DNA from: Mucilaginibacter roseus
GTDB lineage: Bacteria > Bacteroidota > Bacteroidia > Sphingobacteriales > Sphingobacteriaceae
Length of the DNA: 64,000 nucleotides
Direction of reading: 5' to 3'
NCBI RefSeq assembly: GCF_021215455.1
Contig: NZ_JAJPWV010000007.1
Coordinates: forward strand, 1-64,000
The notes under the pieces: generated by a model
Databases searched by the model: none
Told to the model about the DNA's origin: nothing
What the model saw: only the letters and a program-made list of their open reading frames with translations
Part shown: piece after piece, positions 1-64,000 of the stretch
How positions within the stretch are numbered: position 1 is the first letter of the stretch
Layout: the number at the start of each line of letters is the position of its first letter
Position numbers and translations under genes: made by a program

Positions 1-76
1 CTTCAGCAATGAACGGGGCTTTTTTGCTTTAAATGGGTTTTCTTTCGGTATGGGTTTAAGCTACTGCTATCAGTAA
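1..76 (+). CDS. C-terminal end of a probable outer-membrane beta-barrel protein (partial)
   Basis: An open frame enters from the left edge at base 2 and stops at TAA 74-76, giving 24 residues. The visible end alternates small and aromatic or hydrophobic residues (FSFGMGLSYCYQ), as in the last strand of many Bacteroidota outer-membrane barrels, although those usually end in Phe, Tyr or Trp rather than Gln. Too little is present to name the family. The next gene starts 123 bases downstream on the same strand. Confidence 0.4.
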   Translation, partial: FSNERGFFALNGFSFGMGLSYCYQ

Positions 77-199
77 AGTAATTGAACGTCTCAGGCTCAT
101 TCTGCTGCTCGTCTTCAAATATAATTTCCTAAACTTTATTACCTCATTCGCTAATCCGCTTTTACTATTATATTGCTGCTGTTTTAAACAGTCAAAATT

Positions 200-1012
200 A
201 TGACGGCGGAGGAAGCCTTATTATGGGATAGGATAGCTCGGTTTTCAATAGATGAGCAAGGCACGCAATTCACCTTTGCTGCACGGTTGGCCCGGGAGAA
301 TGGCTGGGCTGATGCATATACCTTGAGGGTAATAAACGAATACAAAAAATTCTTGTTCTTCTGTTGCGTGTCAATGCAGGGTGTTACACCATCAGACGCA
401 GTTGATCAAGCCTGGCATTTACACCTTACCTATACCAAGTCATATTGGATAAGGCTTTGTCAGGATACGCTGAATAAACAAATTCACCATAATCCTACCA
501 AAGGAGGCAGTGAACAAGCTGCCCTTTTTAAAAACTATTATAATACGTCCGCTCAACTCTACAAACAGTATTTCAGGGCAGAACCACCAGCCGATATATG
601 GAAGGATAGCAAAGAGCGATTTTCTGATATTAAATTTCAGCGGGTCAACTTAAGCAAGTTCTGGTTAGTGCCTAAGCCTGCTTTTATTACTGGGCGCAAT
701 AAGTTATATACAGTAGCGGTGCTGGCTATTCTGTTATTTGCGCAACAATCGGGTTGGAGCTTAATCGTCTTTCCGATTATTATTGTACTTGTGGTGGTGT
801 TGGTATATCGAAACACGCACACGAATGAAGGCAAAAAGAATCGGCAAAATGAAAAATCGGGCAATACAGATTCAGGTTGCGGTGGCGGAGATTTTTCGTC
901 AGATGATAGCTACTTATCCAATCATCATCATTCCGGGCACGACGGCGATAGTGGATGTAGTAGCGGTTGCTCGGGTTGTTCGTCAGGATGCAGTGGCTGC
1001 GGCGGAGATTAG
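200..1012 (+). CDS. GRDP-like membrane protein with Cys/Gly-rich tail
   Basis: The first ~145 residues resemble the glycine-rich-domain-protein-like family (PF07173 type): an EYKKFLFF helix near 47, VTPSDAVDQAWHLHLTYTKSYW at 62-83 with the His pair, an HHNPTKGG stretch near 96 and PPADIW near 129. Two hydrophobic segments follow (about 169-182 and 186-203), then a charged linker and a tail (about 226-270) of Gly, Ser and six Cys with a His/Asp patch. The tail is probably extramembrane and could bind metal or form disulfides, but this is inference. Its role is unknown. It converges on the PepSY gene with a 4-base TTAG stop overlap. Start ATG 200 is the first in frame. Confidence 0.7.
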   Translation: MTAEEALLWDRIARFSIDEQGTQFTFAARLARENGWADAYTLRVINEYKKFLFFCCVSMQGVTPSDAVDQAWHLHLTYTKSYWIRLCQDTLNKQIHHNPTKGGSEQAALFKNYYNTSAQLYKQYFRAEPPADIWKDSKERFSDIKFQRVNLSKFWLVPKPAFITGRNKLYTVAVLAILLFAQQSGWSLIVFPIIIVLVVVLVYRNTHTNEGKKNRQNEKSGNTDSGCGGGDFSSDDSYLSNHHHSGHDGDSGCSSGCSGCSSGCSGCGGD

Positions 1013-2184
1013 GCCATCTCCATAACACGCACTCGTTTTGCCTTTGGTTTTTTAGCCTTGTTGCGGCGCCCCCACCAAATTATAAAACCCGTAACCGGCA
1101 TACTGGCACAAATCAAACTGCCAAAAAAGGCAGCTATTTTACCCGCTAAGCCAGCAACGGCGCCTACGTGAATGTCATAGTTCATGCGGGCAATTTTATC
1201 AGCTGTGCTGGTGTTGGAAAGTCGACCGTAAATATGATTGACAGGCAACTCCTTCAGCGTGTATTGGTCGTAGAAATGATAGTCAGCCTGCCAGTACGTA
1301 TATGGATCAGGGTTGATAGCGATTTCAATCGAGGCTTTGTTATTTTCAGGGAAATGCACGTCCATGCTGCCCTTAAAATTTTTAAGCGTATCATTAGTAC
1401 GCGCCCAGAGTATATCGGTTGCAGGAGCATCTTTGCTCATCAGATTCATCTTTGTAGTGTCTGACACAGACTGTGCAAATTGTACCTGCGATTTACCGCC
1501 TGATGTTACCCAATACACTGATTTGGCAAACCACTGAAAACCCCATACCAAACCAGTTATAGCAATAAATATGATTACCCAGGTCATATAAAAGCCCAGC
1601 ACGTTATGCAGATCGTAATTTACACGGCGCCATTTGGCATTCCATTTAATACTAAAGCGTTGTTTGGTTGCCGCCCGGTTTTTGGGCCACCAAAGTACAA
1701 TGCCCGATATCAGCAGAAATAAGAACATGAGTGTGCCGGTGGCTACTATCGGCTGGCCAATTTTGGGTGGCAGCCATAAGTAAAAGTGCCCGTCGATTAC
1801 AATGCGGAAAAAATCCTGGCTCATATCCTTAACCTTGAGCACCTGCCCGGTGTACGGATTCATGAAAACGATATAGTAATATTTCGGCTCGTTGCCATAA
1901 TAAACAGCCATTGCCGACCGCCCGGCCTCATAATTTATGCTATGAGGCTCTTTACCCTTTATTTGGGTGTTGGCAATCTCCTTAAGTTTTGATGGTGGCA
2001 AAACCGGCTTGTTTTGCACCTGGGTAAAGCGATAGGCTTGAGTAGCATCTTCAATTTCCCGCTCAAAGGCCAGTATACATCCGGTGATGCCTAAAAAACA
2101 AACCAAAAGGCCCGACACGAGGCCGAGCCAAAGGTGCATTTTACCAATCCAATATTTTAAGGTCTTTTTAGCCGCCATTGTCAT
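1009..2184 (-). CDS. PepSY-associated TM helix domain protein
   Basis: The 391-residue protein has the layout of the PepSY_TM (PiuB-like) family. A first membrane helix at about 12-37 carries the WIGKMHLWLGL motif, and further helices lie near 146-166, 195-220 and 345-370. A periplasmic region contains PYTGQVLKVKD, typical of PepSY repeats. Histidines in the helices (HLWLG, HNVLGFYMTW, DIHVGAVAG) fit the haem- or flavin-linked membrane reductase features proposed for this family. In Bacteroidota these genes often sit with TonB-dependent siderophore receptors; here the neighbours are a GRDP-like gene and a GLPGLI/OMP pair, so an iron role is only a guess. ATG 2178 is an alternative start. Confidence 0.85.
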   Translation of the reverse strand: MTMAAKKTLKYWIGKMHLWLGLVSGLLVCFLGITGCILAFEREIEDATQAYRFTQVQNKPVLPPSKLKEIANTQIKGKEPHSINYEAGRSAMAVYYGNEPKYYYIVFMNPYTGQVLKVKDMSQDFFRIVIDGHFYLWLPPKIGQPIVATGTLMFLFLLISGIVLWWPKNRAATKQRFSIKWNAKWRRVNYDLHNVLGFYMTWVIIFIAITGLVWGFQWFAKSVYWVTSGGKSQVQFAQSVSDTTKMNLMSKDAPATDILWARTNDTLKNFKGSMDVHFPENNKASIEIAINPDPYTYWQADYHFYDQYTLKELPVNHIYGRLSNTSTADKIARMNYDIHVGAVAGLAGKIAAFFGSLICASMPVTGFIIWWGRRNKAKKPKAKRVRVMEMA

Positions 2185-2244
2185 CTGTTGAATGACAAAA
2201 ATGCGAAAAAATATCCTTATTAAGATTTAGTATAAATAAAATTT

Positions 2245-3027
2245 CTACAACATTACTGCTTTTAGTATGCCCTGGGCGTATTCGCCCCAGTCTTTCATGG
2301 CGTTTTTAACAGTGGTCATAAAGGTTTTCCTATCTACAGCTTTGCCCTTTGCCGGCGCGTTTAATGATGCCGGTGGCACATTAGTCTCTGTTACCCTGGT
2401 TGCAAACCAGGTAATGTTATCATGCGGCAGGGCCACGCCCAATATCATGCCCGGCAAACCGCAGAAAGATTCTGGCCCGCCCGATACGGGTATTTCATCC
2501 GTGTAAAATGCTACTACGTAAATAGAGTCTAAAACCAGCGCATTAGCACGGCGGCATTCATAACCTGCAATGTTGCGCGTTTCGCTGGTTATTTTCCACT
2601 TTATCCGGCGGGTACTGTCCCTTAATAAAAAGGTTTCTTCAAATACCTTTTTCTGGGCTACGGTTTTATCAGTATTTAAATCAGTAAATACTACATTATT
2701 TTGCCCAACAATTGCGCGATTACCCCAATATTGCGGATTGTTTTCTTCCGCAATCGGCGTAAACAAGGTTTTATTATCGCCAAAGGTCAACGTTGACTTT
2801 AGCTTTTTAAATTGCGGGTTGTTTCTCTTGTATGCATCATACACGTTGGCCATGTACGTTTCATTATCCTTATTTATTTCCTTACGCAACAGGGCATACA
2901 TATTGGCCGATTTTTCAAACTCAATAGTGCCTGATTTTGTAAAGTGCTTGTTTTGCGCATATAGAGTGCTTATGCTTAGTACCACAAGTACTAACAAAGT
3001 TGTAAGTTTTTTATGTATCGTTTTCAT
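2245..3027 (-). CDS. GLPGLI family protein
   Basis: The diagnostic motif SFCGLPGMILGV lies in the second half, preceded by an R-x-x-KW-x-I-x-x-ET-x-x-I-x-GYECRRA core, both hallmarks of the GLPGLI family (TIGR01200 type) of secreted Bacteroidota proteins of unknown function. I placed the start at ATG 3025-3027, which gives a clean signal peptide (MKTIHKKLTTLLVLVVLSIS...) ending at about YAQ; the longer frame to 3075 overlaps the upstream gene. The start is 7 bases beyond the stop of the outer-membrane receptor, so the two are surely cotranscribed. This OMP-GLPGLI pairing recurs across Bacteroidota and suggests a shared envelope function, possibly in peptide or metal handling. Confidence 0.9.
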   Translation of the reverse strand: MKTIHKKLTTLLVLVVLSISTLYAQNKHFTKSGTIEFEKSANMYALLRKEINKDNETYMANVYDAYKRNNPQFKKLKSTLTFGDNKTLFTPIAEENNPQYWGNRAIVGQNNVVFTDLNTDKTVAQKKVFEETFLLRDSTRRIKWKITSETRNIAGYECRRANALVLDSIYVVAFYTDEIPVSGGPESFCGLPGMILGVALPHDNITWFATRVTETNVPPASLNAPAKGKAVDRKTFMTTVKNAMKDWGEYAQGILKAVML

Positions 3028-3034
3028 GTTGATA

Positions 3035-5854
3035 TTAATTTTTGGCGACGCCGCCGCCCATATGGTTAAAATCATAACTGATTGAGAACATAAAATACCT
3101 GCGTATAGTGGTATAGGTATTTTGGTAGATAACGTTGTTAGCGGCAGTGCGGCTAAATCCGGTGTTCTGGTTTAATAAGTCGTTAACTGTTAATGATAGC
3201 CTCAGGTTATCTTGCTTCATAAAGGTTTTTGTAACAGATGCGTTCCATAGGGTACGGCGGAACGGATCAGCAAATGTTTGCGTTGCCGCTTGGTACTCAT
3301 GCTCTATGTCCGAGCCTATCTGCATTTTAAAAGGCAGGTAAATATTAAATCCACCGGATAAATTGTAGGCTCTGCCATTGCTATTTCGCTCTGGGTTTAA
3401 CGAGGTTTCATTGGTGTTATATGACGGACGGAAATCTACCCTGATATCATATTTTTTAACCGCGTATTTAGATAGCGAGAGCCCTATTGAATATGAGTAT
3501 GCTTTGGTACGGTTCTCCTGGTTGTTAACCATGTTATAAAATGTGTTGCCGTTAACGTTACCGTTTAAGCCTGCGTTTAAGCCCCAGAATATTTTACGGT
3601 TATACCACAGCCCGCCGTAAAAGTTATTGGTTTGGCGGTTTGGCAGGTTGAATGATTGTATAACGCTTCTGCCGGTAATGGTATCCGTAAATACGTTGGT
3701 AACTATTGGGTTTGTGGTGAAAGAGTACGATCCGTAAAGGTTCATCCACTCATCGGCCAACACTTTGTAAGAGTTAGCATTGAAATTAAAGCGGTGCGTA
3801 AATGATGGATCCAGATCAGGGTTACCCAAGGTAATGTTCAATGGGTCGTTGTTTATGCGGATAGGTTGCACCTGGTCAATAGTAGGCTGAGTGGTGTTAC
3901 CGTTATATGATAACCTTAATGATTTTTGCTGAGAGAAACGGTATTGCCAGCTGGCCTGTGGGAACCAGTTAGTAAAGTTACGGTCAAAGCGCATGTTGTT
4001 AATGCGGTTAACCTGTTGAAAGTTTACAATAGCCGCCCTTGTACCAAAGTTTAAAGTTGTTTTACCTTTTTTGTAGTTAAAGATAGCACCAGCCTGATTT
4101 GATAATTGGTTTAGTTTAAAGTCACTGCTCAATGAGTCTATCTGGCGGTTATAATCGCCATTGGCAACCGTTTTGGCAAAGGTGCGCCTGTCGGCAGTGG
4201 CATTGTTTAGGTTTACACCGTAGTTGAGCACTACCGAAAAATCCTTGGTGAACGGCTCGGTATAAGTGATGTTTGAGTTTAACAATACGCTTTGCAGATC
4301 ATTTACTTTATACTGATCGATATTGGTAGTACTATCAAGCGCGCCGCTTCTGTCGTAGTAATTAATGGTTGATTTCAGGAAACCATCGGCATTATTACGA
4401 GTTACTGACGGTGCAATGTTTACCGAGAATGTGCGGCCTTTTTTCTTCAGCTTTTTGTTGTAGAATATAGATGCGTTAAATAGCTTTTGGTTTCCGTCAG
4501 TAGTTAGTTCACGCACGTTGTCATTTTGCAAGGTATCGTTACGGCGACTAACCGAGTTGAAGTTCTGGCGGGTGTCGCTCTCCTTTAATGTACCGCCAAA
4601 GGTTAATTTCAGGTTTGATGTAGTATCTATTTTAAGATTATACGCACCGTCGAGTTTTTGCCTGAACAGGTAGTTATCGAATTTCTGATCAGACAGCGTG
4701 GTTTGACTAAGCGTTGGCGAAAGGTTATTGATGTTGATGGAGTTGTTAGTTCCTTCAACCTCAATAGAACCTATTTTGTAATTGCCGTTAATAGACTCTT
4801 TGTCCTCGTTCCATTTGGTATCGAAATGCGCACCACCGGTACGGGCAGTTGGTAAGCCCTGGCCGCTGTAACGCCCGTCAAAAGAGTCGAGTTCATCACC
4901 GCCGCTGCTAAAGAATATGGAAACGCTGCCATCGTCGCCATAGGTAACGTTGTCTGATCCGCCGCCATATTTATCATTATCATTCCAGCCCAGGCCGGTT
5001 TTACCGGTGTTGCTTAACGTTCCGTAAACTGATAATTTTTGCTTGTTTTTAAAGGTGTTGAACATCAATTCACCCTGGTAAAAATCGCGGGTGCCAACGG
5101 CGGCAGAAGCCTTGCCGAATGAGCCTTTCTTTTTATCCTCTTTCAGCTTTATATTGATAGTTTTTGTTTTCTGCCCGTCGTCAATACCGGTAAAGGTGGC
5201 CTGGTCGCTTTTCTTGTCGTATAGCTGAACTTTATCAACCATATCGGCACGCAGATTTTTGGTAACAAGGGTAGGGTCGTCGCCAAAAAATTCTTCGCCA
5301 TCAACCAACACCTTGCTTACGGTTTCGCCTTGTGCGGTTATTTTTCCGTCCTTATCAACCTGTATGCCTTGTAGCTGCTTTAGCAGATCCTCGACTTTGG
5401 CGTTGGGTTGTATCTTGTATGTTTTGGCATCGTATTCGGTGGTATCGCCCTTAATTTTTATTTGTGCTGCGGTACCTTTAATCATTACTTCCTGCAGCAG
5501 GCGCGATTTAAGGCTTAGCTTAACCGTGCCGAAGTTGTATTCGGGTTTAGAGCCATCCAGCTTGAATTGCTCTACGTAGTCGGCATATTCCGGGTAAGCA
5601 ACCAGCAAAATGTAACTGCCGGGAGCCAGCTTCGGGAAGTTGAATTTACCGTCGCTTGCCGCACGCGTATAACTTATCAGGACAGAGTCCTTTGCCTGGA
5701 GAATACTTACAGAAGCGTTTTCAAGTTTTACATTGGAAACAGTATCGGCAACAATACCTTTCGCTGTGTGGTTGGTAGTTGGGGAAGGCGTTTGTGCAAA
5801 CACCGTTAGGCAACTCATCATCAGGATAAAGAGTGCCGAAATTGTGTATCTCAT
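3035..5854 (-). CDS. outer-membrane beta-barrel protein with CarboxypepD_reg and plug domains
   Basis: The 939-residue protein has a signal peptide (about 1-20, ending VFAQ), a carboxypeptidase-regulatory-like beta-sandwich (about 28-115), a TonB-plug-like region (about 120-240, with VLVDGEEFFGDDP) and a long barrel of alternating aromatic strands. It matches the OMP_b-brl_3 (PF14905) group of TonB-linked receptors rather than SusC: it lacks the SusC plug signature and no SusD follows. It is first in an operon with a GLPGLI protein. The final residues SYDFNHMGGGVAKN extend past the usual terminal aromatic. The ligand cannot be read from sequence. Confidence 0.88.
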   Translation of the reverse strand: MRYTISALFILMMSCLTVFAQTPSPTTNHTAKGIVADTVSNVKLENASVSILQAKDSVLISYTRAASDGKFNFPKLAPGSYILLVAYPEYADYVEQFKLDGSKPEYNFGTVKLSLKSRLLQEVMIKGTAAQIKIKGDTTEYDAKTYKIQPNAKVEDLLKQLQGIQVDKDGKITAQGETVSKVLVDGEEFFGDDPTLVTKNLRADMVDKVQLYDKKSDQATFTGIDDGQKTKTINIKLKEDKKKGSFGKASAAVGTRDFYQGELMFNTFKNKQKLSVYGTLSNTGKTGLGWNDNDKYGGGSDNVTYGDDGSVSIFFSSGGDELDSFDGRYSGQGLPTARTGGAHFDTKWNEDKESINGNYKIGSIEVEGTNNSININNLSPTLSQTTLSDQKFDNYLFRQKLDGAYNLKIDTTSNLKLTFGGTLKESDTRQNFNSVSRRNDTLQNDNVRELTTDGNQKLFNASIFYNKKLKKKGRTFSVNIAPSVTRNNADGFLKSTINYYDRSGALDSTTNIDQYKVNDLQSVLLNSNITYTEPFTKDFSVVLNYGVNLNNATADRRTFAKTVANGDYNRQIDSLSSDFKLNQLSNQAGAIFNYKKGKTTLNFGTRAAIVNFQQVNRINNMRFDRNFTNWFPQASWQYRFSQQKSLRLSYNGNTTQPTIDQVQPIRINNDPLNITLGNPDLDPSFTHRFNFNANSYKVLADEWMNLYGSYSFTTNPIVTNVFTDTITGRSVIQSFNLPNRQTNNFYGGLWYNRKIFWGLNAGLNGNVNGNTFYNMVNNQENRTKAYSYSIGLSLSKYAVKKYDIRVDFRPSYNTNETSLNPERNSNGRAYNLSGGFNIYLPFKMQIGSDIEHEYQAATQTFADPFRRTLWNASVTKTFMKQDNLRLSLTVNDLLNQNTGFSRTAANNVIYQNTYTTIRRYFMFSISYDFNHMGGGVAKN

Positions 5855-6212
5855 ATAAAGCGTATAGGTTGCAGCAATAATAACTAAATTTTTAGGTAAT
5901 AAATATTAGCGTAATGTTAATTCGTTTTTTTTAACACTTTTTAACAGTATTGTTACTCATTATGTGTACATAAGACATTTGTTATAGCGTATCGTTACAC
6001 GTTCCTGAAAATAAATATCAGTTATGCGAGTTAATTTCTGATGCGGTCGTGCCTTCATTGGAGTATCGGGCAAACTGTTGTCAGAATTACTTGATCCGGC
6101 TGCAAAAGGCATTGCGTTAATTATCAAGCGTAAAAAATTTGATAATACCTTTTAGCAAAATCAAAAACCCATATATTAGCAGCTTTGGAAAAACCCATAG
6201 AAAACCAACCAA
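5855..6212. other. divergent intergenic region, 358 bases
   Basis: This AT-rich gap separates the leftward receptor operon from the rightward GH92 gene and should hold both promoters. I found no strong TTTG/TAnnTTTG pair for either. Bases 6042-6155 stay open on the plus strand for 37 codons without a start codon and read like ordinary protein, so they may be a decayed gene remnant. Otherwise I see nothing. Confidence 0.5.
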
Positions 6213-8492
6213 ATGAAGAAATTATTAACTATTACTTTTTTATTGACCATCATTTTCCGGTCGTACGGTCAGCAAACTGACCTGGCCGCCCTGGTAAATC
6301 CACTGATGGGTACCGATTCGCAGTACGATCTGTCGAACGGTAATACTTATCCGGCTGTAGCCGTGCCATGGGGTATGAACTTTTGGTCGCCGCAAACCGG
6401 TAAAATGGGCGACGGCTGGATGTATACTTACGATGCGCACAAAATTCGTGGTTTTAAACAAACTCACCAGCCATCACCATGGATGAATGATTATGGCCAG
6501 TTTGCCATTATGCCGGTGGTAGGCAAGGGCAAAGTAAACCAGGATGCACGGGCAAGCTGGTTCTCGCATAAGGCTGAGGTTACTAAACCTTACTATTACA
6601 GCGTTTATCTGGCTGACCATGATGTTACTACCGAGATTACTCCGACAGAGCGCGCGGCGCAGTTCCGTATCACTTACCCCAAAAGTGACGAGTCATTTAT
6701 CGTGATTGACGCGCTGGACCGTGGCTCATACATTAAGGTATATCCGGAGCAAAAAAAGATAGTAGGTTACTCAACTAAATACGCCCGCGGCCCGCTTAAA
6801 AATTTCAAAAACTTTTTTGTTATTTATGTAGATAAGCCGATAACCGTTGCCAAAACCTATAAAGATTCTGTTGAAAACAACGGCCTTGAGGTTGATGATA
6901 AACACGCTTTAGCTGTTATTGGTTTCAAAACCGTAAAAGGCGAAAAAGTAAACCTGCGTGTAGCTTCATCATTTGTGAGCATTGAGCAGGCTGACCTGAA
7001 CCTGAAGCGTGAGCTTGCAGGCGACAGCTTTGATCAAACCAAAGAAAAAGCACACACTACCTGGAACAAAACGCTTGGCCGTTTAACCGTTGAAGGTGGT
7101 ACCGATGAGCAACTGCGTACTTTTTACTCATGCTTATACCGCATGTTGTTCTTCCCGAACAAATTGTACGAGATTGACGCGAACAACAAAATTGTTCACT
7201 ACAGCCCGCACACCGGCAAAACCGAGCCTGGTTACAAATTCGCGGGTACCGGTTTCTGGGATACCTTCCGCGCGTTATACCCTTTCCTGAATTTGGTTTA
7301 TCCATCTATCAACAAAGAGATGCAGCAAGGCCTGATCAGCGATTACAAAGAAGGCGGCTGGCTACCGGAGTGGTCAAGCCCGGGTTATGCCGACATTATG
7401 ATCGGTAATAACTCAGCTTCGGTAGTCGCGGATGCTTATATAAAAGGCGGCCGTGGTTATGATATCAATACCCTTTGGGATGCCGTGATACATGGCGCTA
7501 ATAACGAGGATGCCAAGAATTCATCTATCGGTCGTCGTGGTGTTAAATACTACAACGAGTTGGGTTATGTGCCTTACGATGTTAAGATAAATGAGAATGC
7601 TGCACGTACCTTAGAGTATGCTTATGATGACTTTGCCATCTACAGCTTGGGTAAAGCTTTGGGCAAACCGGAGTCAGAGATCGCTATCTACAAACAACGC
7701 AGCCGTAACTACCGTAACCTGTTTGATAAGTCAACAGGCTTTATGCGCGGTAAAAACCAGGATGGTACATTTGCTTCGCCGTTCAGCCCGCTTAAATGGG
7801 GTGATGCCTTTACCGAGGGTAATAGCTGGCACTATACCTGGAGCGTTTTCCATGATATTAAAGGTTTGATAAACCTGTATGGCGGCAATAAACAATTTGC
7901 TAACAAGCTGGATTCGGTATTCATTATGCCACCGGTATTTGATGATAGCTACTATGGTGGTGTTATCCACGAGATTCGCGAGATGCAGATCGTTAACATG
8001 GGCCAGTACGCACACGGTAACCAGCCTATACAGCACATGACTTACCTGTACAACTACGCGGCTGAGCCATGGAAGAGCCAATACCACGTACGCGAGGTAA
8101 TGGATAAACTGTACAAACCAACTCCGGATGGCTATTGCGGTGATGAGGATAATGGCCAAACTTCAGCCTGGTATGTGTTCTCGGCGATGGGTTTTTACCC
8201 GGTATGCCCGGCGGTTGATCAGTATGTTATCGGTTCGCCATTGTTCAAAAAAGTTACTTTAAAGCTAGAGAATGGTAAAACAGTAACTATTAACGCAGCC
8301 AATAACAGCAAGGCAACCCGCTATGTAAACACCGTTACGGTTGATGGCAAGCCATATACCCGTAACTGGCTGAGCCACTCAGCACTGCAAAAAGGAGGTG
8401 TGATTAACTTTAACATGTCGGCACAGCCAAACAAAACACGTGGTACCGGCGCGGCAGATGCTCCTTACTCATTATCAGATAACGAGAAATAA
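6213..8492 (+). CDS. GH92 family alpha-1,2-mannosidase
   Basis: The 759-residue secreted enzyme starts with a signal peptide (about 1-20, ending SYGQ). GH92 hallmarks are plain: LVNPLMGTDS at the mature N-terminus, GTGFWDTFRALYPF near 345-358, EWSSPGYADIMIGNNS near 385, TEGNSWHYTW near 535 (the position of the general-acid Glu) and GDEDNGQTSAWYVFSAMGFYP near 643 (the catalytic Asp pair). GH92 enzymes are calcium-dependent inverting exo-alpha-mannosidases that trim side chains of N-glycans or fungal mannan. GH125 and GH76 genes nearby support an alpha-mannan target. No lipobox is visible, so it is probably periplasmic. A strong terminator follows. Confidence 0.95.
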   Translation: MKKLLTITFLLTIIFRSYGQQTDLAALVNPLMGTDSQYDLSNGNTYPAVAVPWGMNFWSPQTGKMGDGWMYTYDAHKIRGFKQTHQPSPWMNDYGQFAIMPVVGKGKVNQDARASWFSHKAEVTKPYYYSVYLADHDVTTEITPTERAAQFRITYPKSDESFIVIDALDRGSYIKVYPEQKKIVGYSTKYARGPLKNFKNFFVIYVDKPITVAKTYKDSVENNGLEVDDKHALAVIGFKTVKGEKVNLRVASSFVSIEQADLNLKRELAGDSFDQTKEKAHTTWNKTLGRLTVEGGTDEQLRTFYSCLYRMLFFPNKLYEIDANNKIVHYSPHTGKTEPGYKFAGTGFWDTFRALYPFLNLVYPSINKEMQQGLISDYKEGGWLPEWSSPGYADIMIGNNSASVVADAYIKGGRGYDINTLWDAVIHGANNEDAKNSSIGRRGVKYYNELGYVPYDVKINENAARTLEYAYDDFAIYSLGKALGKPESEIAIYKQRSRNYRNLFDKSTGFMRGKNQDGTFASPFSPLKWGDAFTEGNSWHYTWSVFHDIKGLINLYGGNKQFANKLDSVFIMPPVFDDSYYGGVIHEIREMQIVNMGQYAHGNQPIQHMTYLYNYAAEPWKSQYHVREVMDKLYKPTPDGYCGDEDNGQTSAWYVFSAMGFYPVCPAVDQYVIGSPLFKKVTLKLENGKTVTINAANNSKATRYVNTVTVDGKPYTRNWLSHSALQKGGVINFNMSAQPNKTRGTGAADAPYSLSDNEK

Positions 8493-8509
8493 TAGTTATC
8501 ACCAAACAC

Positions 8510-8544
8510 AAAAGGGGCTGTATCAAAAGATACAGCCCCTTTTT
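8510..8544. terminator. bidirectional intrinsic terminator (GH92 / GH5)
   Basis: A perfect 15-base-pair stem (AAAAGGGGCTGTATC and its complement) with an AAAA loop runs into TTTTT. The mirror A-run serves the leftward GH5 gene ending at 8566. Confidence 0.9.
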
Positions 8545-8565
8545 CGTATAATCAAGATCAGCTTT

Positions 8566-10035
8566 TTATTGCTGCGTAATTTGCCATTGCTGATTATTCC
8601 CGCTATTCCAAGGCCACTGGATGATGCTTGCGCCATTAGCGGTTGAGCCGCCGTTAACATCAAGCGCCTGGCCGCTGTTACGGTTTATAATACGATAATA
8701 ACCGCCGCCATTATCAACCACCTGCCATTGCTGGCTGTTGGCTCCGCTCCAGGTTGATTGCGTAATACCCGCGCCATTGGTGGTTGAGCCACCGGTAACA
8801 TCAAGGGCCTTGCCGCTGTTGCGGTTGATGATGCGGTAATAACCACCACCGTTATCAATAACCTGCCATTGCTGGTTGTTGCCGCCATTCCATGGCCATT
8901 GTATAATGTTGGCGCCGTTGGCAGTTGAGCCGCCGTTAACATCCAATGCCTGGCCGCTGTTACGGTTATTTATACGGTAGTAAGCTGTTGAGTTAAAGGT
9001 ACTACCCTCGCCCCATCCATAACGTATACGCGCTAAACCCGACGCGTTGGTAGTGGTAAGTGTGATGTTGGTACCGCTGCCGCCACGGGTTTGAATGCTG
9101 TAGCTGTCGCCATCGCGCAGGCCTGGCCAGTAAACGCTGGCAATGCCATCCGCCCTGAATACGTTTGTTGAGCCTACGATGTAAGCTATCTCGTTATCGC
9201 TGCCTACGGTGCCAGTATAATTCTTTCCGGTGGTCATGGCGGCGCCGTATTCCGTTACCACGGTGCGGCTGGCATAGCTGCCAAAACGGCTTCGCCAATC
9301 AGATTCCCAGCCGCTGAGTGTACGGGTAGCCCAAAAAGCATAATTATGTAACGAGAGCAGGCAATTGGTAAAGCGGCTGTCGGCACCAATGCCGGTCACG
9401 TTTTCTGAATAGCCGGTACCGCCAAGTAAAATCCGGTTTCGGGGTACATTGGGGTAACGTGTAAGCCATTCGGCGTAAATGGTGGTAAGCTGTGCCTGAG
9501 TATAACCGTGCGGCTCGTTAAATACCTCGAAGTATACGTTGGCGTTACCCTGGTACTTGGTAACCACGGTTTGCCACATATCCCAAAATTGGGTAATATT
9601 ATCGATCATGCCGTCGCGGGATGAGGCTGATTCCCAGCAGGCCAGTATCACTTTCATATTTTTGTTGAGCGCGCGATCAATAGCACCGGTGTATGCTCCC
9701 CACCATGACTCCAGCACGCTTGGCGGGTTTATTGGCAGCCTAACGGTATTTACACCGGGCATATTGGTTTGAAAGCCCGTTAAAATGGCATTCGCTTTAT
9801 CCGAAACCGTGGTATAACTGTCGCCTGCGTCAAGGCCTGAGGGGATGACCCATCCATCCACAAAGTTATCCCGACCATCGGCCCAGTTAACACCGGCTAT
9901 CGAGGCCGCGCCAACGGCAAGTGTTTGTGTGTCTGTTTTGTTTTCGGGCGGTTTAATTTCTCCTTGTTTTTCTTTTGAACAGCTTGACCATAGCAAAGCC
10001 AGTAAGCCAAGCGACATGAGCGTCTTTCTTTTCAT
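8566..10035 (-). CDS. GH5-type glycoside hydrolase with C-terminal ricin-type lectin (CBM13) domain, lipoprotein
   Basis: A lipobox (LLWSSC) near residue 19 predicts an SPII lipoprotein. Residues about 45-335 form a GH5-like (cellulase superfamily) barrel: FEVFNEPHGY near 171 holds the acid/base Glu and VVTEYGAA near 260 the nucleophile Glu. From about 348 come three ricin-like repeats (YYRI-NRNSG-ALDV...QQWQ), each about 47 residues, forming a beta-trefoil of CBM13 type. The substrate is uncertain: beta-mannan, beta-glucan or alpha-mannan are all possible. It lies among alpha-mannosidases but in opposite orientation, so it may be independently regulated. Confidence 0.88.
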   Translation of the reverse strand: MKRKTLMSLGLLALLWSSCSKEKQGEIKPPENKTDTQTLAVGAASIAGVNWADGRDNFVDGWVIPSGLDAGDSYTTVSDKANAILTGFQTNMPGVNTVRLPINPPSVLESWWGAYTGAIDRALNKNMKVILACWESASSRDGMIDNITQFWDMWQTVVTKYQGNANVYFEVFNEPHGYTQAQLTTIYAEWLTRYPNVPRNRILLGGTGYSENVTGIGADSRFTNCLLSLHNYAFWATRTLSGWESDWRSRFGSYASRTVVTEYGAAMTTGKNYTGTVGSDNEIAYIVGSTNVFRADGIASVYWPGLRDGDSYSIQTRGGSGTNITLTTTNASGLARIRYGWGEGSTFNSTAYYRINNRNSGQALDVNGGSTANGANIIQWPWNGGNNQQWQVIDNGGGYYRIINRNSGKALDVTGGSTTNGAGITQSTWSGANSQQWQVVDNGGGYYRIINRNSGQALDVNGGSTANGASIIQWPWNSGNNQQWQITQQ

Positions 10036-10470
10036 AATTTTAGGTTAAGAAGTAATGAATTATTGGTTAGTACAATTACACTGATTACGAAAGTCGGGCT
10101 TTTTATAAAGGCCGATGCGGGGTAAACGGGTATATTTGAGGGGAATATTGGGTAATAAAGCGATGCTAAATGCTTTACCTTATCATGTATAAGTTACATA
10201 AAATGCATCTGCCAAGGGGCTTTTTGTTTGCATTTAACTATGTATTTTCATTAGTTTTAGCCCGGCGCAATTATACCGGCCAATTAGTAACCTGTTTCTG
10301 TAACTCCTTTTAATCTTTTGGCGCTGTTACGCGTCTGATGACAAACAAGGGTTATCAAACATTTTGCTAAAACGTTTAGGTTGATTGTATAAGTGTTTCT
10401 TTGTGAGCCTTAGCCAAAGCTAAAAATAAACTAAACGGGCTGCAAGCCCGCTATCGGAATAAATTAAACT
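10036..10470. other. divergent intergenic region, 435 bases
   Basis: This region separates the leftward GH5 gene from the rightward GH125/GH76 pair. The only structure I see is a small hairpin at 10436-10450 (CGGGCT-GCA-AGCCCG), 20 bases before the GH125 start; it would sit in the 5' leader and could influence translation. No clear gene or consensus promoter was found. Confidence 0.5.
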
Positions 10471-11892
10471 ATGGAAAGAAGAAAATTCATTGCCAGCACC
10501 GCTATGTTAGGTGCGGGCGTATTGGCCAGCAAGCTATCGGTTGCAGGCTCATTGGCTGATTACCCGGTTGTACGGGTAGCTGCCGCCAAGCGTAACTTTA
10601 CCAGCAAGGCAGTAGAGGCCGCTATTAAGGAGTTCAAGCAAAAAGTAAAAGATAAAGAGTTAGGCTGGTTGTTTGAAAACTGCTTCCCCAACACTTTAGA
10701 TACTACGGTTACTTATAAACAAAAGGACGGTCGCCCGGACACCTATGTAATTACCGGCGACATCGACGCCATGTGGCTGCGTGACAGCAGCGCGCAGGTT
10801 TGGCCGTACTTTCACCTGATAAAAAAGGATAAAGCGTTGCAGGACCTGATTGCCGGTGTGATCAATCGCCAGGCATCAAACATACTGCGCGACCCTTATG
10901 CCAACGCTTTTTATGATGACCCGGCAAAGGTAGGCGAGTGGAAAACCGACCATACAGATATGAAGCCCGGCCTGCACGAACGCAAATGGGAGATAGATTC
11001 GCTTTGTTACCCGATCAGGCTGGCATACCAGTATTGGAAACTGACAGGCGATACCAAACCTTTCGATGCGACCTGGAAAAAGTCTATCGAAACCATCCTG
11101 AAAACATTTATTGAGCAGCAGCGCAAAGAGGGCGACGGGCCATACCATTTTCAACGTACCACCCCGTTTGCAACAGACACGGTACCAATGAGCGGTTACG
11201 GCTACCCGGTTAAGCCTGTAGGTTTGATCTGCTCAGCATTCAGGCCGAGTGATGACGCTACGGTTTATTCATTCCTGATCCCGTCAAACTTTTTTGCGGT
11301 GAGCAGTTTAAAACAAGCGGCTGAAATGGTAAAAACAATTTCAAAAGACGACACTCTGGCTACTCAGCTAACCGCCTTGGCTACCGAGGTTGATGCTGCT
11401 TTGAAACAACATGCGGTAATTGATGTGCCTACTTACGGAAAAGTGTATGCCTTTGAGGTAAACGGCTACGGCAGCTATAACCTGATGGATGATGCCAACG
11501 TGCCAAGCCTGCTGTCGTTACCGTATTTAGGTGCTATGCCGAATACCGATCCGATCTATATCAACACCCGAAAGATGATCCTTTCGTTGGATAATCCTTT
11601 CTTTTACAAAGGTACAGCGGCCGAAGGTATTGGCGGCCCCCACGTAGGTAAGGATATGATTTGGCCAATGGCGATAATTATGCGAGCGCTTACCAGTAGC
11701 GATGATGCTGAAATAAAGGAATGCATCCAGGTTTTGAAAAGAACCCACGGTGATACAGGCTTTATGCACGAAACCTTCCATAAGGACAATCCGAAGAAAT
11801 TTACCCGCAGCTGGTTTGCCTGGGCAAATACATTGTTTGGTGAGTTATTGTGGGAAACCTATCAAACCAAGCCGCAGCTTTTACAGGCGTAA
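10471..11892 (+). CDS. GH125 family exo-alpha-1,6-mannosidase
   Basis: The 473-residue enzyme has a Tat-like N-terminus (MERRKFIASTAMLGAG), so it is probably exported folded. The GH125 signature GDIDAMWLRDSSAQVWPY lies near 93-110, followed by DPYANAFY, HERKWEIDSLCYP near 168 and HGDTGFMHETFHKDNP near 425. GH125 enzymes are metal-independent inverting exo-mannosidases acting on alpha-1,6-linked mannose, which fits cleavage of backbone fragments released by the GH76 gene 17 bases downstream. The two are almost certainly one operon. Confidence 0.94.
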   Translation: MERRKFIASTAMLGAGVLASKLSVAGSLADYPVVRVAAAKRNFTSKAVEAAIKEFKQKVKDKELGWLFENCFPNTLDTTVTYKQKDGRPDTYVITGDIDAMWLRDSSAQVWPYFHLIKKDKALQDLIAGVINRQASNILRDPYANAFYDDPAKVGEWKTDHTDMKPGLHERKWEIDSLCYPIRLAYQYWKLTGDTKPFDATWKKSIETILKTFIEQQRKEGDGPYHFQRTTPFATDTVPMSGYGYPVKPVGLICSAFRPSDDATVYSFLIPSNFFAVSSLKQAAEMVKTISKDDTLATQLTALATEVDAALKQHAVIDVPTYGKVYAFEVNGYGSYNLMDDANVPSLLSLPYLGAMPNTDPIYINTRKMILSLDNPFFYKGTAAEGIGGPHVGKDMIWPMAIIMRALTSSDDAEIKECIQVLKRTHGDTGFMHETFHKDNPKKFTRSWFAWANTLFGELLWETYQTKPQLLQA

Positions 11893-11909
11893 GCGCAAAT
11901 CATCAGCCT

Positions 11910-12974
11910 ATGAAATTAAGAACAACATTAGCTATAAGCCTTTGCACCGCCTTTGCTTTTAAAGCGGGCGCACAAACCAAGGCCGAATATCAGCAGCGTA
12001 TCAATACTTTATACAGCGGTGTGCAGCAGCATTTACATGATGCTGCCGCCGGTTTGTATTACGAGGATACCAAGCCCGAATCAAAAAAACGCCACTCGTA
12101 CCTGTGGCCGCTTTGCGCGCTGGTGCAGGGTGCCGATGAGATGGATAAACTCGAGCCCAAAAAGCATCGCATTGATACGGTATTAGCGGCTATCCAGCAG
12201 TACTATCGTGCTACGCCGCCTGCGCCGGGCTATCAGGCCATGGTGGTGCATGACGAAAAGGACTCGCGTTTTTACGACGATAACCAGTGGATAGGTATTG
12301 CCGCTTTAGATGCTTACAATCGTACTAAAACCGAAAAATACCTGGAGTTGGGTAAGTTGATACACCGGTTTCAGTTAACGGCGTATGACGATAAGGCCGG
12401 TGGCGGTTTGTACTGGAAAGAAGATGAGCGCACCACCAAAAACACCTGCTCAAACGGCCCGGCGGTATTGATCGCACTGCAACTGTACAAGATCACCAAA
12501 GAGAAAAAGTACCTGGACACGGCAATGCTGATCTACAACTGGACCAACAAAAACCTGCAGGCGCCGTCAGGTGTGTTTTATGATAACATCAAGATACCAT
12601 CGTTAAATGTGGATAAGGCAACTTATACTTACAATGCGGGCACCATGCTGCAGGCTAACGTGCTGCTGTACACCATCACCAAGGATAAAAAGTACCTAAC
12701 CGAAGCCAAGCGTATTGCCGATGCGTCAAAAGAGCACTTCTTCCGCAAGGGCCGTTTGCCAGGTAATTACTGGTTTAATGCTGTGCTGATACGCGGTTAC
12801 ATGGAACTGTACAAAGTAGAGAAAGATAAAACCCGCCTGCAATTTATTATTGATGATGCCAACGCCATCTGGAACACCGAGCGTGACGGTAACCTGGTAG
12901 GCAAGCGTAAAGAAAAAGCGTTGATTGACCAGGCCGCCATGATCGAGATCTACGGCAGACTGGCCAGCCTTTAA
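11910..12974 (+). CDS. GH76 family alpha-1,6-mannanase
   Basis: I chose ATG 11910 because it gives a signal peptide (MKLRTTLAISLCTAFAFKAGAQ) and lies just past the GH125 stop; the frame opens earlier at 11850 inside that gene. The mature protein resembles GH76: SYLWPLCALVQGADEM, then YDDNQWIGIAALDAY near residue 122 with the adjacent Asp pair that serves as nucleophile and acid/base, and TCSNGPAVLIALQLY. GH76 enzymes are retaining endo-alpha-1,6-mannanases that cut the backbone of yeast mannan. With GH92 and GH125 it completes an alpha-mannan pathway. A strong terminator lies 26 bases past the stop. Confidence 0.93.
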   Translation: MKLRTTLAISLCTAFAFKAGAQTKAEYQQRINTLYSGVQQHLHDAAAGLYYEDTKPESKKRHSYLWPLCALVQGADEMDKLEPKKHRIDTVLAAIQQYYRATPPAPGYQAMVVHDEKDSRFYDDNQWIGIAALDAYNRTKTEKYLELGKLIHRFQLTAYDDKAGGGLYWKEDERTTKNTCSNGPAVLIALQLYKITKEKKYLDTAMLIYNWTNKNLQAPSGVFYDNIKIPSLNVDKATYTYNAGTMLQANVLLYTITKDKKYLTEAKRIADASKEHFFRKGRLPGNYWFNAVLIRGYMELYKVEKDKTRLQFIIDDANAIWNTERDGNLVGKRKEKALIDQAAMIEIYGRLASL

Positions 12975-13000
12975 TAAGGATTTACTTAAATTATTATATT

Positions 13001-13048
13001 AGCTATTCATGGCGGCAAGTTAACAGCGCTGCTATGAATAGCTTTTTT
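13001..13048 (+). terminator. intrinsic terminator after GH76
   Basis: AGCTATTCAT at 13001-13010 pairs perfectly with ATGAATAGCT at 13034-13043, and the stem extends inward six further pairs (two of them G-U) to an 11-base loop. TTTTTT follows. The right arm contains an ATG that could be taken for the next gene's start. Confidence 0.85.
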
Positions 13049-13933
13049 ATGCACATACCATCAGGTTTTAAACGTACACGTATAGCGCCCACGCCGAGCG
13101 GCTATCTGCATGTGGGCAACGTTTTGTCGTTTATTATAACGGCTGGTTTAGCGGCAGAAACCGGAGCGAGTATTCTGTTGCGCATTGATGATATGGATCG
13201 TGACCGCGCCGAGGACCGATACGTTCAGGATGTTTTTGATACGCTCCGTTTTTTAGATATTCCCTGGCAGGAGGGGCCTCGTAATCTACAAGAATTTAAT
13301 AGTGGCTGGTCGCAACTGTATAGGCTGGATGAATATAACGCAGCCTTGGCGAGGTTAAAGCAAAGCGGACAGGTATTTGCCTGTAATTGCAGCCGCTCGC
13401 AATTAAAAAGTTACGTTGCTTATCCAGGCACTTGCCGTCATAAAAACATTCCGCTGGATGACCCCGGCGTTAGCTGGCGTTTAAAAACCGAACCGGAAAC
13501 TATATCTGTAAAAATGCTAAATGGTGTTGTAATACAGGAAACGTTACCAGCCGAGATGACAGACTTTGTGGTTCGAAAAAAGGATAGCTACCCGGCTTAT
13601 CAGTTATCATCCGTCGTAGATGATGTGCATTTTGGTATCGACCTCGTTGTTCGCGGGCTGGATTTGTGGGCATCAACACTGGCGCAATTATATTTAGCGC
13701 AAACATTAGGCTTGCCATTTAGTAACGTTACCTTTTATCATCACTCATTATTATTAGGTAGCGATGGCACGAAATTGTCAAAGTCAGCAGGCGCTACGTC
13801 TATAAAATACATGCGTGAGCAGGGCTATTCAACAGAAGAAGTATTAAATGCTATCGCGAAGCAAGCCGGAATAAGCGAGTCGGTGAGTAATGGGCGGCAG
13901 CTTTATGAGAGGCTTAAAGGAAGCCTGCCATAA
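13049..13933 (+). CDS. GluQ-like truncated glutamyl-tRNA synthetase
   Basis: This is a class I synthetase catalytic core without an anticodon-binding domain: RIAPTPSGYLHVGN near residues 11-24 (a HIGH variant), LRIDDMDRDRAEDRY, then a zinc-site-like C-x-C...Y-x3-C (CNCSRSQ...YPGTC), and KLSKS near 241 for the KMSKS loop. The size and zinc site fit glutamyl-queuosine tRNA(Asp) synthetases, which load Glu onto queuosine at the wobble position of tRNA-Asp. ATG 13049 is preferred over ATG 13034 because the latter lies inside the terminator stem of the upstream gene. HVGN in place of HIGH is unusual but known in this branch. Confidence 0.8.
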   Translation: MHIPSGFKRTRIAPTPSGYLHVGNVLSFIITAGLAAETGASILLRIDDMDRDRAEDRYVQDVFDTLRFLDIPWQEGPRNLQEFNSGWSQLYRLDEYNAALARLKQSGQVFACNCSRSQLKSYVAYPGTCRHKNIPLDDPGVSWRLKTEPETISVKMLNGVVIQETLPAEMTDFVVRKKDSYPAYQLSSVVDDVHFGIDLVVRGLDLWASTLAQLYLAQTLGLPFSNVTFYHHSLLLGSDGTKLSKSAGATSIKYMREQGYSTEEVLNAIAKQAGISESVSNGRQLYERLKGSLP

Positions 13934-13940
13934 AAAGAAA

Positions 13941-14111
13941 TTATTGCCCGCCGGTTTTTAAGTACATATAAATTACACCTACTGCTACAATGGTAAGCAG
14001 TATCAGTAATCCGGCTACGCCGCGGCGTTTATCCTGGCGCATTACCCAAATCAAAAAAACTACCAGTGGTATAACAAATATAAGCCAGAATATAAGCGAT
14101 GGGAAACTCAT
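13941..14111 (-). CDS. small two-helix membrane protein
   Basis: ATG 14109-14111 gives 56 residues with two hydrophobic helices (about 3-23 and 32-50) split by a basic loop RQDKRRG, as in small cytoplasmic-membrane proteins of the PLDc_N or phospholipase-anchor size class, though I see no such signature. The frame opens further upstream only through the octamer-repeat tract, which is not coding. It follows tsaD on the same strand and converges on the GluQ-like gene 7 bases away. Function unknown. Confidence 0.65.
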   Translation of the reverse strand: MSFPSLIFWLIFVIPLVVFLIWVMRQDKRRGVAGLLILLTIVAVGVIYMYLKTGGQ

Positions 14112-14125
14112 GTGTTTTTTATTGA

Positions 14126-14292
14126 GTCCGGAAGTCGGGAAAGACCGAAAGTCCGGATGTGTTTGCAAATATAGATTTTTTTAGTCCGGAAGTCCGCAAG
14201 TCCAAGAGACCGGAAGTCCGAAAGTTGTGCTTCAGACTTATGCCACAAGAGTATTGCTTCTTCCTGACTTCCGGTCTTTCCGACTTCCGGAC
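14126..14292. repeat. octanucleotide-repeat tracts, one inverted
   Basis: Three tracts of an 8-base word (consensus GTCCGGAA) lie between tsaD and the small membrane gene: four copies at 14126-14158 (one is 9 bases), five exact-period copies at 14184-14223 (GTCCGGAA, GTCCGCAA, GTCCAAGA, GACCGGAA, GTCCGAAA), and four copies in the opposite orientation at 14261-14292. The first and third tracts are complementary and could fold into a long hairpin in tsaD mRNA, enclosing the second. Frames that stay open through this region are spurious. Confidence 0.85.
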
Positions 14293-14296
14293 TCTC

Positions 14297-15298
14297 TTAA
14301 AACGGCATCCGTGCCAGCGGCGCAATCTCCTGGCCGATGAACTCCCCTTTGAGGTATTTGTGGTAGCCGGCAATGGCTATCATGGCGGCGTTGTCGGTGC
14401 AATATTCCATTTTAGGGATAAAAGTACGCCAGCCCAGTTTTTCGCCTAATTGCTGCAAGCCCTGGCGCAAACCGGTATTGGCCGATACTCCACCCGCCAG
14501 CGCAACATCGGTAATACCATACTGCTCAGCAGCTTTACGTAGCTTGTTCAGCAAAATGGTAGCAATCCGTTTTTCAACCGAGGCGCATATATCGTTAATG
14601 TTTTCCTCAATAAAATTGGGGTTGGCGGCAACATTATCCCTGATGAAGTACAGAATAGATGTTTTTAACCCGCTAAAACTAAAATCAAAACCGGGTATCT
14701 GTGGTTCAGGGAATTTATAAGCATCAGGGTTACCGCTGCGGGCATGTTTATCAATCAGCGGGCCACCGGGATAGGGCAGGCCCAATATCTTGCTGGTTTT
14801 GTCCATGGCTTCACCGGCGGCATCGTCAAGCGTTTGGCCAACAATTTCCATATCAAAATAATCATTCACCAGCACAATTTGCGTATGTCCGCCCGAAACG
14901 GTAAGGCAGAGGAAAGGAAAAGCCGGTTGATGATCGCCGATAAAATGGGCCAAAACATGCGCCTGCATGTGGTTAACCTCTATCAGCGGGATGTTTTTTG
15001 CCAGCGCGAAAGCCTTAGCGAATGATACACCGACTAAAAGTGATCCTAAAAGTCCGGGGCCGCGCGTAAAAGCCACCGCATCAATATCATTTTTGTTTAC
15101 TTTTGCGTTTAATAACGCCTGTTGAACAGCGGGAACAATATTTTGCTGATGCACACGCGAAGCAAGCTCCGGCACAACGCCGCCGTAAGCTTCGTGTATG
15201 GTTTGATTGGCAATAATATTGCTTAGGATGTTACCGTCAGCACATACCGATGCCGAGGTTTCGTCGCACGATGACTCTATGGCTAAAATTACAGGCAC
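14297..15298 (-). CDS. tsaD: tRNA N6-adenosine threonylcarbamoyltransferase TsaD
   Basis: The 333-residue ASKHA-fold protein opens with ILAIESSCDETSASV and carries the metal-binding pair in NHMQAHVLAH, the nucleotide loops LTVSGGHTQIVL and DDAAGEAMDK, and ALAGGVSANTGLR near the C-terminus. Length is normal. With TsaB/C/E it transfers threonylcarbamoyl to A37 of ANN-decoding tRNAs, an essential step in most bacteria. It is divergent from tamB by about 60 bases. A -7 box (TAACTTTG) lies at 15318-15325, predicting a short leader. The octamer repeats begin 5 bases past the stop. Confidence 0.97.
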   Translation of the reverse strand: MPVILAIESSCDETSASVCADGNILSNIIANQTIHEAYGGVVPELASRVHQQNIVPAVQQALLNAKVNKNDIDAVAFTRGPGLLGSLLVGVSFAKAFALAKNIPLIEVNHMQAHVLAHFIGDHQPAFPFLCLTVSGGHTQIVLVNDYFDMEIVGQTLDDAAGEAMDKTSKILGLPYPGGPLIDKHARSGNPDAYKFPEPQIPGFDFSFSGLKTSILYFIRDNVAANPNFIEENINDICASVEKRIATILLNKLRKAAEQYGITDVALAGGVSANTGLRQGLQQLGEKLGWRTFIPKMEYCTDNAAMIAIAGYHKYLKGEFIGQEIAPLARMPF

Positions 15299-15317
15299 AA
15301 TTTATCTTTTAAAAAGG

Positions 15318-15325
15318 CAAAGTTA
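15318..15325 (-). promoter_or_regulatory. -7 element for tsaD
   Basis: On the minus strand this reads TAACTTTG, matching TAnnTTTG, and ends 20 bases before the tsaD ATG. No good TTTG box is seen at the expected distance. The box lies inside the probable extra N-terminal codons of tamB. Confidence 0.5.
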
Positions 15326-15360
15326 TTAAAAAAGTACTCAAAATAACGTTAAGCATAGTA

Positions 15361-18300
15361 TTGCTCATTGTATTGATGATTAGCATACTACTGTTGGCTT
15401 TTCAGTACAAACCGGTGCAAACTTGGGCAGCAAAAAAGGCCACCGCCTACCTGTCGAAAGAATTAGATACAAAAGTTGATATAAAAAGCCTTTACATCAG
15501 GCCATTTTCATACGTGGTGCTTGAGGGGCTTTATGTGCTCGATAAACAAAAGGACACGCTGCTGAGTACGCCCCGGCTAACAGTAGAGGTGAGCGGCTTT
15601 TCGGTTTTCAACAGCATCAAAAAACGCTATATTGATTTTACCTCGGTACAGTTGGATAACGGCTCTTTTTACCTGAAGAAACAGCGCGACAGTACAACCA
15701 ACCTGCAATTTATTATTGATTACTTCAGCTCTGGCGATACCACTAAGAAAGCGAGCAAACCGTGGACGTTGAATTTTGAACGCATCGGTATTAATAATCT
15801 GCGGTTTAGGTATAAAAATCAATTACGAGATACGTTGGTAAAAGGCGTTAACTTTGATGATGTTGACGTAAAGGCGTTCAGTACCGTAGTGCGTAACCTC
15901 GATTTAAAAAATCACTTGTTCAAGGCATCGGTCAATAAACTTACGTTTAAGGAAAAAAGTGGATTCTACCTCAAGAATTTAACTGCCCAAACCACAGTTG
16001 ATACTAATCAGATATTATTACAACAGCTTACGCTGCAAACACCCAATTCGTTTTTGCGCGATCACTTTAAAATGAGCTTCGACTCGTTTGATGATTTCAG
16101 CGATTTTGAACGCCGCGTAAATATGGATGGCGATTTTAAAAACGCGCATCTCTCCTCAAAAGATGTAGCTTACTTTACCAGCAGTTTAGATAAAACTCAA
16201 TTTGAACTGGGTATAAACGGGCGCATACGGGGCCGGGTTGATAATTTGCGGGCTACCAACCTGCTGGTTACTGCCGGGCAAAGCACCTATGTAAAAGGTA
16301 ATTTTAGGGTGAAGGGCCTGCCCGATTGGGAGAATACCTTCCTGGGGTTGGATATAGAACAGATCGCCACTAATAAAAAAGATCTGGACTATATATTGAA
16401 GCGCTTTACAGGCAGTAACAAGCAAATGATACCTGCTATTGTAAGCAAGTTTGGCAACGTAAACTTTAGCGGAAATTTCAGCGGCTTACAAAATGATTTT
16501 GTGGCGTATGGTACCTTTAAAACCAAGCTTGGCCGTTTTGATACGGATATTAACCTGAAAATAGGCAAGAACGGAGTACCATCTTACAGCGGCAAGCTTA
16601 CTACCAACCAATTTGACCTGGGTACGTTGATTGATGACAAAACCATTGGCCGTACCTCTTTTACCGCGCAGGTTAAAGGTAGCGGCGATGAGCTCAAGAA
16701 TTTGAATATCGCGGCCAATGCCAGGCTAAAGACTTTCCAGTTTAAAGGGTATACCTATAACAATGTATCGGTGGATGGTACGTTCAAGCGCCGTTTTATT
16801 GATGGGCTGGTTAAGATAAACGACCGTAACATCAAGCTCACGCTGGACGGAACACTTGACCTGAACCCGAAACTACCGGTTTATGATTTTACAGCTAATA
16901 TTCAGAACGCTCACCTGAACAAGTTAAAGCTGATGAAGGACACTATTACGGTGAGCACCACACTCAACGCCGATTTTTCGGGTAATAATCTTGATAACAT
17001 AAACGGTAATATATTTTTAACGGGTACAAGGCTGGTAAACCCGCGTACTAATTACGTGGTTGATTCGCTTTACCTGGCGGCAAGCGGCAGCGGCAGACAA
17101 CGCTTGCTGGAGTTTCAATCCGACGCGGCGAACGGCAGTATTACCGGTAATTACAGCCTTTCAACACTGCCCGATTATTTTAAAACCATCGTTAAGAAGT
17201 ATATCCCATCGTTAAAGACGGACATTAAGCCATTTAAACCACAGGATTTTGATTTCAATTTTAAACTGAAGGATGTTGATCCGCTGCTGGCTGTTTTTGT
17301 GCCGGGCTTAAAAATACCGGATCAGGGTACGCTGATCGGTAAATTCAATTCGGCAGAGCAGACCGCAACGCTTACGGGTTATATTAAAACCATCCAGTAC
17401 AACAAGATCATCCTGCACGATCTGATTATTGACGAGAACACCGCGGCTCAGTATCTCAATGCCAACATAACCCTGAGTAAGGTTGACCTGAGCGATAGCT
17501 TGTATGTAAAGGATGTGAGTATTACCAATTTCCTGAATCGTGATAGTCTGAACTTCAACGTTAAATTATCTGATAAAAACGCAACCAACCAGCTTGATCT
17601 TTACGGTTTGGTAGAGTTTGGCCGGGATACCACCGCCAAGCTGAAGCTTTTGCCATCAGACGTTATACTTGACCGGGAGCAGTGGAAGTTAGAGGAGCAG
17701 GTGCGCATCAGGCTGCTGGATGGCAAAACTCAGATATCAAACTTTGAGCTGAGCAACGGCGAGCAGATGGTGACGGTTGACGGTTTTATATCAGACAAAA
17801 CGGAAGATAAACTGAACGTTGTTTTCAAACAATTCCGGATGAGCACGCTCAACCCGCTGACCAAACCATCGGGCATTGCTTTAAGGGGTGCGCTTAACGG
17901 AGAGGTGATACTGTCCTCGTTACTTAAGGCGCCTGGTATGGATGCTGATCTGGGTATTGATACGCTGATGATGAATGCCACACAGGTTGGTAATGTAAAA
18001 ATTATATCAAACCTGGATAATGAGCGTAAAAAAGCCATCGTAAGGCTGAATATACTTAACCGCGGCTTGGAAACCATGGATATCGAAGGTGCTTACTCTC
18101 TATTAAAGGATGATGAGAACGCGCTTGATTTTGATATTAACATGAACCAGACCGAGGCTATTATATTTACGCCTTTCATCAGCAACCTGGTATCAGACGT
18201 TAAGGGAACCATATCGACCAGTTTAAAACTTACGGGCTCATTGCAAAAACCATTGCTTAATGGCTTTGTCACCCTGAACAATACCGGGGTAACGGTGAAC

Positions 18301-19827
18301 TACCTGAAAACGCCATATACCTTAAGCGACCGTTTGGATGTTGAAAATAGCGTGATCAAGATTGATAAGATGGTGCTGAAAGATAACCGTAAAGGGCAAG
18401 GCATTGTAAACGGTACGGTGGATTTGAACAATATATCCAACCCTACGCTGGATATTAAAATTGATGCAACCAACCTGCTGGCGCTAAACACTACTTTTAA
18501 AGATAATCACCTGTATTATGGTACCGCCTTTGGCAGCGGCGATTTTAGCTTTACCGGGCCTATTGATAACATGAAGATTGATATACGTGCTGCCACGCAG
18601 GCGGGCACGGTATTTAATATCCCACTTAATGCATCATCAACAGCAGCCGACTATGATTTTATCAGGTTTGTTAGCCACAGCGATACTGCCAAAAAAGAAG
18701 CGGAAGATATTTCCAAAAAATTCAATGGCGTAACGCTGAACTTTGACCTGAGCGCGGATGAAGGCACTACGGTTAAAATTGTTACCGATTATGGTAAACT
18801 TGAAGGTAATGGCGTAACGCGTAACCTGAAGCTTAATATTAATAGTTTAGGCGATTTTGAGATGTTTGGCGACTTCCTGATATCATCAGGTAAATTTGAG
18901 TTTACGGCCAAAAATTTCATTAGTAAAAACTTCCAGGTAAACCAGGGCGGTACCATCCGCTGGACGGGCGACCCGGCTAATGCCGAAATTAATCTGAATG
19001 CCGTTTATGAGGTACGTACCAACATTGCGCCTTTATACACCGCGGCTGGTTTTACATCCCCGCGTGGTAACCAGCAGGTGTTGGTGCAGGCGCAGCTGTT
19101 GTTATCTAAGTCGCTGTTATTACCGGCTATTGACTTTGACTTTACATTCCCTACCGAGCCTACTATTAAAGAGGATGTGGCAACCTACTTGTCAGATAAT
19201 ACCAACCGCAGCCAGCAGGCGCTGAGCATTATTGTTCGCCGTAGCTTTACAGCTGGTACCGGCGGTGGTAACCTTAACGAGCAGGTGTTGAGCACAGCGA
19301 GTGATGCCGTGAGCGAGTTTGCCTTTAACCAGCTGAACAGCTTTATAGCGCAATCAAACATCAAGAATATCGACTTAAACATCCGCTCTTTTAACGAGGC
19401 GAGTTTATCAGTAAGACTATTTAATGATAGGCTGATATTAAACGGAAGTTTGTTTACCAATACGGGCAGCAATAACCTGTTCTATAATAATACCAACCTT
19501 TTCAACGCCAACTTTAATAACCTGACGAAGGACTTTGAGGCGCTTTACCGTATCCGTAAGGATGGTAACCTTACCGCGCGTTACTCGTACAGGGTATTAA
19601 GCGGTACCGCATTAAGTACCTTTAACCCGCTGGATGTGCAGTATGTGAATGGTGTTGGTTTGGTATATCAGCGCGATTTTGATAGCGTAGGAGAGTTTTT
19701 ACGTAATATATTCAGGCAGGGCAGGCGCCGTACAGCACCAACAACGCCTAATCCTATCAACCCAACTCCGGCGCAATCTCCAAAGCCAGCGGTTAACTAC
19801 AAACTAAGGGATGATGACGATGATTAG
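15361..19827 (+). CDS. tamB: TamB-type translocation/assembly module protein (AsmA-like)
   Basis: The 1488-residue protein has one N-terminal membrane anchor, then repetitive beta structure throughout, and a C-terminal DUF490/TamB domain (about 1130-1440, with [19 protein letters not shown] and [12 protein letters not shown]). It probably spans the periplasm and helps lipid or outer-membrane-protein transport. The TTG at 15361 is the only standard start in frame, but the frame is open from 15313 and codes KKVLKIT just before, which supplies the positive charges a signal anchor needs; an ATT start at 15325 is possible. The tail ends in RDDDDD. It converges on ribBA with a TTAG overlap. Confidence 0.9.
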
Positions 19828-21029
19828 TGATCGCGCATAATGGCGTGATCCATTTTATCGCGTTTAGTACGCAGGTAATGCTCGTTATGCTTGTTGGCAG
19901 GTATTTCAATAGGCACATTCTCTACCACCTCTAAACCATAGCCAATCAAACCCGCGCGTTTTTTAGGATTGTTGCTCATTAAGCGCATTTTGGTAATGCC
20001 CAGGCTGCGGATGATCTGCGCGCCAATACCGTAGTCGCGGTGATCCATCTTAAAGCCGAGCTCCAGGTTAGCCTCAACAGTGTCAAGCCCGTTCTCCTGC
20101 AAGTGATAGGCCTTTAATTTATTTACCAGGCCAATGCCACGGCCTTCCTGATTCATATAAACAATTACACCTTTGCCTTCGCGCTCAATCATTTCCATGG
20201 CTTTGTGCAGCTGCGGGCCGCAATCGCACCGGCATGATCCGAATATATCACCGGTTACGCATGAGCTGTGTACACGCACCAATATCGGCTCATCCGGCTC
20301 CCAGGTACCTTTTATCAAAGCCATGTGGTTTTCACCGGTATCTATCTGCGTATAGGCAATCATGTCAAAATCTCCCCATTGGGTAGGCATTTTAACGGCA
20401 ATCTCTTTAGTAACCAAAGTTTCGGTACTCAGGCGATAAGCGATCAAATCCTTAATGGAGATGATCTTCATCTTGAACGCTTCAGCCATTTTCTCTAACT
20501 CCGGCAAGCGGGCCATCTCACCATCCTCGGTCATTATCTCACAAATAACACCGGCAGGCTCAAAGCCGGCCATCACAGCCAGATCAACCGTTGCTTCAGT
20601 GTGCCCTGCACGGCGTAATACACCACCATCCTTGGCAATCAGCGGGAAAATATGTCCGGGCCTGCCCAGGTCGGCAGCTTTTATGGTTGGATCAATCAGG
20701 GCTAAACAGGTTTTTGACCGGTCAGATGCTGATATACCCGTAGTACAACCATGCCCCAGCAAATCAACAGATACGGTGAAATTAGTTTCGTGCGAGGTAG
20801 TATTACGCGTCACCATCAGGTCGAGCTCCAGTTCCTGCGCGCGTTCGGCAGTAATAGGGGCGCAGATAAGTCCGCGGCCATAGCGGGCCATAAAATTTAT
20901 GGCTTCGGGGGTAGCATTGCGTGCGGCAGTTAAAAAATCGCCCTCGTTTTCCCTGTCCTCATCATCAACAACTATAATTATTTCGCCATTTTTAAGTGCT
21001 TCAATGGCTTCGGGTATGGTGTTCAGCAT
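19824..21029 (-). CDS. ribBA: bifunctional DHBP synthase / GTP cyclohydrolase II
   Basis: The N-terminal half is 3,4-dihydroxy-2-butanone-4-phosphate synthase ([40 protein letters not shown]) and the C-terminal half is GTP cyclohydrolase II (zinc cysteines in [17 protein letters not shown], then EGRGIGL). It catalyses the two entry reactions of riboflavin synthesis. I chose ATG 21027-21029 since it begins with the conserved [15 protein letters not shown]; the longer frame to 21056 would start within the -7 promoter box. It stands alone, away from other rib genes. I see no FMN riboswitch in the short leader. Confidence 0.96.
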
Positions 21030-21053
21030 CTTAGTCAGATCAGTGTACAGTAA

Positions 21054-21061
21054 CAAAGTTA
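21054..21061 (-). promoter_or_regulatory. -7 element for ribBA
   Basis: The minus strand reads TAACTTTG, a perfect TAnnTTTG. It predicts transcription starting near 21047, about 18 bases before ATG 21029, and so argues against the upstream start at 21056. No clear -33 box. Confidence 0.5.
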
Positions 21062-21104
21062 CATTAAGGTAGCGGCAATCCGGTCGGTGTTGTGTAAAAT
21101 AACT

Positions 21105-22529
21105 TTAAGCTGCCTTGCGCTTGAATATCCGGTTAAAAAAGCGTTTATAAGCTTCCATATCAAACAATGCAGAATCGGTAGCGGCTTTGTACGACAGGAA
21201 CATGCCTATAGGCGAGAGTACGAATATGGCTATCCACATACCTATTGCAGGTGGTATGGCACCATCCTTAACACCCTTTTCACCAATGGTAGATATGATG
21301 TGATACAGCAGGAAGAAGATTACCGATATAACTACCGGCATGCCCAAACCACCCTTACGAATGATGGCTCCCAGCGGCGCGCCGATCAGGAACAAAACCA
21401 GGCAGGCTACTGAAAGCGTGAACTTTTTTTGATACTCCACCACCGAACGGCGTATGTTCTTCATGGTTTCCTTGGAATTCGTTTCGTTTTGCTTAAGCAT
21501 ATCCTGTATCGAACGAACCTCGCTTAACGCGGCGGATACGGTGCTTATCTGTTCGTTAATCTCCATCCCACCTAAAACCGAATTGTTTTTTGGCGTTACG
21601 GGCTGTTTAATTGATGTTGATTTTTTAGGCAGCGTGAAAAACTTTACATAGGGCGAAAGCATTTTATACGTTTGGGTAACCGTGCTATCTACCTGTTTTT
21701 CTGTTGAATCGCGGTAATGGCGCAATTGCTTCAGGTTCATCATCACGAATGCCGAACGAAATTCGTCTTGAGGTGTTCGTTTGAGATTGAGGCCCGAAAT
21801 GTCGAATTTTATTTCGGTGCTTTGAAAGCGTACCCGCACAAATTTTTGCCTTGGGTCAAAGTTGGTTTCACTGCGTTTTTCTTCGTAGCGTATGCCATCC
21901 TTCAGTTTAAGCACCAGGAACTTATCTCCTGGCGACCGGTACATTACACCTTCTTTTGCCATAATAACGTTCATGTTGTTGGTCTGCTCGTCCTTTTGAT
22001 AGATCATGATGTCATAAAGCGTTTGCCCGTCTTTGCCTTTACGCATTACGCGGGTGGCCGCACCGGGGAAGTTGGTGGTAAACACACCTTCCTGCAATAG
22101 CTTGGCTGATTTTTGCTGGCGTACATCGTACAGCAGCGAGTAGTACTTGAGGTTGGCCACCGGCAGCATGTAATCAGAGAAAACAAACGCGCTGATAGCC
22201 AATATAGCTACCACGATAAACATGGGAGCCATGGCGCGGCGCAGGGATATACCGGCAGATTTTATAGCCACCAGTTCATAATTTTCGCCAAGGGCTCCAT
22301 ACGTCATGATAGAGGATAGGAGTACCGATAGTGGCAGCGCCATAGCCACGTTGGTAGCCGAGGCATATAACATGAGCTCGGCAATAACGTACCACTCAAA
22401 GCCCTTGCCCACCAAATCATCAATATACTTAAACAGGAACAGCATCAGCAGTACGAACATTACAATAAGGAATGTTACCACAAATGGCCTGATGAACGAT
22501 TTAAGTAATAGAAGGTGGATCTTTTTCAC
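21105..22529 (-). CDS. LptF/LptG family lipopolysaccharide export permease
   Basis: The 474-residue protein has three N-terminal membrane helices (about 12-35, 55-77, 99-120), a periplasmic beta-jellyroll-like domain (about 130-330) and three C-terminal helices (about 370-460), the YjgP/YjgQ layout. LPLSVLLSSIMTYGALGENYELVAIKSAGIS matches the family's first cytoplasmic coupling region, which I note by key residues GALGENYEL. It pairs with LptB ATPase to pull LPS from the inner membrane. The periplasmic part carries an insertion (about 265-330) common in Bacteroidota. The partner permease is not in the window. It lies downstream of ribBA's promoter with convergent-free spacing. Confidence 0.9.
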   Translation of the reverse strand: MKKIHLLLLKSFIRPFVVTFLIVMFVLLMLFLFKYIDDLVGKGFEWYVIAELMLYASATNVAMALPLSVLLSSIMTYGALGENYELVAIKSAGISLRRAMAPMFIVVAILAISAFVFSDYMLPVANLKYYSLLYDVRQQKSAKLLQEGVFTTNFPGAATRVMRKGKDGQTLYDIMIYQKDEQTNNMNVIMAKEGVMYRSPGDKFLVLKLKDGIRYEEKRSETNFDPRQKFVRVRFQSTEIKFDISGLNLKRTPQDEFRSAFVMMNLKQLRHYRDSTEKQVDSTVTQTYKMLSPYVKFFTLPKKSTSIKQPVTPKNNSVLGGMEINEQISTVSAALSEVRSIQDMLKQNETNSKETMKNIRRSVVEYQKKFTLSVACLVLFLIGAPLGAIIRKGGLGMPVVISVIFFLLYHIISTIGEKGVKDGAIPPAIGMWIAIFVLSPIGMFLSYKAATDSALFDMEAYKRFFNRIFKRKAA

Positions 22530-22629
22530 ACTGCAAAAATAAGGAAATAAAATTCCGCAGGCGGGCGTACCTGTGCCTGTTGTGCAAAAGTAAACGTTAT
22601 AAAAGGCTAAGTAGTATCGCGGTTGCTTA

Positions 22630-23007
22630 TCAGGCGCCTAATACGCTTATCAGGTAATCAATCTGGTTATCCCAAATCAGGCGCCGCTCGGCAATTGAGT
22701 CCTCGGTGGCAAAATCAGTAATGGCCAGGGCCACGTCATTGGTCAGCTCATCCTGCACTACCTCAAGTTCAAAATAGTAAGGCTCATCATCGAGCCATTT
22801 AAAGCGCACAAGCTTGTTCTCTTTAGCGTTAACAAGTTTGGCACGTTGCTGTTCGTCGTCCCAGGTAAAGGTATAAATCTGATCGCGCACGTTAACATCA
22901 TCGGCAAACCATTGCGAAAGGCCATTAGGTTCGCTTATAAAACTGTATAAAATTCTGGGTGATGATTTGATCTCATATTCCAGGTTGAATTTCTTCTTAT
23001 CGGGCAT
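22630..23007 (-). CDS. START-like (SRPBCC/AHSA1-related) domain protein
   Basis: The 125-residue protein begins KKKFNLEYEIKSSPRILY and contains LSQWFADDVN, both typical of the short START-like proteins conserved in Bacteroidota and related to AHSA1. The family binds small hydrophobic ligands or acts as a chaperone, but no ligand is known for this subgroup. It is cytoplasmic, with no signal. It lies 100 bases upstream of the LptF/G gene on the same strand and may share its transcript. The tRNA gene is divergent on its other side. Confidence 0.85.
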   Translation of the reverse strand: MPDKKKFNLEYEIKSSPRILYSFISEPNGLSQWFADDVNVRDQIYTFTWDDEQQRAKLVNAKENKLVRFKWLDDEPYYFELEVVQDELTNDVALAITDFATEDSIAERRLIWDNQIDYLISVLGA

Positions 23008-23062
23008 AATCAGGGTTGTGACACAGTACTATAAAAGCGCTGGCAGTAAAAGTTGAACAATT

Positions 23063-23094
23063 TTTCTAAAGAAAACTATTTTCTGCTATATTTG
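23063..23094 (+). promoter_or_regulatory. promoter of tRNA-Met
   Basis: TTTC at 23063-23066, a 20-base spacer and TATATTTG at 23087-23094 match the Bacteroidota promoter pattern with one change in the -33 box. Predicted start is about 30 bases before the mature tRNA. Confidence 0.6.
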
Positions 23095-23131
23095 CAAACC
23101 TTTTTACAAAGGCACACAATTAAAATAATCC

Positions 23132-23205
23132 GGCGGGGTAGCTCAGATGGTTAGAGCGTAGGATTCATAACCCTAAGGTCGGCAGTTCGATCCTGCTCCC
23201 CGCTA
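23132..23205 (+). tRNA. tRNA-Met (anticodon CAT)
   Basis: A 74-base cloverleaf can be drawn: acceptor GGCGGGG/CCCCGCT with a G-U first pair, D arm GCTC/GAGC, anticodon stem TAGGA/CCCTA with an A-C mismatch next to the loop TTCATAA, variable AGGTC and T arm GGCAG-TTCGATC-CTGCT. CAT is at 23166-23168. A paired first base argues against initiator tRNA, and the body is unlike tRNA-Ile2, so elongator Met is likeliest. CCA is not encoded (CAC follows the A discriminator). Confidence 0.95.
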
Positions 23206-23217
23206 CACTTAAAGATG

Positions 23218-23256
23218 AAGCAGTTACATTAAAATGTAGCTGCTTTTGTTTTTTCT
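23218..23256 (+). terminator. terminator after tRNA-Met
   Basis: AAGCAGTTACAT (23218-23229) pairs with ATGTAGCTGCTT (23234-23245), 12 pairs with one G-U, loop TAAA, followed by TTGTTTTTTCT. Confidence 0.85.
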
Positions 23257-23402
23257 AATAAACTATTTCTAAATAAGACACTTTTGCTTGGGCAATAAGC
23301 CAATTATTGTTACTCTATATTACGATATAAAAGTTATAATTCGTTTATTATATTAGTCTTTAGTAACCTTTTAAAAAGATAGTCACCTACAAGCTTGCTC
23401 AC

Positions 23403-24266
23403 ATGGATAGTAAGACTAAGCAACGAATTGCTGAATTTATTTGCGGAGACAACACAGAACAGTTTCCTATTTATCGAAGTTCCCAATATCTATCGAGATT
23501 TTTCAATGAAATAGGAATTAATGTAACACACGATGGTTCTACTCGTAAATGGTGGGTATTAAGTGTTATTAATGGTCTAAATGGTATAGATCTTCAGAAA
23601 GTGATTCTAAGATTAGTATCGCCAAAGCTGTATGGAGGGAATCGTGAGCAAATTAAATTAGCATTGTCGTCAATGAACGAAATTTTAGAGGTAGAATGTT
23701 TAAAGGTTGTTTTTGATGGGTTAGAACCGAAGCTTCGTAAACATACCCCAAATTATAATTTTGAACAGCCTATAAAAGAAAAGAAAGAAGAAGAACTTAA
23801 GCCTTTGCCTCCTCCAAATTGGGACGCATTGAACTTAGAATATGGCATAGCCGATATATTACAGAAGCGATGGGAAGAAGTTCAAAGGTGTATTGATGGC
23901 AAAGCCAATTTAAGTGCTCTTATTATGATGGGAAGTATGTTAGAGGGACTTCTATTAGGGGTAATGCAAAATCGACCACAAATAGCTAACACAGCTAAAT
24001 CAACACCAAAGAAGGATGGGAAACCTAAACATTTTGCAGAGTGGAGCTTAAGTGAACTGATAGACGTAGCACATGATAATAAATGGATACATTTAGATGT
24101 AAAAAAGTTTAGTCATGCATTAAGAGAGTTTAGAAACTTAGTACATCCTTATCAACAACTTGTTCTTCAGACTTTTCCAGATATAGACACAATTAACATA
24201 TCGTGGTTGGTTGTTCAGGCAGCATGCAATCATATCGCTGATTGGTTGAAAAGAAATCCCAAATAG
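23403..24266 (+). CDS. AbiJ/HEPN-like abortive-infection family protein
   Basis: The 287-residue protein looks two-domain. Residues about 1-118 (FPIYRSSQYLSRFFNEIG, DGSTRKWWV, LQKVILRLVSPKLYGG) resemble the N-terminal domain found on AbiJ-type proteins. A charged proline linker (125-138) leads to an all-helical part (about 143-283) with RCIDGKANLSALIMMGSMLE and LREFRNLVHPYQQ, where R241 or R244-N245 and H248 fit the HEPN R-x4-6-H RNase motif. Such proteins are thought to cleave RNA and halt growth on phage infection. It is clearly AT-richer than its neighbours and lies 200 bases past tRNA-Met, pointing to acquisition. No antitoxin gene is adjacent. Family call is by motif recognition only. 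Confidence 0.65.
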   Translation: MDSKTKQRIAEFICGDNTEQFPIYRSSQYLSRFFNEIGINVTHDGSTRKWWVLSVINGLNGIDLQKVILRLVSPKLYGGNREQIKLALSSMNEILEVECLKVVFDGLEPKLRKHTPNYNFEQPIKEKKEEELKPLPPPNWDALNLEYGIADILQKRWEEVQRCIDGKANLSALIMMGSMLEGLLLGVMQNRPQIANTAKSTPKKDGKPKHFAEWSLSELIDVAHDNKWIHLDVKKFSHALREFRNLVHPYQQLVLQTFPDIDTINISWLVVQAACNHIADWLKRNPK

Positions 24267-24347
24267 GTGATTTTTTAGTTTAGGACAATTGCTAAAAAAG
24301 TTGAATCGTCACACTTTGAATGTAGTTGTAAAATAGTTAAGGCCACC

Positions 24348-24857
24348 CTACTTCCCCAACAACCGCTGATATTCACCTTCTCCTCCACCCATCGTGTTAT
24401 TATTCAATTCTATACCGGCTTTTCTAAATGCCTGGATTAGCCGTTGGTCAAAGCCTTTAACATAGCTGGCAAAAGCCGTGGTGTCTTTTTCTTCGGGTAT
24501 TTGGGTAAATGAGTCATTGGTTTTTGCAAAGCGGTGTAGTACCGCTGTGGTGCTGTCGTTGCCTTCTAATAATATGGAGTCGCCACGCGCGGTAATCTTG
24601 GCCGCGTAGGGTTTGGTGAGGTATATTATGGAGTCGTTCTTAATTTTGTAAGGCAGCTTAAAGCGGCCTACCTTCTGGTTGTAAAATACAACGTTTTGGG
24701 CGTCTATGTCAAATTCGGTATAGCCGTTCGCCATCGAAAAGCGGTGCCATTTACCAGTGATAGAAAGTTTTTCTTTATCGGTTGATTTTTTAGCCTGCTG
24801 GTTGCAGGCTGTAAGGAGCAGCAATGTTATGGCAGATAAATAGATGATAGCTCTCAT
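24348..24857 (-). CDS. small lipoprotein, function unknown
   Basis: A 169-residue protein with a lipoprotein signal (MRAIIYLSAITLLLLTAC, Cys 18). After a short Lys-rich linker it reads ITGKWHRFSMANGYTEFDID and later DSILLEGNDSTTAVLHRF, alternating strands that suggest a small lipocalin-like or beta-sandwich fold, but I do not recognise the family. The C-terminus is Gly-rich (NNNTMGGGEGEYQRLLGK). It follows the GH11 xylanase gene on the same strand, but a terminator separates them. It converges with the AbiJ-like gene. Confidence 0.75.
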   Translation of the reverse strand: MRAIIYLSAITLLLLTACNQQAKKSTDKEKLSITGKWHRFSMANGYTEFDIDAQNVVFYNQKVGRFKLPYKIKNDSIIYLTKPYAAKITARGDSILLEGNDSTTAVLHRFAKTNDSFTQIPEEKDTTAFASYVKGFDQRLIQAFRKAGIELNNNTMGGGEGEYQRLLGK

Positions 24858-24865
24858 ATATAAAT

Positions 24866-24902
24866 TAAAAAAAGCCTGCAGCCCGAATTACAGGGCCGCA
24901 GG
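24866..24902 (-). terminator. terminator after GH11 gene
   Basis: On the minus strand CCTGCGGCCC pairs with GGGCTGCAGG (10 pairs, one G-U) around an 8-base loop, then CTTTTTTTAAT. Confidence 0.85.
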
Positions 24903-24918
24903 TTGTAAATAGTTGTAG

Positions 24919-25683
24919 TTATTGTGCCCAAATGGTGCAGTTAATACTGCCGGCGGTGTTGCTGCCCCATGTTTCAGAAACCATAATAGCCGGAATGTTC
25001 AGCTGGCCAAGTGTGTAACCATAGCTTTGCCATTTGTTGTAGTGGTTGGCAAATGTAATTACACGGTTTGAGCCGGGCGTAACCTTGGTAACCCGCGAGC
25101 TGTAGATCTGCCTGAAGCCGTCGCCGCCGTCAATGTTTTTGCCGGTCATCCAGCGCGTCCAAACGTTGTAGCCTGCGCCGTCGCTGGTAAACGTACCCAA
25201 AAAGGTGCCGGTATGCGGCGACTCGGTGCCCCAGGTTTCGTTAACGTAGTACTCGTAATACGGGCTCCGGCTCCAGCCATACCAACCAAACGTGCCACCG
25301 CCCGAGTTGGAGTAACTACCCAGGTTGTAGCCAATTTTGTAAGTAGGCGAGCCAACGGAATAGCCTTTACCGCAGGTAAAGTTGCCGTTAAAGCCGCTCC
25401 AGTTCACGCTGTAGTTTCCGCCGCTTCCGTTGGCATAGTTAACGGTACCAGTTGCGCCGTCGCTTTTCCATAACGACCAAAAGAAGCCATTGTGCGTGCC
25501 CGATTGGTAGGTGTTGGTTTTAAGCCGGCTTTTGTCGACAGCGGCTTCGGCTTTAGGCTTCTCAACAGGTTTGGCCGAGTCTTTTTTACAGCCCGAAATT
25601 AAGGATGAGCAAACAAGCAACGCAATTGCAGTTGCAACGGCAACCTTCCCGGTCACCATTGGTGAAAAGTTTTGTTTTTTCAT
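24919..25683 (-). CDS. GH11 family endo-1,4-beta-xylanase
   Basis: ATG 25681-25683 gives a 254-residue protein with a lipoprotein signal (LLVCSSLISGC). The mature part is a single GH11 jelly-roll: GFFWSLWKSDG, VNYANGSGGNYSVNW, GKGY, then RSPYYEYYVNETWG with the nucleophile Glu near residue 142, and IMVSETWGSNTAGS with the acid/base Glu near 236. GH11 enzymes are strict retaining xylanases. The acid/base context (SETWG) differs from the usual TEGY. A surface-anchored xylanase fits plant-litter feeding. The frame opens 17 codons earlier, but that start lacks a signal. Confidence 0.93.
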   Translation of the reverse strand: MKKQNFSPMVTGKVAVATAIALLVCSSLISGCKKDSAKPVEKPKAEAAVDKSRLKTNTYQSGTHNGFFWSLWKSDGATGTVNYANGSGGNYSVNWSGFNGNFTCGKGYSVGSPTYKIGYNLGSYSNSGGGTFGWYGWSRSPYYEYYVNETWGTESPHTGTFLGTFTSDGAGYNVWTRWMTGKNIDGGDGFRQIYSSRVTKVTPGSNRVITFANHYNKWQSYGYTLGQLNIPAIMVSETWGSNTAGSINCTIWAQ

Positions 25684-25961
25684 AATTTGGAGTAATTGAT
25701 TAAAACGAAGGTAGCTGCCGGGCAGCCGCTGCAATGGCTGTAATGATTAAAAGTGTTGCACAAATGTTTACTTGGCGAGAAAAAATTACGCCATGTTAAT
25801 TTGCTGTATAACAGATATTTGTAATTTTACAAAAATTCTTTTTAACTATTGATTTAACGTTTTACAACAATGGATTAGCCGCATTTTGGTTACAAACTCC
25901 CGCAATTAAGGTACAAGTAACAAGCTGCGTAATCCGACATTTGGATATCAAATAAATAAAA

Positions 25962-26843
25962 ATGGAACATCAACAAGAAAACACGGGAGTGCAAAATAAA
26001 GCAGCTCAAAATGCAGCTGAAAAAGTTTGGTTTATAACCGGTTCGTCGCGCGGGTTTGGTCGTATTTGGGCAGAAGCTGCGCTTAAACGTGGCGATAAAG
26101 TGGCTGCTACCGCCCGCAAACTGGAAAGCATTGCCGACCTTAAAGAAAAATATGGCGACAATGTACTAACCTTAGCCTTAGACGTTACCAATGCTGAACA
26201 GGTAAAGGCATCTGTACAACAGGCACATGCGCATTTTGGCCGGTTAGATGTGGTTTTAAACAATGCGGCCTATTCGCTGGTTGGTACGATTGAGGAGGCT
26301 GGTGCGGATGAGATCCGTGCGCTTTACGAAACCAATGTAATTGGTCCGGTATCGGTTATACAGGCTGCACTGCCCTTGCTGCGCGAACAAGGCGGCGGGC
26401 ATATCATCGGCACATCAAGCAACGTTGGGCAGATCACCTTCCCGGTCATTGGTTATTATTGTTCAACAAAGTGGGCGTTCGAAGCCATACATGAAAGCCT
26501 TGCTGCCGAGGTTAAACAATTTGGCGTAAAGGTTACCCTTATTGAGCCGGGCGCTTACGCTACAGAATTCGGCACGCCCGAATCGTTAAAATTTACGCAG
26601 AACCTTGATGTGTATGCGGATTTTAAACAGGAATTTTTCAGCCAGTTAGGCAGCATGGAAAAAGGCGACCCTAACGCAACTGCTGATGCAGTATTGCAAA
26701 TAGTAGATGCAGAAAACCCGCCCTTACGCTTCTTTTTAGGTAGCCATTGCCTGCCCGGCGTGCGAGCCGCATACAGCGAGCGGCTTAAAACCTGGGAAGA
26801 ATGGGCGGATGTTTCAAGCGCCGCCCAGGGCAACGCGAAATAA
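25962..26843 (+). CDS. SDR family NAD(P)-dependent oxidoreductase
   Basis: A classical short-chain dehydrogenase of 293 residues: TGSSRGFGR near 27-35 for the nucleotide, NNAAYSLVG for the NNAG motif, GTSSNVGQ for the catalytic Ser, and YYCSTKW for Tyr-x3-Lys. The long insertion before the C-terminus (PESLKFTQNLDVYADFK) places it with the SDR5-like group often annotated as oxidoreductase or short-chain dehydrogenase. Substrate unknown. The first ~20 residues are polar and probably disordered. An AraC regulator follows 64 bases later on the same strand and may control it. Confidence 0.9.
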   Translation: MEHQQENTGVQNKAAQNAAEKVWFITGSSRGFGRIWAEAALKRGDKVAATARKLESIADLKEKYGDNVLTLALDVTNAEQVKASVQQAHAHFGRLDVVLNNAAYSLVGTIEEAGADEIRALYETNVIGPVSVIQAALPLLREQGGGHIIGTSSNVGQITFPVIGYYCSTKWAFEAIHESLAAEVKQFGVKVTLIEPGAYATEFGTPESLKFTQNLDVYADFKQEFFSQLGSMEKGDPNATADAVLQIVDAENPPLRFFLGSHCLPGVRAAYSERLKTWEEWADVSSAAQGNAK

Positions 26844-26862
26844 TCGGTTTATTATGACTTAT

Positions 26863-26890
26863 GGATAACCGATATTGATATCGGTTATCC
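26863..26890 (+). terminator. hairpin between SDR and AraC genes
   Basis: GGATAACCGATA and its exact complement form a 12-base-pair stem with loop TTGA, followed by TATTTTC. The weak T-run could allow partial read-through into the regulator gene. Confidence 0.6.
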
Positions 26891-26907
26891 TATTTTCAAG
26901 GTGAGAT

Positions 26908-27819
26908 ATGAAAAGAGAAGAGAACGGTCCGCATAAAATGCAATCATTAACCGAGGCACACCAGGCCTTTGGTTTGCCCAAGCCGCTGCATCCGCTTATC
27001 AGTTTGCTTAATGGTGCCCATCGGCCGGTTGATCCGTTCAGGCATCATGTGCTGGGGTTTTACAAAATATCATACAAACCAAAGGTAACCGGCAGGTTAA
27101 GGTACGGCCAAAGTTATTATGATTTTGATGAGGGTGGCTTATTGTTCGCTTCGCCTGGTCAGGTAATAGGTAATAATAATCATGATGCCAGTGTGTGTTC
27201 TGCTTACACATTACTTATCCATCCCGATTTCTTTTTAGGCTATCCGTTGGCTAAAAACATCAAGCAATTCGGCTTTTTCTCTTATGCAACCAATGAGGCA
27301 CTACACCTCTCAGAAGAGGAGAAGAACATGATCATCGGTATTTTCAGCATGATCGAGACCGAATTGAACAGCCGTATTGACGATTTTAGCCAGGATGTGG
27401 TTATTTCACAAATTGAATTGCTGCTCAACTACGCTAATCGTTTTTATAAGCGACAGTTCATTACACGCAAGGCTGTCAATCATGATCTGCTGCAGAAGCT
27501 GGAAGATGTGTTGAATGGATATTTTAACGATGAAACCGCTTTAAGCCGCGGATTGCCAACAGTGGCCTATGTGGCGGAACACCTGAATGTATCGCCAAGT
27601 TATTTGAGTGATATGCTTCGCACACTGATCGGACAAAATGCGCAGCAATATATACATGAAAAGCTGATTGAGCGGGCTAAAGAAAAACTGTCGACTACTA
27701 ATCTGTCGGTAAGCGAGGTGGCTTATGCTTTAGGGTTTGAGCATTCGCAATCTTTCAGCAGGTTATTTAAAACCAAAACTAATTTATCGCCGCTGGAGTT
27801 CAGGCGGTCGTTTAATTAA
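26908..27819 (+). CDS. AraC family transcriptional regulator
   Basis: A 303-residue regulator with an N-terminal cupin-like effector region (about 20-180; FDEGGLLFASPGQV, HPDFFLGYPL) and a C-terminal AraC double helix-turn-helix (about 200-302; VAEHLNVSPSYLSDMLRTLIGQ for the first and VSEVAYALGFEHSQSFSRLFK for the second, whose key residues are A-x-x-L-G-F-x-x-x-x-x-F-x-R-x-F). It probably controls the SDR gene just upstream. ATG 26908 follows a hairpin by 17 bases. Effector unknown. Confidence 0.93.
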   Translation: MKREENGPHKMQSLTEAHQAFGLPKPLHPLISLLNGAHRPVDPFRHHVLGFYKISYKPKVTGRLRYGQSYYDFDEGGLLFASPGQVIGNNNHDASVCSAYTLLIHPDFFLGYPLAKNIKQFGFFSYATNEALHLSEEEKNMIIGIFSMIETELNSRIDDFSQDVVISQIELLLNYANRFYKRQFITRKAVNHDLLQKLEDVLNGYFNDETALSRGLPTVAYVAEHLNVSPSYLSDMLRTLIGQNAQQYIHEKLIERAKEKLSTTNLSVSEVAYALGFEHSQSFSRLFKTKTNLSPLEFRRSFN

Positions 27820-27825
27820 AATAAA

Positions 27826-27863
27826 ACAAGAACGCCCTTAAATATAATTCAAGGGCGTCTTGT
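27826..27863. terminator. bidirectional terminator
   Basis: ACAAGAACGCCCTT pairs with AAGGGCGTCTTGT (one bulged base) around an 11-base AT loop, with T-rich sequence on the right and A-rich on the left, between convergent genes. Confidence 0.8.
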
Positions 27864-27875
27864 TGTTAAATACTA

Positions 27876-28112
27876 CTATGGTTTACCATATATCTGGATA
27901 GCCTTGCTTAGCTGGTCCTCGGTACGGTGATATTCTTCGGGGCACGATTGCGGGTCGGTTATCTTAAATTCACCCTGGTCGTTTATCTGCATGTGAAATC
28001 TCTTTTTTTCGCCGTTATGCGTAACATAAACCTGGAATAGCTGCAGGCGCTGTATGTTCATCGTGTTAAAATCGAACGTAGCCCCGTCAGCTTCAACCGT
28101 AAAATTCTTCAT
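27876..28112 (-). CDS. small conserved hypothetical protein
   Basis: ATG 28110-28112 gives 78 residues. Beta-rich sequence (LQLFQVYVTHNGEKKRFHMQINDQGEFKI) followed by a helix (EDQLSKAIQIYG) suggests a small alpha/beta domain; one Cys lies in DPQSCPEEYHR. No signal or membrane segment. I recall similar small proteins across Sphingobacteriaceae but cannot name the family. It lies 45 bases downstream of the short SDR on the same strand, though the SDR stop region shows no terminator, so they may share a transcript. Confidence 0.7.
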   Translation of the reverse strand: MKNFTVEADGATFDFNTMNIQRLQLFQVYVTHNGEKKRFHMQINDQGEFKITDPQSCPEEYHRTEDQLSKAIQIYGKP

Positions 28113-28157
28113 GTGGTAAAGATACAATGGTATTTTACACCGCCCCGAAAAACTTAA

Positions 28158-28754
28158 TTAAAGTACCGGATAAACCTGTCCGGTTTGCGCGCCCAACACA
28201 CTTTTTACATAGGCTTGCGCTACCCGGTGCATGCTCACTGGAATCTGCCCTTTAAAAAACGGAAAATATTCTGGCGACTCTTCAACCACGGTTGGCGCAA
28301 CGGTATTGATGCGTACGCCATTTTCCAATTCGATGGCGGCTGCTTTAACAAAGGAATCTAAGGCGCCGTTAACAGCACTTACGGCCGAACCTAAAACAAT
28401 AGGATCATGCGCCATGCTGCCTGAGGTAAGCGTGAACGAGCCTTTTGGGTTAATGTAATGCTGGCCTATCAGCACCAGGTTTACCTGGCCAAGCAGTTTA
28501 CTGTCAATACCAACCCTAAAATCAGCGTCCGTCATTTGCGCAAGCGGACCGAAGTGGCCATCGCCTGCGGTACTGATAAGCGCGTCGAACTGACCGACTT
28601 GTTCAAACAGCGCTTTGATCGAATTTAGGTCAGTGATGTTCACCTGGTAATCGCCGCTTTTTGAGCCTACCTTTATAATTTCGTTATCTGCTTCGAGCGC
28701 TTTAACCACATGTTTGCCAATGGTTCCGGATGCGCCAATAATGATGATTTTCAT
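28158..28754 (-). CDS. short SDR-family protein lacking YxxxK
   Basis: A 198-residue Rossmann protein with GASGTIGKH at 8-16, a short DV-loop (VNITDL), ISTAGDGHFG in place of NNAG and LTSGSMAH for the Ser region. The usual Tyr-x3-Lys is absent: the equivalent stretch reads SAVSAVNGALDSFV. This matches a compact SDR subgroup that keeps NADP binding but uses a different or no catalytic dyad. It is divergent from an HxlR regulator with a palindrome between, a layout common for electrophile- or aldehyde-responsive reductases. Confidence 0.87.
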   Translation of the reverse strand: MKIIIIGASGTIGKHVVKALEADNEIIKVGSKSGDYQVNITDLNSIKALFEQVGQFDALISTAGDGHFGPLAQMTDADFRVGIDSKLLGQVNLVLIGQHYINPKGSFTLTSGSMAHDPIVLGSAVSAVNGALDSFVKAAAIELENGVRINTVAPTVVEESPEYFPFFKGQIPVSMHRVAQAYVKSVLGAQTGQVYPVL

Positions 28755-28777
28755 TCGTTTTTTATTTTGATTTGCTA

Positions 28778-28808
28778 CAAAATTATTTCAATGCTTTACT
28801 TTTGTCAA
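28778..28808 (-). promoter_or_regulatory. promoter of the short SDR gene
   Basis: On the minus strand TAATTTTG (28778-28785) follows TTG (28806-28808) by 20 bases. The -33 region contains TTGAC, which is also the half-site word of the nearby palindrome, so the regulator could block it directly. Confidence 0.55.
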
Positions 28809-28837
28809 GTAGTTACCTTTTTGTCAACTAATGACAA
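28797..28837 (+). promoter_or_regulatory. HxlR promoter -7 box and palindromic operator
   Basis: TACTTTTG at 28797-28804 is a plus-strand -7 box for the HxlR gene, with TTTG at 28771-28774 (22-base spacer). A perfect palindrome TTGTCA-ACTAA-TGACAA lies at 28821-28837, and another TTGTCAA half-site at 28802-28808 overlaps both divergent promoters. The arrangement fits HxlR binding and autoregulation. Confidence 0.6.
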
Positions 28838-28858
28838 GTGGGTAAGGTTTGTTTTAAA

Positions 28859-29206
28859 ATGGCCGTAACAAAGGAAAAAAACGAAATAAATTATCACAGC
28901 GCTGAAGAGTGTCCCATAACTGCGACTATAGATGTGATCGGCGGCAAGTGGAAACCCCCGATTATATGGCTGTTGCTTAAAGGACCGCTGCGTTTTGGCG
29001 AGCTGCATAAAATCATACCCGGCATGGCGCTTAAGGTTTTATCGCGACAGCTAAAGGAATTGGAAGCCGACGGTATCATTATCCGTAAGGCGTACCCCGA
29101 GGTGCCTCCAAGGGTAGAGTACCGCCTCAGTGAAAAGGGGGAGACGTTGAGAGAGGTGATATTTTTATTATCAGACTGGAGCCGGAAGCATATCATTAAT
29201 GCATAG
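28859..29206 (+). CDS. HxlR family transcriptional regulator
   Basis: ATG 28859 gives 115 residues; a GTG 21 bases earlier abuts the operator and is less likely. The winged-helix pattern is clear: ECPITATIDVIGGKWKPPIIWLL with the conserved Cys near 18, LRFGELHKIIPGMALKVLSRQLKELEADGII as recognition region (key residues R-F-x-E-L and L-x-x-L-E-x-D-G) and a C-terminal dimer helix. HxlR proteins sense aldehydes, quinones or hypochlorite through the conserved Cys. It faces the short SDR gene and probably represses it. Confidence 0.93.
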   Translation: MAVTKEKNEINYHSAEECPITATIDVIGGKWKPPIIWLLLKGPLRFGELHKIIPGMALKVLSRQLKELEADGIIIRKAYPEVPPRVEYRLSEKGETLREVIFLLSDWSRKHIINA

Positions 29207-29235
29207 TAGCATTGCTTAAAAGTGCAATGCTACTA
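29204..29235. terminator. hairpin at the HxlR stop codon
   Basis: TAGTAGCATTGC, which includes the TAG stop, pairs perfectly over 12 bases with GCAATGCTACTA across an 8-base loop. No T-run follows on either strand, so it may be an mRNA 3' stabiliser rather than a true intrinsic terminator. Confidence 0.55.
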
Positions 29236-29244
29236 TAGCATATA

Positions 29245-30324
29245 CTACTTACTCGCCTTAATTTCTCCGCCCTTTGAGCAATTGCTTGAGGTCCAGTTAC
29301 CTGATAAGGAAGCGGCGCTTCCGTTTAACGTGATCACCATGTCATTACAAGGCGTAAGCCCATTAGGATTCTCAAACTCGTAAGGTGTAGCTACATTAAG
29401 CGTTATGCGGTCGCCCACCAGCTTGCCGGCAAACCTGCGCTTTTGACGTGAACTGTTAGGACGGGTTATTTCAAACTGACCCCGTATTACATCGCCGCAT
29501 TGGTTAAGGTTTAGGGCTAGTGTCCATGGGCCGCCTTCCGAGTCGGGGTTGGTCATGCTGCCATTATAGGTTCCATCATAATCACGTTTAGCCTTAAAGT
29601 ATACCAATGTGGAGTTATCAGCAGTTATTGCATCCCCTTCGTTTACGTAAACGAATTTACCTTGCATCAATACCTGCAACAACTGCTCGGTTGTCGCCGT
29701 CGGATTGTTCTTAACCAGTTGTCGGCCCACGGCATTATTATGCAAGTCCATTTTTTTGGCGTATGTGTCGCCTGCTTCTGATTCATGCGCGGTAGCCATT
29801 TTCTCAGCAAAGGCATTGTCAATATTTTTTGCCATCAAAACATTCCAATATGCGTGGCGTATAGCATCGGCCTTGTTGTCCTCAAAACCGGCATCCTTGT
29901 CGCATGGGTAATTATCCTGAGCTGCTTTGCCTGCAGGTACTACTGTTTTATATGCTTTATAGCTTTTTGTTGGATTTAATATAACTACCTTCCATTCTTC
30001 AGGCGTTAGTTTTTGCGCGATGTTAGTTATACCGGTGGTTTCCAGTTGGCGGTTTGCCAGGCTCGAAGTTTTGCCGTATTTAAAATAGTTAAATAGCTTT
30101 CGGCCAAGTGCTGCTTCATCGTTTTTTAAACCAGGCTCAGCACCGGTTATCTTTTCGTAAGCGGCTATAACCTGTTCAATAGTTGGCAGCGGGCTTACCG
30201 TTTTAAGTTCGGCCTCGGTAACGGGGCCATCAGGTAAAGTTGTAGGGTCATCGGTTGATTTTTTACTGCACGAGAAAAAAACGAACAATAAAAGGAGAAC
30301 AGCTTTGCAGGATAGATTTTTCAT
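29245..30324 (-). CDS. DUF6973-like lipoprotein with C-terminal beta domain
   Basis: A 359-residue lipoprotein (LLLFVFFSC, Cys 19). Residues about 60-225 hold DNKADAIRHAYWN near 150, ATAHESEAGD near 174 and MDLHNNAVGR near 192, the His-rich pattern I associate with DUF6973. The clustered His, Glu and Asn could form a metal or hydrolase site, which is inference. The C-terminal ~115 residues (YDGTYNGSMTNPD ... GNWTSSNCSKGG) look like a small beta-barrel seen on many Bacteroidota lipoproteins. It is monocistronic and convergent with the HxlR gene. Confidence 0.75.
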   Translation of the reverse strand: MKNLSCKAVLLLLFVFFSCSKKSTDDPTTLPDGPVTEAELKTVSPLPTIEQVIAAYEKITGAEPGLKNDEAALGRKLFNYFKYGKTSSLANRQLETTGITNIAQKLTPEEWKVVILNPTKSYKAYKTVVPAGKAAQDNYPCDKDAGFEDNKADAIRHAYWNVLMAKNIDNAFAEKMATAHESEAGDTYAKKMDLHNNAVGRQLVKNNPTATTEQLLQVLMQGKFVYVNEGDAITADNSTLVYFKAKRDYDGTYNGSMTNPDSEGGPWTLALNLNQCGDVIRGQFEITRPNSSRQKRRFAGKLVGDRITLNVATPYEFENPNGLTPCNDMVITLNGSAASLSGNWTSSNCSKGGEIKASK

Positions 30325-30431
30325 AACTGATGTTTTGCTTAGGTTAGATGTTTTAATAAGCGAAACAAATATTATAAATTCTCTATGCTTAGGCTTAATT
30401 ATATGTCGTTAAAGTTATAAAATACCGATTT

Positions 30432-31682
30432 TTAGGTAGACTGATCTACCCATTTTTGCATCACATTAATAATGCTTTTCAGTTCATCGGCTTGTATAAT
30501 GTAAGGTGGCATCAGGTATAAAACATTGCCAATTGGCCGCAGCCAAACGCCCTTATCCATCGCGAAAGCCTTAAAGCCGTTAAGCATAGCAGCATCCTTA
30601 AATTCAATTACGCCTATCGCGCCTATGCTTCGTTTATCTGCTATAAAGGGCGAATTGATGGTATCGAACTCCTGATTGATGATGGTATTGATCTGTTTAA
30701 TTTTGCTCAGATAATCTTCCTGTTCAAATAGTTCAATACTTTTTAGCGCCACCGTACAGGTGAGTGCATTGGCCATAAAGGTGGGACCATGCATCAGTGC
30801 CTTTTCATAGCTTTCACCTAAAAAGCTGTGGTAGACTGCATCGGTGCTCAACGTGGCGGCATGCCCCATGTAACCGGCAGTAAGCGCTTTGCCAACCACC
30901 ATAATATCCGGCGTTACACCTGCATGTTCGGCGGCGAATAGTTTGCCGGTACGGCCGAAGCCTGTAGCTACTTCATCAAATATCAGCAACACATTATACT
31001 TGTTGCATAGTTCACGGGCAGCCCGCAGGTACAAAGGTGAGTAAATATGGAAGCCCCCGGCGCACTGTACGATAGGCTCAACAATAAAAGCGGCTATGTT
31101 TTCGCTATTGCTGATGAGTAAATGCTCCAACTGATCAATGGCCGGCTGCACAAGATCCGCTGGTGCATCAAAACCACCTTCAGGGATCTCCACAATAAAA
31201 TCCCGGTGCAACACGTCAGCAAAAGCGTGGCTAAAATCAGAATCATCACTTACTTCCATGGCCTTAAAGGTGTCGCCATGGTAGCCGTTTTTAAGTGATA
31301 CAATTTTAGTTTTCCCCTGGTAGCCTAAGTTTTTCCAATATTGAATGGCAGTTTTAAGCGCTACTTCAACGCCAATGGATCCACTATCCGAGAAAAAAAC
31401 ATGGTTGAGCCCCGCAGGTGTGATACGAACCAAAGCTTCTGCAAGCTGCAGCGCAGGCTCGTGCGTTAACCCGCCCAACATTACATGCGCAAATTTACCA
31501 GCCTGTTCGGCCAAAGCAGTATTTAGTACCGGGTGATTGTACCCATGTATAACCGACCACCATGAAGATATACCGTCAATAAGTTTGCGGCCATCTTCCA
31601 GTTCCATCATCACACCGTGGCCAGCTACCATTTTTGGCAGGCGATTGGCATGTTTCATTTGCGTATAAGGGTACCAAAGCAT
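30432..31682 (-). CDS. bioA: adenosylmethionine-8-amino-7-oxononanoate aminotransferase
   Basis: A class III PLP aminotransferase beginning LWYPYTQM, the BioA hallmark (WHPYTQ in E. coli), with DGISSWWSVIHGYNHP, SDSGSIGVEVALKTA, IFDEVATGFGRTG for the PLP Asp and VVGKALTAGYM for the Schiff-base Lys. It converts KAPA to DAPA in biotin synthesis using SAM as amino donor. ATG 31680-31682 puts WYPYTQ at the N-terminus, as in the family. No other bio gene lies in the window. It follows the CBM9-like gene by 36 bases, probably in one transcript, a surprising pairing. Confidence 0.95.
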   Translation of the reverse strand: MLWYPYTQMKHANRLPKMVAGHGVMMELEDGRKLIDGISSWWSVIHGYNHPVLNTALAEQAGKFAHVMLGGLTHEPALQLAEALVRITPAGLNHVFFSDSGSIGVEVALKTAIQYWKNLGYQGKTKIVSLKNGYHGDTFKAMEVSDDSDFSHAFADVLHRDFIVEIPEGGFDAPADLVQPAIDQLEHLLISNSENIAAFIVEPIVQCAGGFHIYSPLYLRAARELCNKYNVLLIFDEVATGFGRTGKLFAAEHAGVTPDIMVVGKALTAGYMGHAATLSTDAVYHSFLGESYEKALMHGPTFMANALTCTVALKSIELFEQEDYLSKIKQINTIINQEFDTINSPFIADKRSIGAIGVIEFKDAAMLNGFKAFAMDKGVWLRPIGNVLYLMPPYIIQADELKSIINVMQKWVDQST

Positions 31683-31718
31683 AAAGCAAATATACGTGTG
31701 CAATGGCGTTGCCCGGTC

Positions 31719-32831
31719 TTAATTCTCCGTTTGCTTTTTTGGCTGTTTAAACAGGCCGTCCTCGTTTATTGATATAGTGCTGCCACTATCGTCGCTAACG
31801 GTAGCGGTATATTGCTGTTTGGTTGCTTCGATGCTCAATCTATTGGTTTTGCCGGATACATTATACTCAGTATCCATTATACCAAGACCGTCAAGGTTGG
31901 TCGCGAAAACGTTGTGTAGTTTAAAGTATTCCTGCTGCCTGTAGTATACCAGCCACAGGTATTGCTTTTGCAGATCGGTATAAGGTACGGCAAAGTTAAT
32001 ACCGGCATAGGTAGCCTTTTTGGTAAACAATAAATAACCCCAACGCTCCGGGTAATGCATGCTGATCAGTCCGGGGGCAGACCACACCCAGTTACGTTCC
32101 GGCAGATTTTTGCCTTGTGCATCCTTCAGTTTAACATACTTGCCGTTTACTACTTTGGTGTCCCACTCCACCCGCGAAAAGTTGATGCGCCATAAGCTTC
32201 CTTCAGCAGGTGTGCCGGTATTAAATCCAAACATGATAGATTTAAGGGGTATAGCAAATTCAACCGTCCAGCCTTTGTCGGTATCTTTAGGATTGTTCAG
32301 CGTGCCTTGCAATTTCACAGCCGAGCGCATGCCGGGTGTATCCCAACTGATTAGTGCATTACCACCGTGGCGGTAGGCCTTTGGTAAAAACAAATCGAAT
32401 ATTTTATTAAGCTGGTTAACCTCTATCTCAAAGTAGTTGCGGCCATTATTATCCGGATCAACAAAAAGCTCAAAATCATTGTCCTGAAAAATAATATCAT
32501 CATGATGGGTGAGGTAAGCCCAAAGATTTGGCTCATCCATTTTTACCGCGATGTACAGGTTGCTATCGTCCCAAAGCATTTTAAGCTGGGTGTTGTATTG
32601 GGGTTTGGGCTTTGCATCACCCTCAATATCCGCAAAGCTGCTGGTCCATTTGGCTTGGTCCCAAATTTTATCGTTTATATCACCATCAATAACCGGGGCT
32701 TTAGCAGTATGGGTTACAATGTAATGCTCGGGAGTTGTAAACAAATGAGCCAGATTGCCAAAAGCAGACTGGCAATATGCCGGTACTGCCGTAGTAACCA
32801 TAATAGCGGCGCCGATAAAATATTTAAGCAT
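31719..32831 (-). CDS. secreted CBM9-like carbohydrate-binding protein
   Basis: ATG 32829-32831 gives a signal peptide ending about YCQ. Residues about 35-235 match the CBM9-like fold used for xylan or sugar-end binding: APVIDGDINDKIWDQAKW, DDSNLYIAVKMDEP, DNDFELFVDPDNNGRNYFEIEVN and GWTVEFAIPLKS, ending WRINFSRVEW. About 130 further residues have no motif I recognise. In Bacteroidota such proteins occur alone or fused to DUF5916 barrels; the barrel is absent here. It may help bind polysaccharide or act as an esterase-associated module. Confidence 0.87.
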   Translation of the reverse strand: MLKYFIGAAIMVTTAVPAYCQSAFGNLAHLFTTPEHYIVTHTAKAPVIDGDINDKIWDQAKWTSSFADIEGDAKPKPQYNTQLKMLWDDSNLYIAVKMDEPNLWAYLTHHDDIIFQDNDFELFVDPDNNGRNYFEIEVNQLNKIFDLFLPKAYRHGGNALISWDTPGMRSAVKLQGTLNNPKDTDKGWTVEFAIPLKSIMFGFNTGTPAEGSLWRINFSRVEWDTKVVNGKYVKLKDAQGKNLPERNWVWSAPGLISMHYPERWGYLLFTKKATYAGINFAVPYTDLQKQYLWLVYYRQQEYFKLHNVFATNLDGLGIMDTEYNVSGKTNRLSIEATKQQYTATVSDDSGSTISINEDGLFKQPKKQTEN

Positions 32832-32994
32832 CCTTAAATATAGGTAAATCAATTTTGCAATCGATAATTTAAAATTTTACACTTCCCAATTAATTAAATG
32901 TTAAATCGGCATATATTGTTAGTTAAATGTCAAAAGGGCACTAAATAGGTGCTGTTGATGCTAAAGGGCAGTAATAGGGGGCTACATTAGCGTA

Positions 32995-33684
32995 ATGGAG
33001 GCAAATTTTGCAGGGATAAAGTCGGGTTTGGTCAGGCTTGTCATTTACGGGGCATTAATTTTCGGCGTAGCCGAGTTCATTCGTTGGGATGCCATGTTAG
33101 TGCACGGCCAGGAGTCAAAGTTTGGCGAAGACTCTTACACCGAGCTTGGCCAAAGTGTGTTGTTATTGATAGCGGCGGGTATTTACATTAGTGTTTTTGC
33201 AAGATATAAGCAATTTAAAGCGCTTGCTTTCTTCCTATTCTCCTTTTCTACCGCATCGTTCATCCGCGAGCAGGATTCATTTTTGGATGACCATATATTT
33301 GATGGCGCATGGCAAGCCGGCGTGTTTAGCCTGTTCGCATTTATGGTATATTACCTATGGCGGCATCGGTACCAGTTTTTGCACAATATTGCGTTGTTTG
33401 TGCATACCCAAGCCTTTGGGGTTTTTATAACCGGATTTTTAACTACTTACGTGTTTTCGAGGTTGTATGGGCGGGGCAAATTTTGGCAGGAGATAATGGA
33501 AGACCGTTATTTTCGTGCCGTAAAGAATGCGTCAGAAGAGTGTACCGAGCTTTTTGGATACACCATATTAGCTATTGCCGCGGTTGAATTTTTCCTGTTT
33601 GTTAAAAGGCAAGCGAAGGCTTTGCCAACGGGTAGCTCGTACGGTAAAATTACTAAGCCATCGGCTGCTACCATTCTACAATAA
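32995..33684 (+). CDS. multi-pass membrane protein, function unknown
   Basis: A 229-residue protein with about six hydrophobic helices (roughly 10-28, 48-67, 72-90, 104-121, 128-152, 187-204). Conserved-looking polar features include FIREQDSFLDDHIFDGAW between helices and EECTELFGY before the last, both acidic. This layout resembles uncharacterised Bacteroidota and Proteobacteria inner-membrane proteins, but I cannot name the family. No signal peptide; the tail is Lys-rich and cytoplasmic-like. It stands alone, divergent from the CBM9-like gene and 110 bases ahead of the fucosidase. Confidence 0.75.
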   Translation: MEANFAGIKSGLVRLVIYGALIFGVAEFIRWDAMLVHGQESKFGEDSYTELGQSVLLLIAAGIYISVFARYKQFKALAFFLFSFSTASFIREQDSFLDDHIFDGAWQAGVFSLFAFMVYYLWRHRYQFLHNIALFVHTQAFGVFITGFLTTYVFSRLYGRGKFWQEIMEDRYFRAVKNASEECTELFGYTILAIAAVEFFLFVKRQAKALPTGSSYGKITKPSAATILQ

Positions 33685-33734
33685 CGGCTAATTTACTGCC
33701 ATTGCCAAAAATGCTTAATTAAACGTTAGTATTG

Positions 33735-33767
33735 TTTAAGCGAGGCCACTTGTTTGACGTAATTTTG
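33735..33767 (+). promoter_or_regulatory. promoter of the GH29 gene
   Basis: TTTA at 33735-33738, a 21-base spacer and TAATTTTG at 33760-33767 fit the Bacteroidota pattern, with one change in the -33 box. Predicted leader is about 20 bases. Confidence 0.6.
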
Positions 33768-33794
33768 ATGTAACCAATTATAAAAATACGTCTG

Positions 33795-35093
33795 ATGAGA
33801 AAGTTGTTACGTTTCATTTTAATTTTATTATGCTTTAGCCCGGCTGCATGGGCTCAGCAAGGATATAAGCCATCCGAATCAAATCTTAAGGCACGCGAGC
33901 ATTTTAAGGATATGAAGTTCGGTTTGTTCATCCACTGGGGCATCTACAGTACGCTCGGTGACGGTGAGTGGGTAATGGATACCCGCAAAATTCCGTATAA
34001 TGATTACAAGCGTTTAGCTGATTTTTTCAACCCGCAAGCCTTTAATGCCAAAGAGTGGGTTGATCTGGCAAAAAGGGCGGGTATGAAATATATTACAGTA
34101 ACATCCCGGCACCATGATGGCTTCAGTATGTTTGATACCAAGCAATCTGACTATAACATCGTAAAAGCTACTCCTTATAAAAGAGATCCGATGAAGGAAC
34201 TGGCCGAAGAATGTCAGAAGCAGGGAATTGAACTTCGCTTTTATTATTCTCTGCTGGATTGGGGCCGTGCCGATTACGCTTTTAAAAGCCCAATTGTTAA
34301 TGGTGTGCCAGAGAAGGGCGACTGGAACAGTTACATCAATTTTATGAAAGCGCAGCTTACCGAGCTGATTACCAATTACCCTGGCGTGAAAGGCATTTGG
34401 TTTGACGGGCATTGGGATCGCAAGAACGCGAACTGGCATTACGATGAAATATACGGTTTGATACATAAGTTAGGGCCTGATATTATGATAGGGAATAACC
34501 ACCACCTGGCGCCTATTCCGGGCGAGGACTTTCAGGCTTTTGAAAAGGACCTGCCGGGCAACAACAAAACCGGCTTTAGCGGCGATGCTAAAATAGGCGA
34601 CCTACCGCTTGAAACCTGCGAAACCATGAACGGGAGCTGGGGCTTTAACATTAATGACAGGAATTATAAGTCGGTAAAGGAGCTGGTACATTACCTGGTA
34701 AACGCTGCCGGTTTAGACGCTAATTTTTTATTGAATGTCGGCCCGATGCCTAACGGCAAAATACAACCGGAATTTGTAGATACCCTTGGTAAAATAGGGG
34801 CCTGGATTGATAAAAATGGAGAAACCATTTACGGTACACGCGGCTATTTGGTAAAAGCGCAAGCATGGGGCACCGTAACGGCTAAGGGTAAAACTGTTTA
34901 CGCCCACGTGCTTAACCCGGTTAAGGATGGCAACCAGATAGTGATACCCGATTTTAAATTTAAACCAAAAAGTGTAACCGCTTTTAATGGCGGCGCTAAA
35001 TTGAAATACAAGAAAGATAAAAGCGGACTGATAGTTTATATAGATCAGCTGCCTGCTGATGAGATTGACAGAATAGTGAAGATCACTTACTAA
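33795..35093 (+). CDS. GH29 family alpha-L-fucosidase
   Basis: A 432-residue secreted enzyme with a signal peptide ending AWAQ (residue 21). GH29 motifs follow in order: KFGLFIHWGIYS near 41-52, YITVTSRHHDGFSMFDTK near 96, and GIWFDGHWD near 200 with the nucleophile Asp; NAAGLDANFLLNVGP closes the barrel. A C-terminal beta-sandwich (about 345-430) completes the usual two-domain form. The ETCETMNGSWGFN region near 275 fits the broad-specificity GH29-B type more than GH29-A, with the acid/base uncertain. It has its own promoter and terminator. Confidence 0.94.
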   Translation: MRKLLRFILILLCFSPAAWAQQGYKPSESNLKAREHFKDMKFGLFIHWGIYSTLGDGEWVMDTRKIPYNDYKRLADFFNPQAFNAKEWVDLAKRAGMKYITVTSRHHDGFSMFDTKQSDYNIVKATPYKRDPMKELAEECQKQGIELRFYYSLLDWGRADYAFKSPIVNGVPEKGDWNSYINFMKAQLTELITNYPGVKGIWFDGHWDRKNANWHYDEIYGLIHKLGPDIMIGNNHHLAPIPGEDFQAFEKDLPGNNKTGFSGDAKIGDLPLETCETMNGSWGFNINDRNYKSVKELVHYLVNAAGLDANFLLNVGPMPNGKIQPEFVDTLGKIGAWIDKNGETIYGTRGYLVKAQAWGTVTAKGKTVYAHVLNPVKDGNQIVIPDFKFKPKSVTAFNGGAKLKYKKDKSGLIVYIDQLPADEIDRIVKITY

Positions 35094-35109
35094 ACACAGT
35101 ACTACCGGT

Positions 35110-35149
35110 AAAACAAAAGGCTGCTTTATTTAAAGCAGCCTTTTGTTTT
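35110..35149. terminator. bidirectional terminator (GH29 / recA)
   Basis: A 19-base-pair perfect stem (AAAACAAAAGGCTGCTTTA with its complement) with a 2-base centre. A- and T-runs on the flanks serve both convergent genes. Confidence 0.9.
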
Positions 35150-35167
35150 GTAAGATACCGTTGAAGC

Positions 35168-36175
35168 TTATGCTTCTTCCATGCTCTCGCCGGTTACGGT
35201 TTCTTTTATCTTGTTTTCCAGTTCTTCCATTAGTTCCGGGTTGTCCAATATCAGTTGTTTAACCGCGTCTCGGCCCTGTCCCAGGCGGGTTTCGCCATAG
35301 CTGAACCATGAACCTGCTTTTTTGATGATGTTATAATCAACACCAAGGTCAATGATCTCGCCTGATTTGGAGATACCCTCGCCAAACATAATATCAAACT
35401 CAGCTATACGGAATGGTGGGGCAACCTTGTTCTTCACGATCTTGATCTTAACGCGGTTTCCTGATACCTCGTCGGTATCCTTAATTTGTGATATACGGCG
35501 TACATCCAAACGTACCGACGCGTAGAATTTAAGCGCATTACCGCCGGTTGTGGTTTCAGGGTTACCAAACATTACGCCTATCTTATCGCGCAACTGGTTG
35601 ATGAAGATACAGCAGCATCCGGTTTTGCTGATGGTACCGGTGAGCTTACGCAGCGCCTGAGACATTAAGCGCGCCTGCAAACCCATTTTTGAGTCGCCCA
35701 TTTCGCCCTCGATCTCGGCCTTTGGCACCAGCGCGGCAACCGAGTCAATTACCAGGATATCAATAGCGCCTGAGCGGATCAGGTTATCGGCAATCTCTAA
35801 CGCCTGCTCACCATTATCCGGTTGTGATATTAAAAGGTTCTCAACATCAACACCCAGTTTTTTTGCATAAAATTTATCAAAGGCGTGCTCCGCATCAATA
35901 AACGCTGCAATGCCACCTTTTTTTTGTGCTTCGGCAATTGCGTGTATGGCCAAAGTTGTTTTACCTGACGATTCAGGTCCATATATCTCAATTATTCTGC
36001 CTTTTGGCAAACCGCCAACACCTAAAGCTATATCCAGGCCTATTGAACCGGTTGATATTACTTCGGTTGGTTCAACAACGGTGTCGCCCAGTTTCATGAT
36101 GGTGCCTTTTCCGTATGATTTTTCCAGCTTATCAAGCGTAAGCTGTAGTGCCTTCAATTTATCTGCGTTGCTCAT
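35168..36175 (-). CDS. recA: recombinase RecA
   Basis: The 335-residue sequence is canonical Rec[20 protein letters not shown] as Walker A near 66, [20 protein letters not shown] for Walker [29 protein letters not shown] for loop 2 (key residues [10 protein letters not shown]) and a short acidic tail [10 protein letters not shown]. It forms filaments on single-stranded DNA for homologous recombination and SOS induction. A -7 box (TATATTTG) lies 18 bases upstream; ACTAA-AAAAA-TTAGT nearby is an inverted repeat but not a known LexA box. nth lies 70 bases upstream on the same strand. Confidence 0.99.
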
Positions 36176-36192
36176 CTTAAATTTATATGTAA

Positions 36193-36200
36193 CAAATATA
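36193..36200 (-). promoter_or_regulatory. -7 element for recA
   Basis: The minus strand reads TATATTTG here. A weak TTAG 19 bases upstream is the best -33 candidate and overlaps the inverted repeat ACTAA-AAAAA-TTAGT at 36218-36232, a possible operator. Confidence 0.5.
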
Positions 36201-36245
36201 AAACTTTAATTTACAATTACTAAAAAAATTAGTATTTATTTTTAT

Positions 36246-37019
36246 TTATTCTAAGGATGTATTCGTATTGCTTACGCTGCGCTTTTTAAGCTCTTTGGCT
36301 ATAACGTTCAGCTTTTTCTTTTTCGCCGCTTCTTTAGCTTTTCGGGCTTTGTCGGCCTCGGCCTTTAGCAAAGCTGTTTCGGTGTGGGTTCGCTCATAGT
36401 AACGGCAAAACCACGTGAGCGGACAAATTTCACATTTGGGTGTGCGTGCCACGCAAATATACCGGCCATGCAATATAAGCCAATGGTGTGCTATCGATAA
36501 AACTTCGTTCGGTAAATATTTAACCAATTCTTTCTCAACAGCCAGCGGTGTGCGCGCATTGTTGGTCAATCCAATTCGGTTCGCCACCCTGAACACATGG
36601 GTATCAACAGCCATAGCCGGAGCGTCATAAACCACTGAGGCGATGACATTGGCGGTTTTGCGGCCCACGCCCGGCATTTTTTGTAACTGATCAATTGACG
36701 AGGGTACCACACTGTTAAACTGTTCAACCAGTATTTTGCCCATACCGGCTAAATGTTTTGCCTTATTATTAGGATAGCTTACGCTGCGTATGTATGGAAA
36801 TATCTCCTCGGCACTTGATGCCGCCAGGCTCTCTGCATCCGGAAAGCGCTCAAAAAGGGCAGGGGTAACCTGGTTTATCCGCTTATCAGTACATTGAGCA
36901 GAAAGTATAACGGCAACCAGCAGTTGGTAAGGCGAATTATAGTGCAATTCGGTAACCGCGTCGGGCTGGTTTTTTGAGAAGTATTCAACAAAATGATGAT
37001 AACGTTCCTTTTTTAGCAT
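36246..37019 (-). CDS. nth: endonuclease III
   Basis: A 257-residue HhH-GPD glycosylase. LPGVGRKTANVI carries the catalytic Lys near 120 and AVDTHVFRVANR the catalytic Asp near 138, at the same positions as in E. coli Nth. The 4Fe-4S loop C-x6-C-x2-C-x5-C is intact (CVARTPKCEICPLTWFC). It removes oxidised pyrimidines and nicks the abasic site. About 40 residues after the cluster form a Lys/Ala-rich tail (KARKAKEAAKKKKLN) not present in E. coli Nth, probably a DNA-binding extension. It precedes recA on the same strand. Confidence 0.96.
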   Translation of the reverse strand: MLKKERYHHFVEYFSKNQPDAVTELHYNSPYQLLVAVILSAQCTDKRINQVTPALFERFPDAESLAASSAEEIFPYIRSVSYPNNKAKHLAGMGKILVEQFNSVVPSSIDQLQKMPGVGRKTANVIASVVYDAPAMAVDTHVFRVANRIGLTNNARTPLAVEKELVKYLPNEVLSIAHHWLILHGRYICVARTPKCEICPLTWFCRYYERTHTETALLKAEADKARKAKEAAKKKKLNVIAKELKKRSVSNTNTSLE

Positions 37020-37103
37020 GGATGTAAAAGCGGTAACTAAGGGTTACGTTTGTTACGGCAAAGGTATTCAGTTTTGATGCCGAATAATAGTGTTGAGCAA
37101 AAT

Positions 37104-37228
37104 AATAGTGAATGACGAAGTGGAGTGAGGTAATGGCAGATGGGTCATAGTTCACCCGGCTTCTCATCGGCACTTTTACATCGTAATTTCAAAGTAACCT
37201 TGCCGATACCCGTGAACTATGAGCCATC
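37104..37228. repeat. heptad-periodic tract with inverted-repeat arms
   Basis: On the minus strand 37104-37153 divides into seven 7-base units (GAACTAT, GACCCAT, CTGCCAT, TACCTCA, CTCCACT, TCGTCAT, TCACTAT). Its end, GATGGGTCATAGTTCAC at 37139-37155, is an inverted copy (one mismatch) of GTGAACTATGAGCCATC at 37212-37228; TCGGCA/TGCCGA form an inner pair. It lies between the small 65-residue gene and nth and may fold in mRNA. Confidence 0.75.
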
Positions 37229-37241
37229 AACCTTAATGTAT

Positions 37242-37439
37242 TTACTTGATGCTTTTTGAGTAATCAAGTATGCGGTGAATGGTTTGTAGCTTCGGTTGCA
37301 TTTGCAACTGGTTCAAATCTGTACGGAGCGAATTGAAAAATATCAGATCGTCCGCATTCAGATGCTCTGTATGCTCTTTCTCTTTCACTATAAAATGATT
37401 AGTGACCGCAAATAAGTTTTTTGTAGAGGTTTCGTCCAT
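37242..37439 (-). CDS. small hypothetical protein
   Basis: A 65-residue soluble, mostly helical protein ending QTIHRILDYSKSIK. The ending recalls small hypothetical proteins I have seen in Sphingobacteriaceae, but I cannot name a family. It has no signal, membrane segment or Cys. It lies on the same strand as uvrA's downstream side, 215 bases beyond, and its own stop is followed by the heptad repeat. The spacing and codon quality suggest a real gene, but the support is modest. Confidence 0.5.
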   Translation of the reverse strand: MDETSTKNLFAVTNHFIVKEKEHTEHLNADDLIFFNSLRTDLNQLQMQPKLQTIHRILDYSKSIK

Positions 37440-37654
37440 AAGCGCTTTTATAATTTTTATAATTCAATAACGCAACCCTATCCGAAATATTTTATCATAT
37501 TTTAAAAACATGAAAAAAATTTCATCAAAATTTCATCAAGGGTATAAAAATGCCGGTGAAATAGATGTAGGGCCGTTTGTATATGAAAGACAATCTATTT
37601 TTACGTAGCTGGAGAAACAAGGTTACATTTTTAATTTAACTATTAGTAATTATT

Positions 37655-40501
37655 TTACTTAACGCCCATTTCCTTTTTTAAGAACCTGCCGGTAAAGCTG
37701 TCCTTAACCTTGCACAAACCTTCGGGCGTGCCGGAGAACATGATTTTGCCACCGCCCGAACCCCCTTCCGGGCCAAGATCAATAACGTGGTCAACCACTT
37801 TTATTACATCCAGGTTATGCTCAATAACCAAAACGGTATTGCCTTTTTCAACCAGCTGGTAAAGCACGCCAAGTAATACATTGATATCTTCAAAGTGTAA
37901 ACCGGTGGTCGGCTCATCTAAAATATAGAATGTGTTGCCCGTATCTTTCTTTGAAAGTTCGGTAGCCAGCTTCACACGCTGTGCCTCACCACCCGATAAG
38001 GTTGTTGATGATTGGCCAAGCGTAATATAACCCAGGCCTACGTCAAACAAAGTTTTTACCTTACGGTGGATGGATGGAATATGCTCAAAGAACGTGGTGG
38101 CATCTTCAATGCTCATATCCAGTACATCAGCAATGGATTTACCGCGATAGCGTACTTCCAGCGTTTCGCGGTTGTAGCGCTTGCCGCCACATTCCTCACA
38201 AGGCACCTGCACATCGGGTAAAAAGTTCATCTCTATTACCTTCATGCCCGCGCCCTGGCAGGTTTCGCAGCGGCCACCCTTTACGTTAAAAGAGAAACGG
38301 CCGGGTTTGTAACCGCGTATCTTAGCTTCGGGTAGTTGCACATACAGGTTACGGATATCCGAGAAGACACCCGTGTAGGTAGATGGGTTTGAGCGTGGTG
38401 TACGGCCAATTGGTGTTTGATCTATCTCGATCACCTTGTCAATATGCTCCAGCCCCTCAATACTGCCATAAGGTAACGGTTGTTTTTTTGCGCGGAAGAA
38501 ATGCTGGTTAAGGATAGGGTACAATGTTTCGGTAATTAAACTTGATTTACCGCTGCCCGATACCCCTGTAATGCCAATCAGCTTACCCAACGGAAACTCC
38601 ACCGATACATTTTTAAGGTTATGGCCGGTAGCTTTTTTAAGCGCCAGTTTTTTGCCGTTACCTTCCCGGCGTTTTTTAGGGATAGCAATCTCGCGCTCAC
38701 CGTTTATGTATGAGGTGGTGAGCGTATGCTCGGCCATCAGCTGCTGCGGTGTGCCCTGGGCTACAATCTGCCCGCCATGTACACCTGCTGCCGGCCCCAT
38801 ATCTATCACATGGTCGGCCTCGAGAATCATGTCCTTATCGTGTTCAACCACCAGTACGGTATTACCAAGGTCGCGCAGGTTTTTAAGAGCGTTTATAAGC
38901 CGTTCGTTATCGCGCTGGTGCAGGCCAATGCTGGGCTCATCCAGAATGTACATTACATTCATTAGTTGCGAACCAATTTGCGTTGCCAGCCTGATGCGCT
39001 GCGCCTCACCACCCGAAAGGGTTTTAGCTGTTCGATCCAATGTTAGATAGCTCAAGCCAACATCCAGCAAAAACCCGATGCGGGCACGTATCTCTTTTAA
39101 TATTTCGCGGGCAATAACATTCTGGCGTTCGCTCAGCCTGTCCTCAATACCCTCAAACCAGCTTTGCAGGTTGTTGATATCCATGCAGGCCAGCTCAAAT
39201 ATGTTCTTTTCGTCTATCTTAAAATGCAGCGATTCCTTTTTTAATCTCGCGCCGCCACAGGTAGGGCATGTGCGCAATACACGATAGTTTTCCATATCGT
39301 CCAGGTCGTCATCGCCGCGGCGTTCCTGCTGCTCCTCAAGCATCTTAACAATGCCCTCAAAATTGATGGAGTAGTTCTGTACGTTCCATTTATTGTACTC
39401 AACGGCTACGTTTATCTTTTCTTCGGTGCCGTTAAGTATAATATCCAGCTTATCACGCTCCAGCTTTTCTATTGGCGTGGTCAACGAAAATTCGAATTTT
39501 TTGGCAATCGCCTTTAATACCTGGAATATCCAGGTTTCGCGGTATTCGCCAAGTGGCGCTAAACCGCCATTTTGTATGCTGAGCTTCGGATTAGGCATAA
39601 CCGCCTTTTCATCAACCTCGAAGATATAACCCAGGCCATTGCACTTTTCGCAGGCGCCGTAAGGTGAGTTGAACGAAAATGTGTTAGGCTGCGGCTCATC
39701 ATACGATATGCCCGATACCGGGTCCATCAGGTATTTACTGAAGTAGGATACATTATTATCCTTATCCGCAATACGGATGATGCCTTTTGCCAGTTTAAGT
39801 GCTGCCTGTACCGAACTGTATAAACGTTTGCTGTCCTTTTCGCTGATTACCAGGCGGTCAACCACAATGTCAATATCGTGTATTTTGTAACGGTCAACCT
39901 GCATTTTAGGGGTAACATCCATAATAGCGCCATCCACCCAAACCTTTAAATATCCCTGCTTGCGAATCTGCTCAAACAGCTCGCGGTAATGCCCTTTACG
40001 GCCTTTTACCGCCGGTGCCATAATGTTTACCGGTTGGCCGTCAAATTTTTCGCTGATGGTGCGCAGTATCTGGTCCTCGCTCATACGCTCCATTTTTTCG
40101 CCGGTGGAGTAGGAGTAAGCCTCGCCAGCGCGGGCGAAAAGCAGTCGCATAAAATCGTATATTTCGGTAATAGTACCTACTGTTGACCGTGGATTTTTGC
40201 TGGTGGTTTTTTGCTCAATAGCAATTACCGGGCTCAGGCCCGATACCTTATCCACATCAGGCCGCTCCATTCCGCCCATAAACTGGCGTGAGTATGCCGA
40301 AAATGTTTCCATATAACGGCGCTGCCCCTCGGCGTAAATGGTATCAAACGCCAGCGATGATTTACCGCTGCCGCTTAACCCGGTTACTACCACCAGTTGG
40401 TTGCGCGGAAACGAAACATCAATATTTTTAAGATTATGTACCCGTGCGCCATAAACTTCTACTTCGCTTTGCTCGCCCAGGTCAACAGTTTTATCAGTCA
40501 T
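37655..40501 (-). CDS. uvrA: excinuclease ABC subunit A
   Basis: The 948-residue protein has all UvrA parts: Walker [13 protein letters not shown] near 40 and [11 protein letters not shown] near 650, two LSGGEAQR signatures, and zinc modules [18 protein letters not shown] and CETCQGAG...CEECGGKRY. It scans DNA for bulky lesions with UvrB. Length is normal. It is the longest gene of the region and stands alone; uvrB and uvrC are not in the window. The -7 box CAAATATA lies 75 bases upstream on the plus-strand reading. Confidence 0.99.
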
Positions 40502-40575
40502 ACAGTATATTGAACAATATTAACCGCATACATACGGCTTGGTTTGGCCGTCATGTATTTTGCTAAAATTTTTTG

Positions 40576-40583
40576 CAAATATA
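40576..40583 (-). promoter_or_regulatory. -7 element for uvrA
   Basis: TATATTTG on the minus strand, about 75 bases before the ATG. No TTTG at the expected distance, so support is partial. Confidence 0.4.
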
Positions 40584-40655
40584 GTTAAAAAGGCTGTGGT
40601 TTAATAAGGTGGGATTGTTGGTAATGTGTGATTTTAAATTGAGATGATATCACTA

Positions 40656-42326
40656 TCATATTCCTTTCCTTACCCGCTTTAATACGAGCAAATTTTGCGC
40701 GTTTTTGGGATAGCCGCCGATGTTGTTTTGATACAGGTTCACCAGTTTATCGTAATACAATACCACTACAGGCGCCTGGCTCATCACCAAGTTATCCATC
40801 TTTCGGTAGAGGGCATAGCGAGCCGAATCATTTTTTACGCGATAGGTTTGCTCAAAAAGCCTGTCGAACTCTTTATTATTAAAACCGGTATAATTAGGGC
40901 CAAAAGGTATCTTATTTTTGGAATAGAATACCGACAGGTAGTTTTCGCCATCCGGATAATCGGCGATCCACGATCCACGGAAAAAATTAACCCCGTTCTT
41001 GGCAATCAGCTCGCGCAGACTGGCACCCTGGGTAACTTCAACACGGGTTTTAATGTTTACGCGTTCCAACTCGCCTTGTATGTATTCTATCAGGTCGCGG
41101 TAGGTGGTGGTGGTATTCAGCGCAATTTCCGGTAAGCCATGGCCGTTGGGGAAGCCGGCCTCGGCAAGCAAGCGGCGTGTTTTTTCAGGATCGTAAGTAT
41201 AACCGTGTACCTGCCCGCCATCAAACCCCGGCATACCCTGCGGAACAAACCCGGCATAACCCGGAGTGCCAATACTGTTGCGCAGGTATTTTGTCATTTT
41301 TTGCTTGTCAATGGCGTAATTGATGGCCTGCCGTATCTTCAATAGTTTTAATGGCGATCGTTTTACGATGTTGATGTTGGTGTCAATCAGTATTCCCAAG
41401 TATTCTGTATTTAAATACGGCCTGATGTTCATAATGAACTTACCACGGTATTTGCTGGTTAACTGGCCTGATTTAGTCAGTATATCATCGCGATAGCTGC
41501 CATCAATTCCGTTAAAAAAGTCCAGGTCGCCTTTAATAAATTCCATAAAGGCGGTTTGTTTATCGCTTATAAAGCCAGCCTTTATCGCATCAAGGTAAGG
41601 TAGTGCATGGCCCGCGCTGTCCTTTTCCCAGTAATGTTCATTCTTCAACAGCACAAGTACTTCCCGCTCTTTCCAGTACTTAAATTTAAAAGGCCCTGTG
41701 CCCACAGGGTGACTACGAAAATCCTTACCATAATGCTCCACCACCTCATGCGGTACTACCGAGCAATATTGCGCAGTAAGCAAGCTCAATAAGGGCGGAA
41801 AGGGTTGCTTTAGCTTGATGATGAATGTATTATCGTTTTGGGCGATGAATGCTTGTTTACCCGATACCTTATCACTGAATATCCACGAGCCGGATGAGGC
41901 TACCTTCGGGTCGATCAAGCGGCCGAAGCTATATACAAAATCAGCAGCTACGCACCTGCGTCCCTTGCCGCCTGGAAAAAGCGGATCGTCATGAAAAAAA
42001 ACATCATTACGCAGGTGAAAAGTGTATTGTAAACCATCGGCGCTAACGTCCCAGCTTCTGGCGATGCAGGGCACACTTTTCAGGCTATCATTAATTTGCA
42101 CCAGGCCGTTATATATTTGATTATCCATCCACAACGCGTTCTGATTGCGGGCAAATGCAGGGTCGAGCGAGGTGAGGCCATCTTCCAGGTTTATGTTAAA
42201 AACCGTGTGCTTATCATCTTCATTTGTTGAAGTGCAACCGGCAATGCAAAGCATCATTATTATACAGGCGCTCACCATAAATGCCCCTGATGATATTATC
42301 CTATAATATTTAATATTGCGCCCCAT
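40656..42326 (-). CDS. ABC transporter peptide-type substrate-binding lipoprotein
   Basis: A 556-residue SPII lipoprotein (MLCIAGC, Cys ~31) of the SBP_bac_5 family: DGLTSLDPAFARNQNALWMDNQIYNGL, SWDVSADGLQYTFHLRNDVFFHDDP and VGTGPFKFKYWKEREVLVLLKNEHYW (key features noted in short: DP-x-x-A, Y-x-F-x-L-R, GTGPF). Such proteins bind oligopeptides, nickel or other ligands for Opp/Dpp permeases. No permease or ATPase gene adjoins it, so its partner is elsewhere or it acts alone, as several Bacteroidota homologues do. The ligand is not readable. Confidence 0.92.
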   Translation of the reverse strand: MGRNIKYYRIISSGAFMVSACIIMMLCIAGCTSTNEDDKHTVFNINLEDGLTSLDPAFARNQNALWMDNQIYNGLVQINDSLKSVPCIARSWDVSADGLQYTFHLRNDVFFHDDPLFPGGKGRRCVAADFVYSFGRLIDPKVASSGSWIFSDKVSGKQAFIAQNDNTFIIKLKQPFPPLLSLLTAQYCSVVPHEVVEHYGKDFRSHPVGTGPFKFKYWKEREVLVLLKNEHYWEKDSAGHALPYLDAIKAGFISDKQTAFMEFIKGDLDFFNGIDGSYRDDILTKSGQLTSKYRGKFIMNIRPYLNTEYLGILIDTNINIVKRSPLKLLKIRQAINYAIDKQKMTKYLRNSIGTPGYAGFVPQGMPGFDGGQVHGYTYDPEKTRRLLAEAGFPNGHGLPEIALNTTTTYRDLIEYIQGELERVNIKTRVEVTQGASLRELIAKNGVNFFRGSWIADYPDGENYLSVFYSKNKIPFGPNYTGFNNKEFDRLFEQTYRVKNDSARYALYRKMDNLVMSQAPVVVLYYDKLVNLYQNNIGGYPKNAQNLLVLKRVRKGI

Positions 42327-42460
42327 ATTAATAATACCTTGATTAAACCTTTAATATAAGCTATAATCCAAAACAAAAAACGACAATTTGAATGCCGCTT
42401 ATAAAAAGCGTCAACTTTTTAACAAAATTGATGTTATACACAACAAATAATAATTAAGTC

Positions 42461-42943
42461 ATGAAAAAGCTATTTCAATACACCTTAGCCATTTTAGCCC
42501 TCACCGTTGTTATTTCAGCATGTTCAGGCGTGCGTAGCACTACATCGTCGCATGTTCCGCGCGATAGGTTTGTTAATACCTGGGTATGTAATACTGTAAC
42601 TTATGAAGGCGGCTTGTTGCCTAACGCCGTACAATCAGCATTTGACCAAGCACCGCCAAGCGCATTTGTTGGCAGCGTATGGAAACTTACCAACAGCGGT
42701 AACGGCATGTATACCTTGAGTAACGGTACATCGCAATCTATATTCTGGTCAGTTTACGAAGGCCCTAACGGCACACAATTCCAGTTCAAAAAAATATACG
42801 AAGGCGATAAAGCCAAAAACGTAACGGAAGGTTATCGCCTGGATGTAGGCGCGGCTGATAAAGAAACGCTGGTACTAAAAACACCTGTTCCGATTGGTGC
42901 ACAAACCGGCTACGTGGTTTACTCATTCAGCAAACAGAAATAA
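42461..42943 (+). CDS. small lipoprotein, function unknown
   Basis: A 160-residue lipoprotein (ILALTVVISAC, Cys 21). The mature part, RFVNTWVCNTVTYEGG ... SVWKLTNSGNGMYTL ... FQFKKIYEGD ... GYVVYSFSKQ, alternates like a lipocalin-type beta barrel. This resembles small lipocalin-like lipoproteins of Bacteroidota, without a named family. A strong terminator and then a palindromic repeat follow. Convergent with the lactonase gene. Confidence 0.75.
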   Translation: MKKLFQYTLAILALTVVISACSGVRSTTSSHVPRDRFVNTWVCNTVTYEGGLLPNAVQSAFDQAPPSAFVGSVWKLTNSGNGMYTLSNGTSQSIFWSVYEGPNGTQFQFKKIYEGDKAKNVTEGYRLDVGAADKETLVLKTPVPIGAQTGYVVYSFSKQK

Positions 42944-42962
42944 TGCAAGCATATGTAATATG

Positions 42963-42995
42963 CAAAAGGCAGGGCCGCTGGCCCTGCCTTTTTTT
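42963..42995 (+). terminator. terminator after lipoprotein gene
   Basis: AAAAGGCAGGGCC pairs with GGCCCTGCCTTTT around GCT, followed by TTTTT. Perfect stem. Confidence 0.9.
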
Positions 42996-42998
42996 GTA

Positions 42999-43090
42999 CC
43001 CCGCCTAAGTCCTCCTCAAAGGGGATGATTTGAAGTCATTGTATCTCTGCAAATGTAAGTCATCCCCTTTGGGGAGGATTAGGTGGGGTT
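42999..43090. repeat. imperfect palindromic intergenic repeat, ~92 bases
   Basis: The left arm (CCCCGCCTAAGTCCTCCTCAAAGGGGATGA...) and right arm (...TCATCCCCTTTGGGGAGGATTAGGTGGGG) are inverted copies with a few mismatches, given here only by their ends: ACCCCGCCTAAG at 42998 and TTAGGTGGGGTT at 43090. The centre is about 15 bases. It abuts the lactonase stop codon exactly. It looks like a REP/MITE-type element; I recall similar CCCCACCTAA...CCTCCCC words between genes in this family. Confidence 0.75.
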
Positions 43091-44224
43091 TTATATCGCT
43101 GGAGTGAATTTCAAGCACACCGGCTTATCAACCTGGGTTGATGTCACCATGGCGCCGATCTTGCCGGTAGCAGGGTCAAGTTTAAATACATTAATGGTAT
43201 TGGTATCCTGGTTGCCCACCAGCAGGAATTTTCCCGTTGGGTCAATCGTAAAATTACGCGGGTTTTTGCCACGGGTTGAGGTCCGTTCAATAAACGTAAG
43301 CATACCGTTTTGCTGGTTAATGGCGTAGGTTACAATCTCGTTTGCATCGCCACGGTTTGAGGCGTATACAAAACGTCCATCGGGCGATACATGAATATCC
43401 GCAGCGCCAACAGCGCCTTTAAAACCATCGGCCAGCATAGTTACTGATTGTATTTGCTTGGGCTTGCCGTTATTAAACTCAAAAGCCGTAACCTGGCCGG
43501 TAATTTCCTGCAACAGGTACATGTACTTTTTATCGGGCGTAAAATCAAGGTGACGAGGGCCAGTGCCTGGCGCTACACTTACAAAATCGACCGGTGCCGG
43601 GGTAAGTGGTTTGGTGTCTCCACTATCATATTTTTTGATATTGATCTTGTCTGTTCCGAGGTCGGTCATCAGCAAATACTTTTCATCAGGCGATAAAAAA
43701 GCGCCATGTGCATGCGGCCCGGCCTGGCGTTGTTTGTTAACGCTGCCGCCGTTATCCTGAATAACTTGGGCCGCGGGTTTCAGCGAGCCGTCCTCATTTA
43801 TAGGCAATGCCGCGAATGATCCACTGCCGTAGTTAGCCACAAACACATGCTTCCTGTCCTCATCAACCGAAATATAACATGGTGATGAACCGGCGCTTTT
43901 TTGTTTGTTGATGAAAGTTAACGCACCGCCTTTCGGATCGAAACCGTAGGCGTAAACATCGCCGTTATCGGTTTCGCTCACAGCATACACAAACTTGTTT
44001 GTTTTATCTACGCAAAGATAGGATGGGTTAGGTACATCATCGCTCTGGCTCAGGTAAGCCAAACGGCCTGTTTCGGCGTAAAAGCGGAATACCGATATGC
44101 CTTTGCTATTCTCGGTACTATACGCACCTACAATCAAATCAAATGTTTTGGGTCCTTTTTTCTTGCTCTGCGCGTTCATCATAACAGGAGAGAGCAAGGC
44201 CAGTGCCAATAGTAATTTCTTCAT
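43091..44224 (-). CDS. lactonase family protein (6-phosphogluconolactonase-type beta-propeller)
   Basis: ATG 44222-44224 gives 377 residues with a signal peptide ending MNAQ. The rest is a seven-bladed propeller of the YbhE/lactonase_7 family: VGAYSTENSKGISVFRF, AGSSPCYISVDEDRKHVFVANYGSGS, GPHAHGAFLSPDEKYLLMTDLG, GTGPRHLDFTPDKKYMY and NFTIDPTGKFLLVGNQD (short keys: G-P-H-x-H, G-x-G-P-R-H). The His-Arg pair lines the usual active site. The true substrate may be a secreted sugar lactone, since this copy is exported. The stop codon touches the palindromic repeat. Confidence 0.9.
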   Translation of the reverse strand: MKKLLLALALLSPVMMNAQSKKKGPKTFDLIVGAYSTENSKGISVFRFYAETGRLAYLSQSDDVPNPSYLCVDKTNKFVYAVSETDNGDVYAYGFDPKGGALTFINKQKSAGSSPCYISVDEDRKHVFVANYGSGSFAALPINEDGSLKPAAQVIQDNGGSVNKQRQAGPHAHGAFLSPDEKYLLMTDLGTDKINIKKYDSGDTKPLTPAPVDFVSVAPGTGPRHLDFTPDKKYMYLLQEITGQVTAFEFNNGKPKQIQSVTMLADGFKGAVGAADIHVSPDGRFVYASNRGDANEIVTYAINQQNGMLTFIERTSTRGKNPRNFTIDPTGKFLLVGNQDTNTINVFKLDPATGKIGAMVTSTQVDKPVCLKFTPAI

Positions 44225-44261
44225 AACAATATTGGTGTTTACAAATGCAAGGTATGTAAAA

Positions 44262-44290
44262 AACAAAAAAGCCCCTAAAAAGGGGCTCGT
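44262..44290 (-). terminator. terminator after rluB-type gene
   Basis: AGCCCCT/AGGGGCT stem with a 4-base loop; on the minus strand it is followed by TTTTTTG. It ends 2 bases after the leftward gene stop. Confidence 0.85.
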
Positions 44291-44291
44291 T

Positions 44292-45581
44292 TTATAATAA
44301 ATGTTTTAGCTGTATCAGTTCTTTTTCTTCAAGATAACGCCAGCGGCCGCGGGGCAAATCCTTTTTAGTAAGGCCGGCGTAAACCACCCTGTCCAGTTTT
44401 ACCACCTCGTAACCTAACGACTCGAATATACGGCGTACAATGCGGTTCTTGCCACTATGTATCTGGATGCCGATCTCACGTTTGGTGCCACCTTGTACGT
44501 ATGATACCGAATCGGGCTTAATAAAGCCATCCTCCAGCTCAACGCCAAATTCTATTTTGTTTAGGTCGCCCTGTGTAAGGCTTTTGTTAAGTTCAACTTG
44601 GTATAATTTAACCACGTTACTACGCGGATGCGAAAGCTTATCGGCCAGGTCGCCGTCGTTAGTCATCAGCAACAAACCGGTTGTGTTACGGTCCAGGCGG
44701 CCAACCGGGTAAATACGCTCTTTACTGGCTTTTTCAACCAGGTGCATTACCGTGCGGCGCTCCTGCGGATCGTCAGTGGTAGTAATATAATCTTTAGGTT
44801 TGTTCAGCAGAACGTAAACCATTTTTTCACGCTTTAATGTTTCGTTATTATAACGAACAACATCTTTAGTCGGATCAACTTTGAATCCCAATTCAGATAT
44901 CACCTCGCCATTTACCGAAACCACGCCAGCCTCAATCAGTTCATCGGCCTTACGTCGAGAGCATATACCGGCGTTAGCGATATAGCGGTTCAGCCTGATC
45001 AGGCCATCATTTTCTTTCTTTGGCTCTGTCGTATTTTTACGGCCGCGCATAGTTCTGTTCGGCGCGTTATCCGGATCGTCAAAATTCCTGGTGCGGCGGT
45101 CGTCCCTTTCGCGGTAAGGTTTGTCCTTAAAATCTGAGGTTTGGCGCTTTTTGTAGCCACCTTCGCTACGGCCACGGGTATTTCTGTCGCCGCTAAAGCT
45201 TCTCTGAGGCCTTTCGCCGTCAGTTGGGCGACCACTGTATGGTTTTGAGCGTGATGATGAAAATGGCTTTTTATCGCCATAGTCACTGCCCTCGGTATTG
45301 CGTTTCGGCCTGTCGTCAGCTTTGTCAGCACGTCCGGAAAACGGCCTGTCTCCACGAGAGGCAAACGGCTTATCACCACGTGATGAAAAAGGCTTGCGCT
45401 CGCCTGTTTTATCTTTGTCAAACTTTTTTGAGGGATTGTAGTTATCACCCTGGCCACTTTTAGCGGAGAATTTACCGCGTGTGCCTTGTGATGGTCTTTT
45501 GGAGTCATCACCCTTTGAGAACTTTTTTGGTGATCTGTTGGACTTGTCGTCGCGACTGTTCCCTGGTCTTTTGAATACCAT
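44292..45581 (-). CDS. RluB/RsuA-family pseudouridine synthase with long basic N-terminus
   Basis: The last ~245 residues are a standard RsuA/RluB synthase: an S4 RNA-binding domain (LNRYIANAGICSRRKADELIEAG near 195) and a catalytic domain with PVGRLDRNTTGLLLMTNDG containing the catalytic Asp, then KNRIVRRIFESLGYEV. It probably modifies a Ψ in 23S rRNA helix 93 (RluB) or 16S rRNA. The first ~180 residues are disordered, rich in Lys, Arg, Gly and Ser, with repeated DKPF-S-RGD and GDRPFSGR words, likely an RNA-binding extension. Longer than E. coli RluB by about 140. Terminators and promoter on both sides make it monocistronic. Confidence 0.9.
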   Translation of the reverse strand: MVFKRPGNSRDDKSNRSPKKFSKGDDSKRPSQGTRGKFSAKSGQGDNYNPSKKFDKDKTGERKPFSSRGDKPFASRGDRPFSGRADKADDRPKRNTEGSDYGDKKPFSSSRSKPYSGRPTDGERPQRSFSGDRNTRGRSEGGYKKRQTSDFKDKPYRERDDRRTRNFDDPDNAPNRTMRGRKNTTEPKKENDGLIRLNRYIANAGICSRRKADELIEAGVVSVNGEVISELGFKVDPTKDVVRYNNETLKREKMVYVLLNKPKDYITTTDDPQERRTVMHLVEKASKERIYPVGRLDRNTTGLLLMTNDGDLADKLSHPRSNVVKLYQVELNKSLTQGDLNKIEFGVELEDGFIKPDSVSYVQGGTKREIGIQIHSGKNRIVRRIFESLGYEVVKLDRVVYAGLTKKDLPRGRWRYLEEKELIQLKHLL

Positions 45582-45613
45582 AATTTTTTGTTTTACGCTT
45601 CGCAGCGGAGGGA

Positions 45614-45645
45614 CAAAGTTAGGTTTTTTGTGCGGATTTTACAAG
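45614..45645 (-). promoter_or_regulatory. promoter of the rluB-type gene
   Basis: Minus-strand CTTG (45642-45645), a 20-base spacer and TAACTTTG (45614-45621), matching the pattern with one change in the -33 box. Confidence 0.65.
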
Positions 45646-45740
45646 TTTTTGTTTGGGCGCAAAAACGGTGTTTAACAGTGTTTTAAGGCGGTTTTTGAAC
45701 CGATTGAAAAATGCTCAAAACACTAAGTAAAATGTAAGTA

Positions 45741-45772
45741 TTTGAAAATGTGAATTATATAACGTACTTTTG
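45741..45772 (+). promoter_or_regulatory. promoter of the lytic transglycosylase
   Basis: TTTG (45741-45744), 20 bases, TACTTTTG (45765-45772): a full consensus match, with a start predicted about 20 bases before ATG 45800. Confidence 0.75.
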
Positions 45773-45799
45773 CCCCGAGTTTTACATATTGTATATTAA

Positions 45800-46582
45800 A
45801 TGATAAAAAAACGAATGACAAAAAAACACTTAATTACGTGCTCCGTAATGCTGGTGGTAATAATCATTTCGGCTTTTGATCTTTCTAATGCAACAGTAGT
45901 TAAACGGCCAAGTGTAGCGCATAATGCAACCCGGTTCGCGCTTATTGAACCGCCTGAAGAGGAGGCTGCCGGGTTTAGTTTTGCTGAAGAAGTTTTGCCT
46001 GTTAACAGCAAACGCGTAAACCGCAAAATTAATTACTCGCTGTGGATGCATTCGTACACAAAAGTTCAGTCGAACATTCTGCATATTAAAGCAGAAAAAT
46101 TATTTCCGGTGATTGTACCTATACTTGAAGAATATGGTATTCCCGAAGATTTTAAGTACCTGCCGCTTGTTGAGTCGGGCCTTCGTGAAGGTACTTCGCG
46201 TAAAGGAGCGCGTGGCTCATGGCAATTTATGCCGGGTACGGCCCGTAGTTACGGCTTAAAAGTTAACAAGAAGAAGGATGAGCGCCTTAACTTGCGCAAA
46301 TCAACTATCGCCGCTTGTAAGTACCTTAATGATTTGTATGCCGAGTTTGGCAGCTGGACGTTAGCTGCAGCCGCATACAACAATGGGTCAATCAAGTTAG
46401 AAAAGGCTATGCACAGGCAAAATGAGGATAATTATTTTCGCATGCACCTGAACCGCGAAACCGGCATGTATGTTTACAAGCTGGTAGCCATAAAAGAGGT
46501 TATTGAAAACCCTGGAAAGTATGGCTATAAAGAATTTTATGCCCAGATTTACAACCACACTAATCTGATGGCGTTCAATTAA
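45800..46582 (+). CDS. lytic murein transglycosylase
   Basis: A 260-residue protein with an N-terminal signal or anchor helix (about 10-27) and an Slt/MltD-like domain. FKYLPLVESGLREGTSRKGARGSWQFMPGTARSYGL holds the catalytic Glu (E125, in the VESG motif) and the GSWQFMP signature; AAAYNNGSIKLEKAM lies near 195. It cleaves murein between MurNAc and GlcNAc to make 1,6-anhydro ends. No LysM domain is present, unlike full MltD. It carries the clearest promoter of the window and a terminator. Confidence 0.93.
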   Translation: MIKKRMTKKHLITCSVMLVVIIISAFDLSNATVVKRPSVAHNATRFALIEPPEEEAAGFSFAEEVLPVNSKRVNRKINYSLWMHSYTKVQSNILHIKAEKLFPVIVPILEEYGIPEDFKYLPLVESGLREGTSRKGARGSWQFMPGTARSYGLKVNKKKDERLNLRKSTIAACKYLNDLYAEFGSWTLAAAAYNNGSIKLEKAMHRQNEDNYFRMHLNRETGMYVYKLVAIKEVIENPGKYGYKEFYAQIYNHTNLMAFN

Positions 46583-46611
46583 TTATTACCATTTTTACGG
46601 AGCACAATTTT

Positions 46612-46642
46612 AGCCCGCCTTAAGTTTAGGGCGGGCTTTTTT
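46612..46642 (+). terminator. terminator after lytic transglycosylase
   Basis: AGCCCGCC pairs with GGCGGGCT (loop about 9 bases), followed by TTTTTTATT. Confidence 0.9.
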
Positions 46643-46649
46643 ATTGGCA

Positions 46650-47561
46650 TTAAAAACGTTCTTCCAGTATTTCTTTACCGGCTGCAACGCCAGCCATAGT
46701 GCCGCTGGCAATGGCGGCAGATACCGCGCGCATTGGTGAGGCCGCATCGCCGCAGGAAAACACACCCGGGATGCTGGTTTTCTGCATCATATCTGTTTTA
46801 ATATGGCCCTGTTCTGTAAACTCGCAACCCAGTTTTGCAGGTACATCGGTATGTTGTACAAACGGCAGGCGGGCATACATTGCGCTGAGCGATACGCTTT
46901 CGCCATTTTGTAAATTTACTTTTTTAACATAGCCATTGTCATGCTCAACCCCGCTTACAGGCGTCTCAATTATCTTGATGCCATTGCGTAAGATAGCGTC
47001 TTCCTGCTCTTGCGTAAAGGTGGGTTGGCCGTTGGTAAATACGGTGAGATATTTAGTCCAGTTGGAGATTAGCTTAGCCAGATCATGCCCCTTATCGCCA
47101 TTGGCGAATATGCCTGTTGGCTCATCGCGGTATTCATAGCCGTGGCAATACGGGCAGTGGATGATAGATATACCCCAGCACTCGGCGAAACCCTTTATAT
47201 CCGGAAAGATATCTTTGATTCCGGCAGCTACAATAATTTTTTTGGCAAAGTAGGTTGTATCCGAATCATCAACGCTTACCTCAAAATTATTTGATGTACC
47301 GGTAACAGCGGTTACAGTAGCATTAAGCAGCTGCACATTCGGATAGGCGAGCACATCTTTTTTGGCCGCAGCCAGCATATCAGCTGGTTTCCAGCCATCG
47401 TGCATAACCAGGTTGTGCGAACGCGGCGTTTGGCGGTTGCAGGGCTTGCCGCTATCGATTATCAAGGTTTTATATAACGATCGCCCCTAAGCCAGACCGG
47501 CAGATAAGCCGGCATTGCTGCCACCAATAACGATGACATCGTATGTTATTTTTGCTTCCAT
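46650..47561 (-). pseudogene. thioredoxin-reductase-like FAD oxidoreductase broken by an amber codon
   Basis: Read from ATG 47559-47561 the frame begins MEAKITYDVIVIGGSNAGLS, the FAD-binding Rossmann motif, then meets TAG at codon 25 (47487-47489, plus-strand CTA) and continues in the same frame as GRSLYKTLIIDSGKP. Homologues usually have Leu there (ALGRSL), so one TTG-to-TAG change would explain it. The rest is intact for 278 codons: redox-like CPYC in HCPYCHGYEY, VFSCGDAASPMRAV and GTMAGVAAG at the C-terminus. A gene finder would call only the part from TTG 47465, which lacks the FAD motif. It lies 50 bases after an HxlR gene on the same strand. Confidence 0.8.
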
Positions 47562-47611
47562 GTTGAATAAATTTTTCCAATCGTCAATTTGATCAAAAGT
47601 CGACAGTTGCT

Positions 47612-48010
47612 TTATTGCAACAAAGATGCATTTATATTTTCATAAATGGTAAGTGAATTATCTTTACTGTCTTCAATTGCCCATTCGGCCATCGCTATTA
47701 ATACTTTTCGGAGCTTCTCACCCGCGGGAGTAAGTGTGTAAGTAACGTAAGGGGGTACTACTGGCTTGGCTATACGCACTACAAGCTTGTCGCTTTCCAA
47801 TTGTTTAAGGTGTTGAATTAACATTTTTTCGGTAATCGCAGGTATGGCGCGGCGTAACTCGTTGTAACGTTTGGTGCCCGACAGAAGGTGGTAAAGAATG
47901 ATTGGTTTCCAATGACCGCCTATCTTTTCCATTATGTAGGTTACAGGGCATTTCTCTAATGCGAAGCCTTTATTCTCCTGTATGGTTGATTCGTTTTTTA
48001 TTGCTGTCAT
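47612..48010 (-). CDS. HxlR family transcriptional regulator
   Basis: ATG 48008-48010 gives 132 residues. The pattern is that of the HxlR winged helix: EKCPVTYIMEKIGGHWKPIILYHL with the redox-type Cys near 20, RYNELRRAIPAITEKMLIQHLKQLESDKLV as recognition region (R-Y-N-E-L; L-x-x-L-E-x-D), then a C-terminal dimer helix. It is divergent from an NmrA-like gene and upstream of the broken oxidoreductase, a second copy of the same regulator-plus-redox-gene plan found at 28 kb. Confidence 0.93.
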   Translation of the reverse strand: MTAIKNESTIQENKGFALEKCPVTYIMEKIGGHWKPIILYHLLSGTKRYNELRRAIPAITEKMLIQHLKQLESDKLVVRIAKPVVPPYVTYTLTPAGEKLRKVLIAMAEWAIEDSKDNSLTIYENINASLLQ

Positions 48011-48031
48011 ATCGATACATACTTTAGGGTA

Positions 48032-48067
48032 AGTACTTGTAAAAAAGTAAGTGCTAATATACCTTTG
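48032..48067 (+). promoter_or_regulatory. NmrA-like gene promoter with overlapping palindrome
   Basis: CTTG (48036-48039), 20 bases, TACCTTTG (48060-48067) form the rightward promoter. AGTACTT (48032-48038) and AAGTGCT (48049-48055) make a palindrome with one mismatch covering the -33 box and spacer, a likely HxlR operator. Confidence 0.55.
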
Positions 48068-48096
48068 ATTTATCAAAAACAAAAAATAATAACGTC

Positions 48097-48978
48097 ATGA
48101 AAATTATTGTAACAGGATCATTAGGAAACATAAGTAAACCATTGGCCCAACAACTCATTGCAGCCGGGCACCAGGTAACCGTTATTAGCAGTAACAACGA
48201 TAAAGTTGCTGAAATAGAACAACTGGGTGCGAAAGCCGCCATCGGCTCGTTGAATGATGCAGCGTTTCTTGCCCAAACTTTTGCAGGTGCCGACTCCATA
48301 TACGGTATGGTACCGCCAAATTATGGCAATAACAATATGCGGGCAGGTATGATCCAAGTAGGTGAGGCTTATGCTGAAGCCATCAAAACATCGGGTGTAA
48401 AAAAGGTTGTTTTTTTAAGTAGCATAGGTGCGCATTTAGACAGCGGCACAGGCCCAATTGCTGGCTTGCATGATGTTGAGCAGTTATTAAACAAGCTTGA
48501 TAGCGTTGCGATTAAATTTTTGCGTGCAAATTATTTTTTCACCAACTTTTATAATGATATACCTCTTGTTAAACAAGCAGGTATAATTGGCTCAAACTTT
48601 CCGGCACATACACGCATGGTAATGGTTCACCCTGCTGATATTGCTGATGCCGCGGCCGAATTTCTTCAGCAGCCATTTGAAGGTAAGTCTGTTAGCTACG
48701 TAGCCAGCGATGACCGTAGCGCCGCTGATATTGCTAAAGTATTGGGCACGGCTATCGGTAAACCTAAATTGCCCTGGGTAGAATTTACTGATGAACAGGC
48801 TTACGAAGGCATGATACAAGCTGGCTTGTCGCCCGAAGTAGCAAAAAATTACGTAGAGATGGGTACCGCTATAAAAACGGGTATTATGTGGCCTGACTTC
48901 GATCAGCAAAAGCCGGAATTTTACGGCAGGAAACTGGAAGATTTCGCGAAGGAGTTCGCCGCGAGATTTAATGCATAA
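48097..48978 (+). CDS. NmrA-like NAD(P)-binding oxidoreductase
   Basis: A 293-residue Rossmann protein of the NmrA/atypical-SDR group: IIVTGSLGNISKPLAQQL at 3-20 (modified G-x-x-G-x-x), VTVISSNNDK for cofactor choice, ADSIYGMVPPNYG, and KKVVFLSSIGAH near 108. It lacks a Tyr-x3-Lys near the Ser, as in NmrA sensors and quinone reductases of the QOR2/YtfG type. With an HxlR partner, quinone reduction or electrophile defence is a fair inference. Monocistronic; a strong terminator follows. Confidence 0.9.
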   Translation: MKIIVTGSLGNISKPLAQQLIAAGHQVTVISSNNDKVAEIEQLGAKAAIGSLNDAAFLAQTFAGADSIYGMVPPNYGNNNMRAGMIQVGEAYAEAIKTSGVKKVVFLSSIGAHLDSGTGPIAGLHDVEQLLNKLDSVAIKFLRANYFFTNFYNDIPLVKQAGIIGSNFPAHTRMVMVHPADIADAAAEFLQQPFEGKSVSYVASDDRSAADIAKVLGTAIGKPKLPWVEFTDEQAYEGMIQAGLSPEVAKNYVEMGTAIKTGIMWPDFDQQKPEFYGRKLEDFAKEFAARFNA

Positions 48979-48997
48979 TCACTAAATAGATATCACA

Positions 48998-49030
48998 AAA
49001 AAAGCCGCTCAATTTGAGCGGCTTTTTTTT
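48998..49030. terminator. bidirectional terminator (NmrA-like / aconitase)
   Basis: AAAAAGCCGCTCAA and TTGAGCGGCTTTTT around a short AT centre, with T8 on the right and A-run on the left. Confidence 0.9.
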
Positions 49031-49036
49031 GTAAAA

Positions 49037-49071
49037 GCTTTATGCTTTAGACTTTCAGCTTTAAGCTAAGA
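49037..49071. repeat. heptad-periodic tract before the aconitase stop
   Basis: Five 7-base units: GCTTTAT, GCTTTAG, ACTTTCA, GCTTTAA, GCTAAGA. The tract ends exactly at the aconitase stop codon (TTA 49072-49074 on the plus strand). Confidence 0.65.
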
Positions 49072-51342
49072 TTAAGCTTTCGCTTGTTGTTTGCGGATGA
49101 TATTTAATGCGCCACCAGCCTTAAACCACTCAATTTGCTGAGCGTTATAGGTGTGGTTAACAGCAAAGCTATCCTGCGTGCCATCAGCGTGGTGCAATAC
49201 CACAGTAAGCTGCTTGCCCGGGGCAAACTCGGTAAGGCCGTTGATATCAATTTTGTCGTCTTCCTGGATTTTTTCGTAATCAGCAGGATCAGCAAAGGTG
49301 ATGGCCAGCATGCCTTGTTTCTTAAGGTTGGTTTCGTGTATACGGGCAAATGATTTTACCAGTATGGCACGAACACCCAGGTGACGAGGCTCCATGGCCG
49401 CGTGCTCACGTGATGAACCTTCGCCATAGTTTTCGTCGCCTACTACTACAGTACCAATGCCGTGCGCTTTGTAATCGCGCTGAGTAGCAGGTACCGGGCC
49501 ATATTCACCGGTTAAGGAGTTCTTAACACTATCGGCACTATTGTTAAAATAGTTGATAGCACCAATCAGCATGTTGTTTGATATGTTATCCAGGTGGCCA
49601 CGGAATTTTAACCATGGGCCAGCCATTGAAATATGGTCAGTAGTACATTTGCCTTTTGCTTTGATAAGCAGTTTCAAACCTTTCAGGTCTGAACCTTCCC
49701 ACGGTGCAAACGGATCAAGCAGTTGTAAACGTGCCGAAGTTGGGCTCACAATTACCTCAACACCGCTGCCATCCTCGGCAGGTGCCTGGTAACCGGCATC
49801 CTCAACAGCAAAACCCTGTACCGGTAGCTCAATGCCTTGTGGTTCGTCAAATTTAACAGCCTCGCCGTTCTCGTTAACCAATGAGTCGGTAAGCGGGTTA
49901 AAGGTCAGGTCGCCGGCAATAGCAAACGCGGTAACAATTTCAGGCGATGCTACGAACGCGTGGGTGTTCGGGTTACCATCCTGGCGTTTAGCGAAGTTAC
50001 GATTGAAGGAAGTGATGATGGAGTTACGGCGGGTAGGATCGTCTGTATGACGGGCCCACTGACCGATACACGGACCGCAGGCGTTGGCCAACACCACACC
50101 GCCCATTTGAGCAAAGGTATCCAGGTAGCCATCACGGTCAACCGTGTAACGTACTTGTTCTGAACCTGGCGTAATGGTAAATTCAGCCTTGGTTTTCAGT
50201 TTTTTATCGATAGCCTGCTGGGCAATAGAAGCTGAACGGGTAATATCCTCGTAAGATGAGTTGGTACAAGAGCCGATCAAACCTACCTCAAGGGCAGTTG
50301 GCCAGTTGTTCTCTTTAACCGCGGTAGCGAATTTTGAGATAGGCCATGCCAGATCAGGAGTGAAAGGGCCGTTCACGTGTGGCTCAAGCTCGCTCAGGTT
50401 GATCTCGATCACCTGGTCAAAGTATTGCTCTGGGTTAGCGTAAACTTCCTCGTCGCCGGTTAAATGCTCGGCAATTGCGTCAGCAAGTGATGCGATATCT
50501 TCACGCTTGGTACCTTTCAGGTAAGCGGCAGCTTTTTCATCATAACCGAAGATAGAAGTAGTAGCGCCAATTTCGGCACCCATGTTACAGATAGTACCTT
50601 TACCGGTTGCTGAAAGTGAACGTGCACCTTCGCCAAAGTATTCAACAATAGCGCCTGTGCCACCTTTTACGGTAAGTATACCGGCAACTTTCAAAATTAC
50701 GTCTTTAGCCGAAGCCCAGCCTGATAACTTGCCGGTTAATTTAACACCGATCAGTTTAGGGAATTTTAGCTCCCATGGTAAGCCCGCCATAACGTCGCAG
50801 GCATCAGCACCGCCAACACCAATAGCGATCATGCCTAAGCCGCCCGCGTTTGGCGTATGTGAGTCGGTACCGATCATCATACCACCCGGGAAAGCGTAGT
50901 TTTCTAACACTACCTGGTGAATGATACCTGCACCGGCTTTCCAGAAACCGATGCCATATTTATCAGATACTGAAGCAAGGAAATCGTAAACCTCTTTATT
51001 TACATTGTTGGCGGTGTTAAGGTCATCAACCGCACCAATTTTGGCTTGAATTAAGTGATCGCAATGTACGGTTGAAGGTACGGCCACTTTTGGGCGACCG
51101 GCCTGCATAAACTGTAAAAGCGCCATCTGCGCGGTAGCATCCTGCATGGCCACACGGTCAGGTGCAAAGTCAACATAATCGGTACCACGGGTGTACGCTG
51201 TAGTTGCTTCTCCGCCTGAAAGGTGCGCGTATAGAATTTTTTCGGTTAATGTAAGTGGTTTACCTGTAGCTTTACGGGCAGCCTCAACGCGGCTTCCGTA
51301 ACGCTCGTAAACCTTTTTGATCATATCAATATCAAAAGCCAT
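49072..51342 (-). CDS. acn: aconitate hydratase (mitochondrial-type)
   Basis: The 756-residue enzyme has the four-domain aconitase layout with 4Fe-4S cysteines in [11 protein letters not shown] and ACGPCIGQW, substrate motif [11 protein letters not shown] near 170 and the swivel-domain [20 protein letters not shown] near 630-650 with the catalytic Ser/Arg. The size matches mitochondrial aconitase rather than AcnB. It isomerises citrate to isocitrate in the TCA cycle. Stand-alone; 254 bases of leader region upstream have no gene. Confidence 0.98.
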
Positions 51343-51566
51343 TATTATTTGATCTTAAGGTGAGTAAAATAGCAAGAAATACCCTTGCTGCTTTTAGCGG
51401 CGAATTTACAAAATATAAACACTAAAAGCTGTCAGCGGTTTGTACAAATGTTATTTGGATAAATTCTAAATAAATGATAGTTTGTTTTGACACTCAGGCT
51501 GAATGCCAATGTGTTTAGCTCCGGTTGTCCGGATAAACTTATACGGCTTGCTATTGTTAAATTAGT

Positions 51567-51574
51567 TAATTTTG
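51567..51574 (+). promoter_or_regulatory. -7 element ahead of the DUF2442-like gene
   Basis: TAATTTTG, with no convincing TTTG at 19-21 bases; start predicted about 16 bases before ATG 51597. Confidence 0.45.
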
Positions 51575-51596
51575 ATGTTTAATGTAAGGGAAAATT

Positions 51597-51809
51597 ATGG
51601 CACTGTTCACATCGCGAAAGCAGAAAAAGGATATTAAGGTAAGCTTTAACAACGGCTTGCTGCAGGTTGAAAGTGATGGTAAAGGCCAGGTGTTTCCGCT
51701 GGATTTTTATCCGAAACTGCTTAATGCTACCGAGGAAGAACAGGCAGATTGGGAGCTTACCGGCAACGGTATACGCTGGAATAAGCTGGATGTTGATATT
51801 TTGCTTTAA
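51597..51809 (+). CDS. DUF2442-like small protein
   Basis: A 70-residue protein matching the DUF2442 pattern: KVSFNNGLLQVESDGKG, then PLDFYPKLLNATEEEQADWELTGNGIRWNKLDVDI (key: P-L-x-x-x-P-x-L-x-x-A-T, W-x-x-L-D-x-D-I). DUF2442 proteins often accompany toxin-antitoxin or NADPH-binding genes in proteobacteria; here the partner is a repeat protein 11 bases downstream, so they form one operon. No toxin is evident. Cytoplasmic. Confidence 0.8.
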   Translation: MALFTSRKQKKDIKVSFNNGLLQVESDGKGQVFPLDFYPKLLNATEEEQADWELTGNGIRWNKLDVDILL

Positions 51810-51820
51810 TTTGCAGGCGG

Positions 51821-52981
51821 ATGCTAACCTTTGAGGATTTTTTTAAGAAAAAGAAGATAGACCTTGCCGCGTTGCAGCAGGGCGAGCCCGCGTTATACGG
51901 TGAGTTTAAGGATCACTACGAGGCTATGGGCGAAAAAAGCTTTGACCATACCAAAAAATTCTGGTTCAATAAACTGCGCAGGCAATATCATTTAGCACCC
52001 GAGGTTAAGGCTGAAAAGCTTCGTGAGGAGAATCAACTCGCTGAGCAAACCATTGTTGAAACTTTGACCGAACCCGCCAGGCAGGCACCAAAAGAAGCGG
52101 ACGGCATTGCTGATGCACCGGCACCCAAACCCAAAGTTGGCTTTACACCAAAATTCCGTGCCGCCAACGCGCCTAAGCCGGTTGATGATACATCGCAGAC
52201 TACAGTGGCGCCGGCAAGCGAGGAAAAGCCAGCAGAAGAAACACCTGCCGCTAAACCCAAAATGGGTTTTACGCCGAAGTTTAGAACGGCCAACCCGCCA
52301 AAACCGGTTGAGGAAACGGATCAGCCTAAAGCAGAGAAAGAGAGCGAAGAAAAGCCGGCGGGAGAAACACCTGCCGCTAAACCCAAAATGGGTTTTACAC
52401 CGAAGTTTAGAGCAGCCAATCCGCCAAACTCTGTTGAAGACACTGCTCAGCCAAAAGAAGAAGAAACATCTGCTGCTGAAGATAAGCCAATAGAAGAAGC
52501 ATCTGCTAAACCCAAACTTGGCTTCACACCAAAGTTTCGTGCAGCTAATGTACCGAAGCCTGTGGAAGATGCTGCTCAACCTAAGGTTGAACCAACAACA
52601 GACGATGAACCGGCAGCAGAAAAACCGCAAGCAACTAAACTTGGCTTTACGCCAAAATTCAAGGCAGCTAATGTGCCAAAGCCTGTCGATGATGCTGATC
52701 AGCCTGAAACTGAACAGCCACCTACCATAGAGGACACACCGGCACAAGAAAAAACAGACGCGCCCAAACTCGGCTTTAAGCCTAAATTCCGGGCAGCCAA
52801 TGTATCTAAGCCGGTTGATGATACCGAACAGCCTAATGCGGAATCTATCACGAACGAAAAACCCGTCGAAGATAAAAAGCAGCAGGAGGCACCGGCCGAA
52901 TCCAAGCTTGGATTTAAGCCACGTTTCCGTACATCAGGTTCGCCGCAATCAAGTGGGGACAAAGCACCTGAGAGCGATTAA
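51821..52981 (+). CDS. protein with seven KxGFTPKFRAAN repeats
   Basis: The first ~65 residues look folded and conserved (MLTFEDFFKKKKIDLAAL, DHYEAMGEKSFDHTKKFWFN). The rest is acidic, Pro/Glu-rich and carries seven copies of a short motif, consensus P-K-(L/M)-G-F-T-P-K-F-R-A-A-N-x-P-K-P-V-(D/E)-D, with the Gly at 107, 149, 191, 234, 275, 318 and 364, about 42 residues apart. The linkers vary far more than the motif, so the motif is probably a short binding element displayed on a disordered arm. No signal peptide. I do not know the partner; RNA, a ribosome or a metabolic protein are possible. Cotranscribed with the DUF2442-like gene. Confidence 0.85.
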   Translation: MLTFEDFFKKKKIDLAALQQGEPALYGEFKDHYEAMGEKSFDHTKKFWFNKLRRQYHLAPEVKAEKLREENQLAEQTIVETLTEPARQAPKEADGIADAPAPKPKVGFTPKFRAANAPKPVDDTSQTTVAPASEEKPAEETPAAKPKMGFTPKFRTANPPKPVEETDQPKAEKESEEKPAGETPAAKPKMGFTPKFRAANPPNSVEDTAQPKEEETSAAEDKPIEEASAKPKLGFTPKFRAANVPKPVEDAAQPKVEPTTDDEPAAEKPQATKLGFTPKFKAANVPKPVDDADQPETEQPPTIEDTPAQEKTDAPKLGFKPKFRAANVSKPVDDTEQPNAESITNEKPVEDKKQQEAPAESKLGFKPRFRTSGSPQSSGDKAPESD

Positions 52982-53097
52982 TTTGTTTCTTGTTTAAACA
53001 CGCAAAACCGGCTATTTTAAGCGCTTTCGCCCTGTACCAACGATTTTACAAAGCGATAACACATTTGACATAAATTGCTGTTAACATTGCAACCGAA

Positions 53098-54231
53098 ATG
53101 AAAATAGGAATCGTTTGTTATCCAACCTTTGGCGGTAGCGGGGTTGTTGCTACAGAGTTAGGTAAAGCCCTTGCCGACCGTGGCCATCAGGTGCATTTTA
53201 TTACCTATAACCAGCCGGTGCGCCTCGACCTATTCTCTGAGAATTTGTTCTATCACGAGGTATCGGTATCAAACTATCCATTATTTGAGTTTCAGCCTTA
53301 TGAGCTTGCCCTGGCCAGCAGGTTGGTAGATGTAGTGCGTTTTGAAAAGCTGGATATATTGCACGTACACTACGCCATTCCGCATGCTTCGGCAGCGTTT
53401 ATGGCCAAGCAAATACTGGCCACTTATGGCATCAGCATACCGGTGGTCACTACCCTGCATGGCACTGATATTACCCTGGTGGGTAAGGACAGAACATTTA
53501 AACCGGTAGTTACGTTTTCTATCAATAAATCGGACGGGGTGACGTCCGTTTCCGAATCATTGCGGAAAGATACTTACGACTTTTTTGAGATTGAGAATGA
53601 GATCAAGGTGATCCCTAACTTTATTGATCTTAACCGTTTCAGCTTTAAACCTAAAGATCATTTCCGCAAGGCTATTGCGCCTAATGGTGAAAAAATATTA
53701 GTACACACCTCTAACTTCCGTAAGGTAAAGCGCACGGAAGATGTGGTGCGTATTTTTGCCGAAGTGGTTAAAAAAGTACCTGCCAAGTTACTGATGGTAG
53801 GGGACGGCGGCGAGCGTTCAGGCTGCGAGCAGTTGGCGCGTGATTTAGGCGTGGCTGATCAAACCCGTTTTTTAGGTAAGCAGGATGCCATTGAGGAAAT
53901 CTTGTCTGTAGCTGACCTGTTCCTGATGCCGTCACAATCTGAAAGTTTTGGTTTAGCAGCACTGGAAGCCATGGCCTGTAAAGTTCCCGTAATCAGCAGT
54001 AATACGGGTGGTTTGCCCGAACTGAATGTTGACGGCGAAACCGGCTTTTTAAAAGATGTGGGCGACGTTGAAGGTATGGCGGAAGCTTCGGTTTATATTT
54101 TAGAGGATGAGCATCGCCTGCAAAACTTTAAAGAGAATGCCCTTGCCCGCGCCAAAATATTTGATCTCAAAAACATCCTGCCACAGTATGAGGATTATTA
54201 CACCGAGGTGGTAGCGCGTAGTAAAGCTTAA
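53098..54231 (+). CDS. bshA: N-acetyl-alpha-D-glucosaminyl L-malate synthase BshA
   Basis: The 377-residue GT4-family enzyme starts [22 protein letters not shown], the BshA hallmark, with [31 protein letters not shown] near 120 and [24 protein letters not shown] near 280 for the UDP-sugar site (E-x7-E). It joins GlcNAc to L-malate, the first step of bacillithiol synthesis. bshB and bshC are not in the window. It stands alone with a terminator shared with the DUF885 gene. Confidence 0.95.
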
Positions 54232-54243
54232 ATTTTATAAAAC

Positions 54244-54308
54244 AAAAGCGCCCTGTAAAACGCACGCCAATTTAAATGATTGATGTACTTTTTGCAGGGT
54301 GCTTTTTA
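54244..54308. terminator. long-loop bidirectional hairpin
   Basis: AAAAGCGCCCTGTAAAA pairs with TTTTTGCAGGGTGCTTTT (two G-U) across a 28-base loop; T-run on the right, A-rich on the left. Between convergent genes. Confidence 0.6.
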
Positions 54309-56099
54309 TTACTGCTTAGCTGCCCAGGCATTCATTTTAGTTTCGAATACACTTAGTGGCATGGCGCCATCCTTCAATACCTGATTGTGAAATTCGGCCA
54401 GGTTAAATTTGCTGCCCAGTTGCTTTTCGTATCGGGTACGTAGCTCACGAATTTTAAGGGCGCCGGTTTTGTAGCCTAATGCCTGTGCCGGTATACCCAT
54501 GTAACGTTCAATTTCGGCGGTGGCACCCTGCTCGCTGATGGCTTCATTATCCATCATGTATTTAATGGCTTGTTCGCGCGTCATGCCCTTGGTGTGGATG
54601 GCCACATCAACCACCAGCCTGATGGCGCGGTGCATTTCATCGCCAAGGGCACCCATATGCTGGTAAGGGTCGGTATATAGGCCTAATTCCTTTCCTAACG
54701 ATTCGCAATACAACGCCCAGCCCTCCACATAAGCATTCTCAAATATCAGAAAACGGCGAAATTTAGGCAGATCATTGTTCTCGAACGTAAGCGATATCTG
54801 GTAATGATGGCCCGGTATGGCCTCGTGCAGAAACAGCGATTCCATGCCCGATGTTACGTTGAATGTTTTGGCATCCAGTATAGGCACATAAAATATGCCG
54901 GGGCGTTTACCATCTGCTGACCCCGGATTGTACTCCGCGCTGGCTGATGCTGCCCTGAAAGCCTCGGTTTGCTTGATCACGAACGGTATTTTAGGCTCGT
55001 GGCTGAACATCTTTTTCAAATTAGGTTTCATCCGCTGGTGGATATTCTCGAACGCGTCGAGTACTTCTTTTGGCGTTTTGTAAGGCATGAATTTTTTGTC
55101 GGTTTTCATGTACTCAAAAAACGCCTGCATATCGCCTTTAAAACCAACCAGTGTTTTAATGCTATCCATCTGGCCCTTTATGCGGGCTACTTCGCTAAGC
55201 CCGGTTTGATAGATCTGTTCGGGCGTTCTGTCAGTTGATGTTTGCTGCTTTACCAGGTAGGCATACTTGGCCGCGCCATCGGTTACGGCTGATAAACCAG
55301 AGGTGCTGCGTGTATGCGGCAGGTAGTCATTCTTTAAATACACTGCCAGCTTTTTATAAGCAGGCACGGCTACTTCCATAATGGTTTTCTTGTAGTCGGC
55401 AGTAATTTTATCTGCATCGGCTTTGCCTATATCTTTAGGTAGATTTTTCAGAGGCTCATAAAACAGGCTCTTTTCGGGAGAGGCAACCACAAAGCTTTCC
55501 ATCTGCGGTATCATTTTTACCACAAGGGATTTGGGTAACACAACCCCGGTTTTAATGCCCTTATTAAAGTTGGCAATAGCGGTATCAGCCCAGGCGGAAA
55601 AAGCGGTTAATCTTTTGAGCCAGTCGTTATAATCTTTAACGGTTTTAAATGGCTGAGCCGCGCCACCTGAACCAAATTGCCCGATGGTTAGAGGCAGCGC
55701 GTACATCTGGTTAAAGGGTAAATACTCCAAGTGATGTTTAAAACCATCCAGCGCTATTTGCGCCTCGTATACAAAAATATCGTAGGATAACTTGTCGTTA
55801 TCGCTTAATTCGTCGCGGTTAAAGGTTTTTAGACTGTCGAGGTAGGCTTTGTAAAAGCTCTCTGATTTTTTCAGGTAATCGGCCGACAAGGTGTTGGGCA
55901 GTTCTCCGTTATAACGCGGGTCGCCGATATAGGTCGCCGTAAGCGGGTCGAGTTTCAGGTACGCTTCGTAGTAATTGTCAAAAAGTTGGTTCAGCTTCTC
56001 GTTCTTGTCTGCTGACGACGAGCCGGAGCTTTTTGTGCCCGGTTGATTGCACGCGGCGATAACGCCTGCCAGGCACAATGCCATTAAAATTTTTTTCAT
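54309..56099 (-). CDS. DUF885 family metallopeptidase-like lipoprotein
   Basis: A 596-residue lipoprotein (LAGVIAAC, Cys 17). DUF885 proteins carry a thermolysin-like zinc motif; here it is FLHEAIPGHHYQ near 425, followed by ENAYVEGWALYCESLG with the third-ligand Glu near 455. Family members hydrolyse peptides, possibly dipeptides or oligopeptides, in the periplasm. The rest is helical (SADYLKKSESFYKAYL). Length is normal. Monocistronic. Confidence 0.9.
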   Translation of the reverse strand: MKKILMALCLAGVIAACNQPGTKSSGSSSADKNEKLNQLFDNYYEAYLKLDPLTATYIGDPRYNGELPNTLSADYLKKSESFYKAYLDSLKTFNRDELSDNDKLSYDIFVYEAQIALDGFKHHLEYLPFNQMYALPLTIGQFGSGGAAQPFKTVKDYNDWLKRLTAFSAWADTAIANFNKGIKTGVVLPKSLVVKMIPQMESFVVASPEKSLFYEPLKNLPKDIGKADADKITADYKKTIMEVAVPAYKKLAVYLKNDYLPHTRSTSGLSAVTDGAAKYAYLVKQQTSTDRTPEQIYQTGLSEVARIKGQMDSIKTLVGFKGDMQAFFEYMKTDKKFMPYKTPKEVLDAFENIHQRMKPNLKKMFSHEPKIPFVIKQTEAFRAASASAEYNPGSADGKRPGIFYVPILDAKTFNVTSGMESLFLHEAIPGHHYQISLTFENNDLPKFRRFLIFENAYVEGWALYCESLGKELGLYTDPYQHMGALGDEMHRAIRLVVDVAIHTKGMTREQAIKYMMDNEAISEQGATAEIERYMGIPAQALGYKTGALKIRELRTRYEKQLGSKFNLAEFHNQVLKDGAMPLSVFETKMNAWAAKQ

Positions 56100-56158
56100 G
56101 GTGTAAAGAGGTTAGCTAATCACTAAAGCTAACAAAAAAGTAATTACAAAAGCAATGC

Positions 56159-57358
56159 TTATTCGGCCCTGAACTTAATGCTCAGTTTAACCTTTTTTGG
56201 CAGGCCGCTAACATCAGCCATCCATTTAGGGCCATCCTTAACCAGGGCGATAGCTTGCTGGTCGGTTTCATCGCTCAGGGTTTTGGTGATCTCAAAGTCG
56301 GTTAATGAACCATCGGGATTAACAACAAAAGTTAGCTTAACTGTACCTTTTTTACCGTCCGGAGATATGGCGTTTTCTTTCAGGTATTCATTGTAATCAT
56401 CCCATCCGTTAATTGGATGCGCTTCTTTGATCTTGCTTTTGCTGCCATAGCCTGACACAACTACAACTTCATTTAATGAGCTTTGATTAGGCACCATAGC
56501 TATCATCAATGAATCCTGATTTTTAACTTTTACTTTTTTACTCTCGAAACCGATGTAGCCAAAGTTCAGGGTTGATTTTTCAGGAACGGTTAGTGAAAAA
56601 TTGCCGTTGGCATCAGTTTGAGTGCCAATATCCTTATTTCTTACGGTTACCGCCACGCCAGGTAGTGGCTGTTTGAGTTCGTCGGTTACTTTGCCGGTAA
56701 TGGTTTTCTGTTTAACATCACTACTTTTTATTGTAGCTACTGCCCCTGTTACGGATGTTTTTCTTTGTGCCGCATACCCTACAACAACTACTTCTTCAAG
56801 CGAAGCACCTTTTCTGGTACCTGTATCTGCTATCGCAACATTAGGCTCAGCAGCAAGTCCCGCAGCCGGGCGGCTCGCACTACGGCGCATAGGTTTTGCT
56901 TTTTTAACAGATGCAATATAAGGCGATTTAATATTTTTAGTTTTATCAGATAATTTCTGCAATATACTATCCGATTTTTTGGGAGACTCGTTAACCACCA
57001 TTTCCGGCGACTGTATAATTTCAACCTGTTTAGCTAACTCTTTTTTATCAACCGCCGGCTTATCATTATATAGCCATAAACCAATCGCGCCCAATAAAAC
57101 CATAACCGAAGCCGCCGCGCTCAGTCGCCATATCAGCATACTTCGTACCTTGCCTTTGGCGGTGCGTTGTTGTAGCCTTCCGGCAATATCATCAAGGTTG
57201 GCTTGCTGGTTAGTACCCGTTTTGTCGTAACCCTCCAAAGCATCCATCAAAAATGGGTCGTTCTGTGCGTCGCGCTCCAGTTGGTGCATGGCGCGCGCAT
57301 CAAGCTCCCCGTTCAGGTACTTTTCAATTTGCTTCGCTATGTCGGCAGGCTTACTCAC
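56159..57358 (-). CDS. anti-sigma-like membrane protein with SusC-type motifs and C-terminal TonB domain
   Basis: A cytoplasmic head of about 70 residues (IEKYLNGELDARAMHQLERD) resembles Bacteroidota anti-sigma N-termini. One helix (74-97) leads to the periplasm. Then come LEEVVVVGYAAQRKTSVTGA at 188-206, a CarboxypepD_reg-like domain (about 218-290), a second EVVVVSGYG at 297-305, and a TonB-C-like end (about 335-399, GTVKLTFVVNPDGSLTDFEI). It overlaps the sigma-factor gene by 8 bases, so it should be the cognate anti-sigma or transducer. The fusion of an anti-sigma head with receptor-plug motifs and a TonB end is unusual. Confidence 0.8.
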   Translation of the reverse strand: MSKPADIAKQIEKYLNGELDARAMHQLERDAQNDPFLMDALEGYDKTGTNQQANLDDIAGRLQQRTAKGKVRSMLIWRLSAAASVMVLLGAIGLWLYNDKPAVDKKELAKQVEIIQSPEMVVNESPKKSDSILQKLSDKTKNIKSPYIASVKKAKPMRRSASRPAAGLAAEPNVAIADTGTRKGASLEEVVVVGYAAQRKTSVTGAVATIKSSDVKQKTITGKVTDELKQPLPGVAVTVRNKDIGTQTDANGNFSLTVPEKSTLNFGYIGFESKKVKVKNQDSLMIAMVPNQSSLNEVVVVSGYGSKSKIKEAHPINGWDDYNEYLKENAISPDGKKGTVKLTFVVNPDGSLTDFEITKTLSDETDQQAIALVKDGPKWMADVSGLPKKVKLSIKFRAE

Positions 57359-57923
57359 GATTCTTTTCTATGCAAATTTTAAGGTTACGTTTTCCGTTTT
57401 GTATGTGGCTTTTTACTTCGTTCAGAGTAAGGCCGGTATCGTCGGCTATTTCCTTGTAGCATTTTTGCCGCAGGTAAAACAGGTCGACACTTTGCCGCTG
57501 TGCGCCCGGCAACTTCTCCATACATCTCTCTAAAACGGCCATGTACTCCTCGTTGTATTTACTATCAGGATGCACATCGGCAGTAAATTCCATAACTTTG
57601 TCATCAATAGATGTTGTAGGCATCTTTTTATCGCTGCGCAACTGCATCAGGCAATAATTACGGGCCAGCACATACAGCCATCCGCGAAACTGTTTAACCT
57701 CATGTGCTTTGGCTTTGTTCACCAGTTCCTCAAAAATGCCCATCACGGCGTCCTTGGCATCATCCTCATCGGTCAAATACTTCAGGCATACACCATACAC
57801 CAGTTGAACATATTTTTCATACAAACGCCCCAGCACCTGCAGATCGCCATCTTTTCGATAGCGCTCAAGCAAAATCTCGTCATCTGCTTCATCAGGATGT
57901 ATCGTTCGGCTAAAGAGGTTCAT
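57351..57923 (-). CDS. ECF-type RNA polymerase sigma factor
   Basis: A 190-residue sigma-70 family protein: region 2 has LLERYRKDGDLQVLGRLYEKYVQLVYGVCLKYL and EDAKDAVMGIFEELV, region 4 has LPGAQRQSVDLFYLRQKCYKEIADDTGLTLNEVKSHIQNGKRNLK (key: F-Y-L-x-x-x-x-Y-x-E-I-A, S-H-I-Q-N-G-R-x-x-L). The stop overlaps the start of the anti-sigma-like gene by 8 bases. It is divergent from the VWA gene, probably a target. Size and layout fit the ECF group found beside TonB-linked transport in Bacteroidota. Confidence 0.93.
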   Translation of the reverse strand: MNLFSRTIHPDEADDEILLERYRKDGDLQVLGRLYEKYVQLVYGVCLKYLTDEDDAKDAVMGIFEELVNKAKAHEVKQFRGWLYVLARNYCLMQLRSDKKMPTTSIDDKVMEFTADVHPDSKYNEEYMAVLERCMEKLPGAQRQSVDLFYLRQKCYKEIADDTGLTLNEVKSHIQNGKRNLKICIEKNRE

Positions 57924-58008
57924 TTATGGTGCCGCAAAATAATTTTTTTAAATGGCTTATGGAAATGTGTATGCCGCTGCATCCTGATGGTATAAAAACC
58001 AACAGATC

Positions 58009-59877
58009 ATGAAACATATCTTATTTATCGCATTAATGTTTGCCGGGCTTGCAGGTTACAGCCAGGCGAACAAAACCCGCACAATAAGCGGAACAGTAAA
58101 AGACAATACTTCGGCCTTACCTGGTGTGAGTGTAATGGCACAAGGAACACGTATAACTACGCAAACCAATGCAACAGGCCGGTACACCATCAATATACCT
58201 GACAGTGTAAAAAGCCTTGTTTTTTCATTTGTAGGTTATAAACAGAAAATTGTTAAAGTAGGCAAAAAATCAGTTATCGATGTAAAACTCGAAGCGTCGT
58301 CAAGAACTTTAGATGAGGTGGTGGTTGTAGGTTACGGAGTGCAAAGAAAGACAACAATAACCGGTTCAATTGCCACAGTACGCGGCTCGGCAGCATACTC
58401 AACAGCATATATTGCACCACAGCCAGCCAATACCGAAAGCTACAAAGGCGTCACCGAAAATGGCTTCCATGTAGCATCGAACGATCCACTTTCTACTTTT
58501 TCGGTTGATGTTGACGCGGCATCTTACAGCAATGTGCGCCGCTTCATCAATGGCGGACAAATACCCCCGGCCGATGCGGTGCGGATTGAGGAAATGGTCA
58601 ACTATTTTAACTATAACCTGCCCGGCCCCGCCAATAACGATCCGGTGGCCATACATACAGAACTTACCTCGGCACCGTGGAATACTAAACATCGCCTGCT
58701 GCGTATCGGCTTAAAGGCACGTACTATCCCAACTGAAAATTTGCCTGCGTCGAATTTGGTTTTCCTGATCGATGTATCGGGCTCTATGAGTGATGAAAAC
58801 AAGTTGCCGCTGGTAAAATCATCCATGAAAATGCTGGTGAACCAGTTGCGCGCTAAGGATAAGGTTTCTATAGTAGTGTATGCCGGTGCGGCAGGCATTG
58901 TGCTGCAACCCACCGCGGGCGATAAAAAGACCACCATTAACAACGCCATTGATAACCTGGAGGCAGGCGGTTCAACAGCCGGTGGCGAAGGTATAAAACT
59001 GGCCTACAAGGTAGCGCACGAAAATTTGATGAAGGAGGGTAACAACCGCGTGATATTAGCAACCGATGGCGACTTTAACGTAGGTGCATCCAGCGATGAT
59101 GATATGGAAAAGCTGATCATCAAACAGCGTGAGGGTGGGGTGTTCCTGTCGGTTTTAGGTTATGGTATGGGTAATTATAAGGATAGTAAAATGGAAACGC
59201 TGGCTGATAAGGGTAATGGTAACTATGCTTACATCGACAACATTACCGAGGCTCGTAAAACGCTGGTAAGCGAATTTGGCGGTACGCTTTTTACGGTTGC
59301 CAAGGATGTAAAGCTGCAACTGGAATTTAACCCCGCCAAAGTACAGGCTTACCGATTGATCGGCTACGAGAATCGTATGTTGAACAAGGAGGATTTTAAT
59401 AATGATAAAAAAGATGCCGGCGATATGGGTAGCGGCCATACCGTTACCGCTTTGTATGAGATTGTACCGATAGGGGTGAAGGATGACTATTCCGGCTCGG
59501 TTGACCCGTTGAAGTACCAGAAACCGGCTGCGCCAAAAGGATTGGTGAATACCGGCAGCGGCGAAATGCTGACCATCAAGTTCAGGTACAAACAACCTAA
59601 CTCCGGTAAAAGTGCCTTGAGCCAGGCTGTAGTGAATGATGTGCCTGTGGAGTTCGCCAAAACCAGCGTGGATATGAAGTTTGCCAGCGCTGTGGCCGAA
59701 TTTGGTATGCTGCTGCGCGATTCGCCATACAAACAACAGGCCAGCTATGCTCATGCCATAAAAACCGCACGTGCCGGTAAAGGGAATGATGATGAGGGAT
59801 ATCGCGCTGAGTTTATAAAACTGGCTGAAAACGCACGCCTGTTAGCTAAAGAAGAGCAGTTGGCCGACTCGAAATAA
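58009..59877 (+). CDS. VWA-domain protein (YfbK-type) with CarboxypepD_reg N-terminus
   Basis: A 622-residue secreted protein. A signal peptide ends YSQ; a CarboxypepD_reg domain (about 22-97) follows, then LDEVVVVGYGVQRKTTITGS at 101-120, a SusC-like signature, though no barrel follows. NDPLSTFSVDVDAASYSNVRRFINGG is typical of YfbK-type proteins, and the VWA domain near 250-425 has a complete MIDAS (DVSGSMS, with the later Thr and Asp). A DUF3520-like end (about 430-610) closes it. It probably binds other envelope proteins in a metal-dependent way. It is divergent from the sigma/anti-sigma pair and shares its plug motif. Confidence 0.9.
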   Translation: MKHILFIALMFAGLAGYSQANKTRTISGTVKDNTSALPGVSVMAQGTRITTQTNATGRYTINIPDSVKSLVFSFVGYKQKIVKVGKKSVIDVKLEASSRTLDEVVVVGYGVQRKTTITGSIATVRGSAAYSTAYIAPQPANTESYKGVTENGFHVASNDPLSTFSVDVDAASYSNVRRFINGGQIPPADAVRIEEMVNYFNYNLPGPANNDPVAIHTELTSAPWNTKHRLLRIGLKARTIPTENLPASNLVFLIDVSGSMSDENKLPLVKSSMKMLVNQLRAKDKVSIVVYAGAAGIVLQPTAGDKKTTINNAIDNLEAGGSTAGGEGIKLAYKVAHENLMKEGNNRVILATDGDFNVGASSDDDMEKLIIKQREGGVFLSVLGYGMGNYKDSKMETLADKGNGNYAYIDNITEARKTLVSEFGGTLFTVAKDVKLQLEFNPAKVQAYRLIGYENRMLNKEDFNNDKKDAGDMGSGHTVTALYEIVPIGVKDDYSGSVDPLKYQKPAAPKGLVNTGSGEMLTIKFRYKQPNSGKSALSQAVVNDVPVEFAKTSVDMKFASAVAEFGMLLRDSPYKQQASYAHAIKTARAGKGNDDEGYRAEFIKLAENARLLAKEEQLADSK

Positions 59878-59911
59878 ACCTTACCTAAACCTGATAGATA
59901 CTCGGACGAAA

Positions 59912-60763
59912 TTAAAATGCTTCGAGGGCGTTCTTAACATCCTGCATCAGCCACATAGGGGTTGATGTAGCCCCGGCGATGCCCACCGTGTCGCCGGGCG
60001 CAAAGAGCGCTTTATCCAGCTCTTCCACTGAAGAAATAAAGTAAGTGTCCGGGTTATGCCTTTTGCAAACTTCGAACAGCACCTTGCCGTTTGATGATTT
60101 TTTGCCCGACACAAATACCACTTTATTAAACTTTACCGCGAATTCAGGCAGATCCTTATCCCGGTTTGATACCTGGCGGCAAATGGTATCATTAGCTTTT
60201 ACTTCGTAACCACGGTTAAGCAATTCCTCTTTAATAGCGTAAAATTTATCGGTGCTTTTGGTAGTTTGGCTGTACAGGGTAAAGCGGTCGGGCAGTTCGG
60301 CATTGTCCAACTCGGCAATATCCTGAAAAACCAATGCCTCGTTGTTGGTTTGCCCTTGCAGGCCGATCACTTCAGCATGGCCGTGCTTGCCGAAAATGAG
60401 TATCTGCTCTTTATTATCAAATGATGTTTTGATGCGGTTTTGCAGTTTCAAAACTACAGGGCATGAGGCATCAATCAGGGTGATGTTATTTTCAAGGGCG
60501 GTTTTATAAGTTTCAGGTGCTTCGCCATGCGCACGGATCAGTACCTTTTCGTTATGCAGATCATGCAGTTGGGAGTGGTCAATAATGCGCAGGCCTTTAG
60601 CTTTTAACCGGGCAACTTCCTCATCGTTATGCACAATATCGCCCAGGCAATACAGGTAGCCATCCTGCTCCAGTATTTCTTCGGCCATATCAATAGCGAA
60701 AACCACCCCGAAGCAAAAGCCCGAATCCTGGTCAATGGTCACCTTTAAATTATACTCACCCAT
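59912..60763 (-). CDS. ispH: 4-hydroxy-3-methylbut-2-enyl diphosphate reductase
   Basis: The 283-residue enzyme has three cluster cysteines in GFCFGV (Cys 17), DASCPVV and TICRQVSNRD, with RAHGEAPETYK and GKHGHAEVIGLQGQ between, and a closing GIAGATSTPMWLMQDV. It reduces HMBPP to IPP and DMAPP, the last step of the MEP pathway and so supplies the isoprenoid precursors used by the carotenoid cluster next door. A TAAATTTG box (60771-60778) predicts a very short or no leader. Confidence 0.97.
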   Translation of the reverse strand: MGEYNLKVTIDQDSGFCFGVVFAIDMAEEILEQDGYLYCLGDIVHNDEEVARLKAKGLRIIDHSQLHDLHNEKVLIRAHGEAPETYKTALENNITLIDASCPVVLKLQNRIKTSFDNKEQILIFGKHGHAEVIGLQGQTNNEALVFQDIAELDNAELPDRFTLYSQTTKSTDKFYAIKEELLNRGYEVKANDTICRQVSNRDKDLPEFAVKFNKVVFVSGKKSSNGKVLFEVCKRHNPDTYFISSVEELDKALFAPGDTVGIAGATSTPMWLMQDVKNALEAF

Positions 60764-60828
60764 GATGATACAAATTTACGCTAAATTATATTATAAATAA
60801 CGATGCCCGGCTGCCTGTGGTTTTCATT

Positions 60829-61473
60829 TTACAAAGGGTAAATATTCAACGCCGCGAAAAATACAAGCTGGGTTATCAGCAGTGCGGGGCCTACCCAGCT
60901 CTGTTTTTTAAAGCCAAAGTTTTCGAAAACGAAAAGCATAAACATGCTCACAAAAAACCAGCACACGTAATTATAAACCGGAATGGCATCAAATCGCCAG
61001 TGCCAGTAGTCAAATTGTATGGCAACGGGCTCAATCAGCACATCCAGTACCATCATTAGCAAAGCACCATATACAATACGCAGCCACCGGTTTTTTAATT
61101 TCGCGCGCTGCATCAACACCCCGGTTGAATATACCAGCAGGAACCAGTTTACACCAATCATCAGCGGGATGTTCAGCACCTTTACACCCAGGGTACTGCC
61201 ATAGGCGTAATAACCAAACAAGGCGCCGGTATGCACACCTATCCACTCGGCAACATATCCCGCAAAATAGATAATGAGGTAAAAACTCCAGAAACGGTTA
61301 TCAACTTCGCGATGACTAAGCACAATAATGCCCAGCATCAGCAGCAGGTGGAAGGGTACAATATCTTCAAACAGGTTGCGCGTAGCAGGCAGCGCAAAAC
61401 CCACATAGCCAACGGCATGAAATAGTACAATGATGAAAATAAGCACCGAAGATTTTTTTAACAATTGCATCAT
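60829..61473 (-). CDS. carotenoid biosynthesis membrane protein (CruF-like)
   Basis: Starting at ATG 61471-61473, whose ATGA overlaps the stop of the glycosyltransferase gene, this 214-residue protein has about seven membrane helices and the YAGYVAEWIGVHTGALFGYYAYG, IGVNWFLLVYSTG and DVLIEPVAIQFDYW motifs of the CruF/Caroten_synth family (short keys: E-W-x-G-x-x-T-G, G-V-N-W, D-x-x-x-E-P). CruF-type enzymes hydrate the 1',2' double bond of linear carotenoid ends. The overlap implies tight coupling with the upstream GT2. Confidence 0.88.
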   Translation of the reverse strand: MMQLLKKSSVLIFIIVLFHAVGYVGFALPATRNLFEDIVPFHLLLMLGIIVLSHREVDNRFWSFYLIIYFAGYVAEWIGVHTGALFGYYAYGSTLGVKVLNIPLMIGVNWFLLVYSTGVLMQRAKLKNRWLRIVYGALLMMVLDVLIEPVAIQFDYWHWRFDAIPVYNYVCWFFVSMFMLFVFENFGFKKQSWVGPALLITQLVFFAALNIYPL

Positions 61474-62558
61474 ACCCGGCGGCCTTTCCATACCGTATTT
61501 TTGGTGAGGTATTGCTGCACGGCGAAATAAGCGATGACCACCATGCTTGCCATTTGCAGCGGATGCAAAACAACATTGAGCAACGGGTTTTGACCGGCAG
61601 AAAAAGAAATCATGATGCGCGTAAGAATGATGAGGCCAACCATTAGCGCAATAAGCGGCAGGTTCATGGTAGTAATTACCAGCATAGGCCCGCCTATAAG
61701 CAGGGTAATATAAACCAGAAAACCCGGCACGCTGTAGTTAAATATAGCCAAAAAGTTTTTGCTGAACCCTTGAATGGCCTCGTTATAACCGGTATACATA
61801 CGGCAGTAAATTAAATCGTTAGCCAGTAAGCCCTCTCCACGGTAGCGGGCGGCCTTCACCAGCTTCATAATCTCTACGTCCTCAACCACCTTGTCGCGTA
61901 CCTGTTTGTGCCATTGGTTGGCATGATAAGCTTCAGCATCAAAAAACATAAACTGACCGCTGGCTGCCGCAACAGCATAATGCCGGGTTAGATAGATCAA
62001 CCGGATAGGTAAAAGATTCAATAAAAGGAAGTGCATTAGCGGTACCACCAGCTTTTCGCCGAGCGTTACCATGCGTTGGTTGGTAAATAAACTTAGCAGG
62101 GCTACCTGCCGCAGGTGCATGCGGTGCACGGCGCTGTTAATCAGCCCGTGCTCAATTTCTTCGTCAGCATCCACAAACATCAAATATTTGCCCTTAGCTT
62201 GTTTAGCTAACTGGTAACAGGCAAAATTTTTACCCAGCCATCCGTCGGGTAAGGCTTCACCTTTTATCACTTTAAAGTTTGGATGTGCAGCGGCATAATG
62301 CTGACAAATGGCGAAGGTATTGTCGGTAGAATTATCATCCAGTATAATTACCTCATAGTTTTGATACTCTTGCCTGGTTATGGAGCGCAATAGGTTATCA
62401 ATGTTTTGTTCCTCGTTGCGGGCAGGTATTAGGATGGATACCATATCGTTGTAAGGCTTGGCTATACGTTGCAGCTTTGGGTTCGACATAAAGTTGAACA
62501 ACGTAACCACAAAGCGCAGCACTATAAAAAACAAGGTTACCGATATGGCAATGATCAC
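61470..62558 (-). CDS. GT2 glycosyltransferase (CruC-like)
   Basis: A 362-residue membrane glycosyltransferase: one N-terminal helix, a GT2 domain with VSILIPARNEEQNI and VIILDDNSTDNT near 40-85, FVDADEEIEHG (DxD) near 133, then EDVEIMKLVKAARYRGEG near 225, and three C-terminal helices. It resembles CruC-type enzymes that add a sugar to carotenoid hydroxyls. It ends 1 base over the CruF-like start and begins 2 bases from the acyltransferase stop. Acceptor identity is inferred from context. Confidence 0.88.
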   Translation of the reverse strand: MIIAISVTLFFIVLRFVVTLFNFMSNPKLQRIAKPYNDMVSILIPARNEEQNIDNLLRSITRQEYQNYEVIILDDNSTDNTFAICQHYAAAHPNFKVIKGEALPDGWLGKNFACYQLAKQAKGKYLMFVDADEEIEHGLINSAVHRMHLRQVALLSLFTNQRMVTLGEKLVVPLMHFLLLNLLPIRLIYLTRHYAVAAASGQFMFFDAEAYHANQWHKQVRDKVVEDVEIMKLVKAARYRGEGLLANDLIYCRMYTGYNEAIQGFSKNFLAIFNYSVPGFLVYITLLIGGPMLVITTMNLPLIALMVGLIILTRIMISFSAGQNPLLNVVLHPLQMASMVVIAYFAVQQYLTKNTVWKGRRV

Positions 62559-62560
62559 TA

Positions 62561-63184
62561 TTATATAACTATTTGTGTTTGCTGCTGCCTTGCCGCTTCA
62601 TAATGCTGCTGGTAGGCATCAGTAAATTGATGTATATTATTAAAGCCGTTAACGGAGCTTTTGTTTAAATAAACGTTGATGCCCGGCTTTTTATGTTCAA
62701 AGTATTCAATAAAAGTAGCAGCAAATACCAGTTGCATGGCGTGTTTTGTTTTTTCCATCACCCGCAATATACCTTTATCAAATTCAACCTGTTGCACAAA
62801 GTTAGAATATAGCTTGCCCTGCGGAAATATCACTACCAGGTTCTGCGGGTCGTTAAGCAATTCGGCAGCATAGTTAAGCGATTCTATCAGGCTCTTTGAA
62901 TTTTTGCTGATAGAGAACGCCCCCATATATTTCAGAAAGAAAACCTTGCTCACAGTTTCTTCGAGTATCATGATGTGGAAGCGTTTTTTAAATAGCTTAT
63001 AATTGAGATAATACAGGATAAAACCATCCCACCAGCTGAAGTGGTTAGGGATCAGCAATACAGATTTGTCCGGCTCAACCTCAATGTTATTAAAATTGAA
63101 AGACCGGAAATTTTTATCGATCAGCCGCAAAATATACCGGTGGAAGAACCAGTGGATAAATCTGTTATTTTTAGGGGCGATCAT
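62561..63184 (-). CDS. PlsC-type acyltransferase, first of a tandem pair
   Basis: A 207-residue acyltransferase with NHFSWWDGF (HX4D: H48, D53), GAFSISKNSKS near 115 and FPQGKLYSNF near 142, the PlsC motifs I, II and III. In chlorobactene synthesis CruD acylates the sugar placed by CruC; a similar role is likely here. It lies 12 bases after a paralogue of the same length. Membrane-peripheral; no clear TM helix. Confidence 0.87.
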   Translation of the reverse strand: MIAPKNNRFIHWFFHRYILRLIDKNFRSFNFNNIEVEPDKSVLLIPNHFSWWDGFILYYLNYKLFKKRFHIMILEETVSKVFFLKYMGAFSISKNSKSLIESLNYAAELLNDPQNLVVIFPQGKLYSNFVQQVEFDKGILRVMEKTKHAMQLVFAATFIEYFEHKKPGINVYLNKSSVNGFNNIHQFTDAYQQHYEAARQQQTQIVI

Positions 63185-63196
63185 GGATGTGAATAC

Positions 63197-63820
63197 TTAA
63201 TGGTCAACGTGTATTTGGTTGGCAAGTGCCTGCTTATGGCAGGCGTTAATGTTGCTCACCAGTTGCTCAAAAGGTAATTCACCAGCTACGCCGCAATCAA
63301 ACAAATGGATGAATGCCGATGGTTTCAGGCTCTCAAAGTAATCGATCAGTACACAGGAGTACACGATCTGGCAGGGGCCTTTTATGTTTTTTATCAAGCG
63401 TTCAATACCGTTTCCGATCTCAATCTCGGTAGCGTGGTTTGATATCAATTCGCCTTGCGGGAAAACGACCACCAAATTCTCCGGATCGTTCAACAAACCC
63501 GCCGCGTATTGCAATGACTTGATCATCTCCCGAGACCCTTTTTCAATGGAAAAACCGCCGAACAGGTTAAACAACATCCGCTTGCGCAAGTGGTCTTCCT
63601 GCATCATGATGTAGAGCTTGCGCTTAAGATGCCAGTAAGCCAGGTAATTGCCGAAAAAACCATCCCACCAGCTAAAGTGGTTGCAAAGCAACAGTACCGA
63701 ATGGCCGGGTTTTGGCTCAAAAGGCATTACCACCACGCGGTTAAATGCCTTGTGTATGCGGTAGCGCATATACCGGGCAAACCAGTTACTGAAAAGGCTT
63801 ACTCTGCGGGCGGGTATCAT
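63197..63820 (-). CDS. PlsC-type acyltransferase, second of the tandem pair
   Basis: Also 207 residues, with NHFSWWDGF at the same position (H48, D53), GGFSIEKGSRE near 115 and FPQGELISNH near 142. It is clearly paralogous to the next gene. Its ATG overlaps the stop of an alpha/beta hydrolase gene (ATGA). Two copies suggest two acylation targets, or one for a precursor lipid. Confidence 0.87.
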   Translation of the reverse strand: MIPARRVSLFSNWFARYMRYRIHKAFNRVVVMPFEPKPGHSVLLLCNHFSWWDGFFGNYLAYWHLKRKLYIMMQEDHLRKRMLFNLFGGFSIEKGSREMIKSLQYAAGLLNDPENLVVVFPQGELISNHATEIEIGNGIERLIKNIKGPCQIVYSCVLIDYFESLKPSAFIHLFDCGVAGELPFEQLVSNINACHKQALANQIHVDH

Positions 63821-64000
63821 GCTTTAAATTTAACTAAATATTTATCCAGATCTGCAGTTACCAGCCAGTGCCCCAAATCAACCTCATGTACATCAGGATT
63901 ATTTAACATGTTGATAAAGGGTTGGGCTTCCTTTTTCGGAAACAAATTATCATGCCTGCCAAATATCAGCCGGCATTTAATGTTATGCTGATTAATGAGT
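63817..64000 (-). CDS. alpha/beta hydrolase, C-terminal part (partial)
   Basis: The frame enters from the right edge and ends at TGA 63817-63819, overlapping the next start. The 60 residues include IFGRHDNLFPKKEAQP, holding the catalytic Asp, and DLGHWLVTADLDKYL, holding the catalytic His, which is the end of a typical alpha/beta hydrolase. It probably belongs to the same operon. Confidence 0.75.
   Translation of the reverse strand, partial: LINQHNIKCRLIFGRHDNLFPKKEAQPFINMLNNPDVHEVDLGHWLVTADLDKYLVKFKA

Follow-up and report, generated by a model that had tools for sequence, protein, structure and literature searches.

An AbiJ-NTD1 and HEPN-like gene at the tRNA-Met locus of Mucilaginibacter roseus, a probable horizontally acquired abortive-infection gene

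Introduction

The domain AbiJ-NTD1 was defined by Anantharaman et al. (2013, PMC3710099) as an N-terminal domain of about 120–140 aa that is fused to many effectors: HEPN domains of the AbiJ, DUF4145 and Ymh types, HKD (PLD) phosphoesterase/nuclease domains, S/T/Y kinases, restriction endonucleases (REases) and nucleoside deoxyribosyltransferases. In the same study the N-terminal domain was proposed to act as a sensor that restrains a HEPN RNase. The architecture of the gene that we describe here, NTD1 followed by HEPN, was therefore already on record in 2013 (PMC3710099), and our gene adds a member to it. One relative discussed below matches component B of PD-lambda-3, which has been described as an abortive infection system (PMC13190303).

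The gene lies in a 64,000-nt stretch of Mucilaginibacter roseus DNA, referred to here as the window. A preliminary description, made from the letters of the sequence, had proposed that it joins an AbiJ-type N-terminal region to a HEPN RNase domain and that it is a candidate acquired phage defence. From the analyses reported here we infer that it is probably a horizontally acquired, stand-alone abortive-infection gene, a reading that draws on its two-domain anatomy, the modularity of its N-terminal domain, a conserved R-N-x2-H motif, the defence-rich neighbourhoods of its relatives and the replacement of cargo at its site. Newly added by our work are the assignment to NTD1, the shortened motif, the lack of a library profile and a swap of cargo with a sister genome at a tRNA-Met hotspot.

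Results

Gene, composition and immediate surroundings

The AbiJ-NTD1 + HEPN (DUF4145-like) gene occupies positions 23403..24266 of the + strand, begins with ATG and encodes 287 aa; its reading frame is intact in the ORF list, and R241, R244, N245 and H248 are located as first described. GC averages 44.8% (SD 3.0%) over 864-base windows of this DNA but is 35.5% in the gene, a level as low as which is seen in only 1.35% of those windows; the GC3 of the gene is 26.8%, compared with 46–62% in seven adjacent genes. The AT-richness originally noted from counts of G+C in 60-base blocks is thus real, and our recount returned exactly the same values (17, 19 and 17 in the blocks starting at 23461, 23641 and 24061, and 26 in that at 24601).

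The gene stands alone about 200 bases past a tRNA, as had been stated: tRNA-Met (CAT; 23132..23206, +) ends 196 bp before the ATG. An intrinsic terminator (23217..23246, +) ends the tRNA transcript, so that the gene must use its own promoter; a search near the gene for a promoter pattern of the Bacteroidota type found none. Downstream is a convergent lipoprotein-like gene (24348-24857, -), and no ORF of 60 aa or longer that could be a partner lies between tRNA-Met with its terminator and this convergent gene, in agreement with the earlier claim that a partner antitoxin is lacking. No defence gene adjoins the window copy. The slot is also adjoined by a gene for a GH11-family xylanase-like secreted protein (24919-25734, -), which is kept in the sister genome considered below.

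The AlphaFold model of the 287-aa protein (pLDDT 89.5, pTM 0.58) consists of helical N- and C-terminal domains joined by a disordered linker, residues 116-139 (23748..23819, +), which was modelled with low confidence; because of the pTM value, the placement of the two domains relative to each other is uncertain. Searches of Pfam, NCBIfam, PADLOC and PHROGs with the window protein gave no significant match, to a non-defence family or to any other; sequence searches of the PDB with profiles found no relative, a viral structure library gave no usable match, and annotated phages contained no relative.

The tRNA-Met site

The genome most closely related to that of the window, G168 (locus L084), has flanks that are 88-90% identical to those of the gene in the window; homology ends at window position 23257 and restarts at 24346. 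Alignment of the two loci therefore delimits a segment, 23258..24345 with a GC of 34.0%, that is absent from the sister genome. The corresponding slot in L084 is filled by an unrelated segment of 2,070 bp (GC 34.2%) with one gene, which is AT-rich, lies at L084:3244-5121 (+) and encodes a 625-aa SIR2-domain protein with partial matches to the PADLOC models for ThsA, PDC-S25, LmuA and Dsr. This SIR2 gene is probably a single-gene defence system in its own right. The sister genome also lacks window positions 29200-30429 (compared with L084 10052-10091), a stretch in which lies a lipoprotein-like gene of 359 aa at 29245-30324 (-).

The START-domain gene that usually adjoins tRNA-Met is present in 118 of 118 good genomes of the genus, and full-length relatives of the window gene were found in 2 of 150 genus genomes; in the second of these, G815, the relative and the START gene are on different contigs. 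Presence of the gene at this tRNA in relatives had been put forward as a check, and neither conservation at the site nor normal composition was observed. That the gene is native to the lineage and simply odd in composition would accord with its intact reading frame and with slot borders that sit neatly between the terminator and the convergent gene. Such a reading is contradicted, however, by the occurrence of full-length relatives in so few genus genomes and by the sister genome, which lacks the gene at this site and carries a different one, and it runs against the outlying GC and GC3; we consider it extremely improbable. Because of the composition, the rarity and the different, defence-type gene in the sister slot, horizontal acquisition, as first suggested, is well supported.

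The view that the tRNA serves as an insertion site is supported by other species of the genus, in which islands integrate at the same tRNA. In five of them (L086, L091, L093, L102 and L130) tRNA-Met is cut at about base 39 by an element with a tyrosine integrase; in the four that have both ends on a single contig (G198, G121, G051 and G789), an uninterrupted tRNA follows 17-56 kb after the split. A tyrosine or serine recombinase, or a fragment of one, lies within 2.5 kb at 12 of 49 tRNA-Met loci, a count made without a control site. Examples of other cargo at the site are a type I restriction-modification (R-M) system in L138, a type II methylase, possibly accompanied by a REase, in L128 and, in L118, a PDC-S25 SIR2 protein. 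In relatives this tRNA both receives site-specific insertions and is accompanied by differing cargo, which marks the site as a hotspot, and the observations support the conclusion that defence genes are exchanged there. At one further locus (L139) the START gene and the first tRNA-Met match are separated by about 8 kb, compared with the usual distance of about 150 bp, which suggests that DNA was inserted at the opposite flank of the tRNA.

The window insert itself contains no integrase, no partial tRNA copy and no att repeat. Since neither an integrase nor an att repeat is found beside the gene, it likely entered by flank recombination or was left behind by decay of a former island.

The N-terminal domain

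Residues 1-115 (23403..23747, +) form, in the AlphaFold model, five to six helices and a beta hairpin, and we regard them as a putative sensor of the AbiJ-NTD1 type on the basis of this model, of profile comparison and of the set of partners to which the domain is joined in relatives. The same N-terminal domain is joined in L040 to Abi_C (PADLOC AbiJ match, 1.9e-27), in L037 to Ymh (PADLOC PD-Lambda-3_B match over the full length, 1e-84) and in L034 to PLDc_2, with L078-L081 looking alike. In L036, and by eye likewise in L002, the partner is a nucleoside-deoxyribosyltransferase-like part; in L042 and others it is a restriction-enzyme-like domain, assigned by eye and, in L042, without a Pfam match; in L038 it is another helical domain, with a PADLOC PDC-S32 match. 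The N-terminal ~120 positions of the PADLOC Stk2 model (PDLC02375) match the N-terminal domains of L022, L034, L040 and L042. A profile search had been suggested as a check on the AbiJ-type assignment: the models for AbiJ, PD-Lambda-3_B and Stk2 match relatives, and the window protein itself has no significant match.

Because the partners found in relatives equal the set in the published definition (PMC3710099), we call the domain AbiJ-NTD1, a label that rests on the partners; to this extent the AbiJ-type N-terminal region of the preliminary description holds. No NTD1 model was matched in Pfam, from which AbiJ-NTD1 is absent. A further expected trait of the NTD1 family is a predicted secondary structure resembling that of NTD3 and NTD4. 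In profile comparisons the domain matched the PLD- and Abi_C-linked N-terminal domains very strongly (99.8%, E 2e-30) and AbiJ_NTD3 proteins moderately (hhalign probability 75%, E 2.5e-5), and the PLD- and Abi_C-linked domains matched NTD3 with a probability of 87.7%. The Pfam name AbiJ_NTD3 was considered for the window domain and dropped, since there was no match in the window genome and the profile-profile score was only moderate. Solved folds gave no confident match to the domain, the best being the AIM2 pyrin at chance level (probability 0.44, E 1.1); pyrin and CARD matches, with E > 1, were dismissed as those expected by chance for a helical bundle.

The C-terminal domain and its motif

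The C-terminal HEPN-like domain comprises residues 140-284 (23820..24254, +) and was delimited from DUF4145 matches, the AlphaFold model and fold matches in the PDB. Seven of eight family members match DUF4145 weakly (best E 0.0011); the window protein does so below threshold (E 0.22, 12.1 bits against a Pfam gathering score of 23.1), for which reason we term it DUF4145-like and not a DUF4145 member. It has no match to Abi_C or to the PADLOC AbiJ models. An AlphaFold model had been called for as a check, and comparison of the modelled domain with the PDB by Foldseek retrieved HEPN proteins as the credible matches (7ae8, 1ufb, 1wol, 7bxo, 1o3u and 2hsb, with probabilities of 0.63-0.97, and also 6m6u), none of them with E < 0.001. 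The model thus supports a HEPN helical fold for this domain, and the weak DUF4145 similarity of the homologues and their invariant R-N-x2-H point the same way, as had been claimed.

The predicted RNase active-site motif is R241-E-F-R244-N245-L-V-H248 (24123..24146, +). In the eight-member alignment R241, R244, N245, H248, P249 and E181 are invariant. When 15 C-terminal domains are compared, R244, N245, H248, P249, E181, R156, E159, D232, K235 and H238 are invariant, and R241 is replaced by K in one (L032); in distant relatives this position is Q. R244, N245 and H248 are retained in the more distant C-terminal domains too. The canonical HEPN motif is Rx4-6H with a polar residue after the R. In the motif as first assigned, R241-x6-H248 is, as Rx6H, within the canonical spacing, but R241 is not strictly kept in distant relatives; R244-N245-x2-H248 is, as Rx3H, one residue too short. 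RNase activity is, because of this shorter spacing, not certain. It is conceivable that the shortened R-N-x2-H belongs to a catalytically inactive HEPN domain that binds RNA or protein and defends by blocking a phage component, and activity has been lost in some HEPN families according to the literature. Yet R244, N245 and H248 are kept in 15 of 15 C-terminal domains and beyond them, as would be the case for a catalytic site, and the R241 spacing conforms to the rule; loss of activity therefore seems to us quite unlikely.

The same HEPN domain occurs in L025-L033 behind another N-terminal domain, with the motif YVLDFSN...SKAKRLRAFW and no Pfam match in the two members scanned. As the HEPN domain is found behind a different N-terminal domain and the window-type N-terminal domain is found with other effectors, both halves of the protein are exchanged.

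Relatives and their neighbourhoods

Full-length relatives, at about 27-39% identity, were found in further genera of the family, in the wider phylum and in Prevotella and Streptomyces plasmid records. Such relatives were also matched in six IMG/VR contigs (L147-L152). In the phage contig L147 the relative lies directly after a terminase-like gene, assigned by eye, and just before portal-like genes, and the matches in L148-L152 are similar; from the position in L147, phages may themselves carry a gene of the NTD1-HEPN type.

A type IIG R-M gene lies directly upstream of the relative in L094, and a similar methylase operon is present in L098. A PDC-S37-type DUF4011 helicase is encoded near the relative in L097 (7511-12202) and in the near-identical L100; in Streptomyces the neighbour has weaker PDC-S37 matches (L017) or is annotated as an AAA protein (L021). 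The presence of a large helicase/REase gene beside relatives in two phyla (L097, L100, L017 and L021) suggests a recurrent two-gene unit. Other neighbours of relatives are CARF6 (L090), a caspase (L016) and AbiH (L146).

These neighbourhoods bear on whether the gene serves phage defence at all, or is a solitary HEPN protein that acts as a toxin, or in stress or persistence, for a mobile element or for what remains of one. HEPN domains are common as toxins of toxin-antitoxin pairs (literature), the tRNA-linked site hosts islands of 17-56 kb, and the window copy has no defence partner, all of which would suit a mobile-element toxin. Homologues in R-M, PDC-S37, CARF and AbiH contexts tell against it, however, as do the sharing of NTD1 with proteins that match phage-defence models and the absence of both an integrase and an antitoxin gene nearby, and we judge this explanation unlikely.

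Discussion

If the gene is an abortive-infection gene, as we favour, the N-terminal domain would recognise a phage component or an infection signal and, until then, would hold the HEPN domain silent, an arrangement that would explain the lack of a separate antitoxin gene. The released HEPN domain, probably dimeric, would cleave RNA in a metal-free reaction through H248 and the basic R244/R241, and growth would be halted before phage release. A wider proposal, which we put forward tentatively and with considerable doubt, is that NTD1 is a general sensor of one common phage-induced signal, placed on many killing domains, that the window protein is the HEPN form with a shortened R-N-x2-H, and that single-gene defences of this kind are exchanged throughout the lineage at the tRNA-Met slot.

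The locus has significance in two respects. It represents a putative defence family that is missed by current profile libraries, though its relatives adjoin known defence genes. It also provides a natural experiment, in that two close genomes hold different single-gene defence candidates, NTD1-HEPN and SIR2, in the same slot, which makes the AbiJ-NTD sensor/effector modularity proposed in 2013 directly testable.

Among described systems, the AbiJ-NTD1 + DUF4145-type HEPN proteins (PMC3710099; example gi 113972064) share with the window protein an N-terminal domain of ~120-140 aa, the same effector partners, a C-terminal HEPN domain that weakly resembles DUF4145 and the suggested combination of sensor and suicide RNase. 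The window protein, which was likened to them by description, differs in scoring below the DUF4145 cut-off, in its R-N-x2-H spacing and in standing alone beside a tRNA. AbiJ of the L. lactis type (PADLOC PDLC02347, Pfam Abi_C) follows the same logic of N-terminal domain plus HEPN, and L040 joins a window-type N-terminal domain to Abi_C; the window protein, in contrast, has a HEPN domain of a different family, without an AbiJ or Abi_C match. Component B of PD-lambda-3 (PADLOC PDLC03987) is matched over its full length by L037, in which a related N-terminal domain precedes a Ymh HEPN domain, but its HEPN family is Ymh and the window protein does not match the model. The anti-phage kinase Stk2 (PADLOC PDLC02375) resembles the relatives in the N-terminal part of its model, and its effector is a protein kinase rather than a HEPN domain. 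Finally, among solved folds the nearest to the C-terminal domain are those of MntA-HepT and other HEPN toxins (PDB 7ae8, 6m6u and 7bxo); toxins of that type need a separate antitoxin gene, whereas the HEPN-like domain described here is fused to an NTD.
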